DNA of 64,000 bases from Chloroflexota bacterium (GTDB lineage: Bacteria; Chloroflexota; Anaerolineae; Anaerolineales; Anaerolineaceae): NCBI GenBank assembly GCA_016887485.1, contig CP069394.1, forward strand, positions 1,984,001 to 2,048,000, read 5' to 3'. This document shows positions 1-64,000 of this stretch, one piece after another; position 1 is the first letter of the stretch; each line of letters starts with the position of its first letter. The notes below the pieces were generated by a model. It was given only the letters and a program-made list of their open reading frames with translations, was not told the DNA's origin and made no database searches. The position numbers were made by a program, and so were the translations under genes.

Positions 1-35
1 TCACAGCTCGAGAGCATGCTGTTCATCGCTTCCAT
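1..35 (-). pseudogene. 5'-truncated copy of a D-2-hydroxyacid dehydrogenase, running off the left edge
   Basis: Read on the minus strand, these bases encode MEAMNSMLSSCD, identical to residues 208-219 of the complete dehydrogenase at 1444-2469. The DNA differs from positions 1815-1849 only at two synonymous sites (GCC/GCG and AGT/AGC). Homology stops abruptly to the right of position 35, where the N-terminal part should be, and no ribosome binding site precedes the ATG. It is therefore either a 5'-deleted duplicate whose 3' part lies outside the window, or an assembly artefact at a contig end. Only 35 bases are visible, so its state beyond the edge is unknown. Confidence 0.55.
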
Positions 36-119
36 GACAAAATTGGAACATATGTTTTGTTATGGAACAGTTTGCCTACAAGGGACTTTTTTGGGATCTT
101 CTGTTCTTTCTCATCATAT

Positions 120-372
120 GGCGGTTTCCCCCACTTACCCCGCCAGGGGGAAGATAAAGAACTTCATAGTCTCAACAAAATTTCGGTTATGTAGGTCACG
201 CTAAAAGCGGGACAAATTCCATCTGGTGAGATTTTTTACAGCCATCTTCAAAACCCACAAATAAGGCTTCCCCTTGAGGGGAAGCTGGCTGCGGAGCAGA
301 CTGATGAGGTGATAATTACCCCTCATCCAGCGTTTCACGCCACCTTCCCCGCCAGGGGGAAGGCGAAAGCCC
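120..372. repeat. Gene-free stretch with dispersed palindromic repeats
   Basis: No convincing gene lies between 36 and 413. At 190-213 there is half of the GTAGGTCACGC repeat family. From about 262 to 372 runs a CTTCCCC/GGGGAAG palindrome family with the core GCAGACTGATGAGGTG, found again in inverse orientation near 16870-16920. A further CCCCGCCAGGGGG piece sits near 140. These look like non-coding dispersed elements in mixed states of decay. Confidence 0.6.
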
Positions 373-413
373 AACCTGCCATATGGGCGGCTCACGGTGA
401 CTGCCCACCCCCT

Positions 414-950
414 TTATTGTTTTAGCGTATTTTTCAGCGCATTTATCCGATGGATCATCTTGATGATACTAAACATCATCAAAGAAAGAATGCACCACCA
501 AACCACAAAAATAGCATTCATCAACCAACCAGTATCCCCTTCAATCATATTTCTTAAGTTTAAAGGTAAGAGGTAGATCGGGGTTAATATCACCAAGATT
601 AGTAAAACTCTCCGGTATTTTTCTATCTTGCTGGTAACATCCGTGAAAATTTCAGCGTCCCCCTGACCGTCATCAAGTTTCCTGAAATATTGCCAACCAC
701 CAAATTCTCCAATATGTTCCCAGCCGGCATCCGCAAATAGCTGGTAATAATCTTCATGATTCTGGTTTTGAGAAATGAAATCCAATCGGTAAAAACATTT
801 CTGGGGTCGACCCTTTTTAAACTCATACCGGCCAAAGTAACCCGGCGAAACCAGATGAAGACCGCTTTTTGACATCTCTTCAAGCCAACGCTCTTCCTTA
901 TCATCCTGCCAGGCCCAAAACCACTTATGTTCAACAACTCTCTCCGCCAT
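414..950 (-). CDS. DUF2812 family membrane protein
   Basis: The protein has about 178 residues. Its first ~105 residues are soluble, rich in Trp and Tyr, and match the DUF2812 pattern (start MAERVVEHKW, then a W-x-E-x-M-x-x-x-G-L-x-L segment). Two hydrophobic segments follow at roughly 115-135 and 145-165, so it is probably a small inner-membrane protein. The ATG at 950 is preferred over an in-frame ATG further upstream because it lies only 4 bases after the padR stop. DUF2812 proteins are commonly encoded next to PadR repressors and are presumed to be their targets. No biochemical function can be assigned. Confidence 0.8.
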   Translation of the reverse strand: MAERVVEHKWFWAWQDDKEERWLEEMSKSGLHLVSPGYFGRYEFKKGRPQKCFYRLDFISQNQNHEDYYQLFADAGWEHIGEFGGWQYFRKLDDGQGDAEIFTDVTSKIEKYRRVLLILVILTPIYLLPLNLRNMIEGDTGWLMNAIFVVWWCILSLMMFSIIKMIHRINALKNTLKQ

Positions 951-954
951 TTTA

Positions 955-1284
955 TTATTCCTTTTCCGGATCAATGTTTTTATCATAAAGCGCAATCATC
1001 ATTTCAAGTCGATCCCGTTGCGCCAACAAGACCTCCCGGCCCTTTGGCGTCAGCTGATAAACCTTGCGACGCCCCTCTTCCCGCACCATTTCAATCAATT
1101 TTTCCTTTTCCAGGTTCGAGAAAGCCCCATACAGAGTTCCTGGCCCGATGACAACCGAACTCTGGCTGACTTCTTCCACCATTTGCATGACGCCATAACC
1201 ATGCTGTGGGGTTAACAGCGCCAGCATTATGAAAAAGGTCGCCTCAGAGAGGGGCAGGAAATCCTTGTCTTGCGATTTTTGCAT
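955..1284 (-). CDS. PadR family transcriptional regulator
   Basis: The protein of about 109 residues is a PadR winged-helix repressor. The N-terminal helices (FFIMLALLTPQHGYGVMQM) lead into a recognition helix and wing with the signature GPGTLYGAFSNLEKEKLIE, then EGRRKVYQLTPKG. The ATG at 1284 is chosen because a GGGAG ribosome binding site precedes it; an upstream in-frame extension would cover the operator palindrome. The gene is followed after 4 bases by the DUF2812 gene, so the two form one transcript. Autorepression through the palindrome at 1305-1349 is inferred from its position. The inducing ligand is unknown. Confidence 0.9.
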   Translation of the reverse strand: MQKSQDKDFLPLSEATFFIMLALLTPQHGYGVMQMVEEVSQSSVVIGPGTLYGAFSNLEKEKLIEMVREEGRRKVYQLTPKGREVLLAQRDRLEMMIALYDKNIDPEKE

Positions 1285-1304
1285 AATATCTCCCGTCGAA
1301 ATAG

Positions 1305-1349
1305 TATCGTTAATCGCTATAACGGTAATCGTTATAGCGATTAACGATA
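1305..1349. promoter_or_regulatory. 45-bp perfect inverted repeat, presumed PadR operator
   Basis: Two 20-base arms (1305-1324 and 1330-1349) are exact reverse complements separated by GTAAT. The arms contain the sub-motifs CGTTAATCG and CGATTAACG, which suggests more than one repressor dimer could bind. The element starts about 20 bp upstream of the padR start codon and so covers its promoter or 5' leader. No T-tract follows it, so it is not a terminator. Confidence 0.75.
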
Positions 1350-1385
1350 TATTAGCAGATTCCACCCCTAATGTCAAGGATTAAC

Positions 1386-1414
1386 AAAAAAGTGCGCTCA
1401 ACTCATGAGCGCAC
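1386..1414 (-). terminator. Rho-independent terminator of the hydroxyacid dehydrogenase gene
   Basis: On the minus strand a 9-bp stem (GTGCGCTCA with TGAGCGCAC) and 5-base loop are followed by six Ts. It lies about 30 bases beyond the dehydrogenase stop codon. The stem resembles the dispersed GGTGCGCTC repeat family, so a repeat seems to serve as terminator here. Confidence 0.8.
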
Positions 1415-1443
1415 CTTTAGTTAATTTAGTTGTGGGTTTGACG

Positions 1444-2469
1444 TCAATAGCCCTTCTTCAAATCCACCTGGTTATACAGCGATAATCCCGTCAAATAGCG
1501 GTTAAGGTTCTCCACGAAGAGCTCAAAGGTCTCATCCTGCAAATGACTACTAAACCCGGAAACATGCGGACTGATGAGCACATTTTCCATATCCCACAAT
1601 GGGCTATCTTCGGGCAGGGGTTCTTCCTCAAAGACATCTAACATAGCGCCGGTAATTTTGCCATCTTTCAACGCTTCGGTCAGTGCTGCCTCATCAATCA
1701 GCGCACCCCGGCCCACGTTCACCAGATACGCCGTCTCTTTCATCGCCTCAAAGGCTAACGAGCCAAGGATATGATGGGTTTTGCCGGTCAGGGGCAGCGC
1801 CACCACCACATAATCACAGCTCGAGAGCATACTGTTCATGGCTTCCATCGGGTAGAGCCGGGTAAAGAACTCACCTTGCGGGTCACCCATCCCCTCGGGC
1901 ATATAGCTCAGGTCCTCCGGGTGCATCACATCACGTTTGGCAGCCAAAATTTCCGCGCCAAAGGGCTGGAGCAAACGCGCCACCTGGCGGCCAATGCTGC
2001 CATAGCCCAAAATCCCAACCGTGCTGTGCCGCAGTTCCAAAGGCAAAAAGCCTTCCGACCGTTCCTTTTGATCCGGCCAGATATGCTCTCGCTGGTTGCG
2101 CACCATCTTGGGCAGGTGATGCCCAAAGGCCAACAGCGCCATCAACACATATTCAGCAATCTGGCTGACGATGGCCCCGCTCATGGAGGTCAAAACCGTA
2201 TCCTCCCGCTGCACCAGGGGCGAATCCAGAAATGGGTCCACTCCGGCCATACCCAGCTGCACCCATTTGAGGTTCGGGGCCTTGTCGGGCTCAGGCAACA
2301 CATCCCAGGTATAAAGCACTTCCGTCTCGGCCCAGCGTTCATCAGGGACGGCATTCGGTTCGCTGGCAGGGATCACGGTCAGCTTCACCCGATCGGATGC
2401 CTTAGTGAGCCGCTCCTGCTGTTCTTTGGTCAGATCAAAAGTGGTTAAAACTTGGATTTCTTTTTTCAT
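1444..2469 (-). CDS. D-isomer-specific 2-hydroxyacid dehydrogenase
   Basis: This 341-residue cytosolic enzyme should reduce a 2-oxoacid to a (R)-2-hydroxyacid with NAD(P)H, or the reverse. The Rossmann motif GYGSIG is at 155-160. The catalytic triad of the family is present: Arg254 in NVGRGALID, Glu281 or Glu282 in DVFEEEP, and His302 in SPHVSG. The ATG at 2469 is preferred over an upstream in-frame codon because an AGGAC ribosome binding site precedes it and the longer form would overlap the previous gene. It follows the CoA-transferase genes by about 43 bp on the same strand. That makes (R)-2-hydroxyglutarate a possible product, but the substrate cannot be read from the sequence. A partial second copy lies at the left edge. 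Confidence 0.9.
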   Translation of the reverse strand: MKKEIQVLTTFDLTKEQQERLTKASDRVKLTVIPASEPNAVPDERWAETEVLYTWDVLPEPDKAPNLKWVQLGMAGVDPFLDSPLVQREDTVLTSMSGAIVSQIAEYVLMALLAFGHHLPKMVRNQREHIWPDQKERSEGFLPLELRHSTVGILGYGSIGRQVARLLQPFGAEILAAKRDVMHPEDLSYMPEGMGDPQGEFFTRLYPMEAMNSMLSSCDYVVVALPLTGKTHHILGSLAFEAMKETAYLVNVGRGALIDEAALTEALKDGKITGAMLDVFEEEPLPEDSPLWDMENVLISPHVSGFSSHLQDETFELFVENLNRYLTGLSLYNQVDLKKGY

Positions 2470-2512
2470 GGTATCGTCCTGTTTTTCTTTGGATTCTACC
2501 TGATGGTGCAAT

Positions 2513-3277
2513 CTAGATGTAGATTCGCTGGGGATCAAGGTCCTCGCGCAGGATTCGCAACTCTTCTGCGTTGGGCGGTTCCGTCACGGCGCAATCCTCA
2601 GCCATCTTCAGCGGCCAGCCGGTATTCTCCGCCACCTGCTCATAAGTCACACCTGGGTGCATAGCCGTCAGCACCAGTTCACCGTTCTCGTCAGGCCGCA
2701 TCACGCCCAGGTTGGTCACCACTGCTTCCGGTCCTCCGCCGCGCACGCCCGTCTTCTTGCGAGCATCGCCGCCGTCGAGGAATCCAATGGAGGTATGAAA
2801 ATCCACCTGCGCGGGGAAGCGTCGCTTCTGGTGCGGTGTGATAATGTAGCATCGGTTGGCCCAGCCTGCAATCTCCATCGAGCCGCCGGAACCGGGCAAG
2901 CGCACCTTAGGATTTTGATAATCACCAATCACGGTCGCGTTGATATTGCAATACTGGTCAATCTGTGCACCGCCCAGGAACCCCACATCCACATTCCCCC
3001 GCTGGAGGTAGAGCGTGAAGACATCATACATACTGCAAACCGAGGTCGAACCGGTCACCAGTGAGGGGTCACCGATCGAAAGCGGCAGCCGTGAAGGCTG
3101 TGCGCCGATCACCCCGGCCTCATAGATCATCTGCAAATTGGGGGCGTGCGTCCGCCGGGCCAGGTTGCAGGCCAGGTTCGGGATGCCCACGCCCACAAAG
3201 ACCACATCATAGTCCCGCAGGAGCCGGGCTGCATTCACCACCATCAATTCTTTCGGGTTATAAGAAATTTCCACCAT
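2513..3277 (-). CDS. CoA-transferase family I, beta subunit (GctB/IpdB-like)
   Basis: The 254-residue protein matches the beta subunit of glutaconate-type CoA-transferases and the related IpdAB ring-opening hydrolases. Visible marks are the N-terminal VFVGVGIPNLACNLAR, then IYEAGVIGA with Glu53, close to the position of the catalytic glutamate described for GctB. The PLSIGDPSL and LPGSGGS segments are also typical. It follows the alpha subunit gene by 15 bp, so the two are cotranscribed and probably form a hetero-oligomer. Substrate is uncertain: glutaconyl- or 2-hydroxyglutaryl-CoA chemistry would suit the neighbouring hydroxyacid dehydrogenase, but an IpdB-like role cannot be excluded. Confidence 0.85.
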   Translation of the reverse strand: MVEISYNPKELMVVNAARLLRDYDVVFVGVGIPNLACNLARRTHAPNLQMIYEAGVIGAQPSRLPLSIGDPSLVTGSTSVCSMYDVFTLYLQRGNVDVGFLGGAQIDQYCNINATVIGDYQNPKVRLPGSGGSMEIAGWANRCYIITPHQKRRFPAQVDFHTSIGFLDGGDARKKTGVRGGGPEAVVTNLGVMRPDENGELVLTAMHPGVTYEQVAENTGWPLKMAEDCAVTEPPNAEELRILREDLDPQRIYI

Positions 3278-3292
3278 GATTCCGCCTCAATC

Positions 3293-4198
3293 TCAATAAT
3301 CGCCATAGTTGACCGGTTCGGAAAGCCGCTGACCAGCGTGTAAACGTTGGTGAACCTCAGGGCCCAGCTTTTCCCAATAGGCCGCTCGATCCGGAACGCC
3401 ATAGACCCACTCATCCATATAGGCTTTCACGCCCTCATCGGTCTTGCTGATCTCATCCCAGGCCAGATAGAAATCGTTATCCCGGTCATGGTAACCCTGG
3501 GTATAAGAGGGATGGGCACAGAAAGGCACATGGCAGACCACATCGACCACCAGGCCAGGGATCAGCGTGCGATTGGGGTCTGAACGGATCACGGACTCAT
3601 CCACCATCTCCTCAACCGTCAGGATCACCTTCTTAGCGGCAAAAGCTGCCAGGCGCTGCTCACCGAGGATGCCCCACACATGGGCATTCCCATTCTCGTC
3701 GGCCCGCTGCACATGCACAATGGCCACATCCGGGATCAATGGCGGCACTACCACCACTTCCTCGCCGGTATAGGGGTCAGCCACGCGTTTAAAATTGGGA
3801 TTCTGCGATTCCAGGTCTGTCGCGCCAGTCTGTTTCATCGGCATGAAAGGCAGCCCGCTGGCACCCGCCTGCAGACGGCTGATCATGCTGAAATGGGAAT
3901 ATTCCTCCCATTCCAGTTCACCGGCCTCCAGCGCCTCACGTACCCGTCGCAGTGAGCCAACGCCGGGATTGCCCATATAAGAAAAGATCAACTTTCGGGC
4001 GCAGCCTGCGGCGACCATCTGGTCATAGAGCAGGTCTGGTGTGGCCCGGGCCAACACCAGATCCTTGAGGCCCTGCCGGATGATCTCATGTCCGGCGGCA
4101 AAAGGGATCAGATGGGTGAACCCGGAAGCATAGACCAGGTCCCCATCATGAACATATTGTTTGATAGCATCGTTCAGAGAAGTTAATTTCGTGGTCAT
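3293..4198 (-). CDS. CoA-transferase family I, alpha subunit (GctA/IpdA-like)
   Basis: The 301-residue protein shows the family's N-terminus (LTSLNDAIKQYVHDGDLVY), the ASGFTHLIPFAA glycine loop and the later EYSHFSMISRLQAGASGLPF block, whose Glu resembles the catalytic Glu of IpdA. Together with the beta subunit just downstream it would move CoA between carboxylic acids, or hydrolyse a ring if IpdAB-like. The start at 4198 gives a normal family N-terminus and a 1-base gap to the preceding gene. An ATG at 4216 has a better AGGATGAGG ribosome binding site but overlaps that gene by 17 bases, so the start is not certain. Confidence 0.85.
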   Translation of the reverse strand: MTTKLTSLNDAIKQYVHDGDLVYASGFTHLIPFAAGHEIIRQGLKDLVLARATPDLLYDQMVAAGCARKLIFSYMGNPGVGSLRRVREALEAGELEWEEYSHFSMISRLQAGASGLPFMPMKQTGATDLESQNPNFKRVADPYTGEEVVVVPPLIPDVAIVHVQRADENGNAHVWGILGEQRLAAFAAKKVILTVEEMVDESVIRSDPNRTLIPGLVVDVVCHVPFCAHPSYTQGYHDRDNDFYLAWDEISKTDEGVKAYMDEWVYGVPDRAAYWEKLGPEVHQRLHAGQRLSEPVNYGDY

Positions 4199-4199
4199 A

Positions 4200-4457
4200 T
4201 TAGTCCCATTCTTCATTATCCTCATCCTGCTCATCTTCCCAGGTGCGTCTGCGCAGCATTGAAAAACGGGTGTTCTTTTTTCCTTTGGGGCGCAGCCACT
4301 GCCAGAGCAAAAAGCCTACCACAAGCAGCCCAATCCCACCGGCGACCATTGAGAAGGCAGGGTGTCCGGAACTCTCCGAGACAATCCCCACGCCCAAGAC
4401 AACGGCACCTACCAGCCAGATCAGACAACCCAAACGGGAGAACAAGTATCGGATCAT
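4200..4457 (-). CDS. Small two-helix membrane protein, hypothetical
   Basis: The 85-residue protein has two hydrophobic segments (about residues 8-27 and 35-53), a basic stretch (RPKGKKNTRFSMLRRR) and a strongly acidic C-terminus (EDEQDEDNEEWD). It ends one base before the CoA-transferase alpha start and may be translationally coupled to it. No clear ribosome binding site is seen, and no family is recognised. Confidence 0.5.
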   Translation of the reverse strand: MIRYLFSRLGCLIWLVGAVVLGVGIVSESSGHPAFSMVAGGIGLLVVGFLLWQWLRPKGKKNTRFSMLRRRTWEDEQDEDNEEWD

Positions 4458-4468
4458 AAGATAAGGTC

Positions 4469-4502
4469 AAACCGGATGGCGTTCGGACATGCCATCCGGT
4501 TT
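4469..4502 (-). terminator. Terminator-like hairpin after the P5C dehydrogenase gene
   Basis: A perfect 12-bp stem (AAACCGGATGGC with GCCATCCGGTTT) and 10-base loop lie 20 bases beyond the stop of the dehydrogenase gene. Only three Ts follow on the minus strand, so termination may be partial. It separates that gene from the CoA-transferase genes. Confidence 0.7.
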
Positions 4503-4523
4503 ATAAGTCAGAATTTGTGATGC

Positions 4524-6110
4524 CTAGGCCCTTTTGATAAAGGTCCGGCTTTGTTCATGCATGTAGAGCGGCAGGTAATACAGGCCACCAGCGTTCTTGC
4601 CGCTGGCTCCGGAGCCCTTCCACCCACCAAAAGGCTGGAATCCAGGCCAGGCACCGGTTGTGGCGCCCTGCGGCCTGTTGGCGTAGACCACACCTGCCTC
4701 GATATTATCGAAGAACCAGCCCACTTCCTCTTCCGTGCCATAGAAGCCGGCCGTCAGCCCATATTTAACGCTATTGGCCAGGTCCATGGCTTCCTGGAGG
4801 TCCTTGACGGGATGGATCATCGTGATCGGGACGAACATTTCCTGTTGCCAGAGCCTGTGCGTGATCGGCACATCCACCGCCACGGTCGGTTCACAGAAGT
4901 AACCCTTGCCGAAGTCACCTTCGGTGAGCACATCGCCGCCGGTCAGCACTTTGCCGGAGACCTTGAGGTCCTTGCAGAATTCCTGGAAGTCCTGATAGGA
5001 GCCCTTGGTCACCACGGGACCCATATAGGTATCACGTTCGACCGGATCACCGATCTTGAGTTTCTTGGTCAGCTCGACCACCCGTTCCACCAGCTTGTCA
5101 TAGACTGCTTCTTCAACGAAGACCCGGGAACAAGCGGAGCATTTCTGCCCCTGCAAGCCGAAAGCGGAGCGGACGATGCCGACAGCCGCATCTTCGAGGT
5201 TAGCGTTCTTGGAGACAATGGCGGGGTTCTTACCGCCCAGTTCGAGGATCGTGGGGCGGATGTAATCGCCATTGCCGAAGGAGCGGTAAATGCCCATGCC
5301 AACATCGAAGGAGCCGGTGAAGGTGATGCCGTCCACGTCCTTGCTTTCCACCAGGGCTTTACCAACGGTGGAACCGGGACCGGAAACAAAGTTCACCACG
5401 CCATCGGGGATCCCAGCCTGGCGGAAGCAATCCACCAGCAGCGCTGTGGTCCAGGTGGTGACGGAGGCAGGCTTGATCACCAGCGTGTTGCCGGCGGTCA
5501 GGGCTGCGCCCGAGGGGCCGCCCGTCAGGGCAGCGGGGAAATTGAAGGGGCTGATTACGACCCAAACGCCGTAGGGTTTGAGCACGGATTTGTTGGTGGA
5601 AATATAGCCTTGCAGCGGGTCAATGCCCATCTGGGCATGATAACCCTGGCTGGCTTCCATCTGGGTGCAGGCATAGCGGATCAGTTCAGCGGTCTCGGCC
5701 ACATCGCCGAGGGCTTCCATCCGGTTTTTACCGACTTCCAGCGTGACCACGGCGCCGATTTCGAACAGGCGCTGGTCAATGATATCCGCTGCTTTGCGCA
5801 GCAGGTAAACACGCTCGTCCCAGTTCATGCGGCTCCACTTGGGGAAAGCCGCGCGGGCCGCCGCGATGGCATCTTCAGCGTCTTTGACGCCGCCTTTTTG
5901 GAAGGTTGCCAGGTGCAGGTCGGTATTGATCGGTGAGACCTCCTGATATTTCTCTTCGGTGAAGCGTTCCTCACCGTTGATGAACATCGGATATTCCTGC
6001 CCCAGTTTTCCCTTCAGCGCATCCATCGCCTCGGCAAAGTGGGTGTGTAATTCTTCGGGCGGGTTGAACATGGTCGCGTAAGTGAGCTTAAACGACGATT
6101 CTTGTGCCAT
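4524..6110 (-). CDS. pruA: 1-pyrroline-5-carboxylate (glutamate semialdehyde) dehydrogenase
   Basis: The 528-residue aldehyde dehydrogenase oxidises L-glutamate 5-semialdehyde/P5C to glutamate with NAD+, the last step of proline and ornithine/arginine breakdown. Its length and N-terminus (FNPPEELHTHF, then PMFINGEE) match the P5CDH/RocA subfamily. The general base Glu290 is in ILELGGKNP and the nucleophile Cys324 in GQKCSACSR. An AGGAGG ribosome binding site supports the start. No proline dehydrogenase gene is adjacent. It is transcribed from its own region at 6111 or beyond and is closed off by a hairpin at 4469-4502. Confidence 0.93.
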   Translation of the reverse strand: MAQESSFKLTYATMFNPPEELHTHFAEAMDALKGKLGQEYPMFINGEERFTEEKYQEVSPINTDLHLATFQKGGVKDAEDAIAAARAAFPKWSRMNWDERVYLLRKAADIIDQRLFEIGAVVTLEVGKNRMEALGDVAETAELIRYACTQMEASQGYHAQMGIDPLQGYISTNKSVLKPYGVWVVISPFNFPAALTGGPSGAALTAGNTLVIKPASVTTWTTALLVDCFRQAGIPDGVVNFVSGPGSTVGKALVESKDVDGITFTGSFDVGMGIYRSFGNGDYIRPTILELGGKNPAIVSKNANLEDAAVGIVRSAFGLQGQKCSACSRVFVEEAVYDKLVERVVELTKKLKIGDPVERDTYMGPVVTKGSYQDFQEFCKDLKVSGKVLTGGDVLTEGDFGKGYFCEPTVAVDVPITHRLWQQEMFVPITMIHPVKDLQEAMDLANSVKYGLTAGFYGTEEEVGWFFDNIEAGVVYANRPQGATTGAWPGFQPFGGWKGSGASGKNAGGLYYLPLYMHEQSRTFIKRA

Positions 6111-6249
6111 AGGAATTGATTCCTCCTGAGATAATTGGAAAAGGGTTGGTTACGTTCAGATTGTATCATGATTCAATATTAGGAAAAGCCTTGAGCCCTG
6201 GTGAAAGGCGGTAAATAAGCCCCACCCCTATGCCCCACACTATCCCAAT

Positions 6250-6541
6250 TTGGTGCGCTCAAAATCGGAGCGCACCCTACGTGTTATCCCAGATTTTTTG
6301 TAGGGTGCGCATCTCATTTATGCGCACCTAATAGTGGTATCTCGTAGGTCACGCTTCCAGCGTGACACAATAAATAAGTCACGCAGACGACTCAGCCGCC
6401 ATGCGTGACCTACATTCAAGTTATGCAATGAATAAATTTTGTGGACATGCGCCGCCAAAACAAAAAAGGTGCGCTCAAGATTGGAGCGCACCCTACGTGT
6501 TATCCCGGATTTTTGTAGGGTGCGCATCTCACTTATACGCA
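6250..6541. repeat. Cluster of palindromic repeats between divergent genes
   Basis: The 487-base gap between the P5C dehydrogenase and the next gene holds two copies of a GGTGCGCTC/GAGCGCACC element with the tail CCCTACGTGTTATCCC (about 6250-6328 and 6470-6541). They flank one GTAGGTCACGCTTCCAGCGTGAC element with its second hairpin (6342-6414). Nothing coding is seen. Promoters for both neighbours must lie here, but none stands out. Confidence 0.7.
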
Positions 6542-6597
6542 CCAATATATTCCCAATTTCATTTGCATTCCCGACTCATCACCATTAAACTAGTACC

Positions 6598-7299
6598 ATG
6601 CCCAACCCAAGCCCTGTCTTCATCGGTGTCGAGATCCTGCCCACAGCAGGCCGTGTGCGCAACAGCTATGTCTATGCTGCGCTGGATGAGACGCGTGAAC
6701 TGCTGGCGATCGGGCAGGGAGACCGGGACGAACTGCTGGCCTATCTGGGCGGTCAGGCAGCCGCCATCGTGGCGGTCAGCGCCCCCCGCAGGCTCAAGAC
6801 CGGCCCGGAAAAGCAGGCAGAAGACCAGCTAGTGGAACAAGGTTTCCCGCTGGAACGAACCCCCGGCGTGCTAAAGGGCTGCCCTCGCTGGATGCGGGAA
6901 AGTTTCGATCTTTTCCAGCGGCTGGATGATTTCGGCTACGCACCCTATCCTGACGATGAAGCCGTCTGGCAAAGCCTGGAGACCCGCGCGGATGCTGTCT
7001 TCTGGCGGCTGCTGAACGGCAAGCTACCTTTGGAGCCTTCCCTGGAAGGACGCCTCCAGCGCCAGCTGATCCTGGCCGACCAGGAACTTCCCGTACCGGA
7101 TGCGATGGACTTTTTTATGGAGATCACCCGCTTCAAACTGGTGCAGGGGGAATTGCCATTGAAAAATATCTACACCAGCGGGGAACTGAATGCCCTGGCC
7201 GCAGCCTTGGTGGCCTGGCTGGCAGGCTGCGAACCGGAACGGATCGAGCTTTTGGACAACCCGGACAGTGCGACTATCGCTTTGCCGGTCCTGCTGTAG
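6598..7299 (+). CDS. DUF429-like protein (degenerate RNase H-fold nuclease?)
   Basis: The 233-residue protein has the layout of the DUF429 family: an N-terminal strand (VFIGVEI), a second strand (LDETRELLAIG), a third near IVAVSAPRR, then a helical C-terminal half. DUF429 proteins are predicted nucleases with an RNase H-like fold and acidic residues in the G-x-D and I-D-x-P motifs. Here these read GVE and VSAP, so at least one acidic ligand is missing. Family assignment is tentative and activity doubtful. The gene has its own promoter region and lies about 107 bp before the selenoprotein gene. Confidence 0.55.
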   Translation: MPNPSPVFIGVEILPTAGRVRNSYVYAALDETRELLAIGQGDRDELLAYLGGQAAAIVAVSAPRRLKTGPEKQAEDQLVEQGFPLERTPGVLKGCPRWMRESFDLFQRLDDFGYAPYPDDEAVWQSLETRADAVFWRLLNGKLPLEPSLEGRLQRQLILADQELPVPDAMDFFMEITRFKLVQGELPLKNIYTSGELNALAAALVAWLAGCEPERIELLDNPDSATIALPVLL

Positions 7300-7309
7300 A
7301 ACCTTTTGC

Positions 7310-7339
7310 TTGCGAATTTCCCTCCCAATTCCGTATAAT
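7310..7339 (+). promoter_or_regulatory. Sigma70-type promoter of the peroxiredoxin gene
   Basis: TTGCGA at 7310-7315 and a consensus TATAAT at 7334-7339 are separated by 18 bp. They lie between the stop of the DUF429-like gene and the peroxiredoxin start at 7407. Confidence 0.65.
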
Positions 7340-7406
7340 GACCACATAATACAAAATATCAAAGTCGGTACTCTTTATGCTGAAAAGTATTGATTGGAGC
7401 GCACCC

Positions 7407-7886
7407 ATGAGCAGTGGCAGAATAAATATTGGTGATCACGCTCGAGATTTTACCCTCGAAGATACCCAAGGGCGCTTCACCCGCCTCTCAGATTACGAAG
7501 GCCAGCAAATCGTCTACCTGATCTTCAACCGCGGTTTTACCTGACCGTTCTGCCGCCGGCACATGGCGCAGTTGCGCCAGGACTATGCCCTTTTCACCCA
7601 GCGGAATGTCGCGGTGATCGCCGTGGGGCCCGAATCCGTCTATAAGTTCAAAACCTATTGGGACGAGAACGACCTGCCCTTCATCGGCCTAGCCGACCCG
7701 GAGCAGACCGCTGCCCGCCGCTATGAGCAGGAGATCAACCTCTTCAAGTTGGGCCGTATGCCCGCCCAGATCATCATCGACAAGGGCGGCATCGTGCGCT
7801 ATGCCCATTATTCCAATTCCATGTCAGATATTCCCCATAACGAGGAAATCCTGGCAGTGATTGACGAAATTGCCGGAGAATCGTAA
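7407..7886 (+). CDS. Predicted selenocysteine-containing AhpC/TSA peroxiredoxin (in-frame UGA at 7542)
   Basis: The 159-residue thioredoxin-fold peroxiredoxin would reduce peroxides in the cytosol. Reading from ATG 7407 (GGAG ribosome binding site 7 bases upstream) gives MSSGRINIGDHARDF, then LSDYEGQQIVYLIF, NRGFT, a TGA codon at 7542-7544, PFCRRHMAQLRQDY and on to a stop at 7886 without any other interruption. Relatives in this group carry C-P-F-C at this place, with the first Cys as peroxidatic residue. Here the reading is U46-P-F-C49. Family-like sequence continues on both sides in one frame, and a hairpin with a G-containing loop lies at 7564-7579. Selenocysteine is therefore more likely than a nonsense mutation, although no sel genes are in the window. 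An annotation starting at the internal ATG 7563 would lose the active site. Confidence 0.85.
7542..7579 (+). promoter_or_regulatory. UGA codon with candidate bacterial SECIS hairpin
   Basis: Starting 19 bases after the TGA (7542-7544), the mRNA can form a 6-bp hairpin: TGGCGC (7564-7569), loop AGTT (7570-7573), GCGCCA (7574-7579). A G is among the first two loop bases, and the spacing lies within what is known for bacterial SECIS elements read by SelB. The hairpin lies inside the coding sequence, so it is also constrained by protein coding. Confidence 0.6.
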
Positions 7887-7957
7887 GCATAGCCACTCGC
7901 GTACCCATTCATTGGTTACAATAGATCCGATGCTTTTATTTGTGGGAGGGAAACGGC

Positions 7958-9223
7958 GTGATCTGGGATTATGAAAACCTGCTGGCCAGAAGGTTGATCC
8001 TCTGGGCCATCTTGTGTGGTTTAATGGGTGCAGGGCTTTTGATTTTTGGTGAGCCGCTCTGGCAAGGCATTGGCCTGTCGGCTCTTAGCTGGGGGGTGAT
8101 CGACGCACTCGTGGCGAGTACCATCCTGGAAAAGGTCCAAAACCACCTGGGGCAGCATTCCACGTTTCAACTCGAAGATGCGGAAGCCGTCCGCCTGCGC
8201 AAGATCCTGTGGCGCAGCAACGCCCTGGACGTGCTCTATGCCGCCGCCGGTACGGCACTTTTATTTATTCTCGACCCCGGCCTCCCCTTCTGGCACGGTT
8301 TTGGCTGGGGGGTGATCCTGCAAGGGGTGTTTCTGTTCGCCTTCGACCTTTACCACGCCCTCCACGTCCCCGACCCCCTGCAAATGCCCGCCCTGCCCTG
8401 GTTCACCGACCCGCGCCATGCCCCCTTCACATTGGAAGGCGGCCAGGCAGCGGCTATCCTGGTGCACGGCTTCCCCGGCACAGCGTTGGAGATTCGCCAA
8501 ATTGGTGAGATGCTATATCAGGCGGGTTGGACGGTGCGCGGAGTGCGACTGCCCGGCTTTGGGCCGGAGCTGGTGGAACTCATTAACCACAATAATCGCG
8601 ACTGGGTGGCATTCGTTAAAACGCAGGTGAGCGAGTTGAGAGCCTCCGGTCACAGCCCCATCCTGCTGGTCGGTTATTCCTTTGGCGGCGGGCTGGCATT
8701 GCAGGTTGCTGCGGAAACACCGGTTGATGGACTGGCCCTGTTGGCGCCATTTACCTGGCAGGAACCTCGCACCATGACCCCCATCCTCAATACCGCCCGC
8801 GCCCTTCTGCCGGTTGCCATTGACCCCTTCAAATTCGTACCCATCACTCATCCAATGATGATGGAAGAATTATTCCAGTATCTCCCGGAAATTGACCCGC
8901 ATAATCCGGACCAGCAGGCGGAACTTCGCTTGATCAAGGTCCCGCTGTATATCCTGAATCAGCTCCGGGAAGTCGGCCGGGAAGCGCTGACCGCTGCGCC
9001 CAAGGTGCAGACGCCCACCTTGATCATTCACGGTTCAAAAGATGACTTTATCCGTCCGCCCTCCATCAAACACCTGCGCGAAATCATGACTGCACCCATC
9101 CGGCTGGAAAGTGTGAATGGACCGCACAGCATGACCATGCCGCACAATCCCGCGTTGGGGGATGTGCTGGATCTGGTTGTCGATTTTGGTAATGAAATTT
9201 TAGAAGACTCCGCTCAGGGCTGA
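7958..9223 (+). CDS. Membrane-anchored alpha/beta hydrolase
   Basis: The protein of about 421 residues begins with four hydrophobic segments in its first ~135 residues (such as LILWAILCGLMGAGLLIF and FGWGVILQGVFLFAFDLYHAL). A serine hydrolase domain follows from about residue 165. The oxyanion region is ILVHGFPGT, the nucleophile Ser241 lies in GYSFGG, an acid residue is probably in GSKDDF, and His is in NGPHSMTM. This is a carboxylesterase or lipase type, with unknown substrate. The GTG at 7958 is chosen because GGGAGGG lies 7 bases upstream; a TTG at 7940 is in frame but lacks such a site. Its 3' end overlaps the convergent metal-ATPase gene by 10 bases. Confidence 0.82.
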   Translation: MIWDYENLLARRLILWAILCGLMGAGLLIFGEPLWQGIGLSALSWGVIDALVASTILEKVQNHLGQHSTFQLEDAEAVRLRKILWRSNALDVLYAAAGTALLFILDPGLPFWHGFGWGVILQGVFLFAFDLYHALHVPDPLQMPALPWFTDPRHAPFTLEGGQAAAILVHGFPGTALEIRQIGEMLYQAGWTVRGVRLPGFGPELVELINHNNRDWVAFVKTQVSELRASGHSPILLVGYSFGGGLALQVAAETPVDGLALLAPFTWQEPRTMTPILNTARALLPVAIDPFKFVPITHPMMMEELFQYLPEIDPHNPDQQAELRLIKVPLYILNQLREVGREALTAAPKVQTPTLIIHGSKDDFIRPPSIKHLREIMTAPIRLESVNGPHSMTMPHNPALGDVLDLVVDFGNEILEDSAQG

Positions 9224-11394
9224 ACGCTGAAGTGCAAAGCCCGCAGACCGTTGAGAGTCACCAGCAGCGAGACGCCCATATCCGCCATCACCGCCATCCA
9301 AAGCGGTGCATAGCCCAGAAAAGCGATCGCCATCACCAGCAGTTTAATCGCAATACTGAAAACAATGTTCTGGCGTACCAGCCGGTTTGCAAACCGCGAC
9401 AACCAAATGGCAAAAGGCAGTTTGCCGAGGTCATCGGCCATCAGCACCACATCGGCGGTTTCCATTGCCTGCATACTACCGCTACCGCCCATCGCAATCC
9501 CCAGGTCCGCTGAGGCCAGCGCAGGGGCATCATTGATCCCATCCCCCACCATCGCCACCGAACCATATTCCGCCCGCAGCGCCGAGATCGCTTCCTGCTT
9601 ATCGCCCGGCAGCAGATTCGCACGGACATCCATCAAACCGACCTTCTGCGCCATCACCGCGGCCACCGTGGCGTTATCTCCGGTGAGCATCACGGTATGT
9701 TTATGCATGTCATTCAGTTGGCGTACCACCACCTGAGCGTCATCTCGCAGGGTATCAGCCACGGACAGGAAACCGCGCACATGGTCACCATCACAAAGCA
9801 GCATGGCCGTGCGCCCGCCGGATTCGGCCTGTTTCACCCACTGGTGGACATCAGTGGGGATATTATGTTCAGCTTCAAAAAGTCGCAGACTGCCAATGGT
9901 CATCAACTGGCCATTGACCCGTCCTTCCAGTCCCAGGCCGCCGCGGGTCGTCAACCCCTCCGCAGCTGGATAGCGATCCAGTAAATGGCGTTTCTCTGCC
10001 TCTGCCGTGATCGCCTGGGCCAGGGGGTGAGTGCTGTGACGCTCGAGGGCATAGGCTAACGCCACCAGATCATCACATGCCGCACAGGCGGTATCGCCGA
10101 TGCAGCCCAGATCACGACTCTCCACCACCTGCGGCTCACCGGTGGTCAGGGTGCCGGTTTTATCAAAAGCAAAGGCCCCAACTTTCGAGAGTTGTTCCAT
10201 GAAGATCCCGCCCTTAAAGAGCACGCCTTCCTTGGCCGCGCGGGTGAGGCTGGCCACCATCGTCACGGGGGTGGAAATCACCAGGGCACAGGGGCAGCTG
10301 ATCACCAGCAGGACCAAGGCCCGCTGCAGCCAGCCGCGGGTGCCATCCGCCGGATTGAGGAAAGGTTCGCCAAAGAAGAGCGGTGGGATCACGGCCATCA
10401 ACACCGCCAGGACCACCATCGCCGGGGTGTAATATTGCGCAAATTTATCAATGAACTTCTGGCTGCGGGATTGCCGGTTTTGGGCTTCTGTCACCATCTG
10501 GATGATCCGGTTGAGGGTGCTGTCCTCGGTCAGCCGGGTCACTTCCACCACGAGCTGACCGCTGCCGTTCACCGTGCCGCTAAAGACCTCATCCCCTTTG
10601 TCCTTCCAGACTGGCAGGCTCTCGCCCGTGATCGGTGCCTGGTTGATGTCACTCTGCCCATCTGCAATTAGGCCATCAGCCGGAATACGGTCTCCTGCGC
10701 GCACCAGAATCCGGTCACCGATCGCCAATTCTTCCACCGGCACAAGGTATTCATGGTCGCCATGCAGCTTGATGGCATGAGTCGGGGAAAGGTCCTTTAA
10801 GTTGGAGAGCGTGCCGCGGGCGCGCTCATTGGTGAAGCCTTCCAAAGCCTCCGCCAGATCAAAGAGCAGGATCAGGGAGGCGGCTTCAGCATATTCACCG
10901 ATCACCACCGCGCCGATCCCGGCCAGTGTCATCAGGAAATTAATATTGAAGGTGTGGTTGATCCACAGGTTCATCACCCCGTTGCGGGCAATTGGCCAGC
11001 CAGCCAAAATCAACGCACCGATCTGAAGCGCCACGGCCACCCAGGATGGCAAGCCCAACCAACTCAGCAGCAGAGATAGCAACACCACCCCGCCAGCGAT
11101 CAGGGCAAGCTGGGTCTCAATACTTTGCAGCAGATAGCGCCAGAACCCCAATACCGCGTTGGGTTCCGCAGCCGGGGCATTCGCCCGCGGTTCTTCCGCT
11201 GCCACGCCGTATCCCAGCCGGGTGACCATTTTACGGACATCATCCTCGGAAACCGTCCCGCTGACGGTCAAAGTGCCATCAAAAAAGGACAATTCTACTT
11301 TTTCCACACCGGGCAGGGATGCTACCGACCCCTCCAGCCCCTTGGCGCAATCAACACAATCCAAACCTGTAATTTTTAAGTTCAACTCATTCAT
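9214..11394 (-). CDS. cadA: Heavy-metal translocating P1B-type ATPase (Zn/Cd/Pb type)
   Basis: The 726-residue membrane pump exports divalent soft metals using ATP. It has an N-terminal HMA domain with the metal-binding GLDCVDC motif, then transmembrane segments and the SCPCAL ion-site motif typical of the Zn/Cd/Pb subgroup. The phosphorylated Asp411 is in DKTGTLT, followed by the HP motif in HSTHPLAQ and the hinge GDGINDAPAL. The gene follows an ArsR/SmtB-type repressor by 15 bp, so both form a metal-inducible operon. Copper ATPases share most of these motifs, but the neighbouring regulator and the TGLDCVDC head point to Zn/Cd. Confidence 0.93.
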   Translation of the reverse strand: MNELNLKITGLDCVDCAKGLEGSVASLPGVEKVELSFFDGTLTVSGTVSEDDVRKMVTRLGYGVAAEEPRANAPAAEPNAVLGFWRYLLQSIETQLALIAGGVVLLSLLLSWLGLPSWVAVALQIGALILAGWPIARNGVMNLWINHTFNINFLMTLAGIGAVVIGEYAEAASLILLFDLAEALEGFTNERARGTLSNLKDLSPTHAIKLHGDHEYLVPVEELAIGDRILVRAGDRIPADGLIADGQSDINQAPITGESLPVWKDKGDEVFSGTVNGSGQLVVEVTRLTEDSTLNRIIQMVTEAQNRQSRSQKFIDKFAQYYTPAMVVLAVLMAVIPPLFFGEPFLNPADGTRGWLQRALVLLVISCPCALVISTPVTMVASLTRAAKEGVLFKGGIFMEQLSKVGAFAFDKTGTLTTGEPQVVESRDLGCIGDTACAACDDLVALAYALERHSTHPLAQAITAEAEKRHLLDRYPAAEGLTTRGGLGLEGRVNGQLMTIGSLRLFEAEHNIPTDVHQWVKQAESGGRTAMLLCDGDHVRGFLSVADTLRDDAQVVVRQLNDMHKHTVMLTGDNATVAAVMAQKVGLMDVRANLLPGDKQEAISALRAEYGSVAMVGDGINDAPALASADLGIAMGGSGSMQAMETADVVLMADDLGKLPFAIWLSRFANRLVRQNIVFSIAIKLLVMAIAFLGYAPLWMAVMADMGVSLLVTLNGLRALHFSVQP

Positions 11395-11409
11395 TACTAG
11401 TAAAAAACC

Positions 11410-11742
11410 TCATTCGTAAAGGATATGTTCCAGCGTACGGCCCAGAATGTCACGGACATGATCATCCGCCAGGTCATAATAGACCTCGCGGCCGTCCTTG
11501 CGGTAGCGCACGATGTCGAGACTGCGTAATAACCGCAGTTGGTGCGACACTGCGCTCGGCGAAACCTCCAAATGGTCCGCAATATCACCCACGCCGCATT
11601 CCCCTTCGGAGAGCAGCGCGAGGATCCGCAGCCGGGTGGGGTCTGCCAGGGCTTTAAAGCTCTCCGCCATGGTTAAAATGACCTCGTCGGTCAGCGCTTC
11701 GCCATTCAGCACCAGTGTTGTCTCTTTCGTCGTGTCCATCAT
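11410..11742 (-). CDS. ArsR/SmtB-family metal-sensing repressor
   Basis: The 110-residue winged-helix protein carries the family's DPTRLRILALLSEGE helix and the recognition segment VSPSAVSHQLRLLRSL. The CadC-type ELCVCD site is incomplete (ECGVGD). The C-terminal helix offers Asp93, His95, His106 and Glu110, close to the alpha-5 zinc site of SmtB/CzrA. It is therefore likely to release DNA on binding zinc or a similar metal. An AGGA ribosome binding site precedes ATG 11742; ATG 11739 is an alternative. It is the first gene of the operon with the P-type ATPase. Confidence 0.93.
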   Translation of the reverse strand: MMDTTKETTLVLNGEALTDEVILTMAESFKALADPTRLRILALLSEGECGVGDIADHLEVSPSAVSHQLRLLRSLDIVRYRKDGREVYYDLADDHVRDILGRTLEHILYE

Positions 11743-11753
11743 CTATTCCTGAT

Positions 11754-11802
11754 TATATGAGCATACGTTCATATATTATATGACATAACCTTTTCATGTC
11801 AA
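11754..11802 (-). promoter_or_regulatory. Promoter and ArsR-type operator of the metal-efflux operon
   Basis: On the minus strand TTGACA (11797-11802) and TATAAT (11775-11780) are 16 bp apart. Directly downstream lies an imperfect palindrome at 11754-11775 with outer arms TATATGA and TTCATATA, the usual form of ArsR/SmtB operators. Repressor bound there would cover the -10 edge and the transcription start. Confidence 0.85.
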
Positions 11803-11805
11803 GGA

Positions 11806-12270
11806 CTGTAGGTCACGCTTCCAGCGTGACAAAAAAGTCACGTAGACGGCTTCGCCGCCATACGTGACCTGCGTGAATCGTATTTAATAAGTGTAGGGGG
11901 CGCTCCGCTTTTGAGCGTACCACATGGCTACACCAAACTCGCAATCAACAAAGTAGTCAACTGTAGGTCACGCTTCCAGCGTGACAAAAAAGTCACGTAA
12001 GCAGCTTCGCCGCCATACGTGACCTACGTGAATCGTATTTAATATGTGTAGGGTGCGCTCCGCTTTTGAGCGCACCACATGGCTACACCAGGCTCGTAAT
12101 CAACACAGTAGTCAACTGTAGGTCACGCTTCCAGCGTGACAAAAAAAGTCACGTAGGCAGCTTCGCCGCCATACGTGACCTACGTGAATCATATTTAATA
12201 TGTGTAGAGTGCGCTCCGCTTTTGAGCGCACCACATGGCTACACCAAACTCGCGATCAATAAAGTTGCCA
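11806..12270. repeat. Three-unit 155-bp tandem repeat that includes the 3' end of mgtE
   Basis: Units start at 11806, 11961 and 12116, each 155 bp long and about 90% alike. Each holds a GTAGGTCACGCTTCCAGCGTGAC hairpin, a GTCACGTA...TACGTGAC hairpin, a GTGCGCTC...GAGCGCACC hairpin and then CATGGCTACACCA plus about 30 bases. In the last unit those 30 bases are the real end of mgtE (codons for LLIASLV and stop). In the first two they are decayed copies of it. The intergenic region holds no other gene. Confidence 0.85.
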
Positions 12271-13597
12271 GACCGAGGTAGAAGAAATAGCCCAGAGTGT
12301 CGGTCATGGTCGTCACCAAAATCGGCGAGGCCAGGGCAGGGTCAAATTTAAGCCGGTGCATCAACATCGGCACCAGCACGCCTGCTATCCCGGCGCAGAT
12401 CATATTCAATAATGTGGCGCTCCCCACCACGAAACCCAGCAGCGGCGTTCCCTTCCAGATTAAGGCAATCACAGCCACGATCAGGCCAATGCTGATACCG
12501 TTCACCAGTCCCAATAGCAGCTCACGCCCGAGGGCCTTCAAACCCTCCTTGGGGGCAATATCCCCCAACGCCAGCCCGCGTACCGTGACGGTCAGAGTTT
12601 GTGTGGCCGCGCTGCCACTGACTCCTGCCACGATCGGGAAGAAAGCCGCGATCACCGCGACCTGAGCGATCGTGTTTTCAAAGACGCTCAACACGGTCGA
12701 AGAGATCAGCGCAGTCAGTAAATTCAACACCAGCCAAGGCAGCCGGGTCTTCATCGCTGAACTCAGAGCGACATCGGCAGGCTGTTCCTTGGGAACACCA
12801 CCCAAACGGTAGATATCCTCGGTGGCCTCGTCTTCCAAGACGTCCAGCAAGTCATCGTAGGTGATCATGCCGACCAAATGATGCTCTTCATCGACCACAG
12901 GCAGAGCCAACAAGTCATACCGCTGCATCAAACGGGCTGCTTCTTCCTGGTCGGCCCCTACATTGACCGAGATGGGGTCCTTATCCATGATCTCTCGGAT
13001 CACCGTGCCAGGTTTGGCGATCACCAGCTGGCGCAGTGAAACCACGCCGACCAGATGACCGTCTTTATCCTGCACAAAAAGATAATAGATATCTTCTGAA
13101 TCGGGAGAAAGATGCCGCAGATGCCAGATCGCCTCATCAACGGTCATATCCTGCTCAATCATGACATCCAGAGAGGTCATCACACCACCGGCGGTCTCAT
13201 CCGGGTGCTCCAAAAGCAAGCGGACCTCTTCCGGGTCATTGATCTGGGAAAGGACTTCCTCGGCTTGCTCCGGGGGAATATCACCCAGCAGGTCAGCCGC
13301 CTCATCCGGTTCCATGTTATCAACGATCTCCACCAACCGGTCTGTTTCCATCCGGTTGGCGATCTCGGCTACGTCTTCATCCTCCAATTCTTCGAGGATG
13401 TCTGCAGTATTTTCAGGTGTCAGTAAGGGGATAATTTCCTGCTGCTGCTCGGGAGGCAGATCAGAAAAAACGTCGGCCTGGTCGGAACGTCTCAACTTTT
13501 CGAGAAGTGTGGATACTTCATCCCAGTTACCCTCCGAAGCCGCTTGACGGATCAGTTCGAGCACTTCATCAATACTGTTGAGATCTTTGATTACCAT
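12239..13597 (-). CDS. mgtE: MgtE-type magnesium transporter
   Basis: The 452-residue inner-membrane channel imports Mg2+. It has the acidic helical N domain (about 1-130, with repeated LLxxLxPEQAAEVL-like helices), a pair of CBS domains (about 131-255, including YDLLALPVVDEEHHLVGMITYDDLLD) and five transmembrane segments in the last 170 residues. Loops such as RLPWLVLNLLTALIS and PIVAGVSGSAATQTLTVTVRGLA are characteristic of the pore domain. Length is normal for the family. A structured leader with an intrinsic terminator precedes the gene, so expression is probably controlled by transcription attenuation. Its last codons lie inside the tandem repeat at 11806-12270. Confidence 0.95.
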   Translation of the reverse strand: MVIKDLNSIDEVLELIRQAASEGNWDEVSTLLEKLRRSDQADVFSDLPPEQQQEIIPLLTPENTADILEELEDEDVAEIANRMETDRLVEIVDNMEPDEAADLLGDIPPEQAEEVLSQINDPEEVRLLLEHPDETAGGVMTSLDVMIEQDMTVDEAIWHLRHLSPDSEDIYYLFVQDKDGHLVGVVSLRQLVIAKPGTVIREIMDKDPISVNVGADQEEAARLMQRYDLLALPVVDEEHHLVGMITYDDLLDVLEDEATEDIYRLGGVPKEQPADVALSSAMKTRLPWLVLNLLTALISSTVLSVFENTIAQVAVIAAFFPIVAGVSGSAATQTLTVTVRGLALGDIAPKEGLKALGRELLLGLVNGISIGLIVAVIALIWKGTPLLGFVVGSATLLNMICAGIAGVLVPMLMHRLKFDPALASPILVTTMTDTLGYFFYLGLATLLIASLV

Positions 13598-13634
13598 GTT
13601 TGCCTCCAGACACGACCTTTAATTAGAGCGCATG

Positions 13635-13675
13635 AAAAAAAGACCATCACGTTTGAGATAGTCGCGAAGGTCTTT
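13635..13675 (-). terminator. Intrinsic terminator in the mgtE leader
   Basis: On the minus strand AAAGACC (13669-13675) pairs with GGTCTTT (13639-13645), with further inner pairs between CGCG and CGTG, followed by a run of seven Ts. It lies about 38 bases before the mgtE start codon and in the same direction, so it must act as a conditional terminator. Confidence 0.8.
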
Positions 13676-13822
13676 CCACAGCAAACACAGGCAGGCGGCA
13701 AATGCCAGAGATTAACTCAATAATCCTCCTGCAAATGTCACCAACACAGCCCCCTGGCTGGGAACGTCCTTCCAGTATCTATCACTACCTAAATCGTCAT
13801 CGTTCATTGCAGGTTAAGTATA
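13676..13822 (-). ncRNA. Structured mgtE leader, candidate metal-responsive riboswitch
   Basis: A -10 box TATACT lies at 13817-13822, so transcription would begin near 13810. Between there and the terminator the RNA can fold several hairpins: CTGGAA with TTCCCAG, CAGCC with GGCTG, GATTA with TAATC, and a closing stem GCAGGAGG with CCGCCTGC (one mismatch). A leader of this size ending in a terminator before a Mg2+ transporter suggests a metal-sensing switch. I could not match it with confidence to the M-box or to any other known class. Confidence 0.5.
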
Positions 13823-13870
13823 CACAAAATCCCGAAAATTTGCGCTAGATTTTCTACGGTATCAAAAAAA

Positions 13871-13902
13871 ATGAAAAGAGGGATGCAATTGGCGCATCCC
13901 TC
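13871..13902 (-). terminator. Terminator of the prolyl oligopeptidase gene
   Basis: A 9-bp stem (GAGGGATGC with GCATCCCTC, 7-base loop) is followed on the minus strand by a T-rich stretch, 26 bases beyond the stop codon. Confidence 0.8.
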
Positions 13903-13927
13903 ATAAAAGATCTTGATAGTACTACCT

Positions 13928-15970
13928 CTACCCCATGTGCATCAGGGCAAAGGTCCACATATCGGCAAACTCTTCAATCAGTTTGGCTGTCGGTTTGCCT
14001 GCGCCATGTCCCGCGCGGGTCTCGATCCGGATCACCACAGGCGCTTCACCGGCCTGAGCCTGCTGCAACGCTGCCGTGAATTTGAAGCTGTGCGCCGGGA
14101 AGACCCGGTCGTCATGGTCCCCCGTCATCACCATTGTCGGTGGATAAGCCACGCCTTGGCGGATATTATGCAGGGGTGAATAGGCCAGCAGGGTCTTGAA
14201 TTCAGCTTCCTCATCCGGTGAGCCATAATCCGACACCCAGGCCCAGCCGATGGTGAATTTATGGAAACGCAGCATATCCAGCACACCAACATTAGGCAGC
14301 GCCACACCAAAGAGGTCCGGCCGCTGGGTCAGCACGGCGCCAATCAACAAGCCGCCATTGCTGCGCCCACCCACTACGAGCTTCTCCTTGCGGGTGTAGC
14401 CCCGGTCAATCAGATATTCCGCAGCGGCGATGAAATCATCAAACACATTCTGCTTGTTATGCAGCATCCCGCCTTCATGCCAGGCCCGGCCATATTCGCC
14501 ACCCCCGCGCAACTGTACCTGAGCAAAAATCCCGCCCCGCTCCATCCAGACCAGGTTCGGAACGCTGAAAGACACGGGAATGGGGATATTGAACCCACCG
14601 TAACCATAGAGGTAGGATGGCGTGTCGCCATTGACCACCAAATCCTTGCGGTGACTGATAAACAACGGGATCTGGGTGCCATCCTTGCTTGTGTAAAAGA
14701 CCTGCTCCGTAACATAATCATCGGGGTCAAAGGCCAGATCCGGTTGACGGAAAACGGTCACTTCCCGAGTGGCCAGATCAAAGTGAAAAACCGTGCCAGG
14801 GGTCGTGAAGGATGAGAATTTATAGAACGTCTCGGTGTCATCACTGCGCCCGCCAAAGCCCAGCACAGTACCCGGCCCGGGCAGCGCCAATTCACCATCG
14901 GGCGTGCCGTCCGGCTTGAAGAACTTGACCTCGTTGGCCGCGTCATGCAGGTAGGTGCAGATGAAACGGCCGCCGACATAGTCCACAAATTCCAGCTTAT
15001 CCGCAGCTTCCGGGATGATCTCCACCCAGTCAGCAGGTTCGGGATGTGCCAGGTCAATTGCTACCAGACGCTGCTGGGGGGCGTCCCGATCAGTGCGGAA
15101 ATAGAGCCGGGGGCCGTCATTGCCCACAAAGAGATATTCCGCGTCGAAATCAGGCAGCAATTCCACCACCTCACTCGAAGAGTCGGTCAGGTCAAGGATG
15201 AAATTGGCGTTCTCAGCTGCGGTCCCATGCGAGACATTGATGATCAGATAATGCCCATCTTCACTGACATGGCTCCAAAACAGCCAGCCCTTCTGATCAG
15301 GGCGATCATAGATCAATTTATCCTCAGACTGGTCCGTTCCGAGTTTGTGATAATAGAGTTTGTGGAAATAATTGGCCTGCTTGAGCGCTTCACCTTCTGG
15401 CGCGTCGTAACGGCTGTAGAAGAAGCCCTCGCTCTTGCCATCCCAGCTGGCGCCAGAGAATTTGACCCATTCCACCAGGTCATCCGTATCAATAACATCA
15501 TCCACCCGGCGCACATGCCAGGTTTGCCAGTCCGAACCGGCGTCGGCAATACCGTATGCCAGGTACTGACCATCTGGACTGACAGCCGCACCGGAAAGCG
15601 CCACTGTGCCGTCCTCGGAGAGCGTATTGGGGTCAATCAGGACCTTCGGCTCGTCCTCCAGGCTGTCCATCCAATAGAGCACATCCTGGTTTTGCAGCCC
15701 GTTGTTATAAAAGTAGAAATAGCGACCCGCACGTTTGACCGGCGCAGAGACCTTCTCATAATTCCAGAGCGTCGTCATCCTCTGACGGATCTCCTCCCGC
15801 AGAGGCGAGGAATCCAACAGATCAAATGTCAACTCGTTCTGAGCCTCAATCCACTGACGAAGCTCGTCGCTGTCGAGGTCTTCCATCCAGCGGTATGGGT
15901 CAGGCACCTGCACACCGTGCAGTTCCTCAACATAATCCTCTGCTCGGGTGGGGGGATATTTGATAGGCAT
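13928..15970 (-). CDS. Prolyl oligopeptidase (peptidase family S9A)
   Basis: The enzyme of about 680 residues cleaves short peptides after proline, probably in the cytosol as no signal peptide is seen. The N-terminal part begins MPIKYPPTRAEDYVEELHG, then VPDPYRWMED, the usual opening of S9A enzymes, and forms the beta-propeller. The C-terminal hydrolase domain carries nucleophile Ser537 in GGRSNGG, the acid in TGDHDDRV and the base in RAGHGAGKP. The ATG at 15970 has a GGAG site upstream; an upstream in-frame extension lacks support. It lies 28 bp after the exonuclease gene on the same strand and may be cotranscribed with it. Confidence 0.95.
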   Translation of the reverse strand: MPIKYPPTRAEDYVEELHGVQVPDPYRWMEDLDSDELRQWIEAQNELTFDLLDSSPLREEIRQRMTTLWNYEKVSAPVKRAGRYFYFYNNGLQNQDVLYWMDSLEDEPKVLIDPNTLSEDGTVALSGAAVSPDGQYLAYGIADAGSDWQTWHVRRVDDVIDTDDLVEWVKFSGASWDGKSEGFFYSRYDAPEGEALKQANYFHKLYYHKLGTDQSEDKLIYDRPDQKGWLFWSHVSEDGHYLIINVSHGTAAENANFILDLTDSSSEVVELLPDFDAEYLFVGNDGPRLYFRTDRDAPQQRLVAIDLAHPEPADWVEIIPEAADKLEFVDYVGGRFICTYLHDAANEVKFFKPDGTPDGELALPGPGTVLGFGGRSDDTETFYKFSSFTTPGTVFHFDLATREVTVFRQPDLAFDPDDYVTEQVFYTSKDGTQIPLFISHRKDLVVNGDTPSYLYGYGGFNIPIPVSFSVPNLVWMERGGIFAQVQLRGGGEYGRAWHEGGMLHNKQNVFDDFIAAAEYLIDRGYTRKEKLVVGGRSNGGLLIGAVLTQRPDLFGVALPNVGVLDMLRFHKFTIGWAWVSDYGSPDEEAEFKTLLAYSPLHNIRQGVAYPPTMVMTGDHDDRVFPAHSFKFTAALQQAQAGEAPVVIRIETRAGHGAGKPTAKLIEEFADMWTFALMHMG

Positions 15971-15998
15971 TTTTCTCTCCAGGGGAAATAAGATCAGG

Positions 15999-16568
15999 TT
16001 AACTGTAATTCGCCATATAGCGGAAGAGTTCCGCCGTGAGCAGGGCATCGTCCACCGCGCGGTGAGAGTTGGGCAGTGGGATGCCGCTAGCTGCGCCGGC
16101 AGCCTCCAATTTATGCAGCCGGTAGCCCCGGCTGCGCGTGCTCAGTTCGCCATAAAAGGCAGCATAGAGCTTCATCACACAAAAGAAATGCCTGTCATCC
16201 AGCGGCCAATCCAGCCAGTAGCGTTCATGGGTCTGCTTCATCATCCGCAGGTCAAATTCGGCGTTATACATCCCCACCAACCGGCCTTTCAAAACAGGCT
16301 CCATCTCTTCCCAGGCATCTTTCCAGGAAGGCGCATCCGCCACCATTTCCTCGGTGATGTGATGCACGGCTACTGAATCAGGGGGAATCGGGATGGCCGG
16401 TTTGAAGAGTGATTTATAGAGCGTCTTGCCGTGCAGGTCCACCACGCCGATCTCGATCACCACGTCTTTGTGCGTGAAACCGGTGGTCTCGGTGTCAATG
16501 AACACAGGATCATAAGCCAGAATCTGTTTGGCTCGTTCGACGACTTTGGGACTGGCTTTTGGGAACAT
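15999..16568 (-). CDS. DEDDh 3'-5' exonuclease (DnaQ/epsilon-like)
   Basis: The 189-residue protein is a stand-alone exonuclease domain of the DnaQ type. The metal ligands are visible in order: FIDTETTG (Asp and Glu), NAEFDLRMM (Asp), and HRAVDDALLT with the catalytic His and last Asp, which places it in the DEDDh group. It could proofread, trim DNA ends or act on RNA; without a polymerase partner nearby the substrate is open. An AAGGA ribosome binding site precedes the start. The prolyl oligopeptidase gene follows closely. Confidence 0.9.
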   Translation of the reverse strand: MFPKASPKVVERAKQILAYDPVFIDTETTGFTHKDVVIEIGVVDLHGKTLYKSLFKPAIPIPPDSVAVHHITEEMVADAPSWKDAWEEMEPVLKGRLVGMYNAEFDLRMMKQTHERYWLDWPLDDRHFFCVMKLYAAFYGELSTRSRGYRLHKLEAAGAASGIPLPNSHRAVDDALLTAELFRYMANYS

Positions 16569-16746
16569 AGGGAATCCTTAAAAAATCAGAGCTAAGTTCT
16601 GGAAGTTTACCATATTTGGATAAGGGAAATCCAATGCCAGGGGATGGGATCAAGTATTGTTTTGTGGAAAGCGGCAACAAAACCTCAGAATAAAGGGAGG
16701 GAGCAAGAGGAAAAAACAGCAAAGGGGCGTTTAAATAGATCAAATC

Positions 16747-17070
16747 GTAGGTCACGCTTCCAGCGTGACAATCATGACATGATGGCAAACGGAATTATAT
16801 AAAAAGGACCCCTTCATTAAGCCTTCCTCCTATGGGGAAGGTGGCAAATAGTGCCAGAGAAGAGGAAAAAATCTCACCTCATCAGTCTGCTACGCAGACA
16901 GCTTCCCCTCAAGGGGAAGCCTAAAGTGTTTTATCGAACATTTATCTAAGCCTTCCCCTGAAGCGAAGCGGAACACCCGAAGTGCTGCCGGAGGGCGCAG
17001 GAACAGACCCCTACCCCCTGCTTCGCAGGTTCCCTTCCCCTTTCAAGGGGAAGGGCCAGGGATGGGGTTA
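16747..17070. repeat. Intergenic repeat block upstream of the exonuclease gene
   Basis: The 502-base gap holds no gene. It contains a half GTAGGTCACGCTTCCAGCGTGAC element (16747-16769), a CTTCCCCTCAAGGGGAAGC element with the flank CAGTCTGCTACGCAGACAG (16871-16920), and a longer unit with GAACACCCGAAGTGCTGCCG, CCCCTACCCCCTGCTTCGCA and AAGGGCCAGGGATGGGGTTA that reaches the next stop codon. Confidence 0.7.
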
Positions 17071-17439
17071 TTATTCCGAAAGTTTTATCCTGATCTCCTC
17101 CAAAACAGTTGAGACCTTTTTCATCACCTGCTCATTCGTGAATCGAATTACACCATAACCCATCTGGACCAATACCTCTTCCCGGAATCCATCATACTCG
17201 GTTTGAGCTGCATGAATACCCCCATCAATCTCAATAATCAACTTCGCTTCTGGACAGTAAAAATCAACGATAAACGTATGAATAATATGCTGCCTGCGGA
17301 ATCGAAAACCATCCATCTGCTTTTTTCGCAGGACCTCCCATAACAAGGCCTCAGTCTCTGTGGGATTCCTCCGCATCTTTCTGGCTGCTTCAATTAATCT
17401 TTCTCTGGTTTCTCTAGAAATTTGCTCGTTTCTATCCAC
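17071..17439 (-). CDS. DUF559 family endonuclease-like protein
   Basis: The 122-residue protein is a DUF559 member, related to Vsr and other PD-(D/E)XK nucleases. Typical segments are RRNPTETEALLWEVLRKKQ, FRFRRQHIIHTFIVDFYCPE and the catalytic core LIIEIDGGIH, followed by GYGVIRFTNEQV. Function in the cell is not established for the family. The gene sits between two direct copies of the CCCCTACCCCCTGCTTCGCA repeat, which suggests it moved in with them. Confidence 0.85.
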   Translation of the reverse strand: MDRNEQISRETRERLIEAARKMRRNPTETEALLWEVLRKKQMDGFRFRRQHIIHTFIVDFYCPEAKLIIEIDGGIHAAQTEYDGFREEVLVQMGYGVIRFTNEQVMKKVSTVLEEIRIKLSE

Positions 17440-17543
17440 TTCTACCCCCGCACAGAATTTTACCTAATTCCATTTTACACCCCCCAACGACACCATAGAT
17501 TTCACTAGACATTGTTTGATATTAAGAAGGTTATCTGTCAATC

Positions 17544-17646
17544 TCAACCCCTACCCCCTGCTTCGCAGGTTCCCTTCTCTGGAGCAAAGCGAAACACCCG
17601 AAGTCCTGACGGAGGGCGCAGGGGAAGGGCCAGGGATGGGGTTAGA
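17544..17646. repeat. Second copy of the repeat that borders the DUF559 gene
   Basis: This unit has the same blocks as 16975-17070: CCCCTACCCCCTGCTTCGCA, GAAACACCCGAAGTCCTGAC and AAGGGCCAGGGATGGGGTTA, in the same orientation with the first two blocks exchanged in order. Confidence 0.75.
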
Positions 17647-17651
17647 ACCCC

Positions 17652-18266
17652 CTACGTCACGCCCACACCCTGCAGAAACTGATACACCGCAAACCCTGCC
17701 AGGGCAACCGCCGCAATAAGCAGTAACACCCGGCGCACCTTGTCCCCCATCTGGCGCACAAACGAAAAAAGGACAATCAACACGATATTGGTCAGGATGA
17801 AAACACCATAAAACGCCCCCAGATAACCTACGCCCCACCAGGGCGAGACCTGCCAGGCTTCGATCAGGTTTGGTCCGTTGATCAGGCTCCAAAAGAGCCA
17901 GGGACCGGGCGAAATCAGGTTCATGGCGGTCGCCTTGACCAGGGTCTGAAATCCGCCTGCATCCGCCAGCTCCTCGACACCGGTGTAATCACGATAGGCG
18001 CGGTAGGAATCCCAGGCCAGATAGAGCAGGAACAGCGCCCCACCGATCTGCAGCACCCGCACAAAACCAGCCGAGACGCTGTTGAGGATCAACAGAACCA
18101 GCAGGATCACCGGCCCGTCGCTGACCACAGGAGCGAAGACCGCGGGCAGCGCTTTCTTCCAGCCGCCTTTGACGGCATAGGAGAGAAGCAGCGCTTGAAA
18201 CGGCCCGGGGGTGACCCCCGCAGAAAAGCCGATGGTGGCCGCGGAAAGGAGAATGGGAAATAACAT
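17652..18266 (-). CDS. LysE/RhtB family amino-acid exporter
   Basis: The protein of about 204 residues is an integral membrane exporter with six predicted helices. The N-terminal signature SAGVTPGPFQALLLSYAVKGG matches the LysE/RhtB family, and a later AMNLISPGPWLFWSLING segment is also typical. The family exports amino acids or their analogues; which one is not readable. The start at 18266 begins the first membrane helix. It has no clear ribosome binding site, and upstream codons run into a dispersed repeat, so the start is tentative. Confidence 0.88.
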   Translation of the reverse strand: MLFPILLSAATIGFSAGVTPGPFQALLLSYAVKGGWKKALPAVFAPVVSDGPVILLVLLILNSVSAGFVRVLQIGGALFLLYLAWDSYRAYRDYTGVEELADAGGFQTLVKATAMNLISPGPWLFWSLINGPNLIEAWQVSPWWGVGYLGAFYGVFILTNIVLIVLFSFVRQMGDKVRRVLLLIAAVALAGFAVYQFLQGVGVT

Positions 18267-18293
18267 GGAAGGAATTATAGACGAACAACCAAC

Positions 18294-18386
18294 AATCTTG
18301 TCATTGCGAGCTTGCGAAGCAATCCTAAATGCTCCCATCGCTAAGATTGCTTCGTCGTCCCTCTGGGACTTCCTCGCAATGACAAG
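18294..18386. repeat. Dispersed GTCATTGCGAGC repeat
   Basis: The element reads TTGTCATTGCGAGCTTGCGA, GCAATC, then an inverted arm with GATTGCTTCGTCGTCCCTC, CCTCGCAATGACAA. It is one of four such elements in the window (also 19262-19401, 25468-25745 and 27141-27290). Confidence 0.75.
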
Positions 18387-18502
18387 ATGAATTGTCTTCG
18401 GTTCACCGATAAGAATCGGTTAAAATTTCTATGGATGCATTCCATATTTCATCCCGGTGGGTTGGCAACCCACCCTACAAGCCAAATCTTCACGGAGGAG
18501 AC

Positions 18503-19126
18503 ATGAACCAACCTGAACTGACCGACCAAGCCCTGGCGATCCTGCGCTCGGGGGAGAACTTCCAATGGGTCATCATCACGCTGCTGGCGCTGGTGATCTA
18601 CGTCTATACCAATGAGTATCAAAAGGGCAACTTCAAGGGCATTGCAGCCGGCCTGGCGCTCTATGGCGTGCACTGGTTTTATGAGATCGGCAACGCCCTG
18701 ATCCAGCACTTCAGCGGTCATGCCCTCTGGACCGTCCCAACCGGCGCCAGCTTCCTGATCCTGATCGGCGTAGGAATTGAGCTGAGCTTCATGTTTGCGA
18801 TAGCCGGTATCGTGCTCAGCAAACTGCTGCCCGAAGACCCCAAGGCCAAGATCCTGGGCATCAACAACCGGATCGTGATGGCCGTGGCTAATGCCGCCCT
18901 GTTCTCGATCATCGAGATCTTCCTGGCCAGGACGCCCGCTTTCCACTGGGTCTACTCCTGGTGGGGCGCTTTCCCGGTCTTCATCACCACCTACATCCCC
19001 TTCTTTGTAGTCTCCTTCCTGGCCTATGACTGGAAGCCCAAAACCCAGCGCTGGGTGATCGGCTCACTCTTCGCAGTGGATGCCCTGATGATGGTAGTGT
19101 TCGCCGGGATTTTGCACTGGATTTAA
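18503..19126 (+). CDS. Conserved-looking multi-pass membrane protein, unknown function
   Basis: The protein of about 207 residues has six to seven hydrophobic segments (for example FQWVIITLLALVIYVYTNE, GASFLILIGVGIELSFMFA and YIPFFVVSFLAYDW). No signal peptide, enzyme motif or transporter signature is recognised. ATG 18503 is chosen because GGAGGAG lies just upstream; an in-frame ATG at 18431 lies in a poorer context. The gene stands alone, flanked by dispersed repeats on both sides. Confidence 0.75.
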   Translation: MNQPELTDQALAILRSGENFQWVIITLLALVIYVYTNEYQKGNFKGIAAGLALYGVHWFYEIGNALIQHFSGHALWTVPTGASFLILIGVGIELSFMFAIAGIVLSKLLPEDPKAKILGINNRIVMAVANAALFSIIEIFLARTPAFHWVYSWWGAFPVFITTYIPFFVVSFLAYDWKPKTQRWVIGSLFAVDALMMVVFAGILHWI

Positions 19127-19147
19127 GAAACCTGAGGGTCTTTTTAG

Positions 19148-19401
19148 GTGCGCTCTGCAGTGAGCGCACCTTCGTTAACAAATTGAAAAAGTCACGTAAT
19201 GCATCTCTACCGCTCACGTGACTTTTTAATGTCACGCACGAAACATGACCGACAATTATAAAATTTGTCATTGCGAGGAAGTCCCACGGGACGACGAAGC
19301 AATCTCTCTTCATCCTAGCGGATTTATCGTGTTTTGGTCATTTCAAAAATACAAGAAATTGAGAGATTGCCACGCCCCAATCGGGGCTCGCAATGACAAA
19401 A
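19148..19401. repeat. Three kinds of dispersed repeats between a membrane protein gene and recJ
   Basis: A short AGGTGCGCTCTGCAGTGAGC hairpin (19147-19171) may terminate the upstream plus-strand gene. A GTCACGTAATGC...CACGTGAC element follows (19189-19225). A long GTCATTGCGAGGAAGTC element with inverted end (19266-19400) abuts the recJ stop codon. Confidence 0.7.
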
Positions 19402-21126
19402 TCACTCCGCCGCCTTGATCTCCTTCACATTCAGCTGCAGCGTACTGCGGCCGTTGAACTCATTAATTTCAAAGCGAAAGGCGATATCTATCTTCTCAGG
19501 CATCTCCGCCATCCAGTAACCCTGGCGGAACGCGATCGCGTCATAGCTATAATTTCCAGCCGCAAGGTACAGCTTAAGGTGGCTTTTCTCACGACCCACC
19601 GTCCGCGCACTGCGCACGGTCAGGTTACGGGAGACAAAGATCGGTTCGGGGTTTTCTCGCCCGGTGGGTTCCAATTTATGCAGGTCTTCCAATATTCCGG
19701 GGACAAATTGCGGAGCGAGCCCTTCCAGCTTGATCTCGCGGTCAATGATCAGCTCCGGCAGCAGCTCCATCTCGCTCAGCTGCTCTGCCACGATTTTGCG
19801 CATCTTTTCCAGCAGTGCATCCACATTCTCATTCCGTACGGTGAAACCGGCAGCGGCCGCATGCCCACCGTGGCGGACCAGCAAATCCGCACATTGATCC
19901 AGCGCCTGGGTGATGTGGAACTCGGGGATCGAGCGGCAGGACGCCACGGTGAATTCCTCTCCCATATGCGCCACAATTGACGGGCGGTAATAGGATTCCA
20001 CCAGCCGGGAAGCTGCCAACCCAACCACGCCTTCATTAAAGCGGGGATCAGCCGCAAAGAACAGCATCGCGTCCGGGTTCTCGGTGAGAACCCGCTCCGC
20101 GGCCAGCTCACGGATTTCAGCGGTCATATCCTGGCGTTCGCTGTTGACCGTGTCCAACTGCTGGGCTAGCTGACCCGCCTCAAACGGACTTTTGGTCACC
20201 AAAAGCTCAAATGCAATCTGTGCCGATTCCAGCCGTCCCGCGGCGTTCAGGCGCGGTCCTAACTGGAAACCGAGGTTACCTGCATTACATTTGGATAGAT
20301 CCACCCGGGCAACCTGCGCCAGCGAATAAAGTCCCTGGCGCGGTGTCTTGCGAATCTTGGCCAGGCCCTGCCGGACGAGCATCCGGTTCTCGCCCTTGAG
20401 CGGCGCCAAATCCACCACCGTACCCAGGGCCACCAGATCCACCCAATCCTCCGCGTCCAGGCCCGTCACCGGATACTTTGCCAGATAAGCCTGCGCCAGC
20501 TTATAAGCCAGACCCACCCCGGCCAGATATTTTTCTGGATAGACATCATCAGCCTGTTTGGGGTCAATCACTGCCATAGCCGGGGGAAGTTCCGAGCCTG
20601 GATGGTGATGGTCACTGATGATCACATCCATCCCCAGCTCATTCGCCAGGTCAACCTCACCCACAGCCCGCACACCACAGTCCACGGTGATCACCAGGGC
20701 AACGCCTTCTCCCGCCAGCGTGCGCATGGCCTCATCATTCAGACCATAACCCTCATCAAACCGGTCGGGAATATACGGGCGTACTTCCACGCCCAACCCG
20801 GTCAGGAATTCCACCATCAGTGCGGTTGAGGTGACGCCATCCACATCATAATCTCCATAAACAACAACCTTCTCGCCGCCAACCGCGGCCTGATGCAGCC
20901 GCTCCACTGCCGCTTCCATCCCCTTCAGCAGGAAGGGGTCCCGGTCAAAGGGAACCCGGCCCTCAATGAACGCTGCCGCCGCTTCGGCGTCCTGATAGCC
21001 GCGGTTATAGAGCAGCTGTCGCAGCAGTGGCGAAAATTCACTGAGTTCCTGGGAAATGTCATTGGGTATTGGGTAATGAACCCGCCAGCGTTTTGGCAGG
21101 GGGCGATATTCAGCTTCGTTTGACAT
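19402..21126 (-). CDS. recJ: Single-stranded-DNA exonuclease RecJ
   Basis: The 574-residue enzyme degrades ssDNA 5' to 3' in recombination and mismatch repair. The DHH-superfamily motifs are in place: GDYDVDGVTS at 91-100, ITVDCGV near 147-152 and SDHHHPG at 171-177. The C-terminal DHHA1 domain (HGGHAAAAGFTV) and the OB-fold end follow. Length matches RecJ of other bacteria. The gene is followed immediately by a dispersed repeat, and the methylase gene diverges from its 5' side. Confidence 0.95.
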   Translation of the reverse strand: MSNEAEYRPLPKRWRVHYPIPNDISQELSEFSPLLRQLLYNRGYQDAEAAAAFIEGRVPFDRDPFLLKGMEAAVERLHQAAVGGEKVVVYGDYDVDGVTSTALMVEFLTGLGVEVRPYIPDRFDEGYGLNDEAMRTLAGEGVALVITVDCGVRAVGEVDLANELGMDVIISDHHHPGSELPPAMAVIDPKQADDVYPEKYLAGVGLAYKLAQAYLAKYPVTGLDAEDWVDLVALGTVVDLAPLKGENRMLVRQGLAKIRKTPRQGLYSLAQVARVDLSKCNAGNLGFQLGPRLNAAGRLESAQIAFELLVTKSPFEAGQLAQQLDTVNSERQDMTAEIRELAAERVLTENPDAMLFFAADPRFNEGVVGLAASRLVESYYRPSIVAHMGEEFTVASCRSIPEFHITQALDQCADLLVRHGGHAAAAGFTVRNENVDALLEKMRKIVAEQLSEMELLPELIIDREIKLEGLAPQFVPGILEDLHKLEPTGRENPEPIFVSRNLTVRSARTVGREKSHLKLYLAAGNYSYDAIAFRQGYWMAEMPEKIDIAFRFEINEFNGRSTLQLNVKEIKAAE

Positions 21127-21279
21127 AAAACGGCTTTCTAATGGTCAGGTTGGAACGTATTGTAGAGGGATTATAACCGATGGACGCGAGGGTATTTCCC
21201 CGGCAGTTTCCATTTTCTCCCTCGTTCCTCCACAATTCACCCCCAAAAGCGCTTAAAAGCCGTTAAAATAAGAACACTT

Positions 21280-22404
21280 ATGACACAAATCAACCCCTCC
21301 CTCCCACTGGATCAGGTTCTGGTAGGCGACTGCCGGCAGATCCTGGCAGATCTGCCTGAAGACTCCGTTGACCTGATTTTTGCCGACCCGCCCTACAACC
21401 TCCAGTTGGAGGGGGAACTTTGGCGCCCCAACCTGACCAAAGTGGATGCCGTGGATGATGATTGGGACCAGTTCGAGAGTTTCAATCAATATGACCAGTT
21501 CACCCGCGAATGGCTCACGGCCTGCCGGCGCGTGCTTAAACCCACCGGAACCCTGTGGGTGATCGGTTCCTACCATAACATCTACCGGGTCGGGAAAATC
21601 CTGCAGGACCTCCAGTTCTGGGTCCTGAATGATGTGGTCTGGGTCAAAGCCAACCCCATGCCTAATTTCCGCGGCGTGCGTTATACCAACGCCCACGAGA
21701 CCATGCTTTGGGTGCAAAAGGAAAAAGGCGCCAAGTATACATTCAACTACCACGCCATGAAGGGCCTGAACGATGACCTTCAGATGCGCTCGGATTGGTA
21801 TTTTCCGATCTGCACGGGTGGCGAAAGGCTGCGGGATGAGAACGGTGAAAAAGCACACCCCACTCAGAAGCCGGAAGCCCTGCTCTACCGGGTCATCATG
21901 TCCAGCTCCAACCTTGGCGATGTGGTCCTGGACCCCTTCTTCGGCACAGGCACTACCGGCGCTGTGGCGCGCAAGCTCCACCGGCATTTCATCGGGATTG
22001 AGGTAGATGAAAAGTACGCCCGCCTTGCCAGGCAGCGCGTTCACGAAGTGGTACAACTGGAATTTGACCCGCCGATCTATGTCACGCCCAACCCGCGTCA
22101 CCGTGCCCGGATTCCCTTCGGCCGTCTGGTGGAAGATGGCCTGCTCAGCCCCGGTCAGTTGCTTTATTACGGCACGGAAGGCGATGTGACCGCCCAGGTG
22201 CTGGCCGATGGCCAGCTGAAATACAATGGACACCGCGGTTCAATCCATAAGATCGCCAAGGAAATCCGCAGCGGCCCGGGTAACGGGTGGAAGCTCTGGT
22301 ACTACTGGGACGAAGCAGCCCAACAACGGAAATCAATCGATGCCCTGCGGGAAATCGTCCGCCAGGAAGCATCTCAAGAAATTAAACCGGCAGGGGCAGT
22401 CTGA
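21280..22404 (+). CDS. CcrM-type adenine-N6 DNA methyltransferase
   Basis: The 374-residue enzyme is a beta-class methyltransferase. The catalytic motif IV DPPYNLQL starts at residue 36. The AdoMet motif I DPFFGTGTTG lies at 218-227, after the HPTQKPEALL block. The last ~100 residues (GRLVEDGLLSPGQLLYY to HRGSIHKIAKEI and GNGWKLWYYW) form the RAMA domain found in CcrM. CcrM enzymes methylate GANTC; that target is inferred here. No restriction endonuclease gene is adjacent, so it is probably a solitary, housekeeping or regulatory methylase. Confidence 0.93.
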   Translation: MTQINPSLPLDQVLVGDCRQILADLPEDSVDLIFADPPYNLQLEGELWRPNLTKVDAVDDDWDQFESFNQYDQFTREWLTACRRVLKPTGTLWVIGSYHNIYRVGKILQDLQFWVLNDVVWVKANPMPNFRGVRYTNAHETMLWVQKEKGAKYTFNYHAMKGLNDDLQMRSDWYFPICTGGERLRDENGEKAHPTQKPEALLYRVIMSSSNLGDVVLDPFFGTGTTGAVARKLHRHFIGIEVDEKYARLARQRVHEVVQLEFDPPIYVTPNPRHRARIPFGRLVEDGLLSPGQLLYYGTEGDVTAQVLADGQLKYNGHRGSIHKIAKEIRSGPGNGWKLWYYWDEAAQQRKSIDALREIVRQEASQEIKPAGAV

Positions 22405-22445
22405 ACTATTCGCCTGAACCGGAAATAATCAAAAGGAAAGAAACA

Positions 22446-24218
22446 ATGTCAGATAAGACCTACACCCAATCTCCCTGGGATCTCAGCGACCTCTTTACCG
22501 GGGTGGATGATCCCAAAATCGACGCCACCTTTGAGGAAATCAACCAAGGCCTGGAAACCTTTGAGGCCTATCGGGACCAACTCACCCCCGACATCAGCGA
22601 AGACCTGTTCCGCAAGATCATCAAGGAATACGAAAGTTTCTTCCGCCTGATGCTCCGCCTAGGTGGATTCGCAGAGTTGAAATTCGCCTCGGATACACAG
22701 GATCAGAATGCCCAGGGCCTGGTTGCCAAAGTGAACCAGTTCCAGGCCGAAGCCGCTAACAAGATACTCTTCTTCAGCCTCTGGTGGAAAGCCCTGGACG
22801 ATAAAAATGCCCAGCGGCTGCTGGATGCCTCCGGTGACTATCGTTACTGGCTGGAAGCCATCCGCAACTTCAAGGATTACACCCTGAGCGAACCGGAAGA
22901 AAAAATCATCAACATCAAAGATGTGACCGGTTCCACAGCGCTCAATATGCTCTACGATTCGATCACCAACCGCTACACATTCAAACTCACCGTTGACGGC
23001 GAGGAAAAGGAAATGACCCGCGGCGAGATCAGCGCCTTGGTTCGGGATGCCGACCCAGACCTGCGTGCCCGGGCCTATCAGGAACTCTTCCGGATCTATG
23101 AAGCGGACGCCCCCATCCTCGGTCAGATCTATCAGGGCCTGGCCCGGGACTGGCGCAACGAAAACATCACCCTGCGTGGTTTCAAATCCCCCGTCTCCGT
23201 TCGGAACCTGGTCAATGACATCCCCGATGATGTAATCGAAACCCTGCTCGATGTCACCCGCAAGAACGCCAAACACTTCCAGCGCTTCTTCCAGCTCAAA
23301 GCCAAACGGCTCGGAATGGACAAGCTCCGCCGGTACGATATCTATGCCCCGGTTGCGAAATCCGACAAGACCTATGGCTTCAATGAAGCAGCCGAGATCG
23401 TGCTCGAATCCTTCAATGAATTCGATCCGAAATTCGCCGGGATGGCCCAACAGATTCTGGATGCCGACCATGTGGACAGTGAAATTCGCAAGGGTAAGAT
23501 GAGCGGCGCTTTCTGTGCCACCATCACCCCTGACCTGACCCCCTGGGTGCTGCTTAACTACCAGGGCCTCCCGGACGACGTCGCCACAATGGCGCACGAA
23601 CTGGGTCATGGCATCCACTCCCTGATGGCGCAGGAACACACCGCACTCACCCAACATGCCTGCCTGCCCTTGGCAGAGACGGCTTCCACCTTTGCTGAGA
23701 TGATGCTGGTGGATAAGCTCCTCAAAGAGGAAACCGACGAGGCAGTTCGGCGCGATTTGCTCTATCGCCAGATGGACGACGCTTTTGCCACCATCCTGCG
23801 GCAGAACTACTTCTCGATGTTCGAGCAGACCGCACATGACATGATCGCCAAGGGCGCTCAGGTCGGTGAACTGGCGGATGCCTACCTTGCCAACCTCCAG
23901 AGCGAATTCGGCGATTCCGTGGATATCTCCGATGAGTTCCGCTGGGAATGGGTGATGGTCCCCCACTTCTTCAACGTGCCCTTCTATGTTTATGCCTATG
24001 CCTTCGGGCAATTGTTGGTGCTCTCGCTCTACAAACAATATAAGGCTGAGGGCGAATCCTTCAAGCCCCGCTATATGCAGATCCTGGCAGCGGGTGGCTC
24101 CATCGCCCCCGTGCAGCTTTTGGCCAACGCCGGCATCGACGTCACCACGGCGGAGTTCTGGCAGGGCGGTTATGATGTGATCGACGAAATGGTCACCAAA
24201 CTGGAAAACCTGTCCTAA
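22446..24218 (+). CDS. pepF: Oligoendopeptidase F-like metallopeptidase (family M3B)
   Basis: The 590-residue zinc peptidase hydrolyses short peptides in the cytosol. The zinc motif HELGH is at 384-388 (MAHELGHGIHSLM). A further Glu ligand lies in the downstream LAETASTFAEMM helix. The N-terminal region (PWDLSDLFTGVDDPKI) is typical of PepF-like M3B enzymes. A GGAAAG ribosome binding site precedes the ATG, 41 bases after the methylase stop, so cotranscription is possible. A strong terminator follows at 24234-24269. Confidence 0.95.
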   Translation: MSDKTYTQSPWDLSDLFTGVDDPKIDATFEEINQGLETFEAYRDQLTPDISEDLFRKIIKEYESFFRLMLRLGGFAELKFASDTQDQNAQGLVAKVNQFQAEAANKILFFSLWWKALDDKNAQRLLDASGDYRYWLEAIRNFKDYTLSEPEEKIINIKDVTGSTALNMLYDSITNRYTFKLTVDGEEKEMTRGEISALVRDADPDLRARAYQELFRIYEADAPILGQIYQGLARDWRNENITLRGFKSPVSVRNLVNDIPDDVIETLLDVTRKNAKHFQRFFQLKAKRLGMDKLRRYDIYAPVAKSDKTYGFNEAAEIVLESFNEFDPKFAGMAQQILDADHVDSEIRKGKMSGAFCATITPDLTPWVLLNYQGLPDDVATMAHELGHGIHSLMAQEHTALTQHACLPLAETASTFAEMMLVDKLLKEETDEAVRRDLLYRQMDDAFATILRQNYFSMFEQTAHDMIAKGAQVGELADAYLANLQSEFGDSVDISDEFRWEWVMVPHFFNVPFYVYAYAFGQLLVLSLYKQYKAEGESFKPRYMQILAAGGSIAPVQLLANAGIDVTTAEFWQGGYDVIDEMVTKLENLS

Positions 24219-24233
24219 ATCAATTTGCAGTCC

Positions 24234-24269
24234 AAGCCCGGTGGGAATTTGATCCGCCGGGCTTTTTTT
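24234..24269 (+). terminator. Rho-independent terminator after the M3 peptidase gene
   Basis: AAGCCCGG pairs with CCGGGCTT across a short loop and runs into seven Ts, 16 bases after the stop codon. Confidence 0.9.
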
Positions 24270-24302
24270 CTCTCGATTTCCATAGTCAGCCGGGAGTGAG
24301 CC

Positions 24303-25466
24303 ATGTCCATGACATCCAAAGAACGTGTCCTTGCCGCCATCAACCACCAGGAACCCGACCGGGTCCCAATCATCATTGGGATCAGCAATGCCACCGGCAT
24401 CAAATTGAAGACCTATCGAGGGATTAAGAAGCTGATCGGTGTTGACGCACCGGATAAGTACCTCTATGATTGGCCGGAGCTGGGCACGGCTGCTGTTGAC
24501 GATTTGACCCTCGAAAGGCTGCATGGCGATGCGTGCGGTGTGTTGGATTTGGAACCGCTCTCCATCCGCCAAAGAAATGAAGCCCGAGGGCCCAAAGACG
24601 CCTACATCAATTCCTGGGGAACCAGCCAGTTTCAGCTTGACGATGGCGATTGGACATTTGGCCCCCCGCCGCTGAAGGAAGCCACAACCATCGAAGAGAT
24701 CGAGGCTTTTGATTGGCCGGATATGACCGACCCCACCCGCGTGGCACACTGCAAAGCCTGGGCTAGGAAATTAGCCAATGAAAATAAATACGCCATCATG
24801 GGCATACCCTGGCTGCTTTTCCCCTTTGAGCGAGCCTTTGCTATGCAGGGAATGGACACCTTCCTGCTGAACATGGCGATGATCCCAGATTTCGCCACCG
24901 CCCTGCTGGCGAAAATCACGGAAAAATGCAAGGAGATGATGGGCGCGTTCCTGGCGGAAACCGGGGAATATCTGGATATCATCAAGATCGGCGATGACCT
25001 CGGCACGCAGGAAAGCCTGATGATCTCCCCCAAGATGTACCGCCAGATGGTCAAGCCCTTCCATGCCGACCTGATCGCTTTCATCAAGGAACGTACCAAT
25101 GCCAAGATCTTCTTCCACACCGATGGCGACGTTTTTAACCTGATTGAGGACTTCATCGAGATTGGGGTGGATATCCTCAACCCGATCCAGACCTCCGCGG
25201 GCCGGATGTCGGACCTGGCAGGTTTAAAAGAGCGCTATGGTGACAAGGTGACCTTCTGCGGCGCGATTGACACCCATCGCGTCCTGCCCAGCGGCACCCC
25301 CGAAGAGGTCCAGCAGGAAGTACGGCGGGTGATCAACATCCTTGGCCCCGGCGGAGGCTATATGGTGGCCTCCGTGCATACGATCATGAACGACGTGCCG
25401 CCCGAGAACGTCCTGGCGATGGTGGATGCCGTGGAGAAATTTGGGCAATATCCATTGAAGGGATGA
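24303..25466 (+). CDS. Uroporphyrinogen decarboxylase (URO-D) family protein, probably a methyltransferase
   Basis: The 387-residue protein opens with MTSKERVLAAINHQEPDRVP and ends with an NILGPGGGYMVASVHTI block, as in URO-D family proteins of anaerobes that transfer methyl groups to or from corrinoid proteins. True HemE sequences differ at the N-terminus. The zinc-type H-x-C motif of MtaA/MtbA reads FHTDGD here, so substrate and metal use are unclear. A GGGAG ribosome binding site supports the start. No corrinoid protein or heme-synthesis gene is near, so the role cannot be narrowed down. Confidence 0.85.
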   Translation: MSMTSKERVLAAINHQEPDRVPIIIGISNATGIKLKTYRGIKKLIGVDAPDKYLYDWPELGTAAVDDLTLERLHGDACGVLDLEPLSIRQRNEARGPKDAYINSWGTSQFQLDDGDWTFGPPPLKEATTIEEIEAFDWPDMTDPTRVAHCKAWARKLANENKYAIMGIPWLLFPFERAFAMQGMDTFLLNMAMIPDFATALLAKITEKCKEMMGAFLAETGEYLDIIKIGDDLGTQESLMISPKMYRQMVKPFHADLIAFIKERTNAKIFFHTDGDVFNLIEDFIEIGVDILNPIQTSAGRMSDLAGLKERYGDKVTFCGAIDTHRVLPSGTPEEVQQEVRRVINILGPGGGYMVASVHTIMNDVPPENVLAMVDAVEKFGQYPLKG

Positions 25467-25467
25467 T

Positions 25468-25745
25468 TTACGAGATTGCTTCCTCCGCCTTTGGCTCCGT
25501 CGCAATGACAAGAGATTTGTCATTGCGAGCTTTGCGACATCGTCCCCGGAGTGATGCGGAGTGGGAAGCAATCTCTGTCTTTGTAGGTCATGTAGCGCGA
25601 AGCCTACGTGACAAGATATTATCAATCACGCTTCATGAGCGATAGAGTCACTCATTGTCACATGCGCTGTGCAGCATGTGACCTACGTTCTTCCTCGCAA
25701 GGGCAGGAGACTTGTCATTGCGACGGAGGAAGCAATCTCAGCAAT
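25468..25745. repeat. Repeat cluster between the URO-D and acetyltransferase genes
   Basis: The 342-base gap holds two GTCATTGCGAGC-type elements (about 25470-25566 and 25713-25740) around a GTAGGTCATGTAGCGCGAAG...CATGTGACCTAC element (25583-25690). No gene or clear promoter is seen in it. Confidence 0.75.
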
Positions 25746-25808
25746 TGTATTTATTGGGCCAATTTAAATTACAATTAAAGCACCCCTCTCTCAACCAAGG
25801 AGAATTGT

Positions 25809-27134
25809 ATGACCAAGAAACTGATCCGTGATCTGGGTAATGGCCTGATCCTGCGATATGCAACCGAGGAAGATACCCAGGCTGTCGTGCAATTCAACCG
25901 TGAGATCCACGGCGAGGACGAATGGGACACCCGCGGCCTCGATGACTGGACCCGCGACCTGCTCAGCGGAGAAAGCCCCAATATGACACCGGGTGATTTC
26001 ACCATCGTGGAAGACACCCAAACCGGTGAGATTGTCTCCTCCTGCTGCCTAATCTCACAGACCTGGGCCTATGAGAGCATCCCCTTCAAAGTCGGACGGC
26101 CTGAGCTGGTCGGGACGAAGAAGGATTATCGCCGAAAGGGGTTGGTAAGGGCACAATTCGAGGTCTTGCATCAATGGAGTGAAGAACGGGGAGAACTGAC
26201 CCAGGTGATCACTGGCATCCCCTACTACTACCGCCAATTTGGCTACGCTATGGCACTCAATCTGAGCGGCGGCCGTTTCGGTTACGAAATGCAGGTTCCG
26301 GAGCTCAAGGAAGACGAAGAAGAGTCCTATACCCTGCGACCGGCCAAGAAAAAGGATATCCCCTTCCTGATGGCGCTCTATAACCAGGGCTGCGAAAGAT
26401 CACTGATCTCGGCTGTCTGGGATAAAGCCCTTTGGGAATATGAGCTCAAAGGCAAGCGCCAATATAACATCAACCGCAGGGAAATTTATATCATCGAAGA
26501 TACCGCGGGTGAACCTGTCGGCTTCATCGGCATACCGCCCATCAAATGGGGCCCTACAAGCTCGCTCACCCTGTTTGAGATCATTGACACAGTCGCCTGG
26601 CCGGAGGTCACCCCCAGTGTGCTCCGGTTCCTCTGGCAAAAGGGATTGGAAAAAGCAGAAGAACAGGGAAAAACGCAAAAGGTCGTTGGTTTCTGGCTGG
26701 GTGAGGGACATCCAGCCTATATCGTCACAGCCGATGAGCTTGCACGGGAAAGCAAGCCCTATGCGTATTACATGCGGGTGCCGGATCTGGCGGCATTTCT
26801 CGACAATGTGCGTCCCGTGCTGGAAGAGCACCTGGCTCACTCAGCTTTTGTGAAATACAGCGGCGAGTTGAAATTGAGCTTCTATAAAAACGGTCTGCTA
26901 ATCAAATTTGAGAAGGGCAAGATTACCGAGATTACGAACCTGGCATTTGAGGAGTTGGAGAAACCCCAGGCCGAATTCCCATCGTACACTTTCCTGCACC
27001 TGGTCTTCGGCCACCGCACAGTGAGAGAACTGCGAGAGATTTATGTGGATTGCATGGTCAGGAATGAAGTGACCGCGAACCTGATTGATGCGCTGTTTCC
27101 GAAAAAGGTCTCTGAGGTCTGGCCGATTTCGTGA
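25809..27134 (+). CDS. GNAT acetyltransferase with Eis-like architecture
   Basis: The 441-residue protein appears to have three parts: an N-terminal GNAT domain (1-150, with acetyl-CoA loop GTKKDYRRKGLVRAQFE), a second degenerate GNAT domain (about 165-310) and a C-terminal sterol-carrier-like domain (about 330-440, LSFYKNGLLIKFEKGKITEI). That order is that of Eis-type acetyltransferases. Eis proteins acetylate amines such as aminoglycosides or protein lysines; the natural substrate here is not known. The ribosome binding site AAGGAG lies 6 bases before the ATG. Confidence 0.85.
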   Translation: MTKKLIRDLGNGLILRYATEEDTQAVVQFNREIHGEDEWDTRGLDDWTRDLLSGESPNMTPGDFTIVEDTQTGEIVSSCCLISQTWAYESIPFKVGRPELVGTKKDYRRKGLVRAQFEVLHQWSEERGELTQVITGIPYYYRQFGYAMALNLSGGRFGYEMQVPELKEDEEESYTLRPAKKKDIPFLMALYNQGCERSLISAVWDKALWEYELKGKRQYNINRREIYIIEDTAGEPVGFIGIPPIKWGPTSSLTLFEIIDTVAWPEVTPSVLRFLWQKGLEKAEEQGKTQKVVGFWLGEGHPAYIVTADELARESKPYAYYMRVPDLAAFLDNVRPVLEEHLAHSAFVKYSGELKLSFYKNGLLIKFEKGKITEITNLAFEELEKPQAEFPSYTFLHLVFGHRTVRELREIYVDCMVRNEVTANLIDALFPKKVSEVWPIS

Positions 27135-27140
27135 ATTACT

Positions 27141-27290
27141 TTCTTGTCATTGCGAGCTTCGCGACATCGTCCCCGAAGCGAAGCGGAGTGGGAAACAATC
27201 TCGCAGATAGTCAAATGACAATCGAATAGAATATACACCACAGGCATAATCTGAGATTGCTTCGTCGCTACGCTTCCTCGCAATGACAAA
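27141..27290. repeat. Dispersed GTCATTGCGAGC repeat pair
   Basis: Inverted ends TTGTCATTGCGAGCTTCGCG and CGCTTCCTCGCAATGACAAA enclose a 90-base stretch. The first arm also contains CATCGTCCCCGAAGCGAAGC, shared with the copy near 25535. Confidence 0.75.
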
Positions 27291-27294
27291 TACG

Positions 27295-27322
27295 AAAAAC
27301 CCGGGCATTATGTCCCGGGTTT
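27295..27322 (-). terminator. Terminator of the pyrimidine/M48 operon
   Basis: A 9-bp stem AAACCCGGG with CCCGGGTTT and 8-base loop is followed by Ts on the minus strand, directly after the M48 protease stop. Confidence 0.85.
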
Positions 27323-27328
27323 CTATTT

Positions 27329-28279
27329 TCATTCATCTTTACGCTTCAGCCAAGGCCAGCGTTCTTCAGGGCTTTTTGGTGGCTCTGCCGGGGGCGGGGT
27401 CGGAATATTCCTCACATCATGAATTTCCTGCCGTGCCTCGAACACCGGTCTGTGAGTTTCCGGCCTCTGTCCCACATTGCCATTCACCCCTGCTTGCATC
27501 TGGTGATATTCCGCAGTTTGGGCATATTCGCGCAGCTTGTTGATCCGCCGGATCAGCATTGGGTGACTCTGGAAGGCTTCCGCCAGCACATTGCTCACAT
27601 TATCATCCTGAGCATCAATCATTGCCAGCGCGAGGTCAAATTCCTGCTGGCTCCGAACGTTGGGCGCCACTAGCTTGACCAGTGCTGAGATCGCCAGGTT
27701 AAGGTCACCGCAGGCCAGCAAGCCTGCCCGGTCAGCGGAATATTCGCACATCCGGTTCCACCAGCGGAACGCCGCATAGAGCAGCGCTGCCGCGCCAAAG
27801 GGCGCAGGAATACCCGCCATGCCACCCAAAATCGTGTTCAGCCAGGTATGCCCCAGGGCCACATGCCCCATCTCATGCCCGATCACGAAAGAAAGCTCCC
27901 CCGGCCCCATCACCTGAACCATCGGCGTATAGAGTACCAAGGCTTTAGGTTCGCTGATCCCGAAGGTATAGGCGTTCAGCTGGTTTTTCATAACCAGATA
28001 GACATCTATCTCACCGGGCTGCAGCTTTTGCGAACAGTTCCGCACAAGGGCGTCCAACTGCAGGCTCTGGATCTCATTTACCGGCAATGCGCTGTGCATC
28101 AAGGCTCTGTGATGGGCGTTGATGGTGAACGCACTGATCGCGAACATCCCCAGGATAAAAATCCCGCTCACGCAAAATGTCACCGTGGAGGTCAGCACGA
28201 TCACAGCCAAAACCAGCAGGACCGTCAGGAACAGCACTAACTGTTCATTATCCACCCGGTAACGGCGGGAGCGGAACAT
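27329..28279 (-). CDS. M48 family membrane metallopeptidase (HtpX-like)
   Basis: The protein of about 316 residues has two N-terminal hydrophobic segments (LVLFLTVLLVLAVIVL and IFILGMFAISAFTI) and a cytoplasmic zinc protease domain with HEMGHVALGH. The third ligand lies in the CEYSADRAGLLA helix. The C-terminus is a Pro-rich tail (TPPPAEPPKSPEERWPWL). HtpX-type enzymes degrade damaged membrane proteins. ATG 28279 is selected because of the AGGAG site 6 bases upstream. It follows pyrFE by 9 bases and so is the last gene of the pyrimidine operon, though no metabolic link is apparent. Confidence 0.88.
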   Translation of the reverse strand: MFRSRRYRVDNEQLVLFLTVLLVLAVIVLTSTVTFCVSGIFILGMFAISAFTINAHHRALMHSALPVNEIQSLQLDALVRNCSQKLQPGEIDVYLVMKNQLNAYTFGISEPKALVLYTPMVQVMGPGELSFVIGHEMGHVALGHTWLNTILGGMAGIPAPFGAAALLYAAFRWWNRMCEYSADRAGLLACGDLNLAISALVKLVAPNVRSQQEFDLALAMIDAQDDNVSNVLAEAFQSHPMLIRRINKLREYAQTAEYHQMQAGVNGNVGQRPETHRPVFEARQEIHDVRNIPTPPPAEPPKSPEERWPWLKRKDE

Positions 28280-28288
28280 CAATTTCTC

Positions 28289-29725
28289 CTATTTTGATCC
28301 GGCGTTTTTCAGGAAGGCCCGCGTTTCAGCGATCTGCTCTGCGGGCAGCCGGCCGGTCTCTTCCCAATAATTCAGCAGGTCGGTCAGGGTGAAAAGGGCG
28401 TGCAATTGGAAACCCTGCTCAGCAAGAGCTTCTTTTGCACCAGATTCCCGGTCAATCAGCACCACCACATCCTTCACCTTCAATCCTACGCTGGTCAATT
28501 TTTCAATCGCTTCAAACTTGGAACCACCCGTGGTCGCCAGGTCATCAATCACAGCCACGGTTTCACCGGCGTGATAAATGCCCTCGATCTCTGCGGCGGT
28601 GCCATAGGCTTTGGCGCTCTTACGGGGATAGATCATCGGCCAGTTCCCCTGCAGGCTGATGGCGGTCGCTATCGGCAGTGCCGCATAGGGCAGTCCGGCG
28701 ATCCGGTCAAAATCTAGTGACTTCAACTGGCGGATATAGGCAGCGGCCACCTGGGTCATCCAACCGGGATAGGAAACCAGCCGGCGCAGGTCAATATAGA
28801 TCGGGGAGATCATTCCGGATTTGAGGGTAAATTCACCAAAGCGTACGCAACCCATCGAGAGCAGCCCTTCCACTAGCGGCTCCACCAGACGGGGCATTGC
28901 GCCTTTCTGCGCCGTAAGCTTGGGACGGGTCAGCTTCTGGGATTCACGGAAGCGCTCGACCAGTTCCCGCGCCGCTTTTCCAGGGTCTTCTGCCCGGGAG
29001 ATCCCCCGGCTGACATTGATCAGCAGCCCCAGACCATCCTCTCGCAGCCCAGCCTGCATCGCCGCGCCCAGGTCTGCTCCCTGCGCACCCAATCCGGGGG
29101 CCAGGAACCACTGCTTGGGCGCCAGTTCACGCACCCGCCGAAGCGCATCGGGGAAGGTGGCGCCAACCACCAGGCCCAGGTTGCCCTGTGCGCCCCATTC
29201 AGCCGCCATGCCGGCGACTTTTTCATAGACCATCATCAGGCGGTAGTTCCCACCCAGGGGCAGGTCTTGCAAATCCACCGAACCGGCATTGCTCGTCTTG
29301 CAAAGCAGGAAGACACCTTTCTCAGGGTCTTGCATGAAGGGCGTCAGCGAGTCATAGCCCAGGTAGGGGCTGAGGGTGATCGCATCCGCCCCCAAGATCT
29401 CAAAAGCTGAACGGGCATAAGCCCGTGCAGTGGAGGAAATGTCGCCCCGTTTGGCATCCAGCACCACCGGGATCTCATCCGGCACGGCGCGGATCACAGC
29501 CTGCAGGGCTTCCCAGCCCTCAGGCCCCAGTGCTTCAAAGAAGGCTGCGTTGGGCTTATAGGCCAGGGCCACATCCTTGGTGGCTTCGATTAGCCGGACG
29601 CAAAACTCAAGCGCGGCGGCGCCAGTCGGTTCCGGCAGGTCTTCCGGGTGTGGGTCCAGCCCAACACAAAGCAGTGAATCAATCGCTTTGGCACGTTGGT
29701 CAAGTTTTTCAAAGAAGGTGGGCAT
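28289..29725 (-). CDS. pyrFE: Bifunctional OMP decarboxylase / orotate phosphoribosyltransferase
   Basis: The 478-residue fusion catalyses the last two steps of UMP synthesis. Residues 1 to about 275 are a type-2 OMP decarboxylase (LLCVGLDPHPEDLP, LAYKPNAAFFE, catalytic DAKRGDIS). Residues from about 290 on are orotate phosphoribosyltransferase (GEFTLKSGMISPIYIDLRRL, PRPP loop VAVIDDLATTGGS). The domain order is the reverse of eukaryotic UMP synthase. Channelling of OMP between the domains is possible. It lies in an operon after pyrC and pyrB, 59 bp downstream of the latter, with a GGAGGA site upstream. Confidence 0.95.
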   Translation of the reverse strand: MPTFFEKLDQRAKAIDSLLCVGLDPHPEDLPEPTGAAALEFCVRLIEATKDVALAYKPNAAFFEALGPEGWEALQAVIRAVPDEIPVVLDAKRGDISSTARAYARSAFEILGADAITLSPYLGYDSLTPFMQDPEKGVFLLCKTSNAGSVDLQDLPLGGNYRLMMVYEKVAGMAAEWGAQGNLGLVVGATFPDALRRVRELAPKQWFLAPGLGAQGADLGAAMQAGLREDGLGLLINVSRGISRAEDPGKAARELVERFRESQKLTRPKLTAQKGAMPRLVEPLVEGLLSMGCVRFGEFTLKSGMISPIYIDLRRLVSYPGWMTQVAAAYIRQLKSLDFDRIAGLPYAALPIATAISLQGNWPMIYPRKSAKAYGTAAEIEGIYHAGETVAVIDDLATTGGSKFEAIEKLTSVGLKVKDVVVLIDRESGAKEALAEQGFQLHALFTLTDLLNYWEETGRLPAEQIAETRAFLKNAGSK

Positions 29726-29784
29726 TCTTTCCTCCTGATATTGGGGATGGTATTAATTCTAATCGGTCTTTTGTCAGTTGTGGA

Positions 29785-30777
29785 TCAGGCTTTACCCAAA
29801 ACCATCGCCAACAGGGCCATCCGGATATAGAGACCATATTCCATCTGGCGGAAATAAGCAGCCCGCGGGTCATCATCCACGGCCATGTCAATTTCCCAAA
29901 CGCGTGGCAAGGGATGCATTACGATCATTTCGTCTTTAGCCTTGTCCATGGTCTCGGTCGTCACGACATAGCTGCCCTTCAGTTCCTCATGCTTGGCGGG
30001 ATCCTCAAAGCGTTCCTTCTGCACCCGGGTGACATAGAGCACATCGGTCTCACCGATCACGGGTTCAAGACTGTCATAGGAAGCCTGGGGGATACCCTTT
30101 TCACTGATCTCTGCCACGATCTCATCGGGCATCTTGAGCATATCGGGGGCCACGTAGTTGAGCTTGACGTTGTAAAGCGTCAGCAGGCGGGAAAGGGAAT
30201 GCACGGTGCGGCCGTATTTCAGATCGCCCATCATGGTGATCGTCAGGCCGTCCACCTTGCCCAATTCCTCATGGATGGTGAAGAGATCCAGCAGTGCCTG
30301 GGTGGGATGTTCGCCCGCGCCGTCACCGGCATTGATAACCGGCTTCTTGGCATACTTGGCAGCCAGAGCTGAGGAGCCGATCTCGGGGTGCCGCAGAACA
30401 ACCACGTCGGCATAGGCCTCCAGCGTACGGACTGTATCCGGCAGAGATTCACCCTTGGTGACGGAGGAATAGCTCACATTGTTGATCGGAATTACCGAAC
30501 CACCCAGCCGTTCCATGGCGGAGGTGAATGAGGAAGAAGTACGGGTGGAAGGTTCATAAAAGAGGTTAGCCAGGATCTTACCCTTGAGCAGGTCAAAGGA
30601 GCCAATCCGTTCCACCATCTCATACATTTCGTGGGCAACGCCGAAAATATTATCTAATTTTGGTCGGTCAAACTGATTGACCGAGAGGATATCCTGGCCA
30701 TAGAATGGCGAATTCCGCTGGTCACCAAAAGGCAGATGGGGATTTTCCCCGTGGATGGGGGGTGTAAAACTTGTCAT
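29785..30777 (-). CDS. pyrB: Aspartate carbamoyltransferase catalytic subunit
   Basis: The 330-residue enzyme condenses carbamoyl phosphate with aspartate in pyrimidine synthesis. The carbamoyl phosphate motif STRTSSSF starts at Ser77, and HPTQALLD starts at His157. The aspartate-binding block [10 protein letters not shown] is near the C-terminus. No regulatory subunit (pyrI) is adjacent. It is the middle gene of the pyr operon, 80 bp after pyrC. Confidence 0.96.
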
Positions 30778-30857
30778 GATTATCTCCTATCTAGAATAAT
30801 TAATTTGTTCGTCTTATCAGGCATCATAAAGTGCCTGTCCGTTTTTTCATCCAGAGG

Positions 30858-31898
30858 TCAGCGCAGTCGCTGGCCATATCCCATCGGGGCCAGCACCTGG
30901 CCATCCTGATAGGCCGTCTCGCCGCGCAACACCACCTTGCGAACCACGCCCAGCACTTTGCGCCCCTCGTAGGGCGTCCAGCCGGCACGGGTATGCATGT
31001 TTTTGGCCGCCAGCTCCGCTGTGGCATCCAGATCCACCTCCACCCAGGTTTCAGGCTGCTCGGGGAGATTGAAAATCCGCCGTACATTGGTGTGCATTCG
31101 GGCAATCAGGTCATCCAGCGTCAGCCGGCCTTCATTAACCGCCGTCAGGAACAAGGGCAAGGCTGTTTCCAGCCCGGGGAAACCGGGAGGTGGAGTCTCG
31201 CCTGCTTTTTCCACCACGGTGTGCGGCGCATGGTCGGTGGCAAAGCAGTCAATCACATCCAGGTTCTCCCAGAGCGCGTCCACATCTTCCTGGATGGTCA
31301 GCCGAGGTCGTACTTCACCCCAACCGCCCGAAAGGTCCTTTTCCGTCAGGAAAAGGTGGTGAGGCGTCACCTCGCAGGTGATCTTCAGACCGCGTTCCTT
31401 GGCCGCGCGAACCAGCAGGATTTCTTCGCGGGTGGCGACATGCGCCAAATGCAGCGGTCGGTCGGTCAGTGCGCTCATCAGGATCGCCGAGGCCAGCGTA
31501 CGCCCTTCGGCGTGTGCCACCAGGGGCCGGTCCAGCGGCCAGGCATCATAATGGGCTTTCCAGAGCGACATCTCATCCAGCCGCAGCGGACCATAGGTCT
31601 GATCCAGATAAAGTTTCAGACCTGCGGCTCCCGGAGCAGCCTTTGCGGCTTCAAGCACGTTATCAGGACCTGCGCCCAAGTACTGAGCGTAGTCACAGTA
31701 AGCTTTCTTCTCGGCAATCGCATAAACCGCGTCGAGCGTTTCCAGGTCCGCAACAGGGGGTTGGGTATTCGGCATCGCCAGCACAGCCGTAAAACCGCCT
31801 GCCAGCGCAGCTGAAGTCCCAGTGTCCCAATCCTCCTTATGGGTCGCACCAGGTTCACGCAGGTGCACGTGGGGATCAATCAGGCCGGGGATGCGCAT
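30858..31898 (-). CDS. pyrC: Dihydroorotase
   Basis: The protein of about 346 residues is a zinc amidohydrolase that cyclises carbamoyl aspartate. The metal ligands His10 and His12 are in GLIDPHVHLREPG; others are in VAHAEG, LAHVATRE and the late DHAPH motif. It is short for a class I dihydroorotase because the usual N-terminal beta strands are absent. ATG 31898 follows an AAGGAGG site and lies after the leader terminator, which rules out the longer in-frame form. It is the first gene of the pyr operon. Confidence 0.93.
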   Translation of the reverse strand: MRIPGLIDPHVHLREPGATHKEDWDTGTSAALAGGFTAVLAMPNTQPPVADLETLDAVYAIAEKKAYCDYAQYLGAGPDNVLEAAKAAPGAAGLKLYLDQTYGPLRLDEMSLWKAHYDAWPLDRPLVAHAEGRTLASAILMSALTDRPLHLAHVATREEILLVRAAKERGLKITCEVTPHHLFLTEKDLSGGWGEVRPRLTIQEDVDALWENLDVIDCFATDHAPHTVVEKAGETPPPGFPGLETALPLFLTAVNEGRLTLDDLIARMHTNVRRIFNLPEQPETWVEVDLDATAELAAKNMHTRAGWTPYEGRKVLGVVRKVVLRGETAYQDGQVLAPMGYGQRLR

Positions 31899-31916
31899 GA
31901 CTCGCCTCCTTGACAC

Positions 31917-31945
31917 AAAAAAAGAGAGCCAATAAAGGCTCTCTT
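31917..31945 (-). terminator. Attenuator-like terminator in the pyr operon leader
   Basis: On the minus strand AAGAGAGCC pairs with GGCTCTCTT around a 6-base loop, then seven Ts follow. It ends only about 18 bases before the pyrC start codon, so transcription must read through it under some conditions. Upstream in the leader lie two further hairpins, GTTGG-TAC-CCAAC and GCCACGGC-CC-CGTGGC-like. No clear PyrR box was recognised. Confidence 0.8.
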
Positions 31946-32032
31946 GAAAAGACAAAATGAATGCCACGGGGCCGTGGCAACTTGGAGTTCAACGTTGGGT
32001 ACCAACAATTTTAGGCGCATAGTTCTGGGACT

Positions 32033-32060
32033 ATTCTATGGATTTTTCCAATTCTGTCAA
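32033..32060 (-). promoter_or_regulatory. Sigma70-type promoter of the pyr operon
   Basis: A consensus -35 TTGACA (32055-32060) and a -10 TAGAAT (32033-32038) are 16 bp apart on the minus strand, giving a leader of about 125 bases before pyrC. Confidence 0.8.
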
Positions 32061-32068
32061 GGCGGACT

Positions 32069-33595
32069 TTACTTATTAAACTCTTTTTCTTCTGGAATGA
32101 ACATCTCATCCATGTCATGACAAATATCTTTGATCACATCCCGGCCGGAGGCGCAGGATAGTTCCACATTGCCGCCCGGTTCCACCCATTGACCGATCAT
32201 ATAGAAATTATCCAGTCTAGGCAGGGTCTTATCCATCCCCTTCCCCATCATCATGGTCATCTTGCGGGTGGTGAATGCCCACCCCGCAAACGCACCCCGC
32301 CAGTTACCGGTGTAGCGCTGATAGGTCACCGGCGTGGCCACATCCACGACTTCCACCGCATCCCGCAAGCCAGGAAAACGCTTCTCCAAGGCATCAATCA
32401 CAATCTCGGCCACTTCCTCTTTATGGTCCTCATAGCGGTCATCGTCCGTATAAAGCCACTGCCAATAGTCAGGGTCCGCTTCAAACCAAAGACTCAGGGA
32501 ACTCTTGCCTTTAGGGGCCATTTGCGGGTCAAAGCAATAATGCTTCAGCACCATTCGGTCGTGCCGGATATTGCCCAGCCATACGGGCTGATCCAGAGGA
32601 ATATTGATCATCGGCGGCAGATCGGAGAAATCCATCGCAACCCCCAGCGAAACCTGCAGGATGGATTTGCAGGGGATCATACCATCGTTATAGGTGTGAC
32701 GAATTTTCTCATCAAGATATTTCCCGCCCAGGAGCTCAAAGATCGTCGCCCGCCCATCGGAGGCAGAAATCACGATATCCGCCCGATCTACCCGGCCATC
32801 TGCCAGCACGACACCGACAGCCCGATCGTTTTCCACTAGGACATCTTTTACCCGGGTGCGGTAAACGATCCTGCCGCCCAAATCTTCAAAACGGCTCGCC
32901 AGTCCCTTGGCCAACGGTAGAGATCCGCCCATGGGATATCCCGCTTCTTGGTCGTTCATCATCGCCAGGGTTGAGAGACAGAGCATCATTGGGAAATCCG
33001 TAGGCGCAAACTGGAAGAAATGTTGCAGCCCCTCGCGCAGTAAGGGATCGGAAAACTTATCCGCATACTCCATGAGGGTTTTTGCCCGCCAGCGCAAGGT
33101 CGGCATCAATACCGGCAGCATGTCCTTGCCCATCTCCGCCAGTTCCACCATATCTTCCGCGGTCAGATCCACGGGCAGTTCCATGCGGGTGAAATCTCGA
33201 ATGCCCTCAACAAACTCAGCGATCGTCCGCTTGTCCTGAGGCGCCAACACTAAAAGGTGTTTTTCCAGGCGGTCCACATCAGTATAAAGGTGCAGGGTCC
33301 GTCCATCACGCCCCTCAATTGCAACGAACTCTTCATAAAAATGGATGGGGGTATCCTTGAGAATCCCAAGCTCCTCCCAAAGCTGATAGCCTTTGGTTTT
33401 GGGGTTAACACCGGCAAGATAACGCACTGCGCCATCAAAGGTATAGCCCCGTCGCCGCCAGGAGGTACACAGCCCACCAGGCAAGCTGTGCATTTCATAG
33501 ATGGTTGTATCAAACCCATTCATCTGAGCATAGATTCCAGCAGAAAGCCCAGCGACGCCAGCCCCAATAATCACGATTTTATTATGCACGGCCAT
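32069..33595 (-). CDS. FAD-dependent oxidoreductase of the phytoene desaturase/carotene isomerase group
   Basis: The 508-residue flavoprotein begins with the dinucleotide motif IIGAGVAGLSAGIYAQMNGF and the signature MHSLPGGLCTSWRRRGYTFD. Its C-terminal FAD motif is LDNFYMIGQWVEPGG. These match CrtI/CrtISO-like amine-oxidase-superfamily proteins. No carotenoid gene is nearby, so substrate is open; many relatives in non-pigmented bacteria are of unknown function. It ends just upstream of the pyr promoter on the same strand. Confidence 0.85.
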   Translation of the reverse strand: MAVHNKIVIIGAGVAGLSAGIYAQMNGFDTTIYEMHSLPGGLCTSWRRRGYTFDGAVRYLAGVNPKTKGYQLWEELGILKDTPIHFYEEFVAIEGRDGRTLHLYTDVDRLEKHLLVLAPQDKRTIAEFVEGIRDFTRMELPVDLTAEDMVELAEMGKDMLPVLMPTLRWRAKTLMEYADKFSDPLLREGLQHFFQFAPTDFPMMLCLSTLAMMNDQEAGYPMGGSLPLAKGLASRFEDLGGRIVYRTRVKDVLVENDRAVGVVLADGRVDRADIVISASDGRATIFELLGGKYLDEKIRHTYNDGMIPCKSILQVSLGVAMDFSDLPPMINIPLDQPVWLGNIRHDRMVLKHYCFDPQMAPKGKSSLSLWFEADPDYWQWLYTDDDRYEDHKEEVAEIVIDALEKRFPGLRDAVEVVDVATPVTYQRYTGNWRGAFAGWAFTTRKMTMMMGKGMDKTLPRLDNFYMIGQWVEPGGNVELSCASGRDVIKDICHDMDEMFIPEEKEFNK

Positions 33596-33772
33596 GGTTT
33601 ATACCTTCTTTCAAAAAGAATCGAACATATCTATTATATAAAAGGAATGGTGAAAATCATCACCCGGATTTCCAGGCTCAAACTACCCATTTAGTCAGGG
33701 AATAAACCTCTAAACCGGTTAAGATAAGAAATAGAATAATAGACGCGTTCATTATCCAAAGGAGTATTACCA

Positions 33773-34465
33773 ATGCACAAGAAAACCCAGTGGAGCCGAC
33801 AGGAAACTATCGCACTGATCTGGATCGTGGCAGCTATGGTTATCGCCATTGCCGTTTCCTTATGGCGGGGTTTCCCCTTCCCGATCTTTACCCTGATATT
33901 CCTGCTGCCGCCACTTATCAAACTACTTGTTACCAAGGATGCCAAGCGGATTGGAATGGGTTCTATGGCGTGGCAGACCTATCTCAAATGGACTGCTATA
34001 AACCTGGGGATACTTGCTGCTATCTACTTAATTTTTGAGCCTTTGTCTGGTGCATATCGTTTCCTGGTGGAGGAAGCAACTCAGCCCACGACGCAAGACC
34101 CAACTTTCTTTTGGATACCAACTTTCAATAGTCCAACCAACTGGATAGGTTTGGTCTTTTATTCAGGCCTGGTCAGCCTCTTCGCTGAGGAACTTTGTTT
34201 CCGGGGTTGGCTACTGCGCGGGCTAACGACAAAACTTGGTGCCGGTTGGGCTAACATAATCCAAGCCGCAATCTTCACCCTACCCCAGTTGGTGATCACC
34301 TTCCTGATGCCCAACCCCCTGATGAGTGTTGTTTATGGCTTAATTTATTCATTTGTCGCTATTGGATTGGTAAACGGCATGGTGGCAAATCAATCTGGAA
34401 ACATCTGGCCCAACCTAACTGCTGCCGTAGTGATAAACTTCATATTAACCTTATTCCTGATCTGA
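33773..34465 (+). CDS. CPBP-family (CAAX protease/bacteriocin-processing) membrane protein
   Basis: The 230-residue protein has about six transmembrane segments and the CPBP motif 1 EELCFR in SLFAEELCFRGWLLRGL. The family's later His motifs are hard to find: the segment expected to hold motif 2 reads FTLPQLVITF, and motif 3 reads NLTAAVVINF. Peptidase activity is therefore uncertain. A ribosome binding site AAAGGAG precedes the ATG. It stands before the large BTAD regulator but 121 bp apart. Confidence 0.8.
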   Translation: MHKKTQWSRQETIALIWIVAAMVIAIAVSLWRGFPFPIFTLIFLLPPLIKLLVTKDAKRIGMGSMAWQTYLKWTAINLGILAAIYLIFEPLSGAYRFLVEEATQPTTQDPTFFWIPTFNSPTNWIGLVFYSGLVSLFAEELCFRGWLLRGLTTKLGAGWANIIQAAIFTLPQLVITFLMPNPLMSVVYGLIYSFVAIGLVNGMVANQSGNIWPNLTAAVVINFILTLFLI

Positions 34466-34586
34466 GCCTAACCAGCGGAAAGCCATACTACAACCTCAGC
34501 AATATTTGGCCTTATAATTAATTCGACTGACTTAGAATAATTAGGAACGATAAACTCATCATTGGACAGTCAAAATTTTCAACATA

Positions 34587-37500
34587 ATGACCAATTTGCT
34601 CCGCATCCACCTGCTTGGCCACTTTGAAATAAGCGTCTCTGGCCGCGGGTTGAGCGCGCAGGATTGGCAGTCTCAGCAGACCCAAACCATTGGCAAAATT
34701 CTGTTCACCAATCGGGGAAAGGTCGTGACCGGTGAGCAGCTGATTGAAATCCTCTGGCCCAATGAGCCTGTTGAATCTGCCCGGCGGAGGCTCCATGTTC
34801 GGATCAGCCAGCTGCGCAGCCTCCTGCAGGATAATAAATCACTGATCCAAACCGTCCACGGGGGATACCTCTTCCAGCCCGACGAAACCTGCTGTCTGGA
34901 CGTGGAACAGTTCCAGGCACACCTGGCAGAAGGCGCGCGTCTGCAGGAACAAGGCCAGCAAATTGAAGCCATCGGCGTCCTTGAGCAAGCCCGGGAGCTT
35001 TACCGCGGCGACTTGCTCGCGGAAGACCTTTATGCGGATTGGACCTATCACCAACGCGAAGCGCTGCGGGAAACCTTCATCACCTTGCTGATTGAACTCT
35101 CCGAATGCTATGCCCAGCAAGGCCGCTACCGTCTGGCCATCGCCCGAACACGCCAGGCCCTGGCCAAAGACCCCCTCAGGGAGACCATCTACGTCCGCCT
35201 GATGCTCTACCATTACTACGCCGGTGAGCGGAACCAATCTCTGCGCGTTTACGATCAGTGCAAGCAGATGCTGATCGGTGAACTGGGCGTGGATCCACTA
35301 AAGTCAACAGTGGACCTCTACAATAAGATCCAGAAAGGCAACCTCTGGAAAGCTGATGACGGTCTGCGCTACCCACCCCCGATCTATGAAGGCCGATTGT
35401 TTGAAGTGCCATATGCGCTGACCGAAATCCCCCTGGTAGGCCGCGACCGGGAATATGCCTGGCTGGTCTCCCAATGGCAGGACCCAGACAAACATATCAT
35501 TCTATTGGAAGGCGAAGCCGGAATTGGCAAGAGCCGCCTGGTCAACCGCTTCACGGAGTATGTCGACAAACAATCCATCCGGACACTCAAAGTCCAGCTG
35601 CCTTCCTCTGAACACCGTCCTACCGCCGCTATCGTTTCCGCCCTACAGGAAATGCTAACGGAAAGTGTCGTAAATAAACTCCACCCGGACACTCTCGCCG
35701 CCCTCGCCATCCTGATCCCTGAAATTCATGACCGGGTGGATGGAATCGCCGAACTCACGCCCTTGCTGCCTAATGGCGAGCAGCAAAGGCTCAAGCAAGC
35801 CATCAATGACCTCTCGGCAGCCTGCGCAGGCCTGCCCACCCTGATCATTGTGGACGACGCCCAACGGCTCAGCTCCACCGCGGTTGACCTGCTCACTCAA
35901 CTCAGCAAGACCTTCCGGGTCCTTTTGAGCTATCGCAGTGAAGACACGCCACCGGATCACCCCCTGCGGACTGCATTTGGCCCCGCCGGGCTGACCCTGC
36001 GTTCTTTGGCCCTGAAGGACATCCAATCCCTGATCACCCACCTCTCAGGCCGCCAACACCCTGTCCTCTCCAAACAGATCCATACACAGAGTGAAGGGGT
36101 GCCCCTCTTTGTGGTGGCGCTGCTGCAGCATATGTTTGAAACCGGGTATCTCTTTATCAATTCCAGTGACGAATGGGAGGTCACCTCCGCTGAAGCCCCA
36201 GCCCTGCCGGTGACCTTGCGCGCGACGATTGCAGCCCGTCTGAATCACCTCAACCCTGCCCAGAGACGTGTGTTCGACTTTGCGGCTTTGATTGACGGCG
36301 AGTTCAACTTCGATCTGCTAAAATCTGTCACTGAGCAATCCGAAGAAAACCTCCTGACCACGGTGGATATCTTCCTGGACGCGGGTTTGTTAATCGAACC
36401 GCGCAGCCTGGACAAGCCCGACTTTATGATCAGCCATGATTATTATGCCGAGGTGGCCTACGAGACCATCCCCGCCGTCCGGCGCAGGTCGATGCATCAC
36501 CAGGTAGCCAAAGTGATGGAAAGCCTTTATGCCGGCCAGTTGGAAAGCCACGCTGCCACCCTAGCGGATCATTATCATCGGGCTGGCAAAGCAGAAAAGA
36601 CCCTTCATTACGCGACTTTAGCCAGTGAACAGGCCTTGGCGCGGTTTGCCAGCATCGAGGCCCTCCATTACATAGAGATCGCCCTGCCTCTCATCAACGC
36701 CAGTGATATCGAACAGATCGCCCAGCTCCGGCTGAGGCGTGAAGGGATTTACGACCTGCATGGCATGCGTAAGGAGCAGCACGAGGACCTGCTGGCCCTG
36801 GACGCGCTTTATCCGGACCTACCAACCGCAATCCAGGCGGAAATTCGGCTGAGGCGAGCAGCCTATGAATGGATCCTGGGCAACAACGACGCCACCTACA
36901 GCAATGTCGAGGTAGCGATCAAGATGGCCCAATCCGCTGGTGCAAAGGAGATTGAGGCCCGTGCCCTGCTGCTTGCCGGGCGGGCAGCGTTGGACCTCCA
37001 TCAATCCGTTGATAACCTGCAGCGAGCCCTTCAGGTGGCGCGTGAGATGGCCTTCCCCGCTCTTGAAGGGGACATCATCCGCTGTCTGGGCAACGCTCAC
37101 TATTGGCAAAGCAAATATCACCAGAGTTTCGACTTCTTCCAGCAAGCGCTGATCATCCATCGCAAGGTTGGGGACCTGCGCGGCGAACTATCGGCCCTCA
37201 ACAATCTTGGAAAAGTGACCGAGTTGATTGGTGACCTTTCGGAAGCTGTGAATTACTATAACCAGGCGGCTGAAATCTGCCAGCGCATCAAGGACCGTCT
37301 GGCGGAAGGCGTCATCCTGACGAATCTGGCGGAGGTCACAACCAACCTCGGCCGCTTCATGGAAGCCCAATCCCTTTTCCAAGAAGCCATCCAGATCAGA
37401 GCTGAAATTGGCAATGATGAGGGCGTGGCCATGGCCAAAAATTACCTGGGCAACCTGCACCGGCAAATCGGGCAATATGATCTGGCGTTGGCTGATTACA

Positions 37501-38228
37501 ACGAAGCATATGCCATCAATTGCCGCATCAAACACGATGAGCAGACCTTCGATTCCCTCGCCGGGCTTTCCGCTCTCGCCCGTGATCTGGGCGACTATGA
37601 GCTGGCTCAGCATTATTGGGCACAGGCGGCTAGGCTTCAGCCCGACATAAATTCTCATCGCTATATCAATTTCATGATCAATTCCAGCCTGCTGAAAACG
37701 CTCACCGGTGAGCCAGAAGCCGCGGCAGTTATGGGTGAAGAAGCACTTGCACTCAGCGCGGACCTGCCCTGGTTCAAGGGGCCTGCATCCAACGCTATCG
37801 GGCATACTTATTTGACCCAGGGAGAGCTTGAACAAGCCCGTCAATACTATCAACAGGCCATTACCTCCTTTGAAGCCTATCAGCAAACCCATCTCTCACC
37901 TGAGCCCTTAGCCGGCCTTGCTGAAATCGCCCTGCTGGAAGGAAAACCCGAGCTGGCTCTTGCCATCGTGCAGGATTTCCTGCCGGCGCTCAAACAAGGG
38001 GAGCTGCAGGGTCCGGACCGGCTGCTTTGGATCTATCTGGTTTACCATCAGGTGATGGCGGCCAATAATGACCCTCTGGCACCGGAGATCATTCAAACTG
38101 CTCACCAGATTCTTTCACGCCGCGCCGAAACCATTTCCGATGCAGAATCTCGTCAGTCCTTTATGACAGGGGTCAGGGACCATAACGAGATTATCCAAAT
38201 CCGGCAAGACCTTTCCAAAGCCCATTAA
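34587..38228 (+). CDS. BTAD/SARP-type regulator with AAA ATPase and TPR domains
   Basis: The 1213-residue protein belongs to the large regulators common in Chloroflexota and actinobacteria. An OmpR-like winged helix (1-95, LLRIHLLGHFEIS) is followed by a bacterial transcriptional activation domain (about 100-245). An AAA/STAND ATPase comes next with Walker A EGEAGIGKSR near residue 310 and Walker B TLIIVDDAQRL near 420. The last ~500 residues are TPR repeats (such as GELSALNNLGKVTELIGDLS). Such proteins activate nearby genes on sensing a signal through the TPR part. The following small gene and secreted protein gene are candidate targets by position only. Confidence 0.92.
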   Translation: MTNLLRIHLLGHFEISVSGRGLSAQDWQSQQTQTIGKILFTNRGKVVTGEQLIEILWPNEPVESARRRLHVRISQLRSLLQDNKSLIQTVHGGYLFQPDETCCLDVEQFQAHLAEGARLQEQGQQIEAIGVLEQARELYRGDLLAEDLYADWTYHQREALRETFITLLIELSECYAQQGRYRLAIARTRQALAKDPLRETIYVRLMLYHYYAGERNQSLRVYDQCKQMLIGELGVDPLKSTVDLYNKIQKGNLWKADDGLRYPPPIYEGRLFEVPYALTEIPLVGRDREYAWLVSQWQDPDKHIILLEGEAGIGKSRLVNRFTEYVDKQSIRTLKVQLPSSEHRPTAAIVSALQEMLTESVVNKLHPDTLAALAILIPEIHDRVDGIAELTPLLPNGEQQRLKQAINDLSAACAGLPTLIIVDDAQRLSSTAVDLLTQLSKTFRVLLSYRSEDTPPDHPLRTAFGPAGLTLRSLALKDIQSLITHLSGRQHPVLSKQIHTQSEGVPLFVVALLQHMFETGYLFINSSDEWEVTSAEAPALPVTLRATIAARLNHLNPAQRRVFDFAALIDGEFNFDLLKSVTEQSEENLLTTVDIFLDAGLLIEPRSLDKPDFMISHDYYAEVAYETIPAVRRRSMHHQVAKVMESLYAGQLESHAATLADHYHRAGKAEKTLHYATLASEQALARFASIEALHYIEIALPLINASDIEQIAQLRLRREGIYDLHGMRKEQHEDLLALDALYPDLPTAIQAEIRLRRAAYEWILGNNDATYSNVEVAIKMAQSAGAKEIEARALLLAGRAALDLHQSVDNLQRALQVAREMAFPALEGDIIRCLGNAHYWQSKYHQSFDFFQQALIIHRKVGDLRGELSALNNLGKVTELIGDLSEAVNYYNQAAEICQRIKDRLAEGVILTNLAEVTTNLGRFMEAQSLFQEAIQIRAEIGNDEGVAMAKNYLGNLHRQIGQYDLALADYNEAYAINCRIKHDEQTFDSLAGLSALARDLGDYELAQHYWAQAARLQPDINSHRYINFMINSSLLKTLTGEPEAAAVMGEEALALSADLPWFKGPASNAIGHTYLTQGELEQARQYYQQAITSFEAYQQTHLSPEPLAGLAEIALLEGKPELALAIVQDFLPALKQGELQGPDRLLWIYLVYHQVMAANNDPLAPEIIQTAHQILSRRAETISDAESRQSFMTGVRDHNEIIQIRQDLSKAH

Positions 38229-38297
38229 GAATTTCGTAAGGGGGATTTGTTACCCTAGCCATAGTTAATCACAAGCATCCAGATACCCTGGAGAACT

Positions 38298-38507
38298 ATG
38301 GTCACACCATTACACCGACAAACCGTCGCGCTCATCGTGCGAGTTTGGGCTGAATATCTCGAAGATCAGCCCCCTGCCTGGCGCGGGGTGATTGAAGGCT
38401 CTGAACCGGGGGATATCAAACCCTTCACCAGCCTGGACGAACTGACCCGGATCATCCAGCAAAAATCGCTTGAAGAAACCCACCCCAAAACCAATCAAAA
38501 TGATTAA
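38298..38507 (+). CDS. Small hypothetical protein downstream of the BTAD regulator
   Basis: The 69-residue protein (MVTPLHRQTVALIVRVWAEY) is soluble and ends in a polar tail. It contains a W-x-EYL then PPAWRGVIEG segment of unknown function. A GGAG site lies upstream. It lies between the regulator and the secreted protein and is likely cotranscribed with one or both. Confidence 0.65.
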   Translation: MVTPLHRQTVALIVRVWAEYLEDQPPAWRGVIEGSEPGDIKPFTSLDELTRIIQQKSLEETHPKTNQND

Positions 38508-38520
38508 TCAGGAGGTCATC

Positions 38521-40011
38521 ATGTTACGGAAGAGATCAGGTATTATCATTCGGCTCATTATCATTCTGGGGATTTTCCTGGGCCTGGCAGGTACAAACCT
38601 GGCAGAGAAGGCCTCTGCCCAGACGGTTTGTTTATGGGAAGGGACCGTTAGTTCCGATTGGTTTACTGCTGACAACTGGAGCGGTTGCTTCTTCAATACC
38701 CTCCCATCCTATCCCATAGGCGAAAATGATGCCGTCATCCAGGAAGTGACCGGACATCCTTATCCAAACCTATCCGGCACAACTTCCGTTAGTGTGAATT
38801 CATTGACAATTGATGCGGGTGCCCAATTGACCACCTCAGACCTTGGCACAGCCAATATCTATGCCGACTCGGTTATCAACAACGGCGTTATTACCGTCAA
38901 TAGTCCAAACCGGCTTGCGATAAGAGGTCCTTTCTATAACAACGGCCAGGTCAATTTCGCCTACACGTATCTCTATCTGAACAATAGCAGCTCACATGCC
39001 GGATCATTCACCGGAGACACCTTACGTTTCAATGTCATGGGTACTGAACAAACCCACACCTTCCAACCCAGTTCAATCATCACCGTGGATGACATTTACG
39101 TTACCCAAATCCACACCATTACATTCAGTGGTACGGTCACAGCGGACAGCATCACCATTGAAACAAACTCATCGGTCACAGAAGCCAGCGGTTCAAATGT
39201 GGATATCAGTGACATCATTTTGAAGGGCGGGGAATATATCGTAGGCTCATACACCATTGCTACCGGTGAGAGTTTCACGGGCACAGGATCCATCCAGAGC
39301 AACCTAACCAACGCCGGCACAGTCAGCCCCGGCAGCTCTCCCGGCACGATCACTGTTAGCGGCGATTACACCCAAGAGGCAAGCGGTACCCTCGCCATTG
39401 AGCTGGGCGGCACCACACCGGATACGGAACACGACCAATTGGTCGTCACCGGCGGAGCCACCCTGGGCGGCACGCTGGAAGTCACCCTGATCAATGACTA
39501 CTCTCCAGAACTGGGTGACATCTTCACGATCATGACCTATGGCTCCGTGAGCGGCAGTTTTGCCTCCACATCGCTGCCAACGCTTGACCCCGGCCTGAAG
39601 TGGGGTGTCAGTCTGGGCTCAACGACTATGCGGTTAATTGTGGAAGCTGATGGCGGATCGATCAGCGGCGAGGTGACCTACACCGGCAGCCACGGGACAA
39701 ACCCGATTAGCGTTGGGCTGTTTACGAATCCCAATGGTGCCCCGGTGCATACTATTGATGTGGGCAGTGCCACAAGTGTCTATCCCTATTCAATCGTCGG
39801 GATTCCCGATGGCAGCTACTATATCGGTGCCCTGATGGACCTGAATGGTAACCATCAACCTGACCCAGACGAGCCTTTCGCCTGGTATAGCCTGACCCCA
39901 GGCAGCGCGCCCCTGGCGGTTGTCATCTCCGGTGCAACCCCCGATCATACGGATATTGATATCCAGTTGGACGACCCCATTATGAACTTCATTCCCTTAA
40001 TTGTCCGCTAA
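38521..40011 (+). CDS. Secreted beta-rich surface protein with C-terminal FIPLIVR tail
   Basis: The protein of about 496 residues starts with a signal peptide (MLRKRSGIIIRLIIILGIFL, cleavage near ASA-QT). The first part has a DWFTADNWSG motif and parallel-beta-like short repeats of the kind found in autotransporter passenger regions (SVNSLTIDAGAQL, NNGVITVNS). A GTLEVTLINDYSPELGDIF region follows, then an Ig- or CnaB-like domain (ISGEVTYTG...YYIGALMDLNGNHQPDPDEP). It ends in MNFIPLIVR. The ATG at 38521 has an AGGAGG site; an earlier in-frame ATG overlaps the previous gene. Export and surface location are inferred. Confidence 0.82.
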   Translation: MLRKRSGIIIRLIIILGIFLGLAGTNLAEKASAQTVCLWEGTVSSDWFTADNWSGCFFNTLPSYPIGENDAVIQEVTGHPYPNLSGTTSVSVNSLTIDAGAQLTTSDLGTANIYADSVINNGVITVNSPNRLAIRGPFYNNGQVNFAYTYLYLNNSSSHAGSFTGDTLRFNVMGTEQTHTFQPSSIITVDDIYVTQIHTITFSGTVTADSITIETNSSVTEASGSNVDISDIILKGGEYIVGSYTIATGESFTGTGSIQSNLTNAGTVSPGSSPGTITVSGDYTQEASGTLAIELGGTTPDTEHDQLVVTGGATLGGTLEVTLINDYSPELGDIFTIMTYGSVSGSFASTSLPTLDPGLKWGVSLGSTTMRLIVEADGGSISGEVTYTGSHGTNPISVGLFTNPNGAPVHTIDVGSATSVYPYSIVGIPDGSYYIGALMDLNGNHQPDPDEPFAWYSLTPGSAPLAVVISGATPDHTDIDIQLDDPIMNFIPLIVR

Positions 40012-40069
40012 AAAACACCCGTTCTCTGAAGCCTTTTACGGGGCATCGTTGTAGGGGCGAGGACGATTT

Positions 40070-40103
40070 ACCTCCTGTTGGATATCCCGGCAGGAGGTTT
40101 TTT
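40070..40103 (+). terminator. Rho-independent terminator after the secreted protein gene
   Basis: ACCTCCTG pairs with CAGGAGGT around a 13-base loop and runs into a T-tract, about 60 bases after the stop. Confidence 0.85.
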
Positions 40104-40184
40104 ATCCCTTTGTGGATAACTCTTTAAACAAACCGGGCCATAGGTTTCCCTATGGTCCAGTTTATAAAAGGAGAAGAGATGAGA

Positions 40185-40886
40185 TTATGAAGCTGCAACT
40201 TCCTCCAGATATTCAATTAGAGCAGGTAGAAACATTCTGATTTGGATTGAGTCTAAATCCCCTGCCTGGCCCTGGAGTTTCTCAAACTGCTCAGGGTCTA
40301 GTTCACCAATATCACCCAGTTCACCAGAATCGAGGCTACCGGAAAAACCGCCACTGGGCATTTCTCCAGAACCAATAAGGCCGCCATCGATCACAATGAC
40401 ACCACCACTACCGAGTTGATCCATGATATCTTCAGGGAGATCATCAACTGATTGGGGCCCTGTCATTAGATTCGGTTCAATACCCAATAACTCCATCATT
40501 TCAACCGGGTCATCAAATTCAATAGAGGAGATTTCAGTCAATTGCTCATCTGAAAGGGCTCTCTGAATTTGTTTAATGACCGCGTCCAATTCTTGCGAGG
40601 CAGTTGTATCTTCGTCCACCATTGTTTGATAGATCTGCCAAAGGGGGAGCAGCGTTTCGGCTTGTTCAGGGGTTATCGGATAGTCTGTCTCAGCCAACAT
40701 CAATGTACCAACGATTAATTGACTGACATCCATAAGCTCGTCATTCGGCTTGTTGCTAACAACGCTTTGGGGTTCGCCATCGCCATCCGCTTCGGTAGAC
40801 GCCTCTTCCTGACTATTCCCGGAACAAGCAACCAGGAACATAATCAACAATATTCCGACAACTGAAATTAAACTTTTTCGTTTCAC
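40185..40886 (-). CDS. Lipoprotein of unknown function linked to a MacAB-like exporter
   Basis: The 233-residue protein has a lipoprotein signal (MKRKSLISVVGILLIMFLVAC) and an acidic linker after the lipobox. The middle is helical (LLPLWQIYQTMVDEDTTASQ, LSDEQLTEISSIEF), followed by a Gly-rich stretch (GSGGVIVIDGGLIGSGEMPS) and a helical end. No family was recognised. It is the last gene of a four-gene operon with an ABC exporter, 31 bp after the permease, and is therefore probably a partner or substrate of it. Confidence 0.75.
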   Translation of the reverse strand: MKRKSLISVVGILLIMFLVACSGNSQEEASTEADGDGEPQSVVSNKPNDELMDVSQLIVGTLMLAETDYPITPEQAETLLPLWQIYQTMVDEDTTASQELDAVIKQIQRALSDEQLTEISSIEFDDPVEMMELLGIEPNLMTGPQSVDDLPEDIMDQLGSGGVIVIDGGLIGSGEMPSGGFSGSLDSGELGDIGELDPEQFEKLQGQAGDLDSIQIRMFLPALIEYLEEVAAS

Positions 40887-40917
40887 TTTTCTTCACTCCT
40901 TAAAGTGTAGTTCGTAT

Positions 40918-42153
40918 TTATTCATGCCTTAGAGCGTCAATTGGGTCCAGTCTGGCGGCCTTATTCGCAGGGTAAAAGCCGAAGAAAATTCCTACGGCTG
41001 TTGCCGCAACGAAAGACAGTAGAATAGATCCAGGCACAATAACCGTACGCATATCTGCAAAACGCTGGAATAAGGCTGAGCTGCCAATCCCCACCAAAAT
41101 ACCGAGTAAACCACCAGTTACACTAAGCAGGATGGATTCTGCTAAGAATTGCCACCGTATATCACTCGGGGTAGCTCCAACCGATTGGCGAATGCCAATC
41201 TCACGGGTGCGTTCTGTCACACTCACCAACATAATATTCATGATGCCGATCCCGCCAACGACCAAAGAAACGCCCGCTACCCAGCCTAACAAAGTGCGAA
41301 AGGCTTCAGTTGTGGCTTCCTGGGTCCCAATGATGTCCTGTTGAGTTGTAATTTTGAAATCGGGATCATCCAGCGTAACCTCATGCCTTTTTGCAAGCAA
41401 CAAGGAAATCTGAGTGATAATCTTATCCATGTTATCAGGATCAGCAATCTCCACGAAGATCATGTCCACCTGATCACCCATGAGACGGGCAAATTGATAG
41501 TTGGAAAATTGATGCCAAACTACTGTGATAGGCGTAAAAAGTCTAGAATCATAATCTACGCCCCCTACCATGCCCTTTTCAGCCATCACACCAATAATTG
41601 ACAACCTGGTTTTATCGACAATTATGGTTCGCCCAATCGGATCCTCATCACCAAATAGACTTTTTGCAAGAGAAGAACCGAGAACAGCTACTTTTTCTTC
41701 AAGGTCAACATCTTGATCAGTGAAATAACGCCCTTTCTCAACATCCATATCTCGTACCGAAGGGAAGGAAGGCGTTGTTCCCATCACGTTTACGTTCTCC
41801 ACAACTACTTCTTCTGATTTCACCGTTTGGTTTGTGCTTTGTTCCACCACAACCCCGGATACACCACTGATCTTCTCCTTAATAGCCAAAGCATCATCGT
41901 ATACCAGACCACCCGAAAACAAATCCCGCATTCCACTGATCCCACCCATGTTGAAAGATCGGGTGATGTAGATCAAATTCGTACCAAGACGAGTAATTTC
42001 TTCCTCAATCGTAGCCTCCGTTCCTGCACTAATGCTGATCATCACAATCACAGCAGCCACACCGATGACAAGGCCAAGCATTGTCAACAGAGATCGAGCC
42101 TTGTTCTTGGCAATCGCCTCAAAGGCTGCTCTGAAAATTTCTGTTATTCTCAT
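40918..42153 (-). CDS. MacB-like ABC transporter permease (FtsX family)
   Basis: The 411-residue protein has the MacB topology: an N-terminal helix (KARSLLTMLGLVIGVAAVIV), a large periplasmic domain (about 45-270) and three C-terminal helices with the FtsX signature (VTERTREIGIRQSVGATPSDIRWQFL). It lacks its own ATPase domain, which is encoded by the overlapping upstream gene. It is likely to work with the adaptor and ATPase as a mechanotransmission exporter of lipids, peptides or drugs. Confidence 0.93.
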   Translation of the reverse strand: MRITEIFRAAFEAIAKNKARSLLTMLGLVIGVAAVIVMISISAGTEATIEEEITRLGTNLIYITRSFNMGGISGMRDLFSGGLVYDDALAIKEKISGVSGVVVEQSTNQTVKSEEVVVENVNVMGTTPSFPSVRDMDVEKGRYFTDQDVDLEEKVAVLGSSLAKSLFGDEDPIGRTIIVDKTRLSIIGVMAEKGMVGGVDYDSRLFTPITVVWHQFSNYQFARLMGDQVDMIFVEIADPDNMDKIITQISLLLAKRHEVTLDDPDFKITTQQDIIGTQEATTEAFRTLLGWVAGVSLVVGGIGIMNIMLVSVTERTREIGIRQSVGATPSDIRWQFLAESILLSVTGGLLGILVGIGSSALFQRFADMRTVIVPGSILLSFVAATAVGIFFGFYPANKAARLDPIDALRHE

Positions 42154-42887
42154 TGGGCCGCTCCCGTATTTTTTAAATGTTTGCCATTATTCACGACATG
42201 CTCTATTCGACCATCCAAAAGGTGAACCACTCTTGAACTGTGCTTGGCGATTTCCTCGTCATGAGTAACCATCACAATGGACATTCCACTTTCGTTCATA
42301 TCATGAATCAAACTCATGATCTCTTCACCAGAATGGCTATCCAAGTTTCCTGTCGGCTCATCGGCGATCAAAAGTAGCGGGTTGTTAATAAGGGCTCTAG
42401 CAATTGCCACCCGCTGCTGCTGACCACCCGAAAGTTCGTTTGGGTTATGTTCCATCCGATTGCCCAATCCAACCTTTTCCAGCATCTTTTCTGCCAATTC
42501 TTCCATATCATCACGTGAAAGTCTGTTTTCCCGGTTGTAAATTAATGGCAAAACAACGTTTCGCAGAGCATTCGTCCGTGGTAATAAGTTGTAGGATTGA
42601 AAAACAAATCCAAGTTTTTCGTTCCTCAATAGTGCTCGATCATAGGCATCAAGGTCACTAATATCCTCCCCATCCAGAATCAATTGCCCAGAAACCGGCC
42701 GTAGTAAACACCCAATGATATTCATCAATGTGCTCTTTCCTGACCCGGATGGCCCCATGATGGCGACAAATTCACCGCGTTTAATCTCGATATTGATATC
42801 AATCAATGCCTTTACTTCTGCATCACCTCTTCCAAAGGTCTTGCAGACATCACGAGTCTCAATAATATTGGTTTGGGTGGACATCAA
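42150..42887 (-). CDS. ABC transporter ATP-binding protein (MacB/LolD type)
   Basis: The 245-residue ATPase carries Walker A GPSGSGKST, the signature LSGGQQQRVAIARAL, Walker B LLIADEPTG and the switch His in MVTHDEE. This subfamily (LolD/FtsE/MacB N-domain) powers FtsX-type permeases. Its start overlaps the adaptor gene's stop and its stop overlaps the permease start by 4 bases each, which indicates translational coupling. Confidence 0.95.
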   Translation of the reverse strand: MMSTQTNIIETRDVCKTFGRGDAEVKALIDINIEIKRGEFVAIMGPSGSGKSTLMNIIGCLLRPVSGQLILDGEDISDLDAYDRALLRNEKLGFVFQSYNLLPRTNALRNVVLPLIYNRENRLSRDDMEELAEKMLEKVGLGNRMEHNPNELSGGQQQRVAIARALINNPLLLIADEPTGNLDSHSGEEIMSLIHDMNESGMSIVMVTHDEEIAKHSSRVVHLLDGRIEHVVNNGKHLKNTGAAQ

Positions 42888-44323
42888 TTCGTCTCCACTA
42901 TCCCGGTGGAAACAACCTCACCAACTTCAAGGCCGGAAAGTATTTCTGCATAATAGGTGTCGATCAAGCCTACTTCGACAAACCTAACTTCCATTTCACC
43001 ATCTACAACAACAAAAACAGAGTATTGATCACCTACTTTATGAAGGGCTTCAACTGGGACAAGGATCGCATTTTCAGCGCTGCCCTTAATAATATCCACC
43101 GTTCCTTCAGACCCAATCAGTAGATCTGCAATCTTCTCCAAACTTTCTTCATCCAACGTAACCTGACCATAAATCAGACTTGCCATACCGGTATTGGTGA
43201 GAAAAGAATCAATTTGAGTAACTTTTCCTGTCAAAATGAGACCTGGATATGCGTCAAACTCAACTTCCACATCATAGTCCAAATCCACCATATCCCAATC
43301 CGAAGCGTCCAGATAGATATCAAGGTATGGATGATAAAGGTCTAAAATAGTCACAAAGCTGCTGTTTGACTTCTCACCAACCTTGGCAGTCAATTCAGTG
43401 ACCACGCCGGTGATTGGAGCAACAAGTACGCACTTTTCGAGATCTTCCTGAGCAGCTTCCACAGCTCGCAGAGCCGATCGCAACCGGGAAATATCTGTCC
43501 CTACAGCACCTTCAGGGATTTGGCCCGTTTCCAGCGCTGTAAGGTAATTTTTTAGCGCTTTCATCTCTTCCAGTTTGTAGTTATACATATTACGAGCATT
43601 GTTAATTGCATAGTCTGTGGGCGCATATACAACCTCAATGGTCTTGCCGGGATTATCTTCATCCTGCTCTTCAACGGTGAAGGTATCCGGGATATATGTA
43701 CTTTGATAAACATATTGGAAATGGCTAAGGTTGTTTTGAGCCTGCATGATCGCTGTCTCGGCTGAGGCTATCGCTTTTTCGTCATTCGCCCCGGTAGCCG
43801 CTTCGAGGTCTTCCTCAGCTTCCGCTAACTTTTCCTCATAATACAACACTTCGGGACTGATGAGGTAGGCCAAGGTATTACGGGCATCCAGAAGCTCTTT
43901 CTCTATATTTGTAATTTTCACCCGGGTTTCAGCGATGGCTAACGGGGAGGTCAACTCTGCCAAATCTTGTTCCGCTATGGTTAAAGCTTTCTGGGCATTC
44001 GTGTCATCCAGCCGTGCAATCGGATCTCCCGCTTCTACTGAATCGCCTTCTTTCACATAAATTTCTGCCAAAGCACCTTCGGTATCAAAACCAATTATGA
44101 CCTTGTCCCCAGCTGTTAAAATGCCCGCTCCAGTAGCCTTCAGGGAGATATCCCCCTGACGCACTGTGGCTGTCTGTATCTCGGGTTCCGAATTATCTAC
44201 AGAATCTGATGGCTCACGGGTTAGCAAAAAGAATGTTAACCCACCGCCGATAATAACAACGGCAGCTATAATTAAACCAATAATCCGCGTTCTTTTCCTT
44301 CGCATCCTTCTTTGTTCTGACAT
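42884..44323 (-). CDS. Membrane-fusion (adaptor) protein of a MacA-like ABC exporter
   Basis: The 479-residue protein has an N-terminal membrane anchor (RIIGLIIAAVVIIGGGLTFF), a biotinyl-lipoyl half (GFDTEGALAEIYVKEGDSVEAGDPIARLDD), a long alpha-helical hairpin, a second lipoyl half (VAPITGVVTELTAKVGEKS) and beta-barrel and membrane-proximal domains. This is the HlyD/MacA design. It is the first gene of the operon. The long divergent region to 44638 should hold its promoter. Confidence 0.92.
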   Translation of the reverse strand: MSEQRRMRRKRTRIIGLIIAAVVIIGGGLTFFLLTREPSDSVDNSEPEIQTATVRQGDISLKATGAGILTAGDKVIIGFDTEGALAEIYVKEGDSVEAGDPIARLDDTNAQKALTIAEQDLAELTSPLAIAETRVKITNIEKELLDARNTLAYLISPEVLYYEEKLAEAEEDLEAATGANDEKAIASAETAIMQAQNNLSHFQYVYQSTYIPDTFTVEEQDEDNPGKTIEVVYAPTDYAINNARNMYNYKLEEMKALKNYLTALETGQIPEGAVGTDISRLRSALRAVEAAQEDLEKCVLVAPITGVVTELTAKVGEKSNSSFVTILDLYHPYLDIYLDASDWDMVDLDYDVEVEFDAYPGLILTGKVTQIDSFLTNTGMASLIYGQVTLDEESLEKIADLLIGSEGTVDIIKGSAENAILVPVEALHKVGDQYSVFVVVDGEMEVRFVEVGLIDTYYAEILSGLEVGEVVSTGIVETN

Positions 44324-44637
44324 TTTTCTTGTTCCCTTCTGGTTTTGGTCAAATCTTCAAGTAGTATACAGATCAGAAATTAAGATTCGATAAAGGAAGC
44401 TACCTATAAAACAGCATTTTTACATGCTTTATGTGATTATCCACCCTACCCATGCGGCTATTGGAAAACAATCCAGTTGTATGGGGTTGCGTTAACCCTT
44501 TTCCTCTAAAATTAAATTAAGGTATTCCGCAAAGTACAGATCTCTCTGCTAGACAAAAGGAAACCATTCATAGTAATTTTGGCTCTGCTCAAAAAAAACT
44601 TATCACTTTCATTTTATAAAACCGAAAGGAGTGAACA
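44324..44637. promoter_or_regulatory. Divergent intergenic region between two ABC exporter operons
   Basis: The 314-base region separates the minus-strand MacA-like operon from the plus-strand ABC-2 operon. It is AT-rich and holds no open gene. An AAGGAG site at its right end serves the plus-strand ATPase gene. No promoter pair or palindrome stands out clearly. Confidence 0.4.
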
Positions 44638-45579
44638 ATGAGCAATCCGGCAATCAAAATCCTAAACATTGATAAGAAATTTGGAGACGTTCATGCTGTC
44701 TGGAATATTAGTTTTAATATTCAGAAGGGTGAGATCTTCAGTCTGCTTGGGCCGAATGGGGCCGGTAAGACCACTACAATCGGGATGATTTCCGGCCTGC
44801 TGAAACCTGATGCCGGCAATGTCTGGCTGATGGGCCATTCCGTCCAACAAGAAGCCGAAGCGGCCAAAGCCCAACTCGGGGTTGTTCCCCAGGAGATCGC
44901 CCTTTACGAAGATATATCAGCCCGCGCCAATCTGAACTTTTGGGGCAAGATGTACGGCCTGCGCGGCAGTGAGCTGAGCGAACGAGTGGAAGAAGTGCTT
45001 CACCTCATTGGTTTGGAAGACCGAGCCACCGGTGCCGTCTCGAAGTTTTCGGGCGGGATGAAGCGCCGCCTGAATGTTGGTGTGGCTCTCCTGCATCATC
45101 CCTCTATCATCATCATGGATGAACCCACGGTTGGCATTGACCCCCAAAGCCGCCGCAAGATCCTCGATTCTGTCAAACAGCTGCGGGACGACGGCGTCAC
45201 CATCCTCTACACCACACATTATATGGAAGAGGCCCAGGAACTTTCCGACCGGATCGCCATTATGGACCACGGCAAAATCATTGCCACGGGCACCCACCAG
45301 GAATTGATTGATATTGTCGGCGAACTAGACCGGATCACCCTGACCATCATTGGTGAATCTACCAAAGTCAAGCCAGTTTGGCAGGCCATTGATGGCGTGA
45401 AGAAAATTTCATCGGAAAACGGCACGCTGCACTTGCTGGTCAATGACAGCAACAAGATTCTGCCGGAAATCTTTGCCGCAGCGTCATCTGTAGGCGTGCG
45501 GATCAATTCCGTCCAAATCCAGGAACCCAACCTAGAAGCCGTCTTCCTCCACCTGACCGGCCGCGCCCTGCGAGACTGA
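44638..45579 (+). CDS. ABC-2 type transporter ATP-binding protein (DrrA-like)
   Basis: The 313-residue ATPase has Walker A LLGPNGAGKTTT, the signature KFSGGMKRRLNVGVALL, Walker B IIIMDEPTVGIDP and the switch His in TTHYMEEAQ. The C-terminal ~80 residues form the regulatory extension common in DrrA/CcmA-type proteins. It is followed by two ABC-2 permease genes, so the whole is a three-gene exporter of unknown substrate. Confidence 0.93.
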   Translation: MSNPAIKILNIDKKFGDVHAVWNISFNIQKGEIFSLLGPNGAGKTTTIGMISGLLKPDAGNVWLMGHSVQQEAEAAKAQLGVVPQEIALYEDISARANLNFWGKMYGLRGSELSERVEEVLHLIGLEDRATGAVSKFSGGMKRRLNVGVALLHHPSIIIMDEPTVGIDPQSRRKILDSVKQLRDDGVTILYTTHYMEEAQELSDRIAIMDHGKIIATGTHQELIDIVGELDRITLTIIGESTKVKPVWQAIDGVKKISSENGTLHLLVNDSNKILPEIFAAASSVGVRINSVQIQEPNLEAVFLHLTGRALRD

Positions 45580-45590
45580 AAGGACGCCTC

Positions 45591-46883
45591 ATGAAAAGCA
45601 TCCCGATTGCCCTGAAAGACCTCAGCCGGGCATTCCGAAGCATGTTTGCCCTGGCGTTTATGTTCGGCGTGCCGATTTTGATGACCCTGCTGTTTGCATT
45701 TCTCTTTGGCGGTGTTGGCGGCAGCGATTCCGAATTCACTGTCCCGAAAACTACCGTCCAAATCGTTAATTTGGACAAGGGGAGTGAACTTGTCCCCACA
45801 TTTGAGTTCGAAAATCAATCCGCCGGTTCACTGGGCGAGATGCTGGTCAGTATTCTGCAAAATGAGAATTTTTCTGACCTGATGGCCCTCTCTCCTGCTG
45901 ATGAGGCCGCAGCCCGTTCAGCGGTTGACGGTCGCGAGGCGGGCCTGGCCATCATCATCCCGGCCAATTTTACTGATGCGCTGATTGGGTTGACGGATGA
46001 ACCCGCTGCGATCGAATTCTACAAGGACCCGGAACTTTCCTTAGGCCCGCAAATCTCCGAATCCATCGTGATGAGCATTGTGGATGGTTTTTCTTCGGGC
46101 GTCATCTCAATGAATGCCATCCTGCAGGGGCTCAGTAAACAAGGCATCGAACTCTCCTCAGCGCAACAAGCCCAACTGATCCAAACGCTAACACAGGAAG
46201 GTGAGTCCAACGGCCAAACCCAGTACAGTGCGCTTACAATCCTGCCACCCACCGACGCCGCACCGAATGAATCCACCAGCTTTTTGCAGACCATCCTTCG
46301 CAGCATCATGGGCGGCATGATGATCTTTTATGCCTTCTATACCGGGGTGTCCGCGGCGCAGACCATCCTGCAGGAACAGGAGAGGGGAACACTGGCAAGA
46401 TTATTCATCTCCCCAACATCCACCCGAACCATCCTGAACGGCAAGTTTCTGGCGGGTTTCCTGATGATCATTGTTCAGGTCATCACCCTGCTGACCTTCG
46501 GCCATTTGGTCTTTCAGGTCAACTGGGGACCTTTACTGAGTTTATCCCTCTTCTCGGTTGGCCTGGTGGCTCTGGCCTCCAGCTTTGGGATCTTCGTCAT
46601 GTCCTTCGTAAAAGACACCAAACAGGCCGGGATCATCTATGGCGCTCTGCTGACCTTCACCGGCATGCTGGGCATATCAAGCATCTTCACCGTGGGCACC
46701 CCGGCTGAGCGAGCCTTTGAATTTGTATCGCTTGTGGTGCCACAGGGTTGGGCCATGCATGCCCTGCAAGCCTCCTGGGAAGGTGATCTGGTCAATGCCT
46801 TGTTATTGACCGGCGGCATGCTGGTCTGGGCACTAATCTGTTTCCTGATCGGGAACGCCCGGTTTAAAAAGCGGTTTGCATAA
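45591..46883 (+). CDS. ABC-2 type permease, first subunit
   Basis: The 430-residue protein has one N-terminal helix (MFALAFMFGVPILMTLLFAF), a long extracytoplasmic domain (about 45-225) and five to six C-terminal helices, the layout of the YhgE/DrrB-like ABC-2 permeases. The conserved QEQERGTLARLFISPTS block lies before the core helices. It starts 11 bases after the ATPase gene and has a weak GGACG site. Confidence 0.92.
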   Translation: MKSIPIALKDLSRAFRSMFALAFMFGVPILMTLLFAFLFGGVGGSDSEFTVPKTTVQIVNLDKGSELVPTFEFENQSAGSLGEMLVSILQNENFSDLMALSPADEAAARSAVDGREAGLAIIIPANFTDALIGLTDEPAAIEFYKDPELSLGPQISESIVMSIVDGFSSGVISMNAILQGLSKQGIELSSAQQAQLIQTLTQEGESNGQTQYSALTILPPTDAAPNESTSFLQTILRSIMGGMMIFYAFYTGVSAAQTILQEQERGTLARLFISPTSTRTILNGKFLAGFLMIIVQVITLLTFGHLVFQVNWGPLLSLSLFSVGLVALASSFGIFVMSFVKDTKQAGIIYGALLTFTGMLGISSIFTVGTPAERAFEFVSLVVPQGWAMHALQASWEGDLVNALLLTGGMLVWALICFLIGNARFKKRFA

Positions 46884-46893
46884 AGAGGTCACC

Positions 46894-48120
46894 ATGAAAT
46901 TCATTGATATCGCACTTAAGGATTTCTATCAACTTTTCAAGGACTGGAAGCCGCTAATCTTTCTGGTCATCGCACCCATCCTTTTTACACTGATGTTTGG
47001 CTTCATGTTCGGCGGATTCAGTGGCCCAGGTAGCACCGATCAACGCTTGCCAGTGATCGCCCTGAGCGAGGAAGATACCCAACTTACTGAGACGATCCTG
47101 GCCGCATTTAGCCAATCTCAGGTGATCCGCCTGGAAATGGCTGGAACTGATGCCAGCCTGGAGAGCCTGCGGGAAGCCGTTGCGGATGAGGACTATGCCG
47201 CTGTGCTGATCCTCCCAGCCGGGTTCAGCCAACAGATCCGGGACAATGGCGAGGTGACCCTCACTGCCATTCTGGACGAAAACTCAACAGCGGGGATCTC
47301 TATCCAACAGGAGATCATCACCATCGCCAACCGAATGCAGACAGCCGCCAATGCCGCCACTGAAGCCGCTGCATTATACACTCAGCAGGCTGAAACAACT
47401 GATAATGCTGAGATGGACGCTATTTACGATGACACCTTCGCCATCGCCATGCAGGCCTGGGAATCGCCACCTGTCACAACTTTGGAGACCCAGACCGCGC
47501 CCAATGGCAGCCAGCAGAGTGGCGACGAAAACGCCTTTGCCCAGTCGCTGCCGGGGATGATGGCCCAATTCGCCATTGCGGGTCTGATGGGCGCAGCGGA
47601 AATCATCATTCAGGAACGAAAATCGGGCGCTTTGGATCGGATGATGGGGATGTCCGTCCGTCGCGGCGCCGTCCTGGCCGGGCACTGGCTGGCGATGTTC
47701 GGAATGATCTTCCTGCAATTCATCGTGCTGGTGACCTTTGGACAGCTCTTCCTCCGGCTGGACTTCCTGGCCTCGCCGCTGGTGACCCTGGCCCTTTCAG
47801 TGGCAAGCTGCGCTTTCGTGGCCAGTCTGGGTCTGCTGATCGGTATCCTGGCAAAGATGCCCGAACAGAGTGCTATTTTCGCCCTGATCCCGATGTTCAT
47901 CTTTTCCGGCCTGGGCGGAGCATGGGTCCCATTGGAAATCCTCGGTGAATCCGTTCAGAAGATCGCCCGATTCACCCCGGTTTATTGGATCATGACTGGC
48001 TTCCGCGATATCCTTCTGCGAGGAGCGGGGCTTATCAATATCTGGCCGTCAATCCTCGCTCTGCTGGGTTTCACAGCTCTGTTCCTTGTCCCCGCTGTTC
48101 TGCTTTTCAATAAGGAATAA
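46894..48120 (+). CDS. ABC-2 type permease, second subunit
   Basis: The protein of about 408 residues is a paralogue of the preceding permease: one N-terminal helix (KPLIFLVIAPILFTLMFGFMFG), an extracytoplasmic domain, then IQERKSGALDRMMGMSV and the core helices. The ATG at 46894 follows an AGAGG site; a TTG further upstream would overlap the previous gene. The two subunits probably form the heterodimeric channel. A bidirectional terminator follows. Confidence 0.92.
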   Translation: MKFIDIALKDFYQLFKDWKPLIFLVIAPILFTLMFGFMFGGFSGPGSTDQRLPVIALSEEDTQLTETILAAFSQSQVIRLEMAGTDASLESLREAVADEDYAAVLILPAGFSQQIRDNGEVTLTAILDENSTAGISIQQEIITIANRMQTAANAATEAAALYTQQAETTDNAEMDAIYDDTFAIAMQAWESPPVTTLETQTAPNGSQQSGDENAFAQSLPGMMAQFAIAGLMGAAEIIIQERKSGALDRMMGMSVRRGAVLAGHWLAMFGMIFLQFIVLVTFGQLFLRLDFLASPLVTLALSVASCAFVASLGLLIGILAKMPEQSAIFALIPMFIFSGLGGAWVPLEILGESVQKIARFTPVYWIMTGFRDILLRGAGLINIWPSILALLGFTALFLVPAVLLFNKE

Positions 48121-48142
48121 AGCAATCAGATCTACTAAATCA

Positions 48143-48176
48143 AAAACCGGTCAGCTCGTAGAAACTGACCGGTTTT
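48143..48176. terminator. Bidirectional terminator between convergent genes
   Basis: A perfect 12-bp stem (AAAACCGGTCAG with CTGACCGGTTTT, 10-base loop) begins and ends in A/T runs, so it can end transcripts from both sides. Confidence 0.9.
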
Positions 48177-48191
48177 ATTATTCAAAATTAT

Positions 48192-49352
48192 TCAACTCAG
48201 GGAATGGTCACCATTCCAGATAAACGCATCCTCGGATTGACTTTCCCAGGCTTTAAGTGTTGCCCGATAGATGGCTCTTTCGAAGAATCCCCCCTCCAAA
48301 GAAAGCCCATCATAACCCTTTTCAAAAAGAACCGGCATCATCGGCATCAATTGCTGCCCATAATGGGTCATGCAGGCCTCCGGATGGAAACCCGGCCAGG
48401 AATAACAGGTAACTGTCCTCCGCCGGTATTCAGTTGGGACACCTTCTGCCACAGTGTCTTCCCAATCATCATCCTCAGGGTAAAACACAAATTTGTCCAG
48501 GTTGCCCTTTGGAATTCCTTCAATGCCGCGAACGACCGGTGGCTCTATGGTGGGGATATAGGGGTCAACAGACAGATCAACCACAATGGCATGATCCGGC
48601 AGATATTGGATCCAATTGTTCGGGATGACGGGTTCCGCCGGGTTACGCCGCTGAGTAGCGTCAATTATGATATCCGTCTTCCTAAGCAAGCTGATCAATT
48701 CATCCTTATGACCGGTCAGGTTTCGACCTACCGCGCGACAGGTGGCGCCGGGGCCACCCCATTCAATATGTTCATTATTCCGCTCAATATTTCCGAGGTG
48801 AACTGCCGCGTCCACAGCATGCCGACCCACCATTCCGGTTCCCAAAAGGAGATTGCGGATTGGCTTGCCGTCCGGTCTCACCAGTCCCGGCCATTCCTCC
48901 TCCAATAGGCCATAAGCCACTTCAAGTCCATTCCAGGCCACAGCCCGCATGTTTTCAACCAAGCGGACATCGTTGTCGTTTACGATGCTGTCCAGTGAAA
49001 TGGTCTTTAGACCCAATTTCTTATATCTAGGAATACGGTTCGGGTGCGTGGGATAGTGGAGCATAGAGATCAGCGTTGTTCCTGGCTTCATCCGCTCAAA
49101 ATCATCATCAGGCGAACGAAGGACCAGAACAACATCCTGATCATATGCATCCTGCCGGGAGCCAAAGGAGATTTTAATATTCCCCTGCCGATATTCCGCC
49201 TTATCAAACCCGGATCGTGATCCATAGCCCTCCTCAATCACTACCCTAAAGCCCAACCCCGTGAGCATTTGAATGAAATCCGGCATAAAGACGCGCTTTT
49301 CACCAGCTTCCTGCAGCATACGCGGGAAGCCAATAGATTCTGGTGGAGTCAT
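48192..49352 (-). CDS. Alanine dehydrogenase/PNT-like NAD(P)-binding protein
   Basis: The 386-residue protein resembles the alanine dehydrogenase/transhydrogenase and saccharopine dehydrogenase group. The N-terminal half starts IGFPRMLQEAGEKRVFMPDFIQMLTGLGF with the GYGSRSGFDKAEYRQ segment. The Rossmann motif is NLLLGTGMVGRHAVDAA. The C-terminal half (YSWPGFHPEACMTHYGQQLMP) is unlike true alanine dehydrogenases, so the substrate is uncertain. An AAAGGA site precedes the start. The gene stands alone. Confidence 0.7.
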   Translation of the reverse strand: MTPPESIGFPRMLQEAGEKRVFMPDFIQMLTGLGFRVVIEEGYGSRSGFDKAEYRQGNIKISFGSRQDAYDQDVVLVLRSPDDDFERMKPGTTLISMLHYPTHPNRIPRYKKLGLKTISLDSIVNDNDVRLVENMRAVAWNGLEVAYGLLEEEWPGLVRPDGKPIRNLLLGTGMVGRHAVDAAVHLGNIERNNEHIEWGGPGATCRAVGRNLTGHKDELISLLRKTDIIIDATQRRNPAEPVIPNNWIQYLPDHAIVVDLSVDPYIPTIEPPVVRGIEGIPKGNLDKFVFYPEDDDWEDTVAEGVPTEYRRRTVTCYSWPGFHPEACMTHYGQQLMPMMPVLFEKGYDGLSLEGGFFERAIYRATLKAWESQSEDAFIWNGDHSLS

Positions 49353-49741
49353 GGTGGTCCTTTCACTATTTAATTAAAATATGGGCGATAAAAAAGTAAC
49401 CCGCGGGAACCTACAAGGTTTACCCCCCGGGCGTGAGCATTCTTGCTATAACTCAATTTCACTTGATGTGAATAATTATCGGTAAAAGTATTATACCGGA
49501 TGGTTGATAATGATTCAGGCTGTTGAAAAATTAAATATCCTGTGAGAATATCGCTGAGGCAAGGGAAGCTAATGTGAATCTCAGAATTTCTATTGCTTTT
49601 AATATAATTAGCAACGCAATTCTAACTTTCGAATTGCGTTGCTGCTATTACCAGGGTTAAAAAACTTATAATTTATCCTTCATTATCAATCTACAAAGCA
49701 ATTTGCCCGATTACGAACCCTAAAATCATTTTAGGGCAGTC
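49353..49741. other. 389-base gene-free region
   Basis: It holds a GGCTGTTGAAAAATT motif (49518-49532), the terminator hairpin at 49610-49643, and otherwise AT-rich sequence. The promoter of the minus-strand dehydrogenase should lie at its left part, but I see none clearly. Confidence 0.5.
49610..49643 (-). terminator. Hairpin terminator after the tetR/membrane-protein operon
   Basis: AGCAACGCAATTC pairs with GAATTGCGTTGCT over an 8-base loop, followed on the minus strand by AATTATATT. A related hairpin lies at 51295-51330. Confidence 0.7.
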
Positions 49742-50497
49742 CTAGCTTTCCAAGGTTGAAGGTTGTTTTTCCGGGCTTTTGGATATTCCCAAATCCTGGC
49801 TCCATAATCCACGATAAGCGAATATCGCGATTGCCAGGTAGGCGCAGGTTTTGGGAATCATGAGCAACCCTAACATAGGAACTTGCTGCGCAAACAGAAT
49901 GACCGGTGTGTAAAAGGCGAATGATACAGCGATCATCCACCCGATCCATTTGAAGGTAGTATCATGGTTGCGATAAGCGCTGAGTAGGAACAATATAATC
50001 ATCCCCACTCCCTGCACCATCAGCGGTAGGTTGCGGTATAGGCTCATCGGTTGCGGGGGCACCGCCGCCCCCCAGTCATTGCTTGGTAGTGCCATGATTA
50101 TCAAGCGCACCACACCAGCGATCTGTAAAAGGTTTGTTGCCCAATTCGCTGCTTGATTGTTGCGTGCCTGCCAAATGTATACCAGAATCATATAAAACAG
50201 TGTCACGGTGATAGAAGTGGTCAACATCCCGAGGCCGATCAGACTCATAGGGCTTCCCAGAACGACCGCTTGGGCTTCGAGACCGCCTAATGCGTAGGCC
50301 AATACCCGGAAACCTACATGACCAGTATCGCCTGCTGCTAGTAGGATGAATGCCATGCGCACAAGTCCTGCTACCTTGCGGTCCTTCGGAGCCACTGTGT
50401 CCATCGAGCGGCTCATCAACACCACAATGTACCAGACTGCTATTAGATAAATTACGTTAAAACCAATTTCAAACCAACGAATCGGAACTTCACTCAT
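49742..50497 (-). CDS. Seven-helix membrane protein of unknown function, TetR-linked
   Basis: The 251-residue protein has about seven hydrophobic segments (WFEIGFNVIYLIAVWYIVVL first, YLAIAIFAYRGLW last) and no recognised transporter or enzyme motif. Its start overlaps the tetR stop by 8 bases, so the two are translated from one message and it is likely controlled by that regulator. Efflux or signalling roles are both open. Confidence 0.75.
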   Translation of the reverse strand: MSEVPIRWFEIGFNVIYLIAVWYIVVLMSRSMDTVAPKDRKVAGLVRMAFILLAAGDTGHVGFRVLAYALGGLEAQAVVLGSPMSLIGLGMLTTSITVTLFYMILVYIWQARNNQAANWATNLLQIAGVVRLIIMALPSNDWGAAVPPQPMSLYRNLPLMVQGVGMIILFLLSAYRNHDTTFKWIGWMIAVSFAFYTPVILFAQQVPMLGLLMIPKTCAYLAIAIFAYRGLWSQDLGISKSPEKQPSTLES

Positions 50498-51065
50498 TTT
50501 TTGCTCCTTCTAGAAAGTAACTGGTTAATATCTTGGACAGGGCAGCATTTGACATATGCATCTCACCAGCTTTACCAATAAAATTATTAATGCAGCCGAG
50601 GAAGATCAACGTCAGCACTTCGGAGTTATCCCCTTTCAATTCACCCCGGTCGATCCCCATGCGCATCAACGCACTCAATGGGTCAAACAACTCGGTATGA
50701 AAAGCCTCCTTGATCTCCTGACGAGCTTCAAGTCGCTTGATATGTTCGCGGTCTCGCATCAGAAAACTGGTTTCCACCTTAAAACTTTCCAGAATATTGG
50801 TTGCAAACCACTCCAGACGTTCCGGCAATGTTCCGGGTCGCTTGACCACAGCGTGAAAACCGCTTAGCTTGTATCGCAATACCTGCACGAACAAATTTTC
50901 CTTGTTGTGAAAATAGTAATACACTGTGGGCTTGCTAAAGCCTGAACGTTGACAGAGCTCATCAAGAGAAACACCACGAAACCCTTTTTTCTCGAACAAG
51001 CGCCATCCTTCTTGTAAGATGCGCTCAGCATTTCTGTTATCCAAGTTTATCTTTGCTTCCATCAT
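50490..51065 (-). CDS. TetR/AcrR family transcriptional repressor
   Basis: The protein of about 191 residues has the TetR DNA-binding domain at the N-terminus (GVSLDELCQRSGFSKPTVYYYFHNKENLF) and a helical ligand domain behind it. ATG 51065 is chosen because AAGGAG lies 6 bases upstream; an upstream GTG would run into the operator. It probably represses itself and the downstream membrane protein through the palindromes at 51091-51129. The ligand is unknown. Confidence 0.92.
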   Translation of the reverse strand: MMEAKINLDNRNAERILQEGWRLFEKKGFRGVSLDELCQRSGFSKPTVYYYFHNKENLFVQVLRYKLSGFHAVVKRPGTLPERLEWFATNILESFKVETSFLMRDREHIKRLEARQEIKEAFHTELFDPLSALMRMGIDRGELKGDNSEVLTLIFLGCINNFIGKAGEMHMSNAALSKILTSYFLEGAKNE

Positions 51066-51090
51066 AATATGCTCCTTAGTTATCACGCTG

Positions 51091-51139
51091 TATACTAATT
51101 AGTATATGGGTATTATACTAATTAGTATACAATTGTCAA
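51091..51139 (-). promoter_or_regulatory. tetR promoter with two identical palindromic operators
   Basis: TATACTAATTAGTATA, a perfect 16-bp palindrome, occurs twice (51091-51106 and 51114-51129, 23 bp apart). On the minus strand a consensus TTGACA (51134-51139) and TATAAT (51112-51117) are 16 bp apart. One operator fills the spacer and overlaps the -10 box; the other covers the transcription start. This is a tight autorepression arrangement. Confidence 0.9.
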
Positions 51140-51294
51140 GGCAGCTGCCAGGACTTTCTGAAAAAACAGTTGGTTCAGAACAACTAAGTTTGCACAACCA
51201 CTATTGTGCCCCTTCACAAAAGAAGTCAAAGTATCAACCCAGGTTGTTGAAAAATTGTGGGGATTGGTTATAGCAGTTTCCTATTATTTAAAAA

Positions 51295-51330
51295 CAACAA
51301 CGCAACTCTGGTTTGCGAATTGCGTTGTTG
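51295..51330 (-). terminator. Terminator of the META lipoprotein gene
   Basis: CAACAACGCAA pairs with TTGCGTTGTTG around a 14-base loop and is followed on the minus strand by TTTTTAAA. It resembles the hairpin at 49610-49643. Confidence 0.75.
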
Positions 51331-51367
51331 AAGGTTGTGTTAATTAGTTGGCAGGCAGAGCAAAGAC

Positions 51368-51811
51368 CTATTCTTCATTGAAAGTCATATGACCCGCACC
51401 ATCCTTTAGCCTCAACATCAATTGACCGTCCTCTATTGCATAACTCTCGACATTGTTGAGAAAACCCAGAAATTGTTGATCGAGTGATTCTTCCCCACAA
51501 TAGGCCATTGTCGATGGGCCAGTTTCAATGTTCAGAGCACTACCAGCAAGCGTATAAGATCCGCCCACCATATTGCAGTCAGCTGTGATGCTCAGGGTGC
51601 TATCAGTTGACAAGCGTAGGGTGTAATTTTCCGGATTGGGGACCAGTGATTGGGAAGCAGGTTCGGCTTCAACCATTTCGATCCATTGCCAATCTATATC
51701 ATTGATCAGTTGATCGGTTTGCTGGCTGCCACATGCGGCGATGAAAAGTGGAATGAGTAAGACAAAGCCGATTATTTTGATTTGTCTTGATTGTAGATTT
51801 TTGAAAAACAT
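51368..51811 (-). CDS. META-domain lipoprotein (HslJ-like)
   Basis: The 147-residue protein has a lipoprotein signal peptide (IIGFVLLIPLFIAAC) and one META domain (LSTDSTLSITADCNMVGGSYTL to STMAYCGEESLDQQFLGFLN). The Cys in DCN and in YCGEE are typical of the domain. META domains occur in heat-shock protein HslJ and in secreted proteins; the role here is unknown. The gene ends in the terminator at 51295-51330. Confidence 0.85.
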   Translation of the reverse strand: MFFKNLQSRQIKIIGFVLLIPLFIAACGSQQTDQLINDIDWQWIEMVEAEPASQSLVPNPENYTLRLSTDSTLSITADCNMVGGSYTLAGSALNIETGPSTMAYCGEESLDQQFLGFLNNVESYAIEDGQLMLRLKDGAGHMTFNEE

Positions 51812-52005
51812 AATTTAACTCCTTTGATAATTTGTTTCTTTCACATACTCTAACGTACAAGGTCGTCAAAAAGTTCCATCAATTTTTTATTACCCGAAAA
51901 TTATTGATAATCGGTCGGATTGGTAGAGTATTTTGTTTCCCGAGGTATTTTGGGTATTGAATCACAATGAGTAAACAAAATAACTATTGTGTTTGCTCGT
52001 ACTGA

Positions 52006-52035
52006 ACAAGGGCTGTGAAATCAGCCCTTGTTTTT
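52006..52035 (+). terminator. Intrinsic terminator hairpin with no upstream gene in sight
   Basis: ACAAGGGCTG pairs with CAGCCCTTGT around TGAAAT, then a T-tract. No plus-strand gene ends just before it. It may be left from a lost gene or mark the border of the mobile-element debris to its right. Confidence 0.6.
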
Positions 52036-52076
52036 GCTCTCTTAGAGTTCAAATCCGATCATGATGAATACATCTC

Positions 52077-52330
52077 TTGAGGATGAAGATATGTTCACCG
52101 ATTTTGAAACCAATAAAATTCGTTGAACCCATTCGTGATCGCAAGAAAATTGCACAAATAAAGAACCTGTTGCGAGGCCAGCATCGCTATCGTGATTTGC
52201 TGCTTTTTGTCATTAGGATCAATACAGCTTTGCGGATCTCGTATTTACTGCAATTACAACTCAGCCAGTTTGTAGATGGTGAAGGAGGAATCAAACGCAG
52301 ATTCTGGATCAAAGAACAAAAAAGCCTCTC
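52077..52330 (+). pseudogene. Fragment of a tyrosine recombinase/integrase
   Basis: The translation KFVEPIRDRKKIAQIKNLL to RYRDLLLFVIRINTALRIS and LLQLQLSQFVDGEGGIKRRF matches the start of the catalytic domain of phage-type integrases, including the first active-site Arg region (NTALRIS). After RFWIKEQK the homology ends and the frame runs into a transposase fragment. The C-terminal half with the other catalytic residues is missing, so it is a remnant. Confidence 0.7.
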
Positions 52331-52560
52331 GGAAACGAAGTGTGTGGGTTGAACCATTATTTGGTGAAACAAAAGAATTTCACTGCTTGAGACGGTTTCA
52401 TTTGAAAGGTCTGCACAAAGATAATATCGAAGGAATGATGATCGCGGCGGTGCAAAACCTATAAAGACTGATCAAACATGCTGTGGATGTTTTTTGTCCA
52501 TTTTTCAATCGGTCAATTTTAAGCTTCCAGTTGCGCTAAAATCGAACTTTTTCAATAGCT
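52318..52560 (+). mobile_element. 3' remnant of an IS1182-like insertion sequence
   Basis: The frame reads ASRKRSVWVEPLFGETKEFH, CLRRFHLKGLHKDNIEGMMI, AAVQNL, a TAA at 52462-52464, then RLIKHAV and on to a stop at 52537-52539. This is the C-terminal end of a DDE transposase of IS1182 type, with the catalytic-region Glu in VEPLFGETKE. The TAA replaces an expected Lys codon, so even the fragment carries a nonsense mutation. The bases after the stop (CGAACTTTTTCAATAG) may be the element's end. Confidence 0.7.
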
Positions 52561-52614
52561 TGGATTATCCAGTGACGTAAAACCAATTTAAAAAATTACA
52601 ACCAAATTTTAACT

Positions 52615-52705
52615 TTATCCCCGTCCCTTCCCCTCTGGAGTGGAAGGGTGCCGAAAGCGGGAAGGGGTGAATAGTTCGTCACGTGCGCTGCGCGGCACGT
52701 GACGA
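52615..52705. repeat. Two dispersed repeat pieces before hutU
   Basis: A CCCTTCCCCTCTGGAGTGGA...AAGGGGTG piece is followed by GTCACGTGCGCTGCGCGGCA CGTGACG, both members of families seen elsewhere in the window. The 356-base gap between the IS remnant and hutU holds no gene; a TATAAT at about 52776 may be the -10 box of hutU. Confidence 0.6.
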
Positions 52706-52820
52706 AGTCGAGAATAGACAAAACTATCCATAACCTCCAGCAGAATTTCCAATCATCCAACGCAAAATCGTTTTATAATCTAAGTACAACACTCGCCACC
52801 TACTCACCAAGGAGGAATCT

Positions 52821-54479
52821 ATGTCCAAACCCCGACCCGTACGCGCCCCACGCGGCACCAAGCTGACCTGCAAATCCTGGCTAACCGAAGCCCCCTTCCG
52901 TATGATCCAAAACAACCTGGATCCGGAAGTGGCAGAGCGCCCGGATGATCTGGTTGTCTATGGCGGGCGGGGACAGGCGGCCCGTTCCTGGGAAGCCTTT
53001 GACGCCATCCTCGCTACCCTTAAAAAAATGGAAGATGACGAAACCATGCTGGTTCAATCCGGCAAACCGGTGGCCGTCTTTAAAACCCATCGTGACGCAC
53101 CTCGGGTGCTGATCGCCAACTCCAACCTCGTCCCCCACTGGGCCACCCAGGAACACTTCGATGAACTGGCTGCCAAAGGACTGATCATGTATGGTCAGAT
53201 GACCGCCGGGTCCTGGATCTATATTGGCACTCAGGGCATCCTGCAGGGCACTTACGAAACCCTCGGTTCACTGGCCCAACAGCGCGGCTGGCCTTCTCTC
53301 AAAGGCAAATTCGTGCTGACTGCCGGCCTGGGCGGGATGGGCGGCGCCCAACCACTGGCCATCACAATGAACGAAGGCGTTGGGCTGATCGTAGAAGTGG
53401 ACCCCGAACGTGCCCGTCGACGGCTCGAAATCGGCTATGTGGATGCTGTGGTCGATGACCTCGAAGAAGCTATGACCCTGGTGGAAGAGGCGGTTGAAAA
53501 TGAAGAACCGAAATCCATCGGCCTGATTGGGAACGCAGCTAAAATTTACCCCGAGTTGATTGCTCGCGGCGTGGTGCCAGATGTGGTCACTGACCAGACG
53601 CCCGCCCATGACCTGATGAGTTACGTCCCCGCCGGGCTAACCCTGGCAGAAGCGGACAAGCTGCGGGACGAAGACCCCGCAGAATATGCCCGTGAGTCCC
53701 AGGCTTCGATGGCCGCTCATGTTCAGGCCATGCTGGATATGCAAAAGAAGGGCTCGGAGGTCTTCGATTATGGCAATAACCTCCGCCAAAGAGCTTTTGA
53801 TTATGGCGTCAAGGATGCCTTCGATTTCCCCGGTTTCGTTCCCGCCTATATCCGCCCCCTGTTCTGCGAAGGCAAAGGCCCCTTCCGCTGGGTGGCGCTC
53901 TCCGGTGATCCGGAAGATATTTACGAGACTGACCGGGTGATCAAAGAACTCTTCCCCGAAGATGAACATCTCCACCGCTGGCTGGATATGGCCCGCGAAA
54001 AAGTCCCCTTCCAGGGGCTGCCCTCCCGTATCTGCTGGCTGGGCTATGGTGAACGGGCCAAAGCCGGGCTGGCTTTCAACAAACTCGTGGCAGAAGGTAA
54101 AGTCTCCGCCCCAATCGTCATCGGCCGGGACCACCTCGATTCCGGTTCCGTCGCCTCACCAAACCGTGAGACCGAAGCGATGAAAGACGGCACGGACGCG
54201 GTCAGCGACTGGCCGCTGCTCAATGTCATGCTCAACGCCGTCAACGGCGCCACCTGGGTCTCGTTCCATCACGGCGGCGGCGTTGGCATCGGGTTCAGCC
54301 AGCATGCCGGCCAGGTGATTGTGGCCGATGGCACTCCCGAAGCAGCCGCCCGGCTGGAGCGGGTACTGACCGGTGACCCCGGCTTAGGGGTTGTCCGCCA
54401 TGCCGATGCCGGTTATGAGCAAGCTATCGAAGCCGCCAAACGCTTCGGTCTGAATATGCCTATGCTGAAGGAGGAGTAA
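52821..54479 (+). CDS. hutU: Urocanate hydratase (urocanase)
   Basis: The 552-residue cytosolic enzyme converts urocanate to imidazolonepropionate in histidine breakdown, using tightly bound NAD+ as electrophile. It is full length. The NAD motif [12 protein letters not shown] and the active-site region ([39 protein letters not shown]) are intact. An AGGAGG site precedes the ATG. The other hut genes are not in the window. Two small membrane protein genes follow directly. Confidence 0.96.
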
Positions 54480-54483
54480 TCTC

Positions 54484-54840
54484 TTGGAAGGGCGAAAGCG
54501 CCGTCTGTTTTTCTTCACCCTGATGATCGTGCTGGGCATAGCTGCCGGTGTGGCTTATGGCTGGTTGGTCAACCCGGTCAGATATGCTGACACGGGCCCA
54601 AGCACTTTGGGGATGGACTTCAAAACCGATTATGCCCTGATGACGGCGGAGATCTACCACGCCGAGGGTGACCCGGTGATGGCGATGGCGCGCCTGACCA
54701 CATTAGGAGAAGATTCTATCCTACAAATCATGGATGAGACTCTGGCCTTCGCACAGGAACAGCAATACAACCCAAGCGACCTGCAGCTGATGAGCGACCT
54801 CCGGCAGGCTATCGCCAGTACTCTGGGGGAGAGCCAATGA
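54484..54840 (+). CDS. Single-pass membrane protein, paralogue of its downstream neighbour
   Basis: The 118-residue protein has one N-terminal membrane helix (LFFFTLMIVLGIAAGVAYGWL) followed by VNPVRYADTGPSTLGMDFK and a helical outer domain. It starts at a TTG with an AGGAGG site, 4 bases after hutU. Its segment from YGWLVNPV to the GDPVMAMARL helix aligns with the next gene, so the two come from a duplication. Function unknown. Confidence 0.75.
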   Translation: MEGRKRRLFFFTLMIVLGIAAGVAYGWLVNPVRYADTGPSTLGMDFKTDYALMTAEIYHAEGDPVMAMARLTTLGEDSILQIMDETLAFAQEQQYNPSDLQLMSDLRQAIASTLGESQ

Positions 54841-55307
54841 GCAACGGCTGGCATAAGCTGGATGATTTCGAAGAGACCCGCCAGGTCAGGGTGAACGAAC
54901 CGCGGCCTCCTCAGGTGGTGATCAACAAACCAGAGCCCAAACCGGACCCAAAGTCCTTCCCCTGGTACATGATCACCGGACTGGTGCTGGGCTTCCTGCT
55001 TGGACTGCTCTATGCGTGGTGGGTCAATCCTGTGGTCTACAGCAACACCGAACCTGCCACACTGCGGGCAGATTTCAAGGATAATTACCGACTCACCATC
55101 GCCCAGGCCTATGCCGCTTCGGGTGACCTGGACCGTGCTGAAAGCCGACTGGCACTGCTGCGGGATGAAGATGCGATCTTCATCCTCGGTTCACAAGCCC
55201 AACAAACGCTGGCGGCGGGATTCTCTGAGGATGCACGGGCACTGGCCTTATTAGCCTCTGCACTGCAGGATGGTACAGGAATCCTCACACCTACGGAAGC
55301 GCCCTGA
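54837..55307 (+). CDS. Single-pass membrane protein, second of a tandem paralogue pair
   Basis: The 156-residue protein has a Pro-rich cytoplasmic N-terminus (EPRPPQVVINKPEPKPDP), one helix (MITGLVLGFLLGLLYAWWV) and an outer helical domain (NPVVYSNTEPATLRADFKDN, YRLTIAQAYAASGDLDRAES). The last part resembles a single TPR-like hairpin. It overlaps the preceding gene by 4 bases. A bidirectional terminator follows. Function unknown. Confidence 0.75.
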   Translation: MSNGWHKLDDFEETRQVRVNEPRPPQVVINKPEPKPDPKSFPWYMITGLVLGFLLGLLYAWWVNPVVYSNTEPATLRADFKDNYRLTIAQAYAASGDLDRAESRLALLRDEDAIFILGSQAQQTLAAGFSEDARALALLASALQDGTGILTPTEAP

Positions 55308-55334
55308 GCGTTGAAATAGGTTCACTTAACTTAT

Positions 55335-55362
55335 AAGGGCGGCCTGCTTAGGCCGCCCTTTT
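55335..55362. terminator. Bidirectional terminator after the hutU operon
   Basis: An 11-bp stem AAGGGCGGCCT with AGGCCGCCCTT and a GCTT loop ends in TT. It also closes the convergent acetyltransferase gene. Confidence 0.9.
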
Positions 55363-55378
55363 CGTATCTCAAAACCGC

Positions 55379-55816
55379 CTAACCTTCCCGCAGGTCATAC
55401 CGGTAGACATTGGTCTCCCGCTGCTTGAAGCCAATGGCACGGTACATGGCATTGCCGGCCACCCGCGCAGGCCGTGAAGTCAGGTTCACCTCAGTCAGCC
55501 CCAATTCCCGCGCGCTGTTCAGGCAGGCCTCGGTCAGCGCTCGGCCCCAGCCCTGCCCCCGAGCCGCTCCATCAACAATTACATCCTCAATCCAGGCATG
55601 TCGCCCGGTCGGGGATTGGGTGATCGCCAGGGTGGCTGAACCCACAATGACAGCCCCTTCTGAGCGAGCCAGGAACACCATTACATCCGGTGATTCCGCC
55701 ATCTCCGTCAGCGCGCTCTCAGTTGGCGGCAGGGCGTGTGAAGAAAGTTGGGGGATCAAACGTTCAAAGGCTTCGATAATTTCAGGGGTTATATGGGTCA
55801 TCAATTCAACAGTCAT
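55379..55816 (-). CDS. GNAT family N-acetyltransferase
   Basis: The 145-residue single-domain enzyme has the acetyl-CoA loop ARGQGWGRALTEACLNSAR and the C-terminal NAMYRAIGFKQRETNVYRY, both typical of GNAT enzymes. The acceptor is unknown. The gene stands alone, between a terminator on its 3' side and a divergent DinB-like gene. Confidence 0.9.
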   Translation of the reverse strand: MTVELMTHITPEIIEAFERLIPQLSSHALPPTESALTEMAESPDVMVFLARSEGAVIVGSATLAITQSPTGRHAWIEDVIVDGAARGQGWGRALTEACLNSARELGLTEVNLTSRPARVAGNAMYRAIGFKQRETNVYRYDLREG

Positions 55817-55917
55817 AAACTTTTGTTCCTCTCATATTTGATCCCATTTTATCACCCGCTCAGAATTTAATTCCTATTTATAATGGAGATATAAAAAAGC
55901 CCAAACCTGGAGAAAAA

Positions 55918-56412
55918 ATGTCTGAGAAAATAACTGACCTGATTGCAGATTTCACCGGCGCTTTGGATAATTTTGATGCTGCGCTGAAACCCGTCCCGGA
56001 ATCCGGGCTGGACTGGCGTGAAGGCGGCGAGGGCTGGTTCATCCGCCAGATCATCCATCATGTGGCTGAAGACTGCAATGTCTACACCTTTATTATTGAG
56101 CGCGCCCTGGCCACCCCCGGCAGCAAGATTGTTTTTGGCGGATTCCCAGGCAACGAACCTTGGGCTGACGCACTGGGCTGGGACACCAAACCCGTGGCAA
56201 CGGCGCTGGAACTGATGCATGTTCATCGCAGATTTATTGCTGAGATGGTCTCCTTATTGCCCGATCAATTGAAGAACGAAGTGCTCTATTTTAATGATGA
56301 GGGCAAAGAACTGGGCAAAGGCAATGTGGAAAGTATGCTGAAAATGCTCACGGAACACATGAATGAGCACGCCGCCACCATCCAGCGGATCGCAGCGGAA
56401 CATCTGGGCTGA
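55918..56412 (+). CDS. DinB-like four-helix protein
   Basis: The 164-residue protein has the DinB/YfiT layout of four helices with metal-binding His positions in IIHHVAEDCN and HMNEHAATIQ. Such proteins are thiol transferases or of unknown function. A GGAG site precedes the ATG. No partner is visible nearby. Confidence 0.85.
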   Translation: MSEKITDLIADFTGALDNFDAALKPVPESGLDWREGGEGWFIRQIIHHVAEDCNVYTFIIERALATPGSKIVFGGFPGNEPWADALGWDTKPVATALELMHVHRRFIAEMVSLLPDQLKNEVLYFNDEGKELGKGNVESMLKMLTEHMNEHAATIQRIAAEHLG

Positions 56413-56443
56413 GCAGTATCCTAGTACATTTCAAGCTTCCAAA

Positions 56444-58252
56444 TCAATAACCAAGTTCTTTCCGCACCTGTTCTTCCAACAGCGGCAGCGGTAAACTGCC
56501 GCCATTAAGCACGGCTGCATGGAAAGCTTTCAGGTCAAAATTCGCTCCCAACGCTGCTTCAGCCTGGGTTCGCAAATCTCGAATGAGAGCATACCCGGCA
56601 TAGACCGCCAAAGCCTGGCCGGGCTGGGCGATCTGCACCAGGACCAGATCATTCGCCTCTGAACGATCCATTCCAGCATGTTCCACCAAGTAACGCGCGG
56701 CCGTGGGCATATCCCACCCAAGAGAATGCAAACCGACATCCACCACCACCTGAGCAGTGCCAATCATCTCTTGTTGAAGGCGGGCCAGGTTGGTATTGGG
56801 CTCATCCTCATACATCCCCATTTCCCAGGCCAGGTGTTCGGCATAGAGGGTCCAGCCCTGGTCATAAGCCGGAAAGTGAAGCGCCTTGCGAAAAAGCGGC
56901 AAATCCAACTCGTTCACCACCGCGGTTTGGAAATAGCGGCCGGGAAAAGTCTCCCGATAAATCCGGGTTGGCATATCAAATAGTGCATCCTGCCCGGTGA
57001 ACCCCGCATAAAAGGCCGCCCGGCGGGAACCATCCAGTGCGGCAGGCTCAAAGAACGCCCCCTGATATACCGGTACCATCACCAGGTCTTTCTCGATCTC
57101 ACTTTCAAAAGCCCCCGACATCGCCATTTCCGCGTCAATCAATAGGTTATGCAATGCTACAAAGATATCCAACCCCAAAGCATAATCCTGATCGACCTTG
57201 GCTTGGCGGAAGATCTCCTGCAGGGTCTCATCAGGGTCATAGCCTGCTTCGGCAGCCAACCGGCGCACCCCAACCTCCAATTCCGCCAGTCCGCCCTCCC
57301 CAAGTTCAAGCCATTCCTCGGGGCTCCTTTCAAGGGTTGTGATTTGATGAAGCAAAAGGGAATAATAAAGAGCGCCGTCCGGCTGGTATGGCAGGCCTAC
57401 CTGTTCCGTTGTTGACCCGGCCAGGTCATAGAGCGCATCCATTAAACGGTCAAATGCCGGCAGGATCACCCGATCTGCAATCTCACCTCCGCGGCCATAA
57501 TAGGTCTGATAGTCCTCCTGGCTGAGCCCTTCCAGGTTATATAAGCGTACCGCCAGAACGCTGACAAAAGGTGTTTTCCGGCCCACCTGCCAGCGGTGTG
57601 CGCCCATCTCTTCCATCACTTCCGAATAAAGCACATAGGGAATCTGCACCCCAGCAGCCTGCTGCTCATAGAGATAAGTCACAATCTGATCCACCTGCGG
57701 CCCAATGGCTTCCAGACGGGCCAGATAATCTTCAATATCTGATTCATCCGTAAAGGGCTGCTGCACCATCAACATATACACCAGCTGGTCGGTCAGTGAA
57801 CCCAGCTCATTCCAAAGGGGAAAGGGTCGCCATTGGTAGGGGTGCAGCGCGACCCGGTCTTCCAGGTACCAAGTGAAGGTTTGCAAATCAAGTTGCACTG
57901 CCTCATCCAATTTCGTCTGGTCAATATCCCGGGCCAGGGCAAGCAGTTCAACTTCAAAAGCTTGAGTGAGCAAGAGGTCCTGCAGGTCATAGCTATCCAA
58001 GGCAGCATTGCGGGCATCAAAAAACCCCGCCAGCCCAACTTCGGTCACGGTCTGCGGGGAGCGCAGCACCAATCGCTTGTACGCTTCTTCCATGAAATCT
58101 TTCGGGGACAAGGTTTCCAGCCCATCCAGCAGATCTTCCAAAGTGACTGATTCCGCCGGGGACAAATCAGGGGGCTGTTGGCAGCCGGAGAGTAACCCTA
58201 CAATCAAAATCAGCAGAAGGAGGATATGAGTCATCAACCGTTTATCAGGCAT
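56444..58252 (-). CDS. DUF885 lipoprotein with lost zinc ligands
   Basis: The 602-residue protein has a lipoprotein signal peptide (LLLLILIVGLLSGC) and the all-helical DUF885 fold. Active members carry H-E-x-x-P-G-H-x-x-Q and later E-G-W. Here the motif is R433-E-T-F-P-G-R439-Y-F-Q, and the later one is Q465-G-W. All three presumed zinc ligands are therefore replaced while the surrounding sequence is kept. It is probably a surface-bound non-catalytic relative, perhaps a binding protein. The start at 58252 gives a complete signal peptide. Confidence 0.85.
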   Translation of the reverse strand: MPDKRLMTHILLLLILIVGLLSGCQQPPDLSPAESVTLEDLLDGLETLSPKDFMEEAYKRLVLRSPQTVTEVGLAGFFDARNAALDSYDLQDLLLTQAFEVELLALARDIDQTKLDEAVQLDLQTFTWYLEDRVALHPYQWRPFPLWNELGSLTDQLVYMLMVQQPFTDESDIEDYLARLEAIGPQVDQIVTYLYEQQAAGVQIPYVLYSEVMEEMGAHRWQVGRKTPFVSVLAVRLYNLEGLSQEDYQTYYGRGGEIADRVILPAFDRLMDALYDLAGSTTEQVGLPYQPDGALYYSLLLHQITTLERSPEEWLELGEGGLAELEVGVRRLAAEAGYDPDETLQEIFRQAKVDQDYALGLDIFVALHNLLIDAEMAMSGAFESEIEKDLVMVPVYQGAFFEPAALDGSRRAAFYAGFTGQDALFDMPTRIYRETFPGRYFQTAVVNELDLPLFRKALHFPAYDQGWTLYAEHLAWEMGMYEDEPNTNLARLQQEMIGTAQVVVDVGLHSLGWDMPTAARYLVEHAGMDRSEANDLVLVQIAQPGQALAVYAGYALIRDLRTQAEAALGANFDLKAFHAAVLNGGSLPLPLLEEQVRKELGY

Positions 58253-58455
58253 AGATCATCACTTCCCACTAAACGAGGTGTGTTCCCATCATATCCTGCA
58301 AAATGTCGAATCTGCACATACTGCGGTATGATTTTGCCCCCTTCGCCGGCATGAGATTAACAAGACCTACTTAATCATTAAATGTTACTAAAATAGGATA
58401 TAACACATCTAAATTGTAAGCAATACAATAAAAGTAATGAAAATGGAGAAATAAA

Positions 58456-59295
58456 ATGAAAAAAATAACTGCCCTTGTCGTGATCAGCATGTTTGCTCTC
58501 GCGGCATGCCAACCCCTGAACCTCTCCGCCTCTGGCGAAGTCGTTGACGTTGCAGTTGATTCTCTCAATGGACCCCTCATGGAAACCGAAGATAGCAACA
58601 GCGACGAACCCAGTGACGGTGAGTCCGATTCTTCAGATAGGGAAAGCTCAGACTCCTCTGACGCGATGGGAATGGAATCCTCATCCGAAATCTCGGATAG
58701 TTCATATTCCGTAAATATCTGGCTCGAAGACGGCGCCATCATTCCCGAGGCACTGACCCTGCATGAAGGTTCCGTGATCACCTGGACCAATAACGACAGC
58801 GTCAGCTATACCATCAGCATTATGAAGATGGACGACTCTTCCGATGACTATATGGATGACAACATGGATGATAGTATGGATGACAGCAGCGACGATTCCT
58901 ACAACGACGATAGCTCTGATGACTCCAACTATTCCAATGAATTCACTGTCGAACCCGGCCAGACCATTTCATTCACTCTGCCGGACAGCGGCACCTATCA
59001 ATTCACCATCACGGGCGGCCTGATCTCCCTCAGCGGCACGATCACCGTCTCCGATAGTGAGAGCGAAGACTCCTACGATGATGAAATGGATGATAGCTAT
59101 GATGGCAGTAACGATGACTATTACGACGACAACTCAGACGACAGCTATGACGACTCCTCTGATGACAGCTACGACGATTCATCCGATGATAGCTACGATG
59201 ACTCAGATGAGTACGATGATGGATATGATGACGAAGAGGACGATAGCGACAAAGAAGATGACTCCCACAGCTACCTCTTCATGATCGCTATCTAG
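58456..59295 (+). CDS. Asp/Ser-rich lipoprotein with a cupredoxin-like domain
   Basis: The 279-residue protein has a lipobox LAAC (Cys18). A cupredoxin-like domain follows in two pieces: VNIWLEDGAIIPEALTLHEG and SVITWTNNDSVSYTI, then NEFTVEPGQTISFTLPDSGT YQFTI. Between them sits a 45-residue Asp/Ser-rich insert. The usual copper ligands are absent (HTV reads YTI, and no Cys follows). The C-terminus is a further repeat of DDSYDDSS units. The acidic parts could bind calcium or other cations outside the cell. A GGAG site precedes the start. Confidence 0.8.
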   Translation: MKKITALVVISMFALAACQPLNLSASGEVVDVAVDSLNGPLMETEDSNSDEPSDGESDSSDRESSDSSDAMGMESSSEISDSSYSVNIWLEDGAIIPEALTLHEGSVITWTNNDSVSYTISIMKMDDSSDDYMDDNMDDSMDDSSDDSYNDDSSDDSNYSNEFTVEPGQTISFTLPDSGTYQFTITGGLISLSGTITVSDSESEDSYDDEMDDSYDGSNDDYYDDNSDDSYDDSSDDSYDDSSDDSYDDSDEYDDGYDDEEDDSDKEDDSHSYLFMIAI

Positions 59296-59319
59296 ACCTA
59301 CAAACCAACTCTTAAACCA

Positions 59320-59345
59320 AGACCACCCACAATGTGGGTGGTCTA
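59320..59345. terminator. Bidirectional terminator
   Basis: AGACCACCCAC pairs with GTGGGTGGTCT around a 3-base loop, flanked by A and T runs. It ends both the Asp-rich lipoprotein gene and the convergent OsmC gene. Confidence 0.88.
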
Positions 59346-59371
59346 AATTTTTAATCCGATAGTGGGGGAAT

Positions 59372-59800
59372 TTACTTCACCAGAGTGGCATCCAGTTCAA
59401 GGTCAATGGCACCCAGGGCTTTTGAAACCGGGCAGTTTGCTTTGGCGCCTTCGGCAAATTTGATGAATTCAGCCTCGGAAATCCCCGGGACCTTGGCCTT
59501 GGTGATCAACTTGCTGCTGATGATCTTGAAACCGCCATCCACCTTATCCATCGAGATGACCGCTTCTGTCTTGACCTCATCCACCGTGAAGCCTGCCTTG
59601 CTCAAATCCGCGCTCAGTGCCATTGAGAAACAGCCAGCATGCGCTGCTGCGATCAACTCCTCAGGATTGGTTCCTGTACCTTCCTCAAAACGGGAGGTGA
59701 ATGAATATTGGCCTTCAAAGGCACCGCTGCCCAGGGCAACCTTGCCCTTACCAGCTTTCAAATCGCCTTGCCAAACGGCTTTGGATGTTCTTTTAATCAT
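59372..59800 (-). CDS. OsmC family peroxiredoxin
   Basis: The protein of about 142 residues is an OsmC-type hydroperoxide reductase. Its two active cysteines are in AAHAGCFSMAL and ANCPVSKAL. OsmC proteins reduce organic hydroperoxides in the cytosol using dihydrolipoamide or similar thiols. ATG 59800 has a GAGGAG site upstream; a longer in-frame form has none. It complements the selenocysteine peroxiredoxin elsewhere in the window. Confidence 0.93.
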   Translation of the reverse strand: MIKRTSKAVWQGDLKAGKGKVALGSGAFEGQYSFTSRFEEGTGTNPEELIAAAHAGCFSMALSADLSKAGFTVDEVKTEAVISMDKVDGGFKIISSKLITKAKVPGISEAEFIKFAEGAKANCPVSKALGAIDLELDATLVK

Positions 59801-59935
59801 AATTGCTCCTCTTCTATCCATTTTCTAATTTGTTTATCTTTATTAATTTTAGCTTTCTCTTGTTAGAATAATATTAGACATTATTTATCCGATTTTCAAC
59901 CCCCAATTTCCCCTCCCAAGGCAGTCGCAATCATG

Positions 59936-59956
59936 ATATCCTCAACGTGAGGATAT
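59936..59956. promoter_or_regulatory. Perfect palindrome over the ribosome binding site of a hydrolase gene
   Basis: ATATCCTCA and TGAGGATAT are exact complements around ACG, and the right arm contains the GAGGA ribosome binding site of the gene starting at 59958. It may be an operator or an RNA hairpin that hides the site. Confidence 0.55.
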
Positions 59957-59957
59957 T

Positions 59958-60707
59958 ATGCCGAAATTTATTTATCAGGGAAGACAACTCTTCTATCGCC
60001 GCCAGGGAAATGGCCCCCTGTTGGTCATCCTGCCGGGCAACACGGCGTCTTCCATCTGCCACCAGGCCGAACTGGACTTTTTCGCCGGTTCGTTCACGTC
60101 TGTGGCACTGGACTATTTGGGAACGGGCCGCTCAGATCGAATATCGCAAATGCCGGATGATTGGTTCGCAGATTGCGCTGACCAGGCCGCTGCATTGATC
60201 GAACATCTGGCCCTCGGCTCAGCCATCCTGCTGGGAACGAGCGGCGGCGCAGTGGTTGCCCTGAACTGTGCAGCCATGCACCCTGAAAAAGTCCGCGCGG
60301 TGGTGGCTGACTCGTTTACCCCGGTTTTCACCCCCCAAATGCTGCAGCAAAACGTCATTGAGGAACGGTCTCAGCCCACAAAAGAACAATCGGGTTTTTG
60401 GCAATATGCGCAGGGCGAGGATTGGCAGTCAGTGGTTGAAGCGGACACGCAGATGTTGATCAACTTGGTAAATAATGGCGGTCAATGGTTGGGGAAATCG
60501 CTCGCAAGAGTCAGCTGCCCGGTCCTGCTCACCTTCAGCCTGGAAGATCAAATGCTGATTGAACCGGTGAAATGTGGCTTTGAGATCCTGAGCCAGTTAG
60601 CGGATGGCCGGATCTTCTTTAGCCCAAAGGGCGGACATCCCCTGATGTGGAGCGCGCCGGAAGAGTTCAGTCAGGCCACGCAAGGGTTCCTCGGTCAGTT
60701 TTTATAA
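59958..60707 (+). CDS. Alpha/beta hydrolase
   Basis: The 249-residue protein is a compact alpha/beta hydrolase. The oxyanion segment is LVILPGNTAS, the nucleophile Ser lies in LGTSGGAVVALN, the acid residue is probably in FSLEDQML and the base in KGGHPLMW. No signal peptide is seen, so it acts in the cytosol. Substrate unknown. It converges on the HerA-like gene with a 13-base gap. Confidence 0.9.
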   Translation: MPKFIYQGRQLFYRRQGNGPLLVILPGNTASSICHQAELDFFAGSFTSVALDYLGTGRSDRISQMPDDWFADCADQAAALIEHLALGSAILLGTSGGAVVALNCAAMHPEKVRAVVADSFTPVFTPQMLQQNVIEERSQPTKEQSGFWQYAQGEDWQSVVEADTQMLINLVNNGGQWLGKSLARVSCPVLLTFSLEDQMLIEPVKCGFEILSQLADGRIFFSPKGGHPLMWSAPEEFSQATQGFLGQFL

Positions 60708-60720
60708 ATCAGAGCTCAGA

Positions 60721-63201
60721 TTATTCCGCTTCTTCCCATTCAAAAGCCGGGACGGTCTCCCAGCTGTCGCCTTCTTCAAAAGCATAGAAGGGCAGCCAGA
60801 CCACACCGAAGACTTCCACAAAAATGTTCTTCTTATAGGGCGAGACCGGCACTTCAATCACCTTATCCGCAACATCTGCCCAGTTGGCTTCAAGGTCCTG
60901 CAGTTCTTCAGTCATGTCCTCTTGCATGGCGGCTATTTCGGCTTCCACATTTTTGACGTCCATTTCACTGGCTTCCAGATCAGCTTTGGCCTTGCTGGTC
61001 ATCCGGCGCTTGGTCAGCGAGGTGGAAATGCTGCTGCTGCGACCGCTGAACAACTTGAGGGCATTTTCAACACCCTTGCCCACCTCTTCCAGTCGGCGGT
61101 GACCGAGTTCCTGCTTATCCTCTTCCAACTCAAGGGTTTCCTTCTTCAATTTCAATTCCAGCTTATCCAGCTTCGCCTCATATTTATCCTTGATAGCGTC
61201 AATCGCTTCCTGCTTCTTATCTTCCACCGCATCGGCGCACATCTTATTAAATTCCGCTTCAGAGACGCCTGGCCCGGCAAACACATCAAGGGCTTCGTTT
61301 TGGCGGATGGTCAGTGTTTGGGTGCGATAGATCCAATCGGTGAAGTCCGCTTCAAGCCCCTTCACAAAGCTGCTGTCATCCAGCGTTAGGTTATCAAGTG
61401 TGTCATAGAGCGCACCGGGGGTAGCCGTGCCCGAGAAGTCATCCGGGTCAACGGGGGCAGCGATAAAGTTCTCCCAACGCACCAGCCCCTTGCGTTTCAG
61501 TTCATCAATCCGGGCGGTGTAGACGATCTCCTCACTGAGGTTATATTTCCGATCCACATAAGCCACCCGCGCCTGTCCCATCAGAGCAGCTCGGTAGAGT
61601 GTCTTCGGGTTAGGAACCTCACCCTCAGTTGAACGCCCGGCGGCTTTCAGTGCCTCCACGGGACCGCGGCCAATCGGGAAGTAATATTCCGGGATCGAGC
61701 CAGGGACTGCCGGGGGGACATCCTGTCCCAGGCTGGTCCGCTTCTGGCTCTTCGTCTTTGTCTTCTTTTCCGACGGCTGTGTTTTCGCGCTGGCTTTCCC
61801 CGCACCAACCAGAGCATTCAGTGCCGGAAGCTGCGAGCGGGTCAGCGGGCCGGGCAGATAGTTCATCGCCCAGCGGGTATGGAACACCTCGGGCGCATCC
61901 TCGTGCACGTTATGCAGCAGGAAGACCCGCTTATCAATCAGCGAGATCATCTTGTCAAAGGCCTTGCGGTCCATGCCCGGCGCGGCCCCTTCCAAACCGT
62001 CCAACAGGCGGTTCTTGTCCTGATCGGTTTGAAGCTTGCCAATGATCCAGGTGCCGGCATTGGAAAGCGCCTTGTAATCCAGGTCCACCGGGTTTTGGGT
62101 GGCAACCATCAACCCCACGCCAAAGGCGCGGGCCTGCTTGAGCATACGCAGGATGATACCCTTGCTGGGCGGGTTCGCCACTGGCGGCAAATAGCCCGCA
62201 ATCTCATCAAAGTAGACCAGAGCGCGCAGTCCGCTGGAGCCCTTCTGGGTGCGCATCCAGGATTCGATGCTGGTATAGAGCAGCGTGATGAAGAACATCC
62301 GCTCCTCATCACTGAGGTGCGCAAGATAGAAAACGCTGTGCCGCGGTTTGCCATCCGCGTTGAAGAGAAAGGCTTCAATATCCAGGGGCTGCCCTTCCAG
62401 CCAGGTTTGAAATGCGGGGGCGGCCAGGAAGTTATTTAACAGCATAGCCAGCTCGAAGCGGTCCTTCTCAGGATAGAACTGCTCCAGCGGGAAGACGCCC
62501 AATTTATCAAAAGTTGGGGATTGCACATGGGTGATCAGCGTGGCCATATCGAGGTCTTTGCCGACTTTCCAGGCTGCCTCAAAGATATTCGCCAGCAGAA
62601 TATGTTCCCGAGCGCGCACGGGGTCAATATCCTTCAAACCCACCAGTCCTAAAATCGCGGTCACAGTACTGGAAATCTTCTCGCGCAGGATTTCCTTATT
62701 TCCTTCCCAGGGAATTGGCGGGGCGGAAAGCGAAGCCATAATGCTGACCGGCAGCCCAGCATCCGAGCCGGGGGTATAAATTGCAAAATCAACTGTATCC
62801 CGCAGAGCTTCAATATCAGGCTTGCCCAATCCATAAGATTCCAGACCGTTCTTCCAGAGCGAGGCGGCTTTTTCCGCGGCTGCTTCCACTGTCACGCCAT
62901 CCCGACGGGCCGCGTCCTGATCCACCCAGGGCTGAAAATCGGAAGGCAGCAAATCCGGGAAGTGCAGCAGGAGGTTGGTCAGGTCGCCTTTGGGGTCCAC
63001 AACGATGGCCGGGATACCCTGCAGGACGGCTTCTTCCAGCATGAGCACTGCAAGACCGGTTTTGCCGGAGCCGGTCATACCGGTGATCACGGCATGGGTG
63101 GTCAGGTCATCCGGGTCATAAAAAACCTGGTTCTCTCCCATTTCACTTTTTTGCAGGTTGTAGTTTTTACCAAGGAAAAATTTATCGGATTTACCGGACA
63201 T
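60721..63201 (-). CDS. HerA/VirB4-like ATPase with long coiled coil
   Basis: The 826-residue protein has a HerA-type ATPase core in its first ~450 residues: Walker A GMTGSGKTG at 41-49 after a beta-rich head, Walker B ALVYFDEIAGYLPP and the sensor region MVATQNPVDLDYKALSNAGT. A C-terminal region follows with a charged coiled coil (about 640-720, LDKLELKLKKETLELEEDKQ) and a second helical stretch. HerA-like pumps move DNA or remodel ends with a partner nuclease, but no nurA-like gene is adjacent. A GGAGG site precedes the start. Confidence 0.85.
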   Translation of the reverse strand: MSGKSDKFFLGKNYNLQKSEMGENQVFYDPDDLTTHAVITGMTGSGKTGLAVLMLEEAVLQGIPAIVVDPKGDLTNLLLHFPDLLPSDFQPWVDQDAARRDGVTVEAAAEKAASLWKNGLESYGLGKPDIEALRDTVDFAIYTPGSDAGLPVSIMASLSAPPIPWEGNKEILREKISSTVTAILGLVGLKDIDPVRAREHILLANIFEAAWKVGKDLDMATLITHVQSPTFDKLGVFPLEQFYPEKDRFELAMLLNNFLAAPAFQTWLEGQPLDIEAFLFNADGKPRHSVFYLAHLSDEERMFFITLLYTSIESWMRTQKGSSGLRALVYFDEIAGYLPPVANPPSKGIILRMLKQARAFGVGLMVATQNPVDLDYKALSNAGTWIIGKLQTDQDKNRLLDGLEGAAPGMDRKAFDKMISLIDKRVFLLHNVHEDAPEVFHTRWAMNYLPGPLTRSQLPALNALVGAGKASAKTQPSEKKTKTKSQKRTSLGQDVPPAVPGSIPEYYFPIGRGPVEALKAAGRSTEGEVPNPKTLYRAALMGQARVAYVDRKYNLSEEIVYTARIDELKRKGLVRWENFIAAPVDPDDFSGTATPGALYDTLDNLTLDDSSFVKGLEADFTDWIYRTQTLTIRQNEALDVFAGPGVSEAEFNKMCADAVEDKKQEAIDAIKDKYEAKLDKLELKLKKETLELEEDKQELGHRRLEEVGKGVENALKLFSGRSSSISTSLTKRRMTSKAKADLEASEMDVKNVEAEIAAMQEDMTEELQDLEANWADVADKVIEVPVSPYKKNIFVEVFGVVWLPFYAFEEGDSWETVPAFEWEEAE

Positions 63202-63320
63202 CGCGCCTCCTGTTGGGTGTGGATGGTATTAGTATACAACATCACCAGTCAATGGAAAAAGAACAGCCCCCCTTTCGAACAATCCAAAAGGGGGTGAATA
63301 TTCCAAAATTTACCTGAGCG

Positions 63321-64000
63321 TCAGTTTGTATAGGAAAAGATCCTATTTAACCAATCAAACATAACCTGATTACCTCGAGAGCGATTATCCAATTGACAAT
63401 GCTCATCAGAGCCATCTTTAGCCAATGAAAATTGATACAATGTTTTATCCTTGGAAGAAACGCCTTTAATGAATTGATTCGCTTGATCAATTAGAATTTT
63501 TCCATCGCCATCGGAAACTAAGGCCAGAACCGGGCAAGTGATTTTATCCAGATCACCAACGATGTTCATCGATTTTAGAAAATCAATATTGTGATCAAAC
63601 TTTTCCTGAATTGACATTTTTGTTTGATAAACACCGCCGGTAAGATCCGTATAATCCTTGAAAGCCTTTATGACTGGCTTATCTTTCATTTTCATTTCAG
63701 TTAATTTTGCAATCCATTTCAAGGGAATCTTTTTCATGATTCCTCCCCAAAAGGCCATTGTGACGCTGTAGGAGTCAATAATAGGGCTATTCGGAATCAG
63801 CGCTGCAACCCGTTTTTCCCTGGTAGCCACTTGACTTGAAACATATCCTCCAAAACTGAAACCCGTTAGCCCAATCCGTTCATCAACACCGGGGAGCTGT
63901 ACAAGAAGGTCAAAAGCATTCTTGAAGGGTTCTTCATAGTTAGCCCGTTTGATCAGATCTCGATTAACATGAATGGCCCCACGGTGGCCTGGAAACTCAA
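63321..64000 (-). CDS. Alpha/beta hydrolase, 5' end beyond the window
   Basis: The gene reads without a stop from the right edge to 63321. The visible part of about 226 residues includes EFPGHRGAIHV at the start, the nucleophile motif GLTGFSFGGYVSSQ, an acid residue in LVSDGDGKIL and a His in DEHCQLDN. It resembles dienelactone-hydrolase or FrsA-like enzymes. A shorter form starting at an internal GTG near 63830 would lose the nucleophile and is not credible. Start and substrate are unknown. Confidence 0.8.
   Translation of the reverse strand, partial: EFPGHRGAIHVNRDLIKRANYEEPFKNAFDLLVQLPGVDERIGLTGFSFGGYVSSQVATREKRVAALIPNSPIIDSYSVTMAFWGGIMKKIPLKWIAKLTEMKMKDKPVIKAFKDYTDLTGGVYQTKMSIQEKFDHNIDFLKSMNIVGDLDKITCPVLALVSDGDGKILIDQANQFIKGVSSKDKTLYQFSLAKDGSDEHCQLDNRSRGNQVMFDWLNRIFSYTN

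Follow-up and report, generated by a model that had tools for sequence, protein, structure and literature searches.

A small redoxin gene of the AhpC/TSA superfamily, located in the 64-kb window (by which we mean the whole stretch of 64,000 nucleotides that was analysed), has a TGA at codon 46 that almost certainly encodes selenocysteine (Sec) and not a stop, and we consider it probable that the protein carrying this UGA-decoded Sec46 functions as a selenol/thiol disulfide oxidoreductase. Translation of 7407-7886 on the forward strand gave a product reading MSSGRINIGD...IAGES and then TAA, in which the TGA at 7542-7544, in the context GFT-U-PFC, was the sole internal stop; matches to the AhpC-TSA (PF00578; 90.1 bits against a cut-off of 26) and Redoxin (PF08534; 62.4 bits) families spanned it. 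The original prediction had described one peroxiredoxin-like frame broken only by this TGA, and the reading of the frame together with the PF00578 match across the TGA confirmed it as a real observation. It had also held that ordinary gene calling would start at 7563 and lose the active site, and the mechanical list of open reading frames indeed began the redoxin frame at the ATG at 7563 and returned 107 aa with the first 52 residues lost. Annotation that treats the UGA as a stop would either lose the active site or place the start of the gene at a Met inside it.

The features of the gene are collected in Table 1. The coding sequence of the nearest relative, L051 (84% identical), starts at the ATG that corresponds to 7407, and the region upstream of it has diverged. 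A start at the ATG at 7377, in the same frame, was rejected, as the sequence upstream is unlike that of L051 and a suitably spaced GGAG precedes the ATG at 7407. The sigma-70-type promoter candidate showed 10 of 12 matches in a scan that gave 2 sites against 0.8 expected. Upstream of the redoxin gene lies a 233-aa frame (6598-7299, +) without a Pfam match, which is kept upstream in L051 and L055. On the reverse strand, a long frame at 9214-11394 resembles a heavy-metal P-type ATPase by eye, and beside it a small frame at 11410-11742 looks, again by eye, like an ArsR-type regulator.

Table 1. Coordinates of the redoxin gene and its associated features in the window.
Feature	Position	Strand	Basis
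Selenoprotein gene (predicted), 159-residue AhpC/TSA-superfamily redoxin with UxxC active site	7407..7886	+	One frame, single TGA; PF00578; 110 homologues; AF2 model
UGA codon 46, read as Sec (predicted), first residue of U-P-F-C	7542..7544	+	110/110 homologues; Cys in L131; Sec machinery in genome
Cys49 codon, second residue of UxxC, at peroxiredoxin peroxidatic Cys position	7551..7553	+	TGC/TGT in 110/110; profile alignment
Putative SECIS hairpin, 6-bp stem UGGCGC/GCGCCA, AGUU tetraloop at 7570-7573	7564..7579	+	Frozen synonymous sites, covariation
Pro119 codon, Trx-type cis-Pro position (catalytic Arg in peroxiredoxins)	7761..7763	+	Pro invariant in 64 sequences; Prx profile
TAA stop of redoxin gene	7884-7886	+	
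Shine-Dalgarno-like GGAG, 8 nt before ATG 7407	7395..7398	+	Read from sequence
Possible sigma-70-type promoter TTGCGA-18-TATAAT	7310..7339	+	Consensus scan only

Searches of 396 genomes of the Anaerolineae class and of GTDB contigs yielded 110 loci with 48-84% identity, all of which had TGA at codon 46 and a Cys codon (TGC or TGT) at codon 49 (110/110 each), while Pro119 was invariant in the 64 sequences that were aligned. The loci span Anaerolineae, Thermodesulfobacteriota, Bacillota, Actinomycetota and candidate phyla, and some of the placements outside Chloroflexota may be binning errors; the TGA was also present in further full-length members elsewhere in Chloroflexota. Isolates were found among the carriers, namely Leptolinea sp. 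HRD-7 (L080), Longilinea arvoryzae (L082) and Desulfobulbus alkaliphilus (L102). Since the TGA recurs in every homologue, isolates included, a sequencing error at 7542-7544 is excluded for practical purposes. The same fixation argues against a true stop, under which the locus would be a pseudogene or would encode two peptides, the downstream one from the ATG at 7563. A standard gene caller would report just such a 107-aa frame, but we regard this as exceedingly improbable. Differences between the window and L051 fell at third codon positions in 21 of 29 cases before the TGA and in 44 of 69 after it, a bias that points to purifying, protein-level selection on both sides. In addition, Met53 is not a start, being replaced by Leu or Val (CTG, GTC) in several relatives, and a TGA at a Cys-equivalent position, accompanied by a SECIS element and complete Sec machinery, would be unexpected for a pseudogene.

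The only close Cys homologue seen was L131 (39% identity), which reads FNRGLVCPFC and has Cys at the position of codon 46. It nests among the Sec forms in the tree, on a long branch and with some uncertainty, and its position suggests a change from Sec to Cys; in its genome (G289), SelA matched no more than weakly and the tRNA-Sec was borderline. Distant or paralogous Sec redoxins also occur in the class (L132, L136, L137, L138, L143, L150 and L165), with UPHC, UMQC, UPWC and UGVC motifs. Two distant Sec-form members, L154 (UPFA) and L158 (UVFR), no longer have a Cys at position 49, so that their Sec would lack a resolving partner.

Decoding of the UGA calls for the Sec machinery, and SelA, SelB, SelC and SelD were all present in one genome with the redoxin gene (G000; 2.9 Mb, 2 contigs): SelA scored 425 bits, SelB 366 bits and a tRNA-Sec with a TCA anticodon 63.9 bits, the last in agreement with ARAGORN. 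Two SelD genes were found. One is itself interrupted in frame by a TGA, in the context SCAGUASK, and thereby displays UxxK, the motif listed for Sec-SelD (PMC13188914). As a separate observation, the other SelD is fused to an N-terminal NifS/IscS-like cysteine desulfurase (L018:1396-3624, reverse strand; G000 contig C1, about 2653871-2656099), in one 742-aa frame with Cys and not Sec in the SelD active site, the Sec-SelD being separate (L019); two SelD types within one genome are unusual. Across the Anaerolineae-class genomes sampled, the TGA-form gene was present in 119 of 396, about a third, and SelA accompanied it in 110 of these 119 genomes compared with 207 of the 277 others (Fisher p = 3e-5). 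The nine TGA-form genomes that gave no SelA match are all fragmented assemblies, and SelB was found in eight of them and a strong tRNA-Sec in seven. Readthrough by some other route, whether through a code with TGA=Trp or by general suppression, found no support and has in our view a negligible chance of being right: TGA ends 17 of the 37 long frames in the window and is thus an ordinary stop elsewhere in it, so that no general code change is involved and a TGA=Trp code does not explain the redoxin gene. The presence of the tRNA-Sec with its TCA anticodon also speaks against this route, and the homologous residue in L131 is Cys, not Trp.

The published model of the bacterial SECIS (bSECIS) specifies a loop of 3-9 nt with a G in the first two positions, usually followed by G or U, a stem of 4-16 bp, a spacing of 16-37 nt and a minimum free energy of -7.5 or lower (PMC13188914). 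The hairpin at 7564-7579 agrees with this model in every respect, having an AGUU loop that begins 25 nt after the UGA, a 6-bp stem and an energy of -14.4 kcal/mol (7545-7582), and its exact sequence occurs as one copy in the genome. Folding of the sequence by itself gave no unusual stability (z about -0.5 to -1.4), so the case for a SECIS is a comparative one. With the UGA included, folding produced a structure in which the UGA itself is paired (-18.6 kcal/mol, z -1.3); this was rejected, since only the AGUU hairpin is conserved and covarying, and an Rfam scan of 6900-8200 gave no SECIS-type or other credible match. In E. coli, the fdhF SECIS likewise exposes a GU in its apical loop. The candidate loop of the Sec-SelD in the same genome reads GGUCC.

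Comparison among relatives revealed that synonymous sites under the hairpin are nearly frozen. Across 72 non-redundant homologues, codons 54-57 were GCG in 69, CAG in 72, TTG (Leu56) in 72 and CGC or CGT in 71, with a normalised codon entropy of 0-0.31 against about 0.67-1.0 for other conserved codons off the hairpin, the exception there being the Cys49 codon (TGC in 70/72, entropy 0.18); one peptide pattern used to find part of the loci overlies the hairpin, and the 30 loci found without that pattern showed the same freezing (TTG 30/30, CAG 30/30, GCG 28/30). The AGUU loop was present in 108 of 108 distinct sequences, distant paralogues included. On 20 diverse sequences, 95% of the cells of the stem pair, four of the six pairs have changed on both sides, and the covariation score of 0.375 was reached by none of 500 shuffles, slid controls attaining at most 0.171. 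The stem of L046 illustrates this, as a G-C pair has become A-U (GCG/CGC to GCA/TGC at codons 54 and 57), turning the otherwise conserved Arg57 into Cys, a compensatory change in which the RNA constraint appears to override the protein constraint. In the UMQC paralogue L138 the stem is different and the loop the same (UUUCCC-AGUU-GGGGAA); in the UMQC clade the AGUU loop is retained, and Cys relatives (CPQC, CGQC, CYQC) are without it, and the hairpin was absent from the Cys homologues examined (L131, L133, L134, L135, L142 and L147). The SECIS is unusually well supported, and with a single tetraloop throughout, compensatory changes in the stem and a hairpin lost from Cys homologues, the family is an unusually clear natural record of the constraint on a SECIS. 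A mechanical scan of the window for a TGA followed by a hairpin gave four further matches (10778 +, 54181 +, 54269 - and 49962 -), which look like chance or antisense frames.

Together, these data bear out the original prediction that the TGA is read as Sec, with the machinery present, the TGA universal among the homologues and a covarying SECIS hairpin at the right distance; two of the checks that it had proposed, a search of the source genome for selA, selB, selC and selD and a comparison of position 46 in homologues, found all four genes in the one case and TGA throughout, with Cys in L131, in the other. The recoding signals, their conservation and the machinery are matters of observation, from which we infer the insertion of Sec at codon 46 itself, and the selenoprotein reading of 7407-7886 is as strong as sequence allows.

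The original prediction had further placed the UGA at the peroxidatic Cys of a peroxiredoxin, and this part did not hold. Profile-profile alignment against genuine PrxQ/Bcp-type sequences of the same class (probability 99.9%, E 5e-34) ran ungapped through the active site and set Sec46 on the Thr of PxxxTxxC and Cys49 on the peroxidatic Cys, with Arg42 at the Pro position and Pro119 at the position of the catalytic Arg. Three of the four residues of the peroxiredoxin catalytic set are thus absent, Cys alone being kept, and Sec does not occupy the peroxidatic position that the TxxU motif would give it. Profile alignments with Bcp and ResA from the PDB agreed, the CxxC of ResA aligning with UxxC. 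Thioredoxin-type proteins differ from peroxiredoxins in having a cis-Pro in place of Arg and CxxC in place of TxxC (PMC2757866), and at both places the redoxin has the thioredoxin-like state. With Sec46 at the Thr position and Pro119 at the Arg position, the motif corresponds to a CxxC of the thioredoxin/ResA type with Sec first, and the alignments place the active site in this UxxC/cis-Pro layout. A genuine peroxiredoxin in which Sec replaces the peroxidatic Cys is accordingly very unlikely: the PF00578 and fold matches favour it, as does the existence of Sec-containing peroxiredoxins in anaerobes, but the ungapped alignment puts the peroxidatic Cys on Cys49 and the known motif of such proteins, PxxxTxxU (PMC13188914), is absent here.

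The AlphaFold2 model of the redoxin (pLDDT 92.5) has a peroxiredoxin-type extended thioredoxin fold, and Foldseek matched it to Bcp1 and Bcp4 with TM 0.87-0.92 and Z 24 (the best Z, 24, to Bcp4), in keeping with a peroxiredoxin fold. This extended fold is common to peroxiredoxins, ResA-type proteins and GPx proteins (PMC2757866), so the fold alone is not diagnostic of function. As an oxidoreductase, the protein may work as follows. SelA, SelD and tRNA-Sec would make Sec-tRNA, which SelB, bound to the AGUU-loop hairpin, would deliver to the UGA at codon 46; in the finished protein Sec46 would attack a disulfide or other oxidised substrate, Cys49 would resolve the mixed intermediate to leave a Sec-S bond, and the Sec46-Cys49 pair would be regenerated by a thioredoxin-type donor. 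We infer this catalytic cycle, as well as its substrate and reductant. No evident signal peptide or other export signal was found in the redoxin. Two findings count against an oxidoreductase. In overall fold the protein resembles nothing more closely than peroxiredoxins, so that it may have peroxidase activity, and among 80 loci no conserved neighbour points to a substrate or pathway; clustering of their flanking frames gave no operon partner recurring with the window's gene, and the alpha/beta hydrolase found upstream in about 20 of the 80 is not the window's arrangement. The main rival is a selenoprotein in which Sec46 reduces peroxides in the manner of GPx and Cys49 resolves, which we hold to be unlikely, though a serious alternative. 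It draws on the peroxiredoxin/GPx-type fold, on the Sec of GPx at the equivalent position of UxxT (motif in PMC13188914) and on a profile search that matched plant GPx5 weakly (E 1.1e-5); it sits poorly with the missing Pro/Thr/Arg set of peroxiredoxins, with P119 as a thioredoxin-type cis-Pro and with scores on NCBIfam peroxidase models that lie far under their cut-offs.

The published selenocysteine peroxiredoxin has TxxU, and UxxC proteins form a separate 'Prx-like' class (PMC13188914, PMC1088965). PrxU (TxxU) has superfamily and fold in common with the window protein and differs in having Sec as the last and not the first of the four motif residues, whereas the window protein lacks the Pro, Thr and Arg of peroxiredoxins and scores 27 bits on the PrxU model NF040737 against a cut-off of 270. 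On the window protein every NCBIfam selenoprotein model stayed below its cut-off. The best match, the SelL-related NF040769, also matches all 64 aligned members and differs in scoring 78.7 bits, under its curated cut-off of 120, and in covering residues 12-106 only; judging from these model scores, automatic annotation probably misses the Sec. Whether the present proteins make up a distinct and large selenoprotein subfamily, absent from NCBIfam models, likely truncated in annotation, and with a SECIS that would dictate H-M-A-Q-L-R-Q and have turned Arg57 into Cys in the L046 lineage, we hold to be evenly balanced. A search of open-licence papers found none describing this redoxin family in Anaerolineae. 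ResA/TlpA proteins resemble the window protein in a CxxC that matches UxxC position for position in the 3c71 alignment and in the thioredoxin-type cis-Pro position; ResA is, in contrast, membrane-anchored and extracytoplasmic, and the window protein, which has no evident export signal, uses Sec. The closest counterpart is the class listed in a 2026 review as 'Prx-like thiol:disulfide oxidoreductase, PF00578, UxxC/UxxU' and predicted there with high confidence (PMC13188914), examples being WP_010940744.1 (Table 1 of PMC13188914) and the 'Prx-like protein, UXXC' (PMC1088965). The window protein shares with it PF00578 (90 bits), a distant homology to peroxiredoxins and a thioredoxin-like UxxC (UPFC) that replaces TxxU, and so belongs to the class as defined by domain and motif, a placement that does not in itself prove the same subfamily. 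The kind of selenoprotein is already known; the present family differs in being centred on Chloroflexota and in that nearly all full-length members found carry Sec, and the useful additions are its frozen SECIS and near-fixed Sec.
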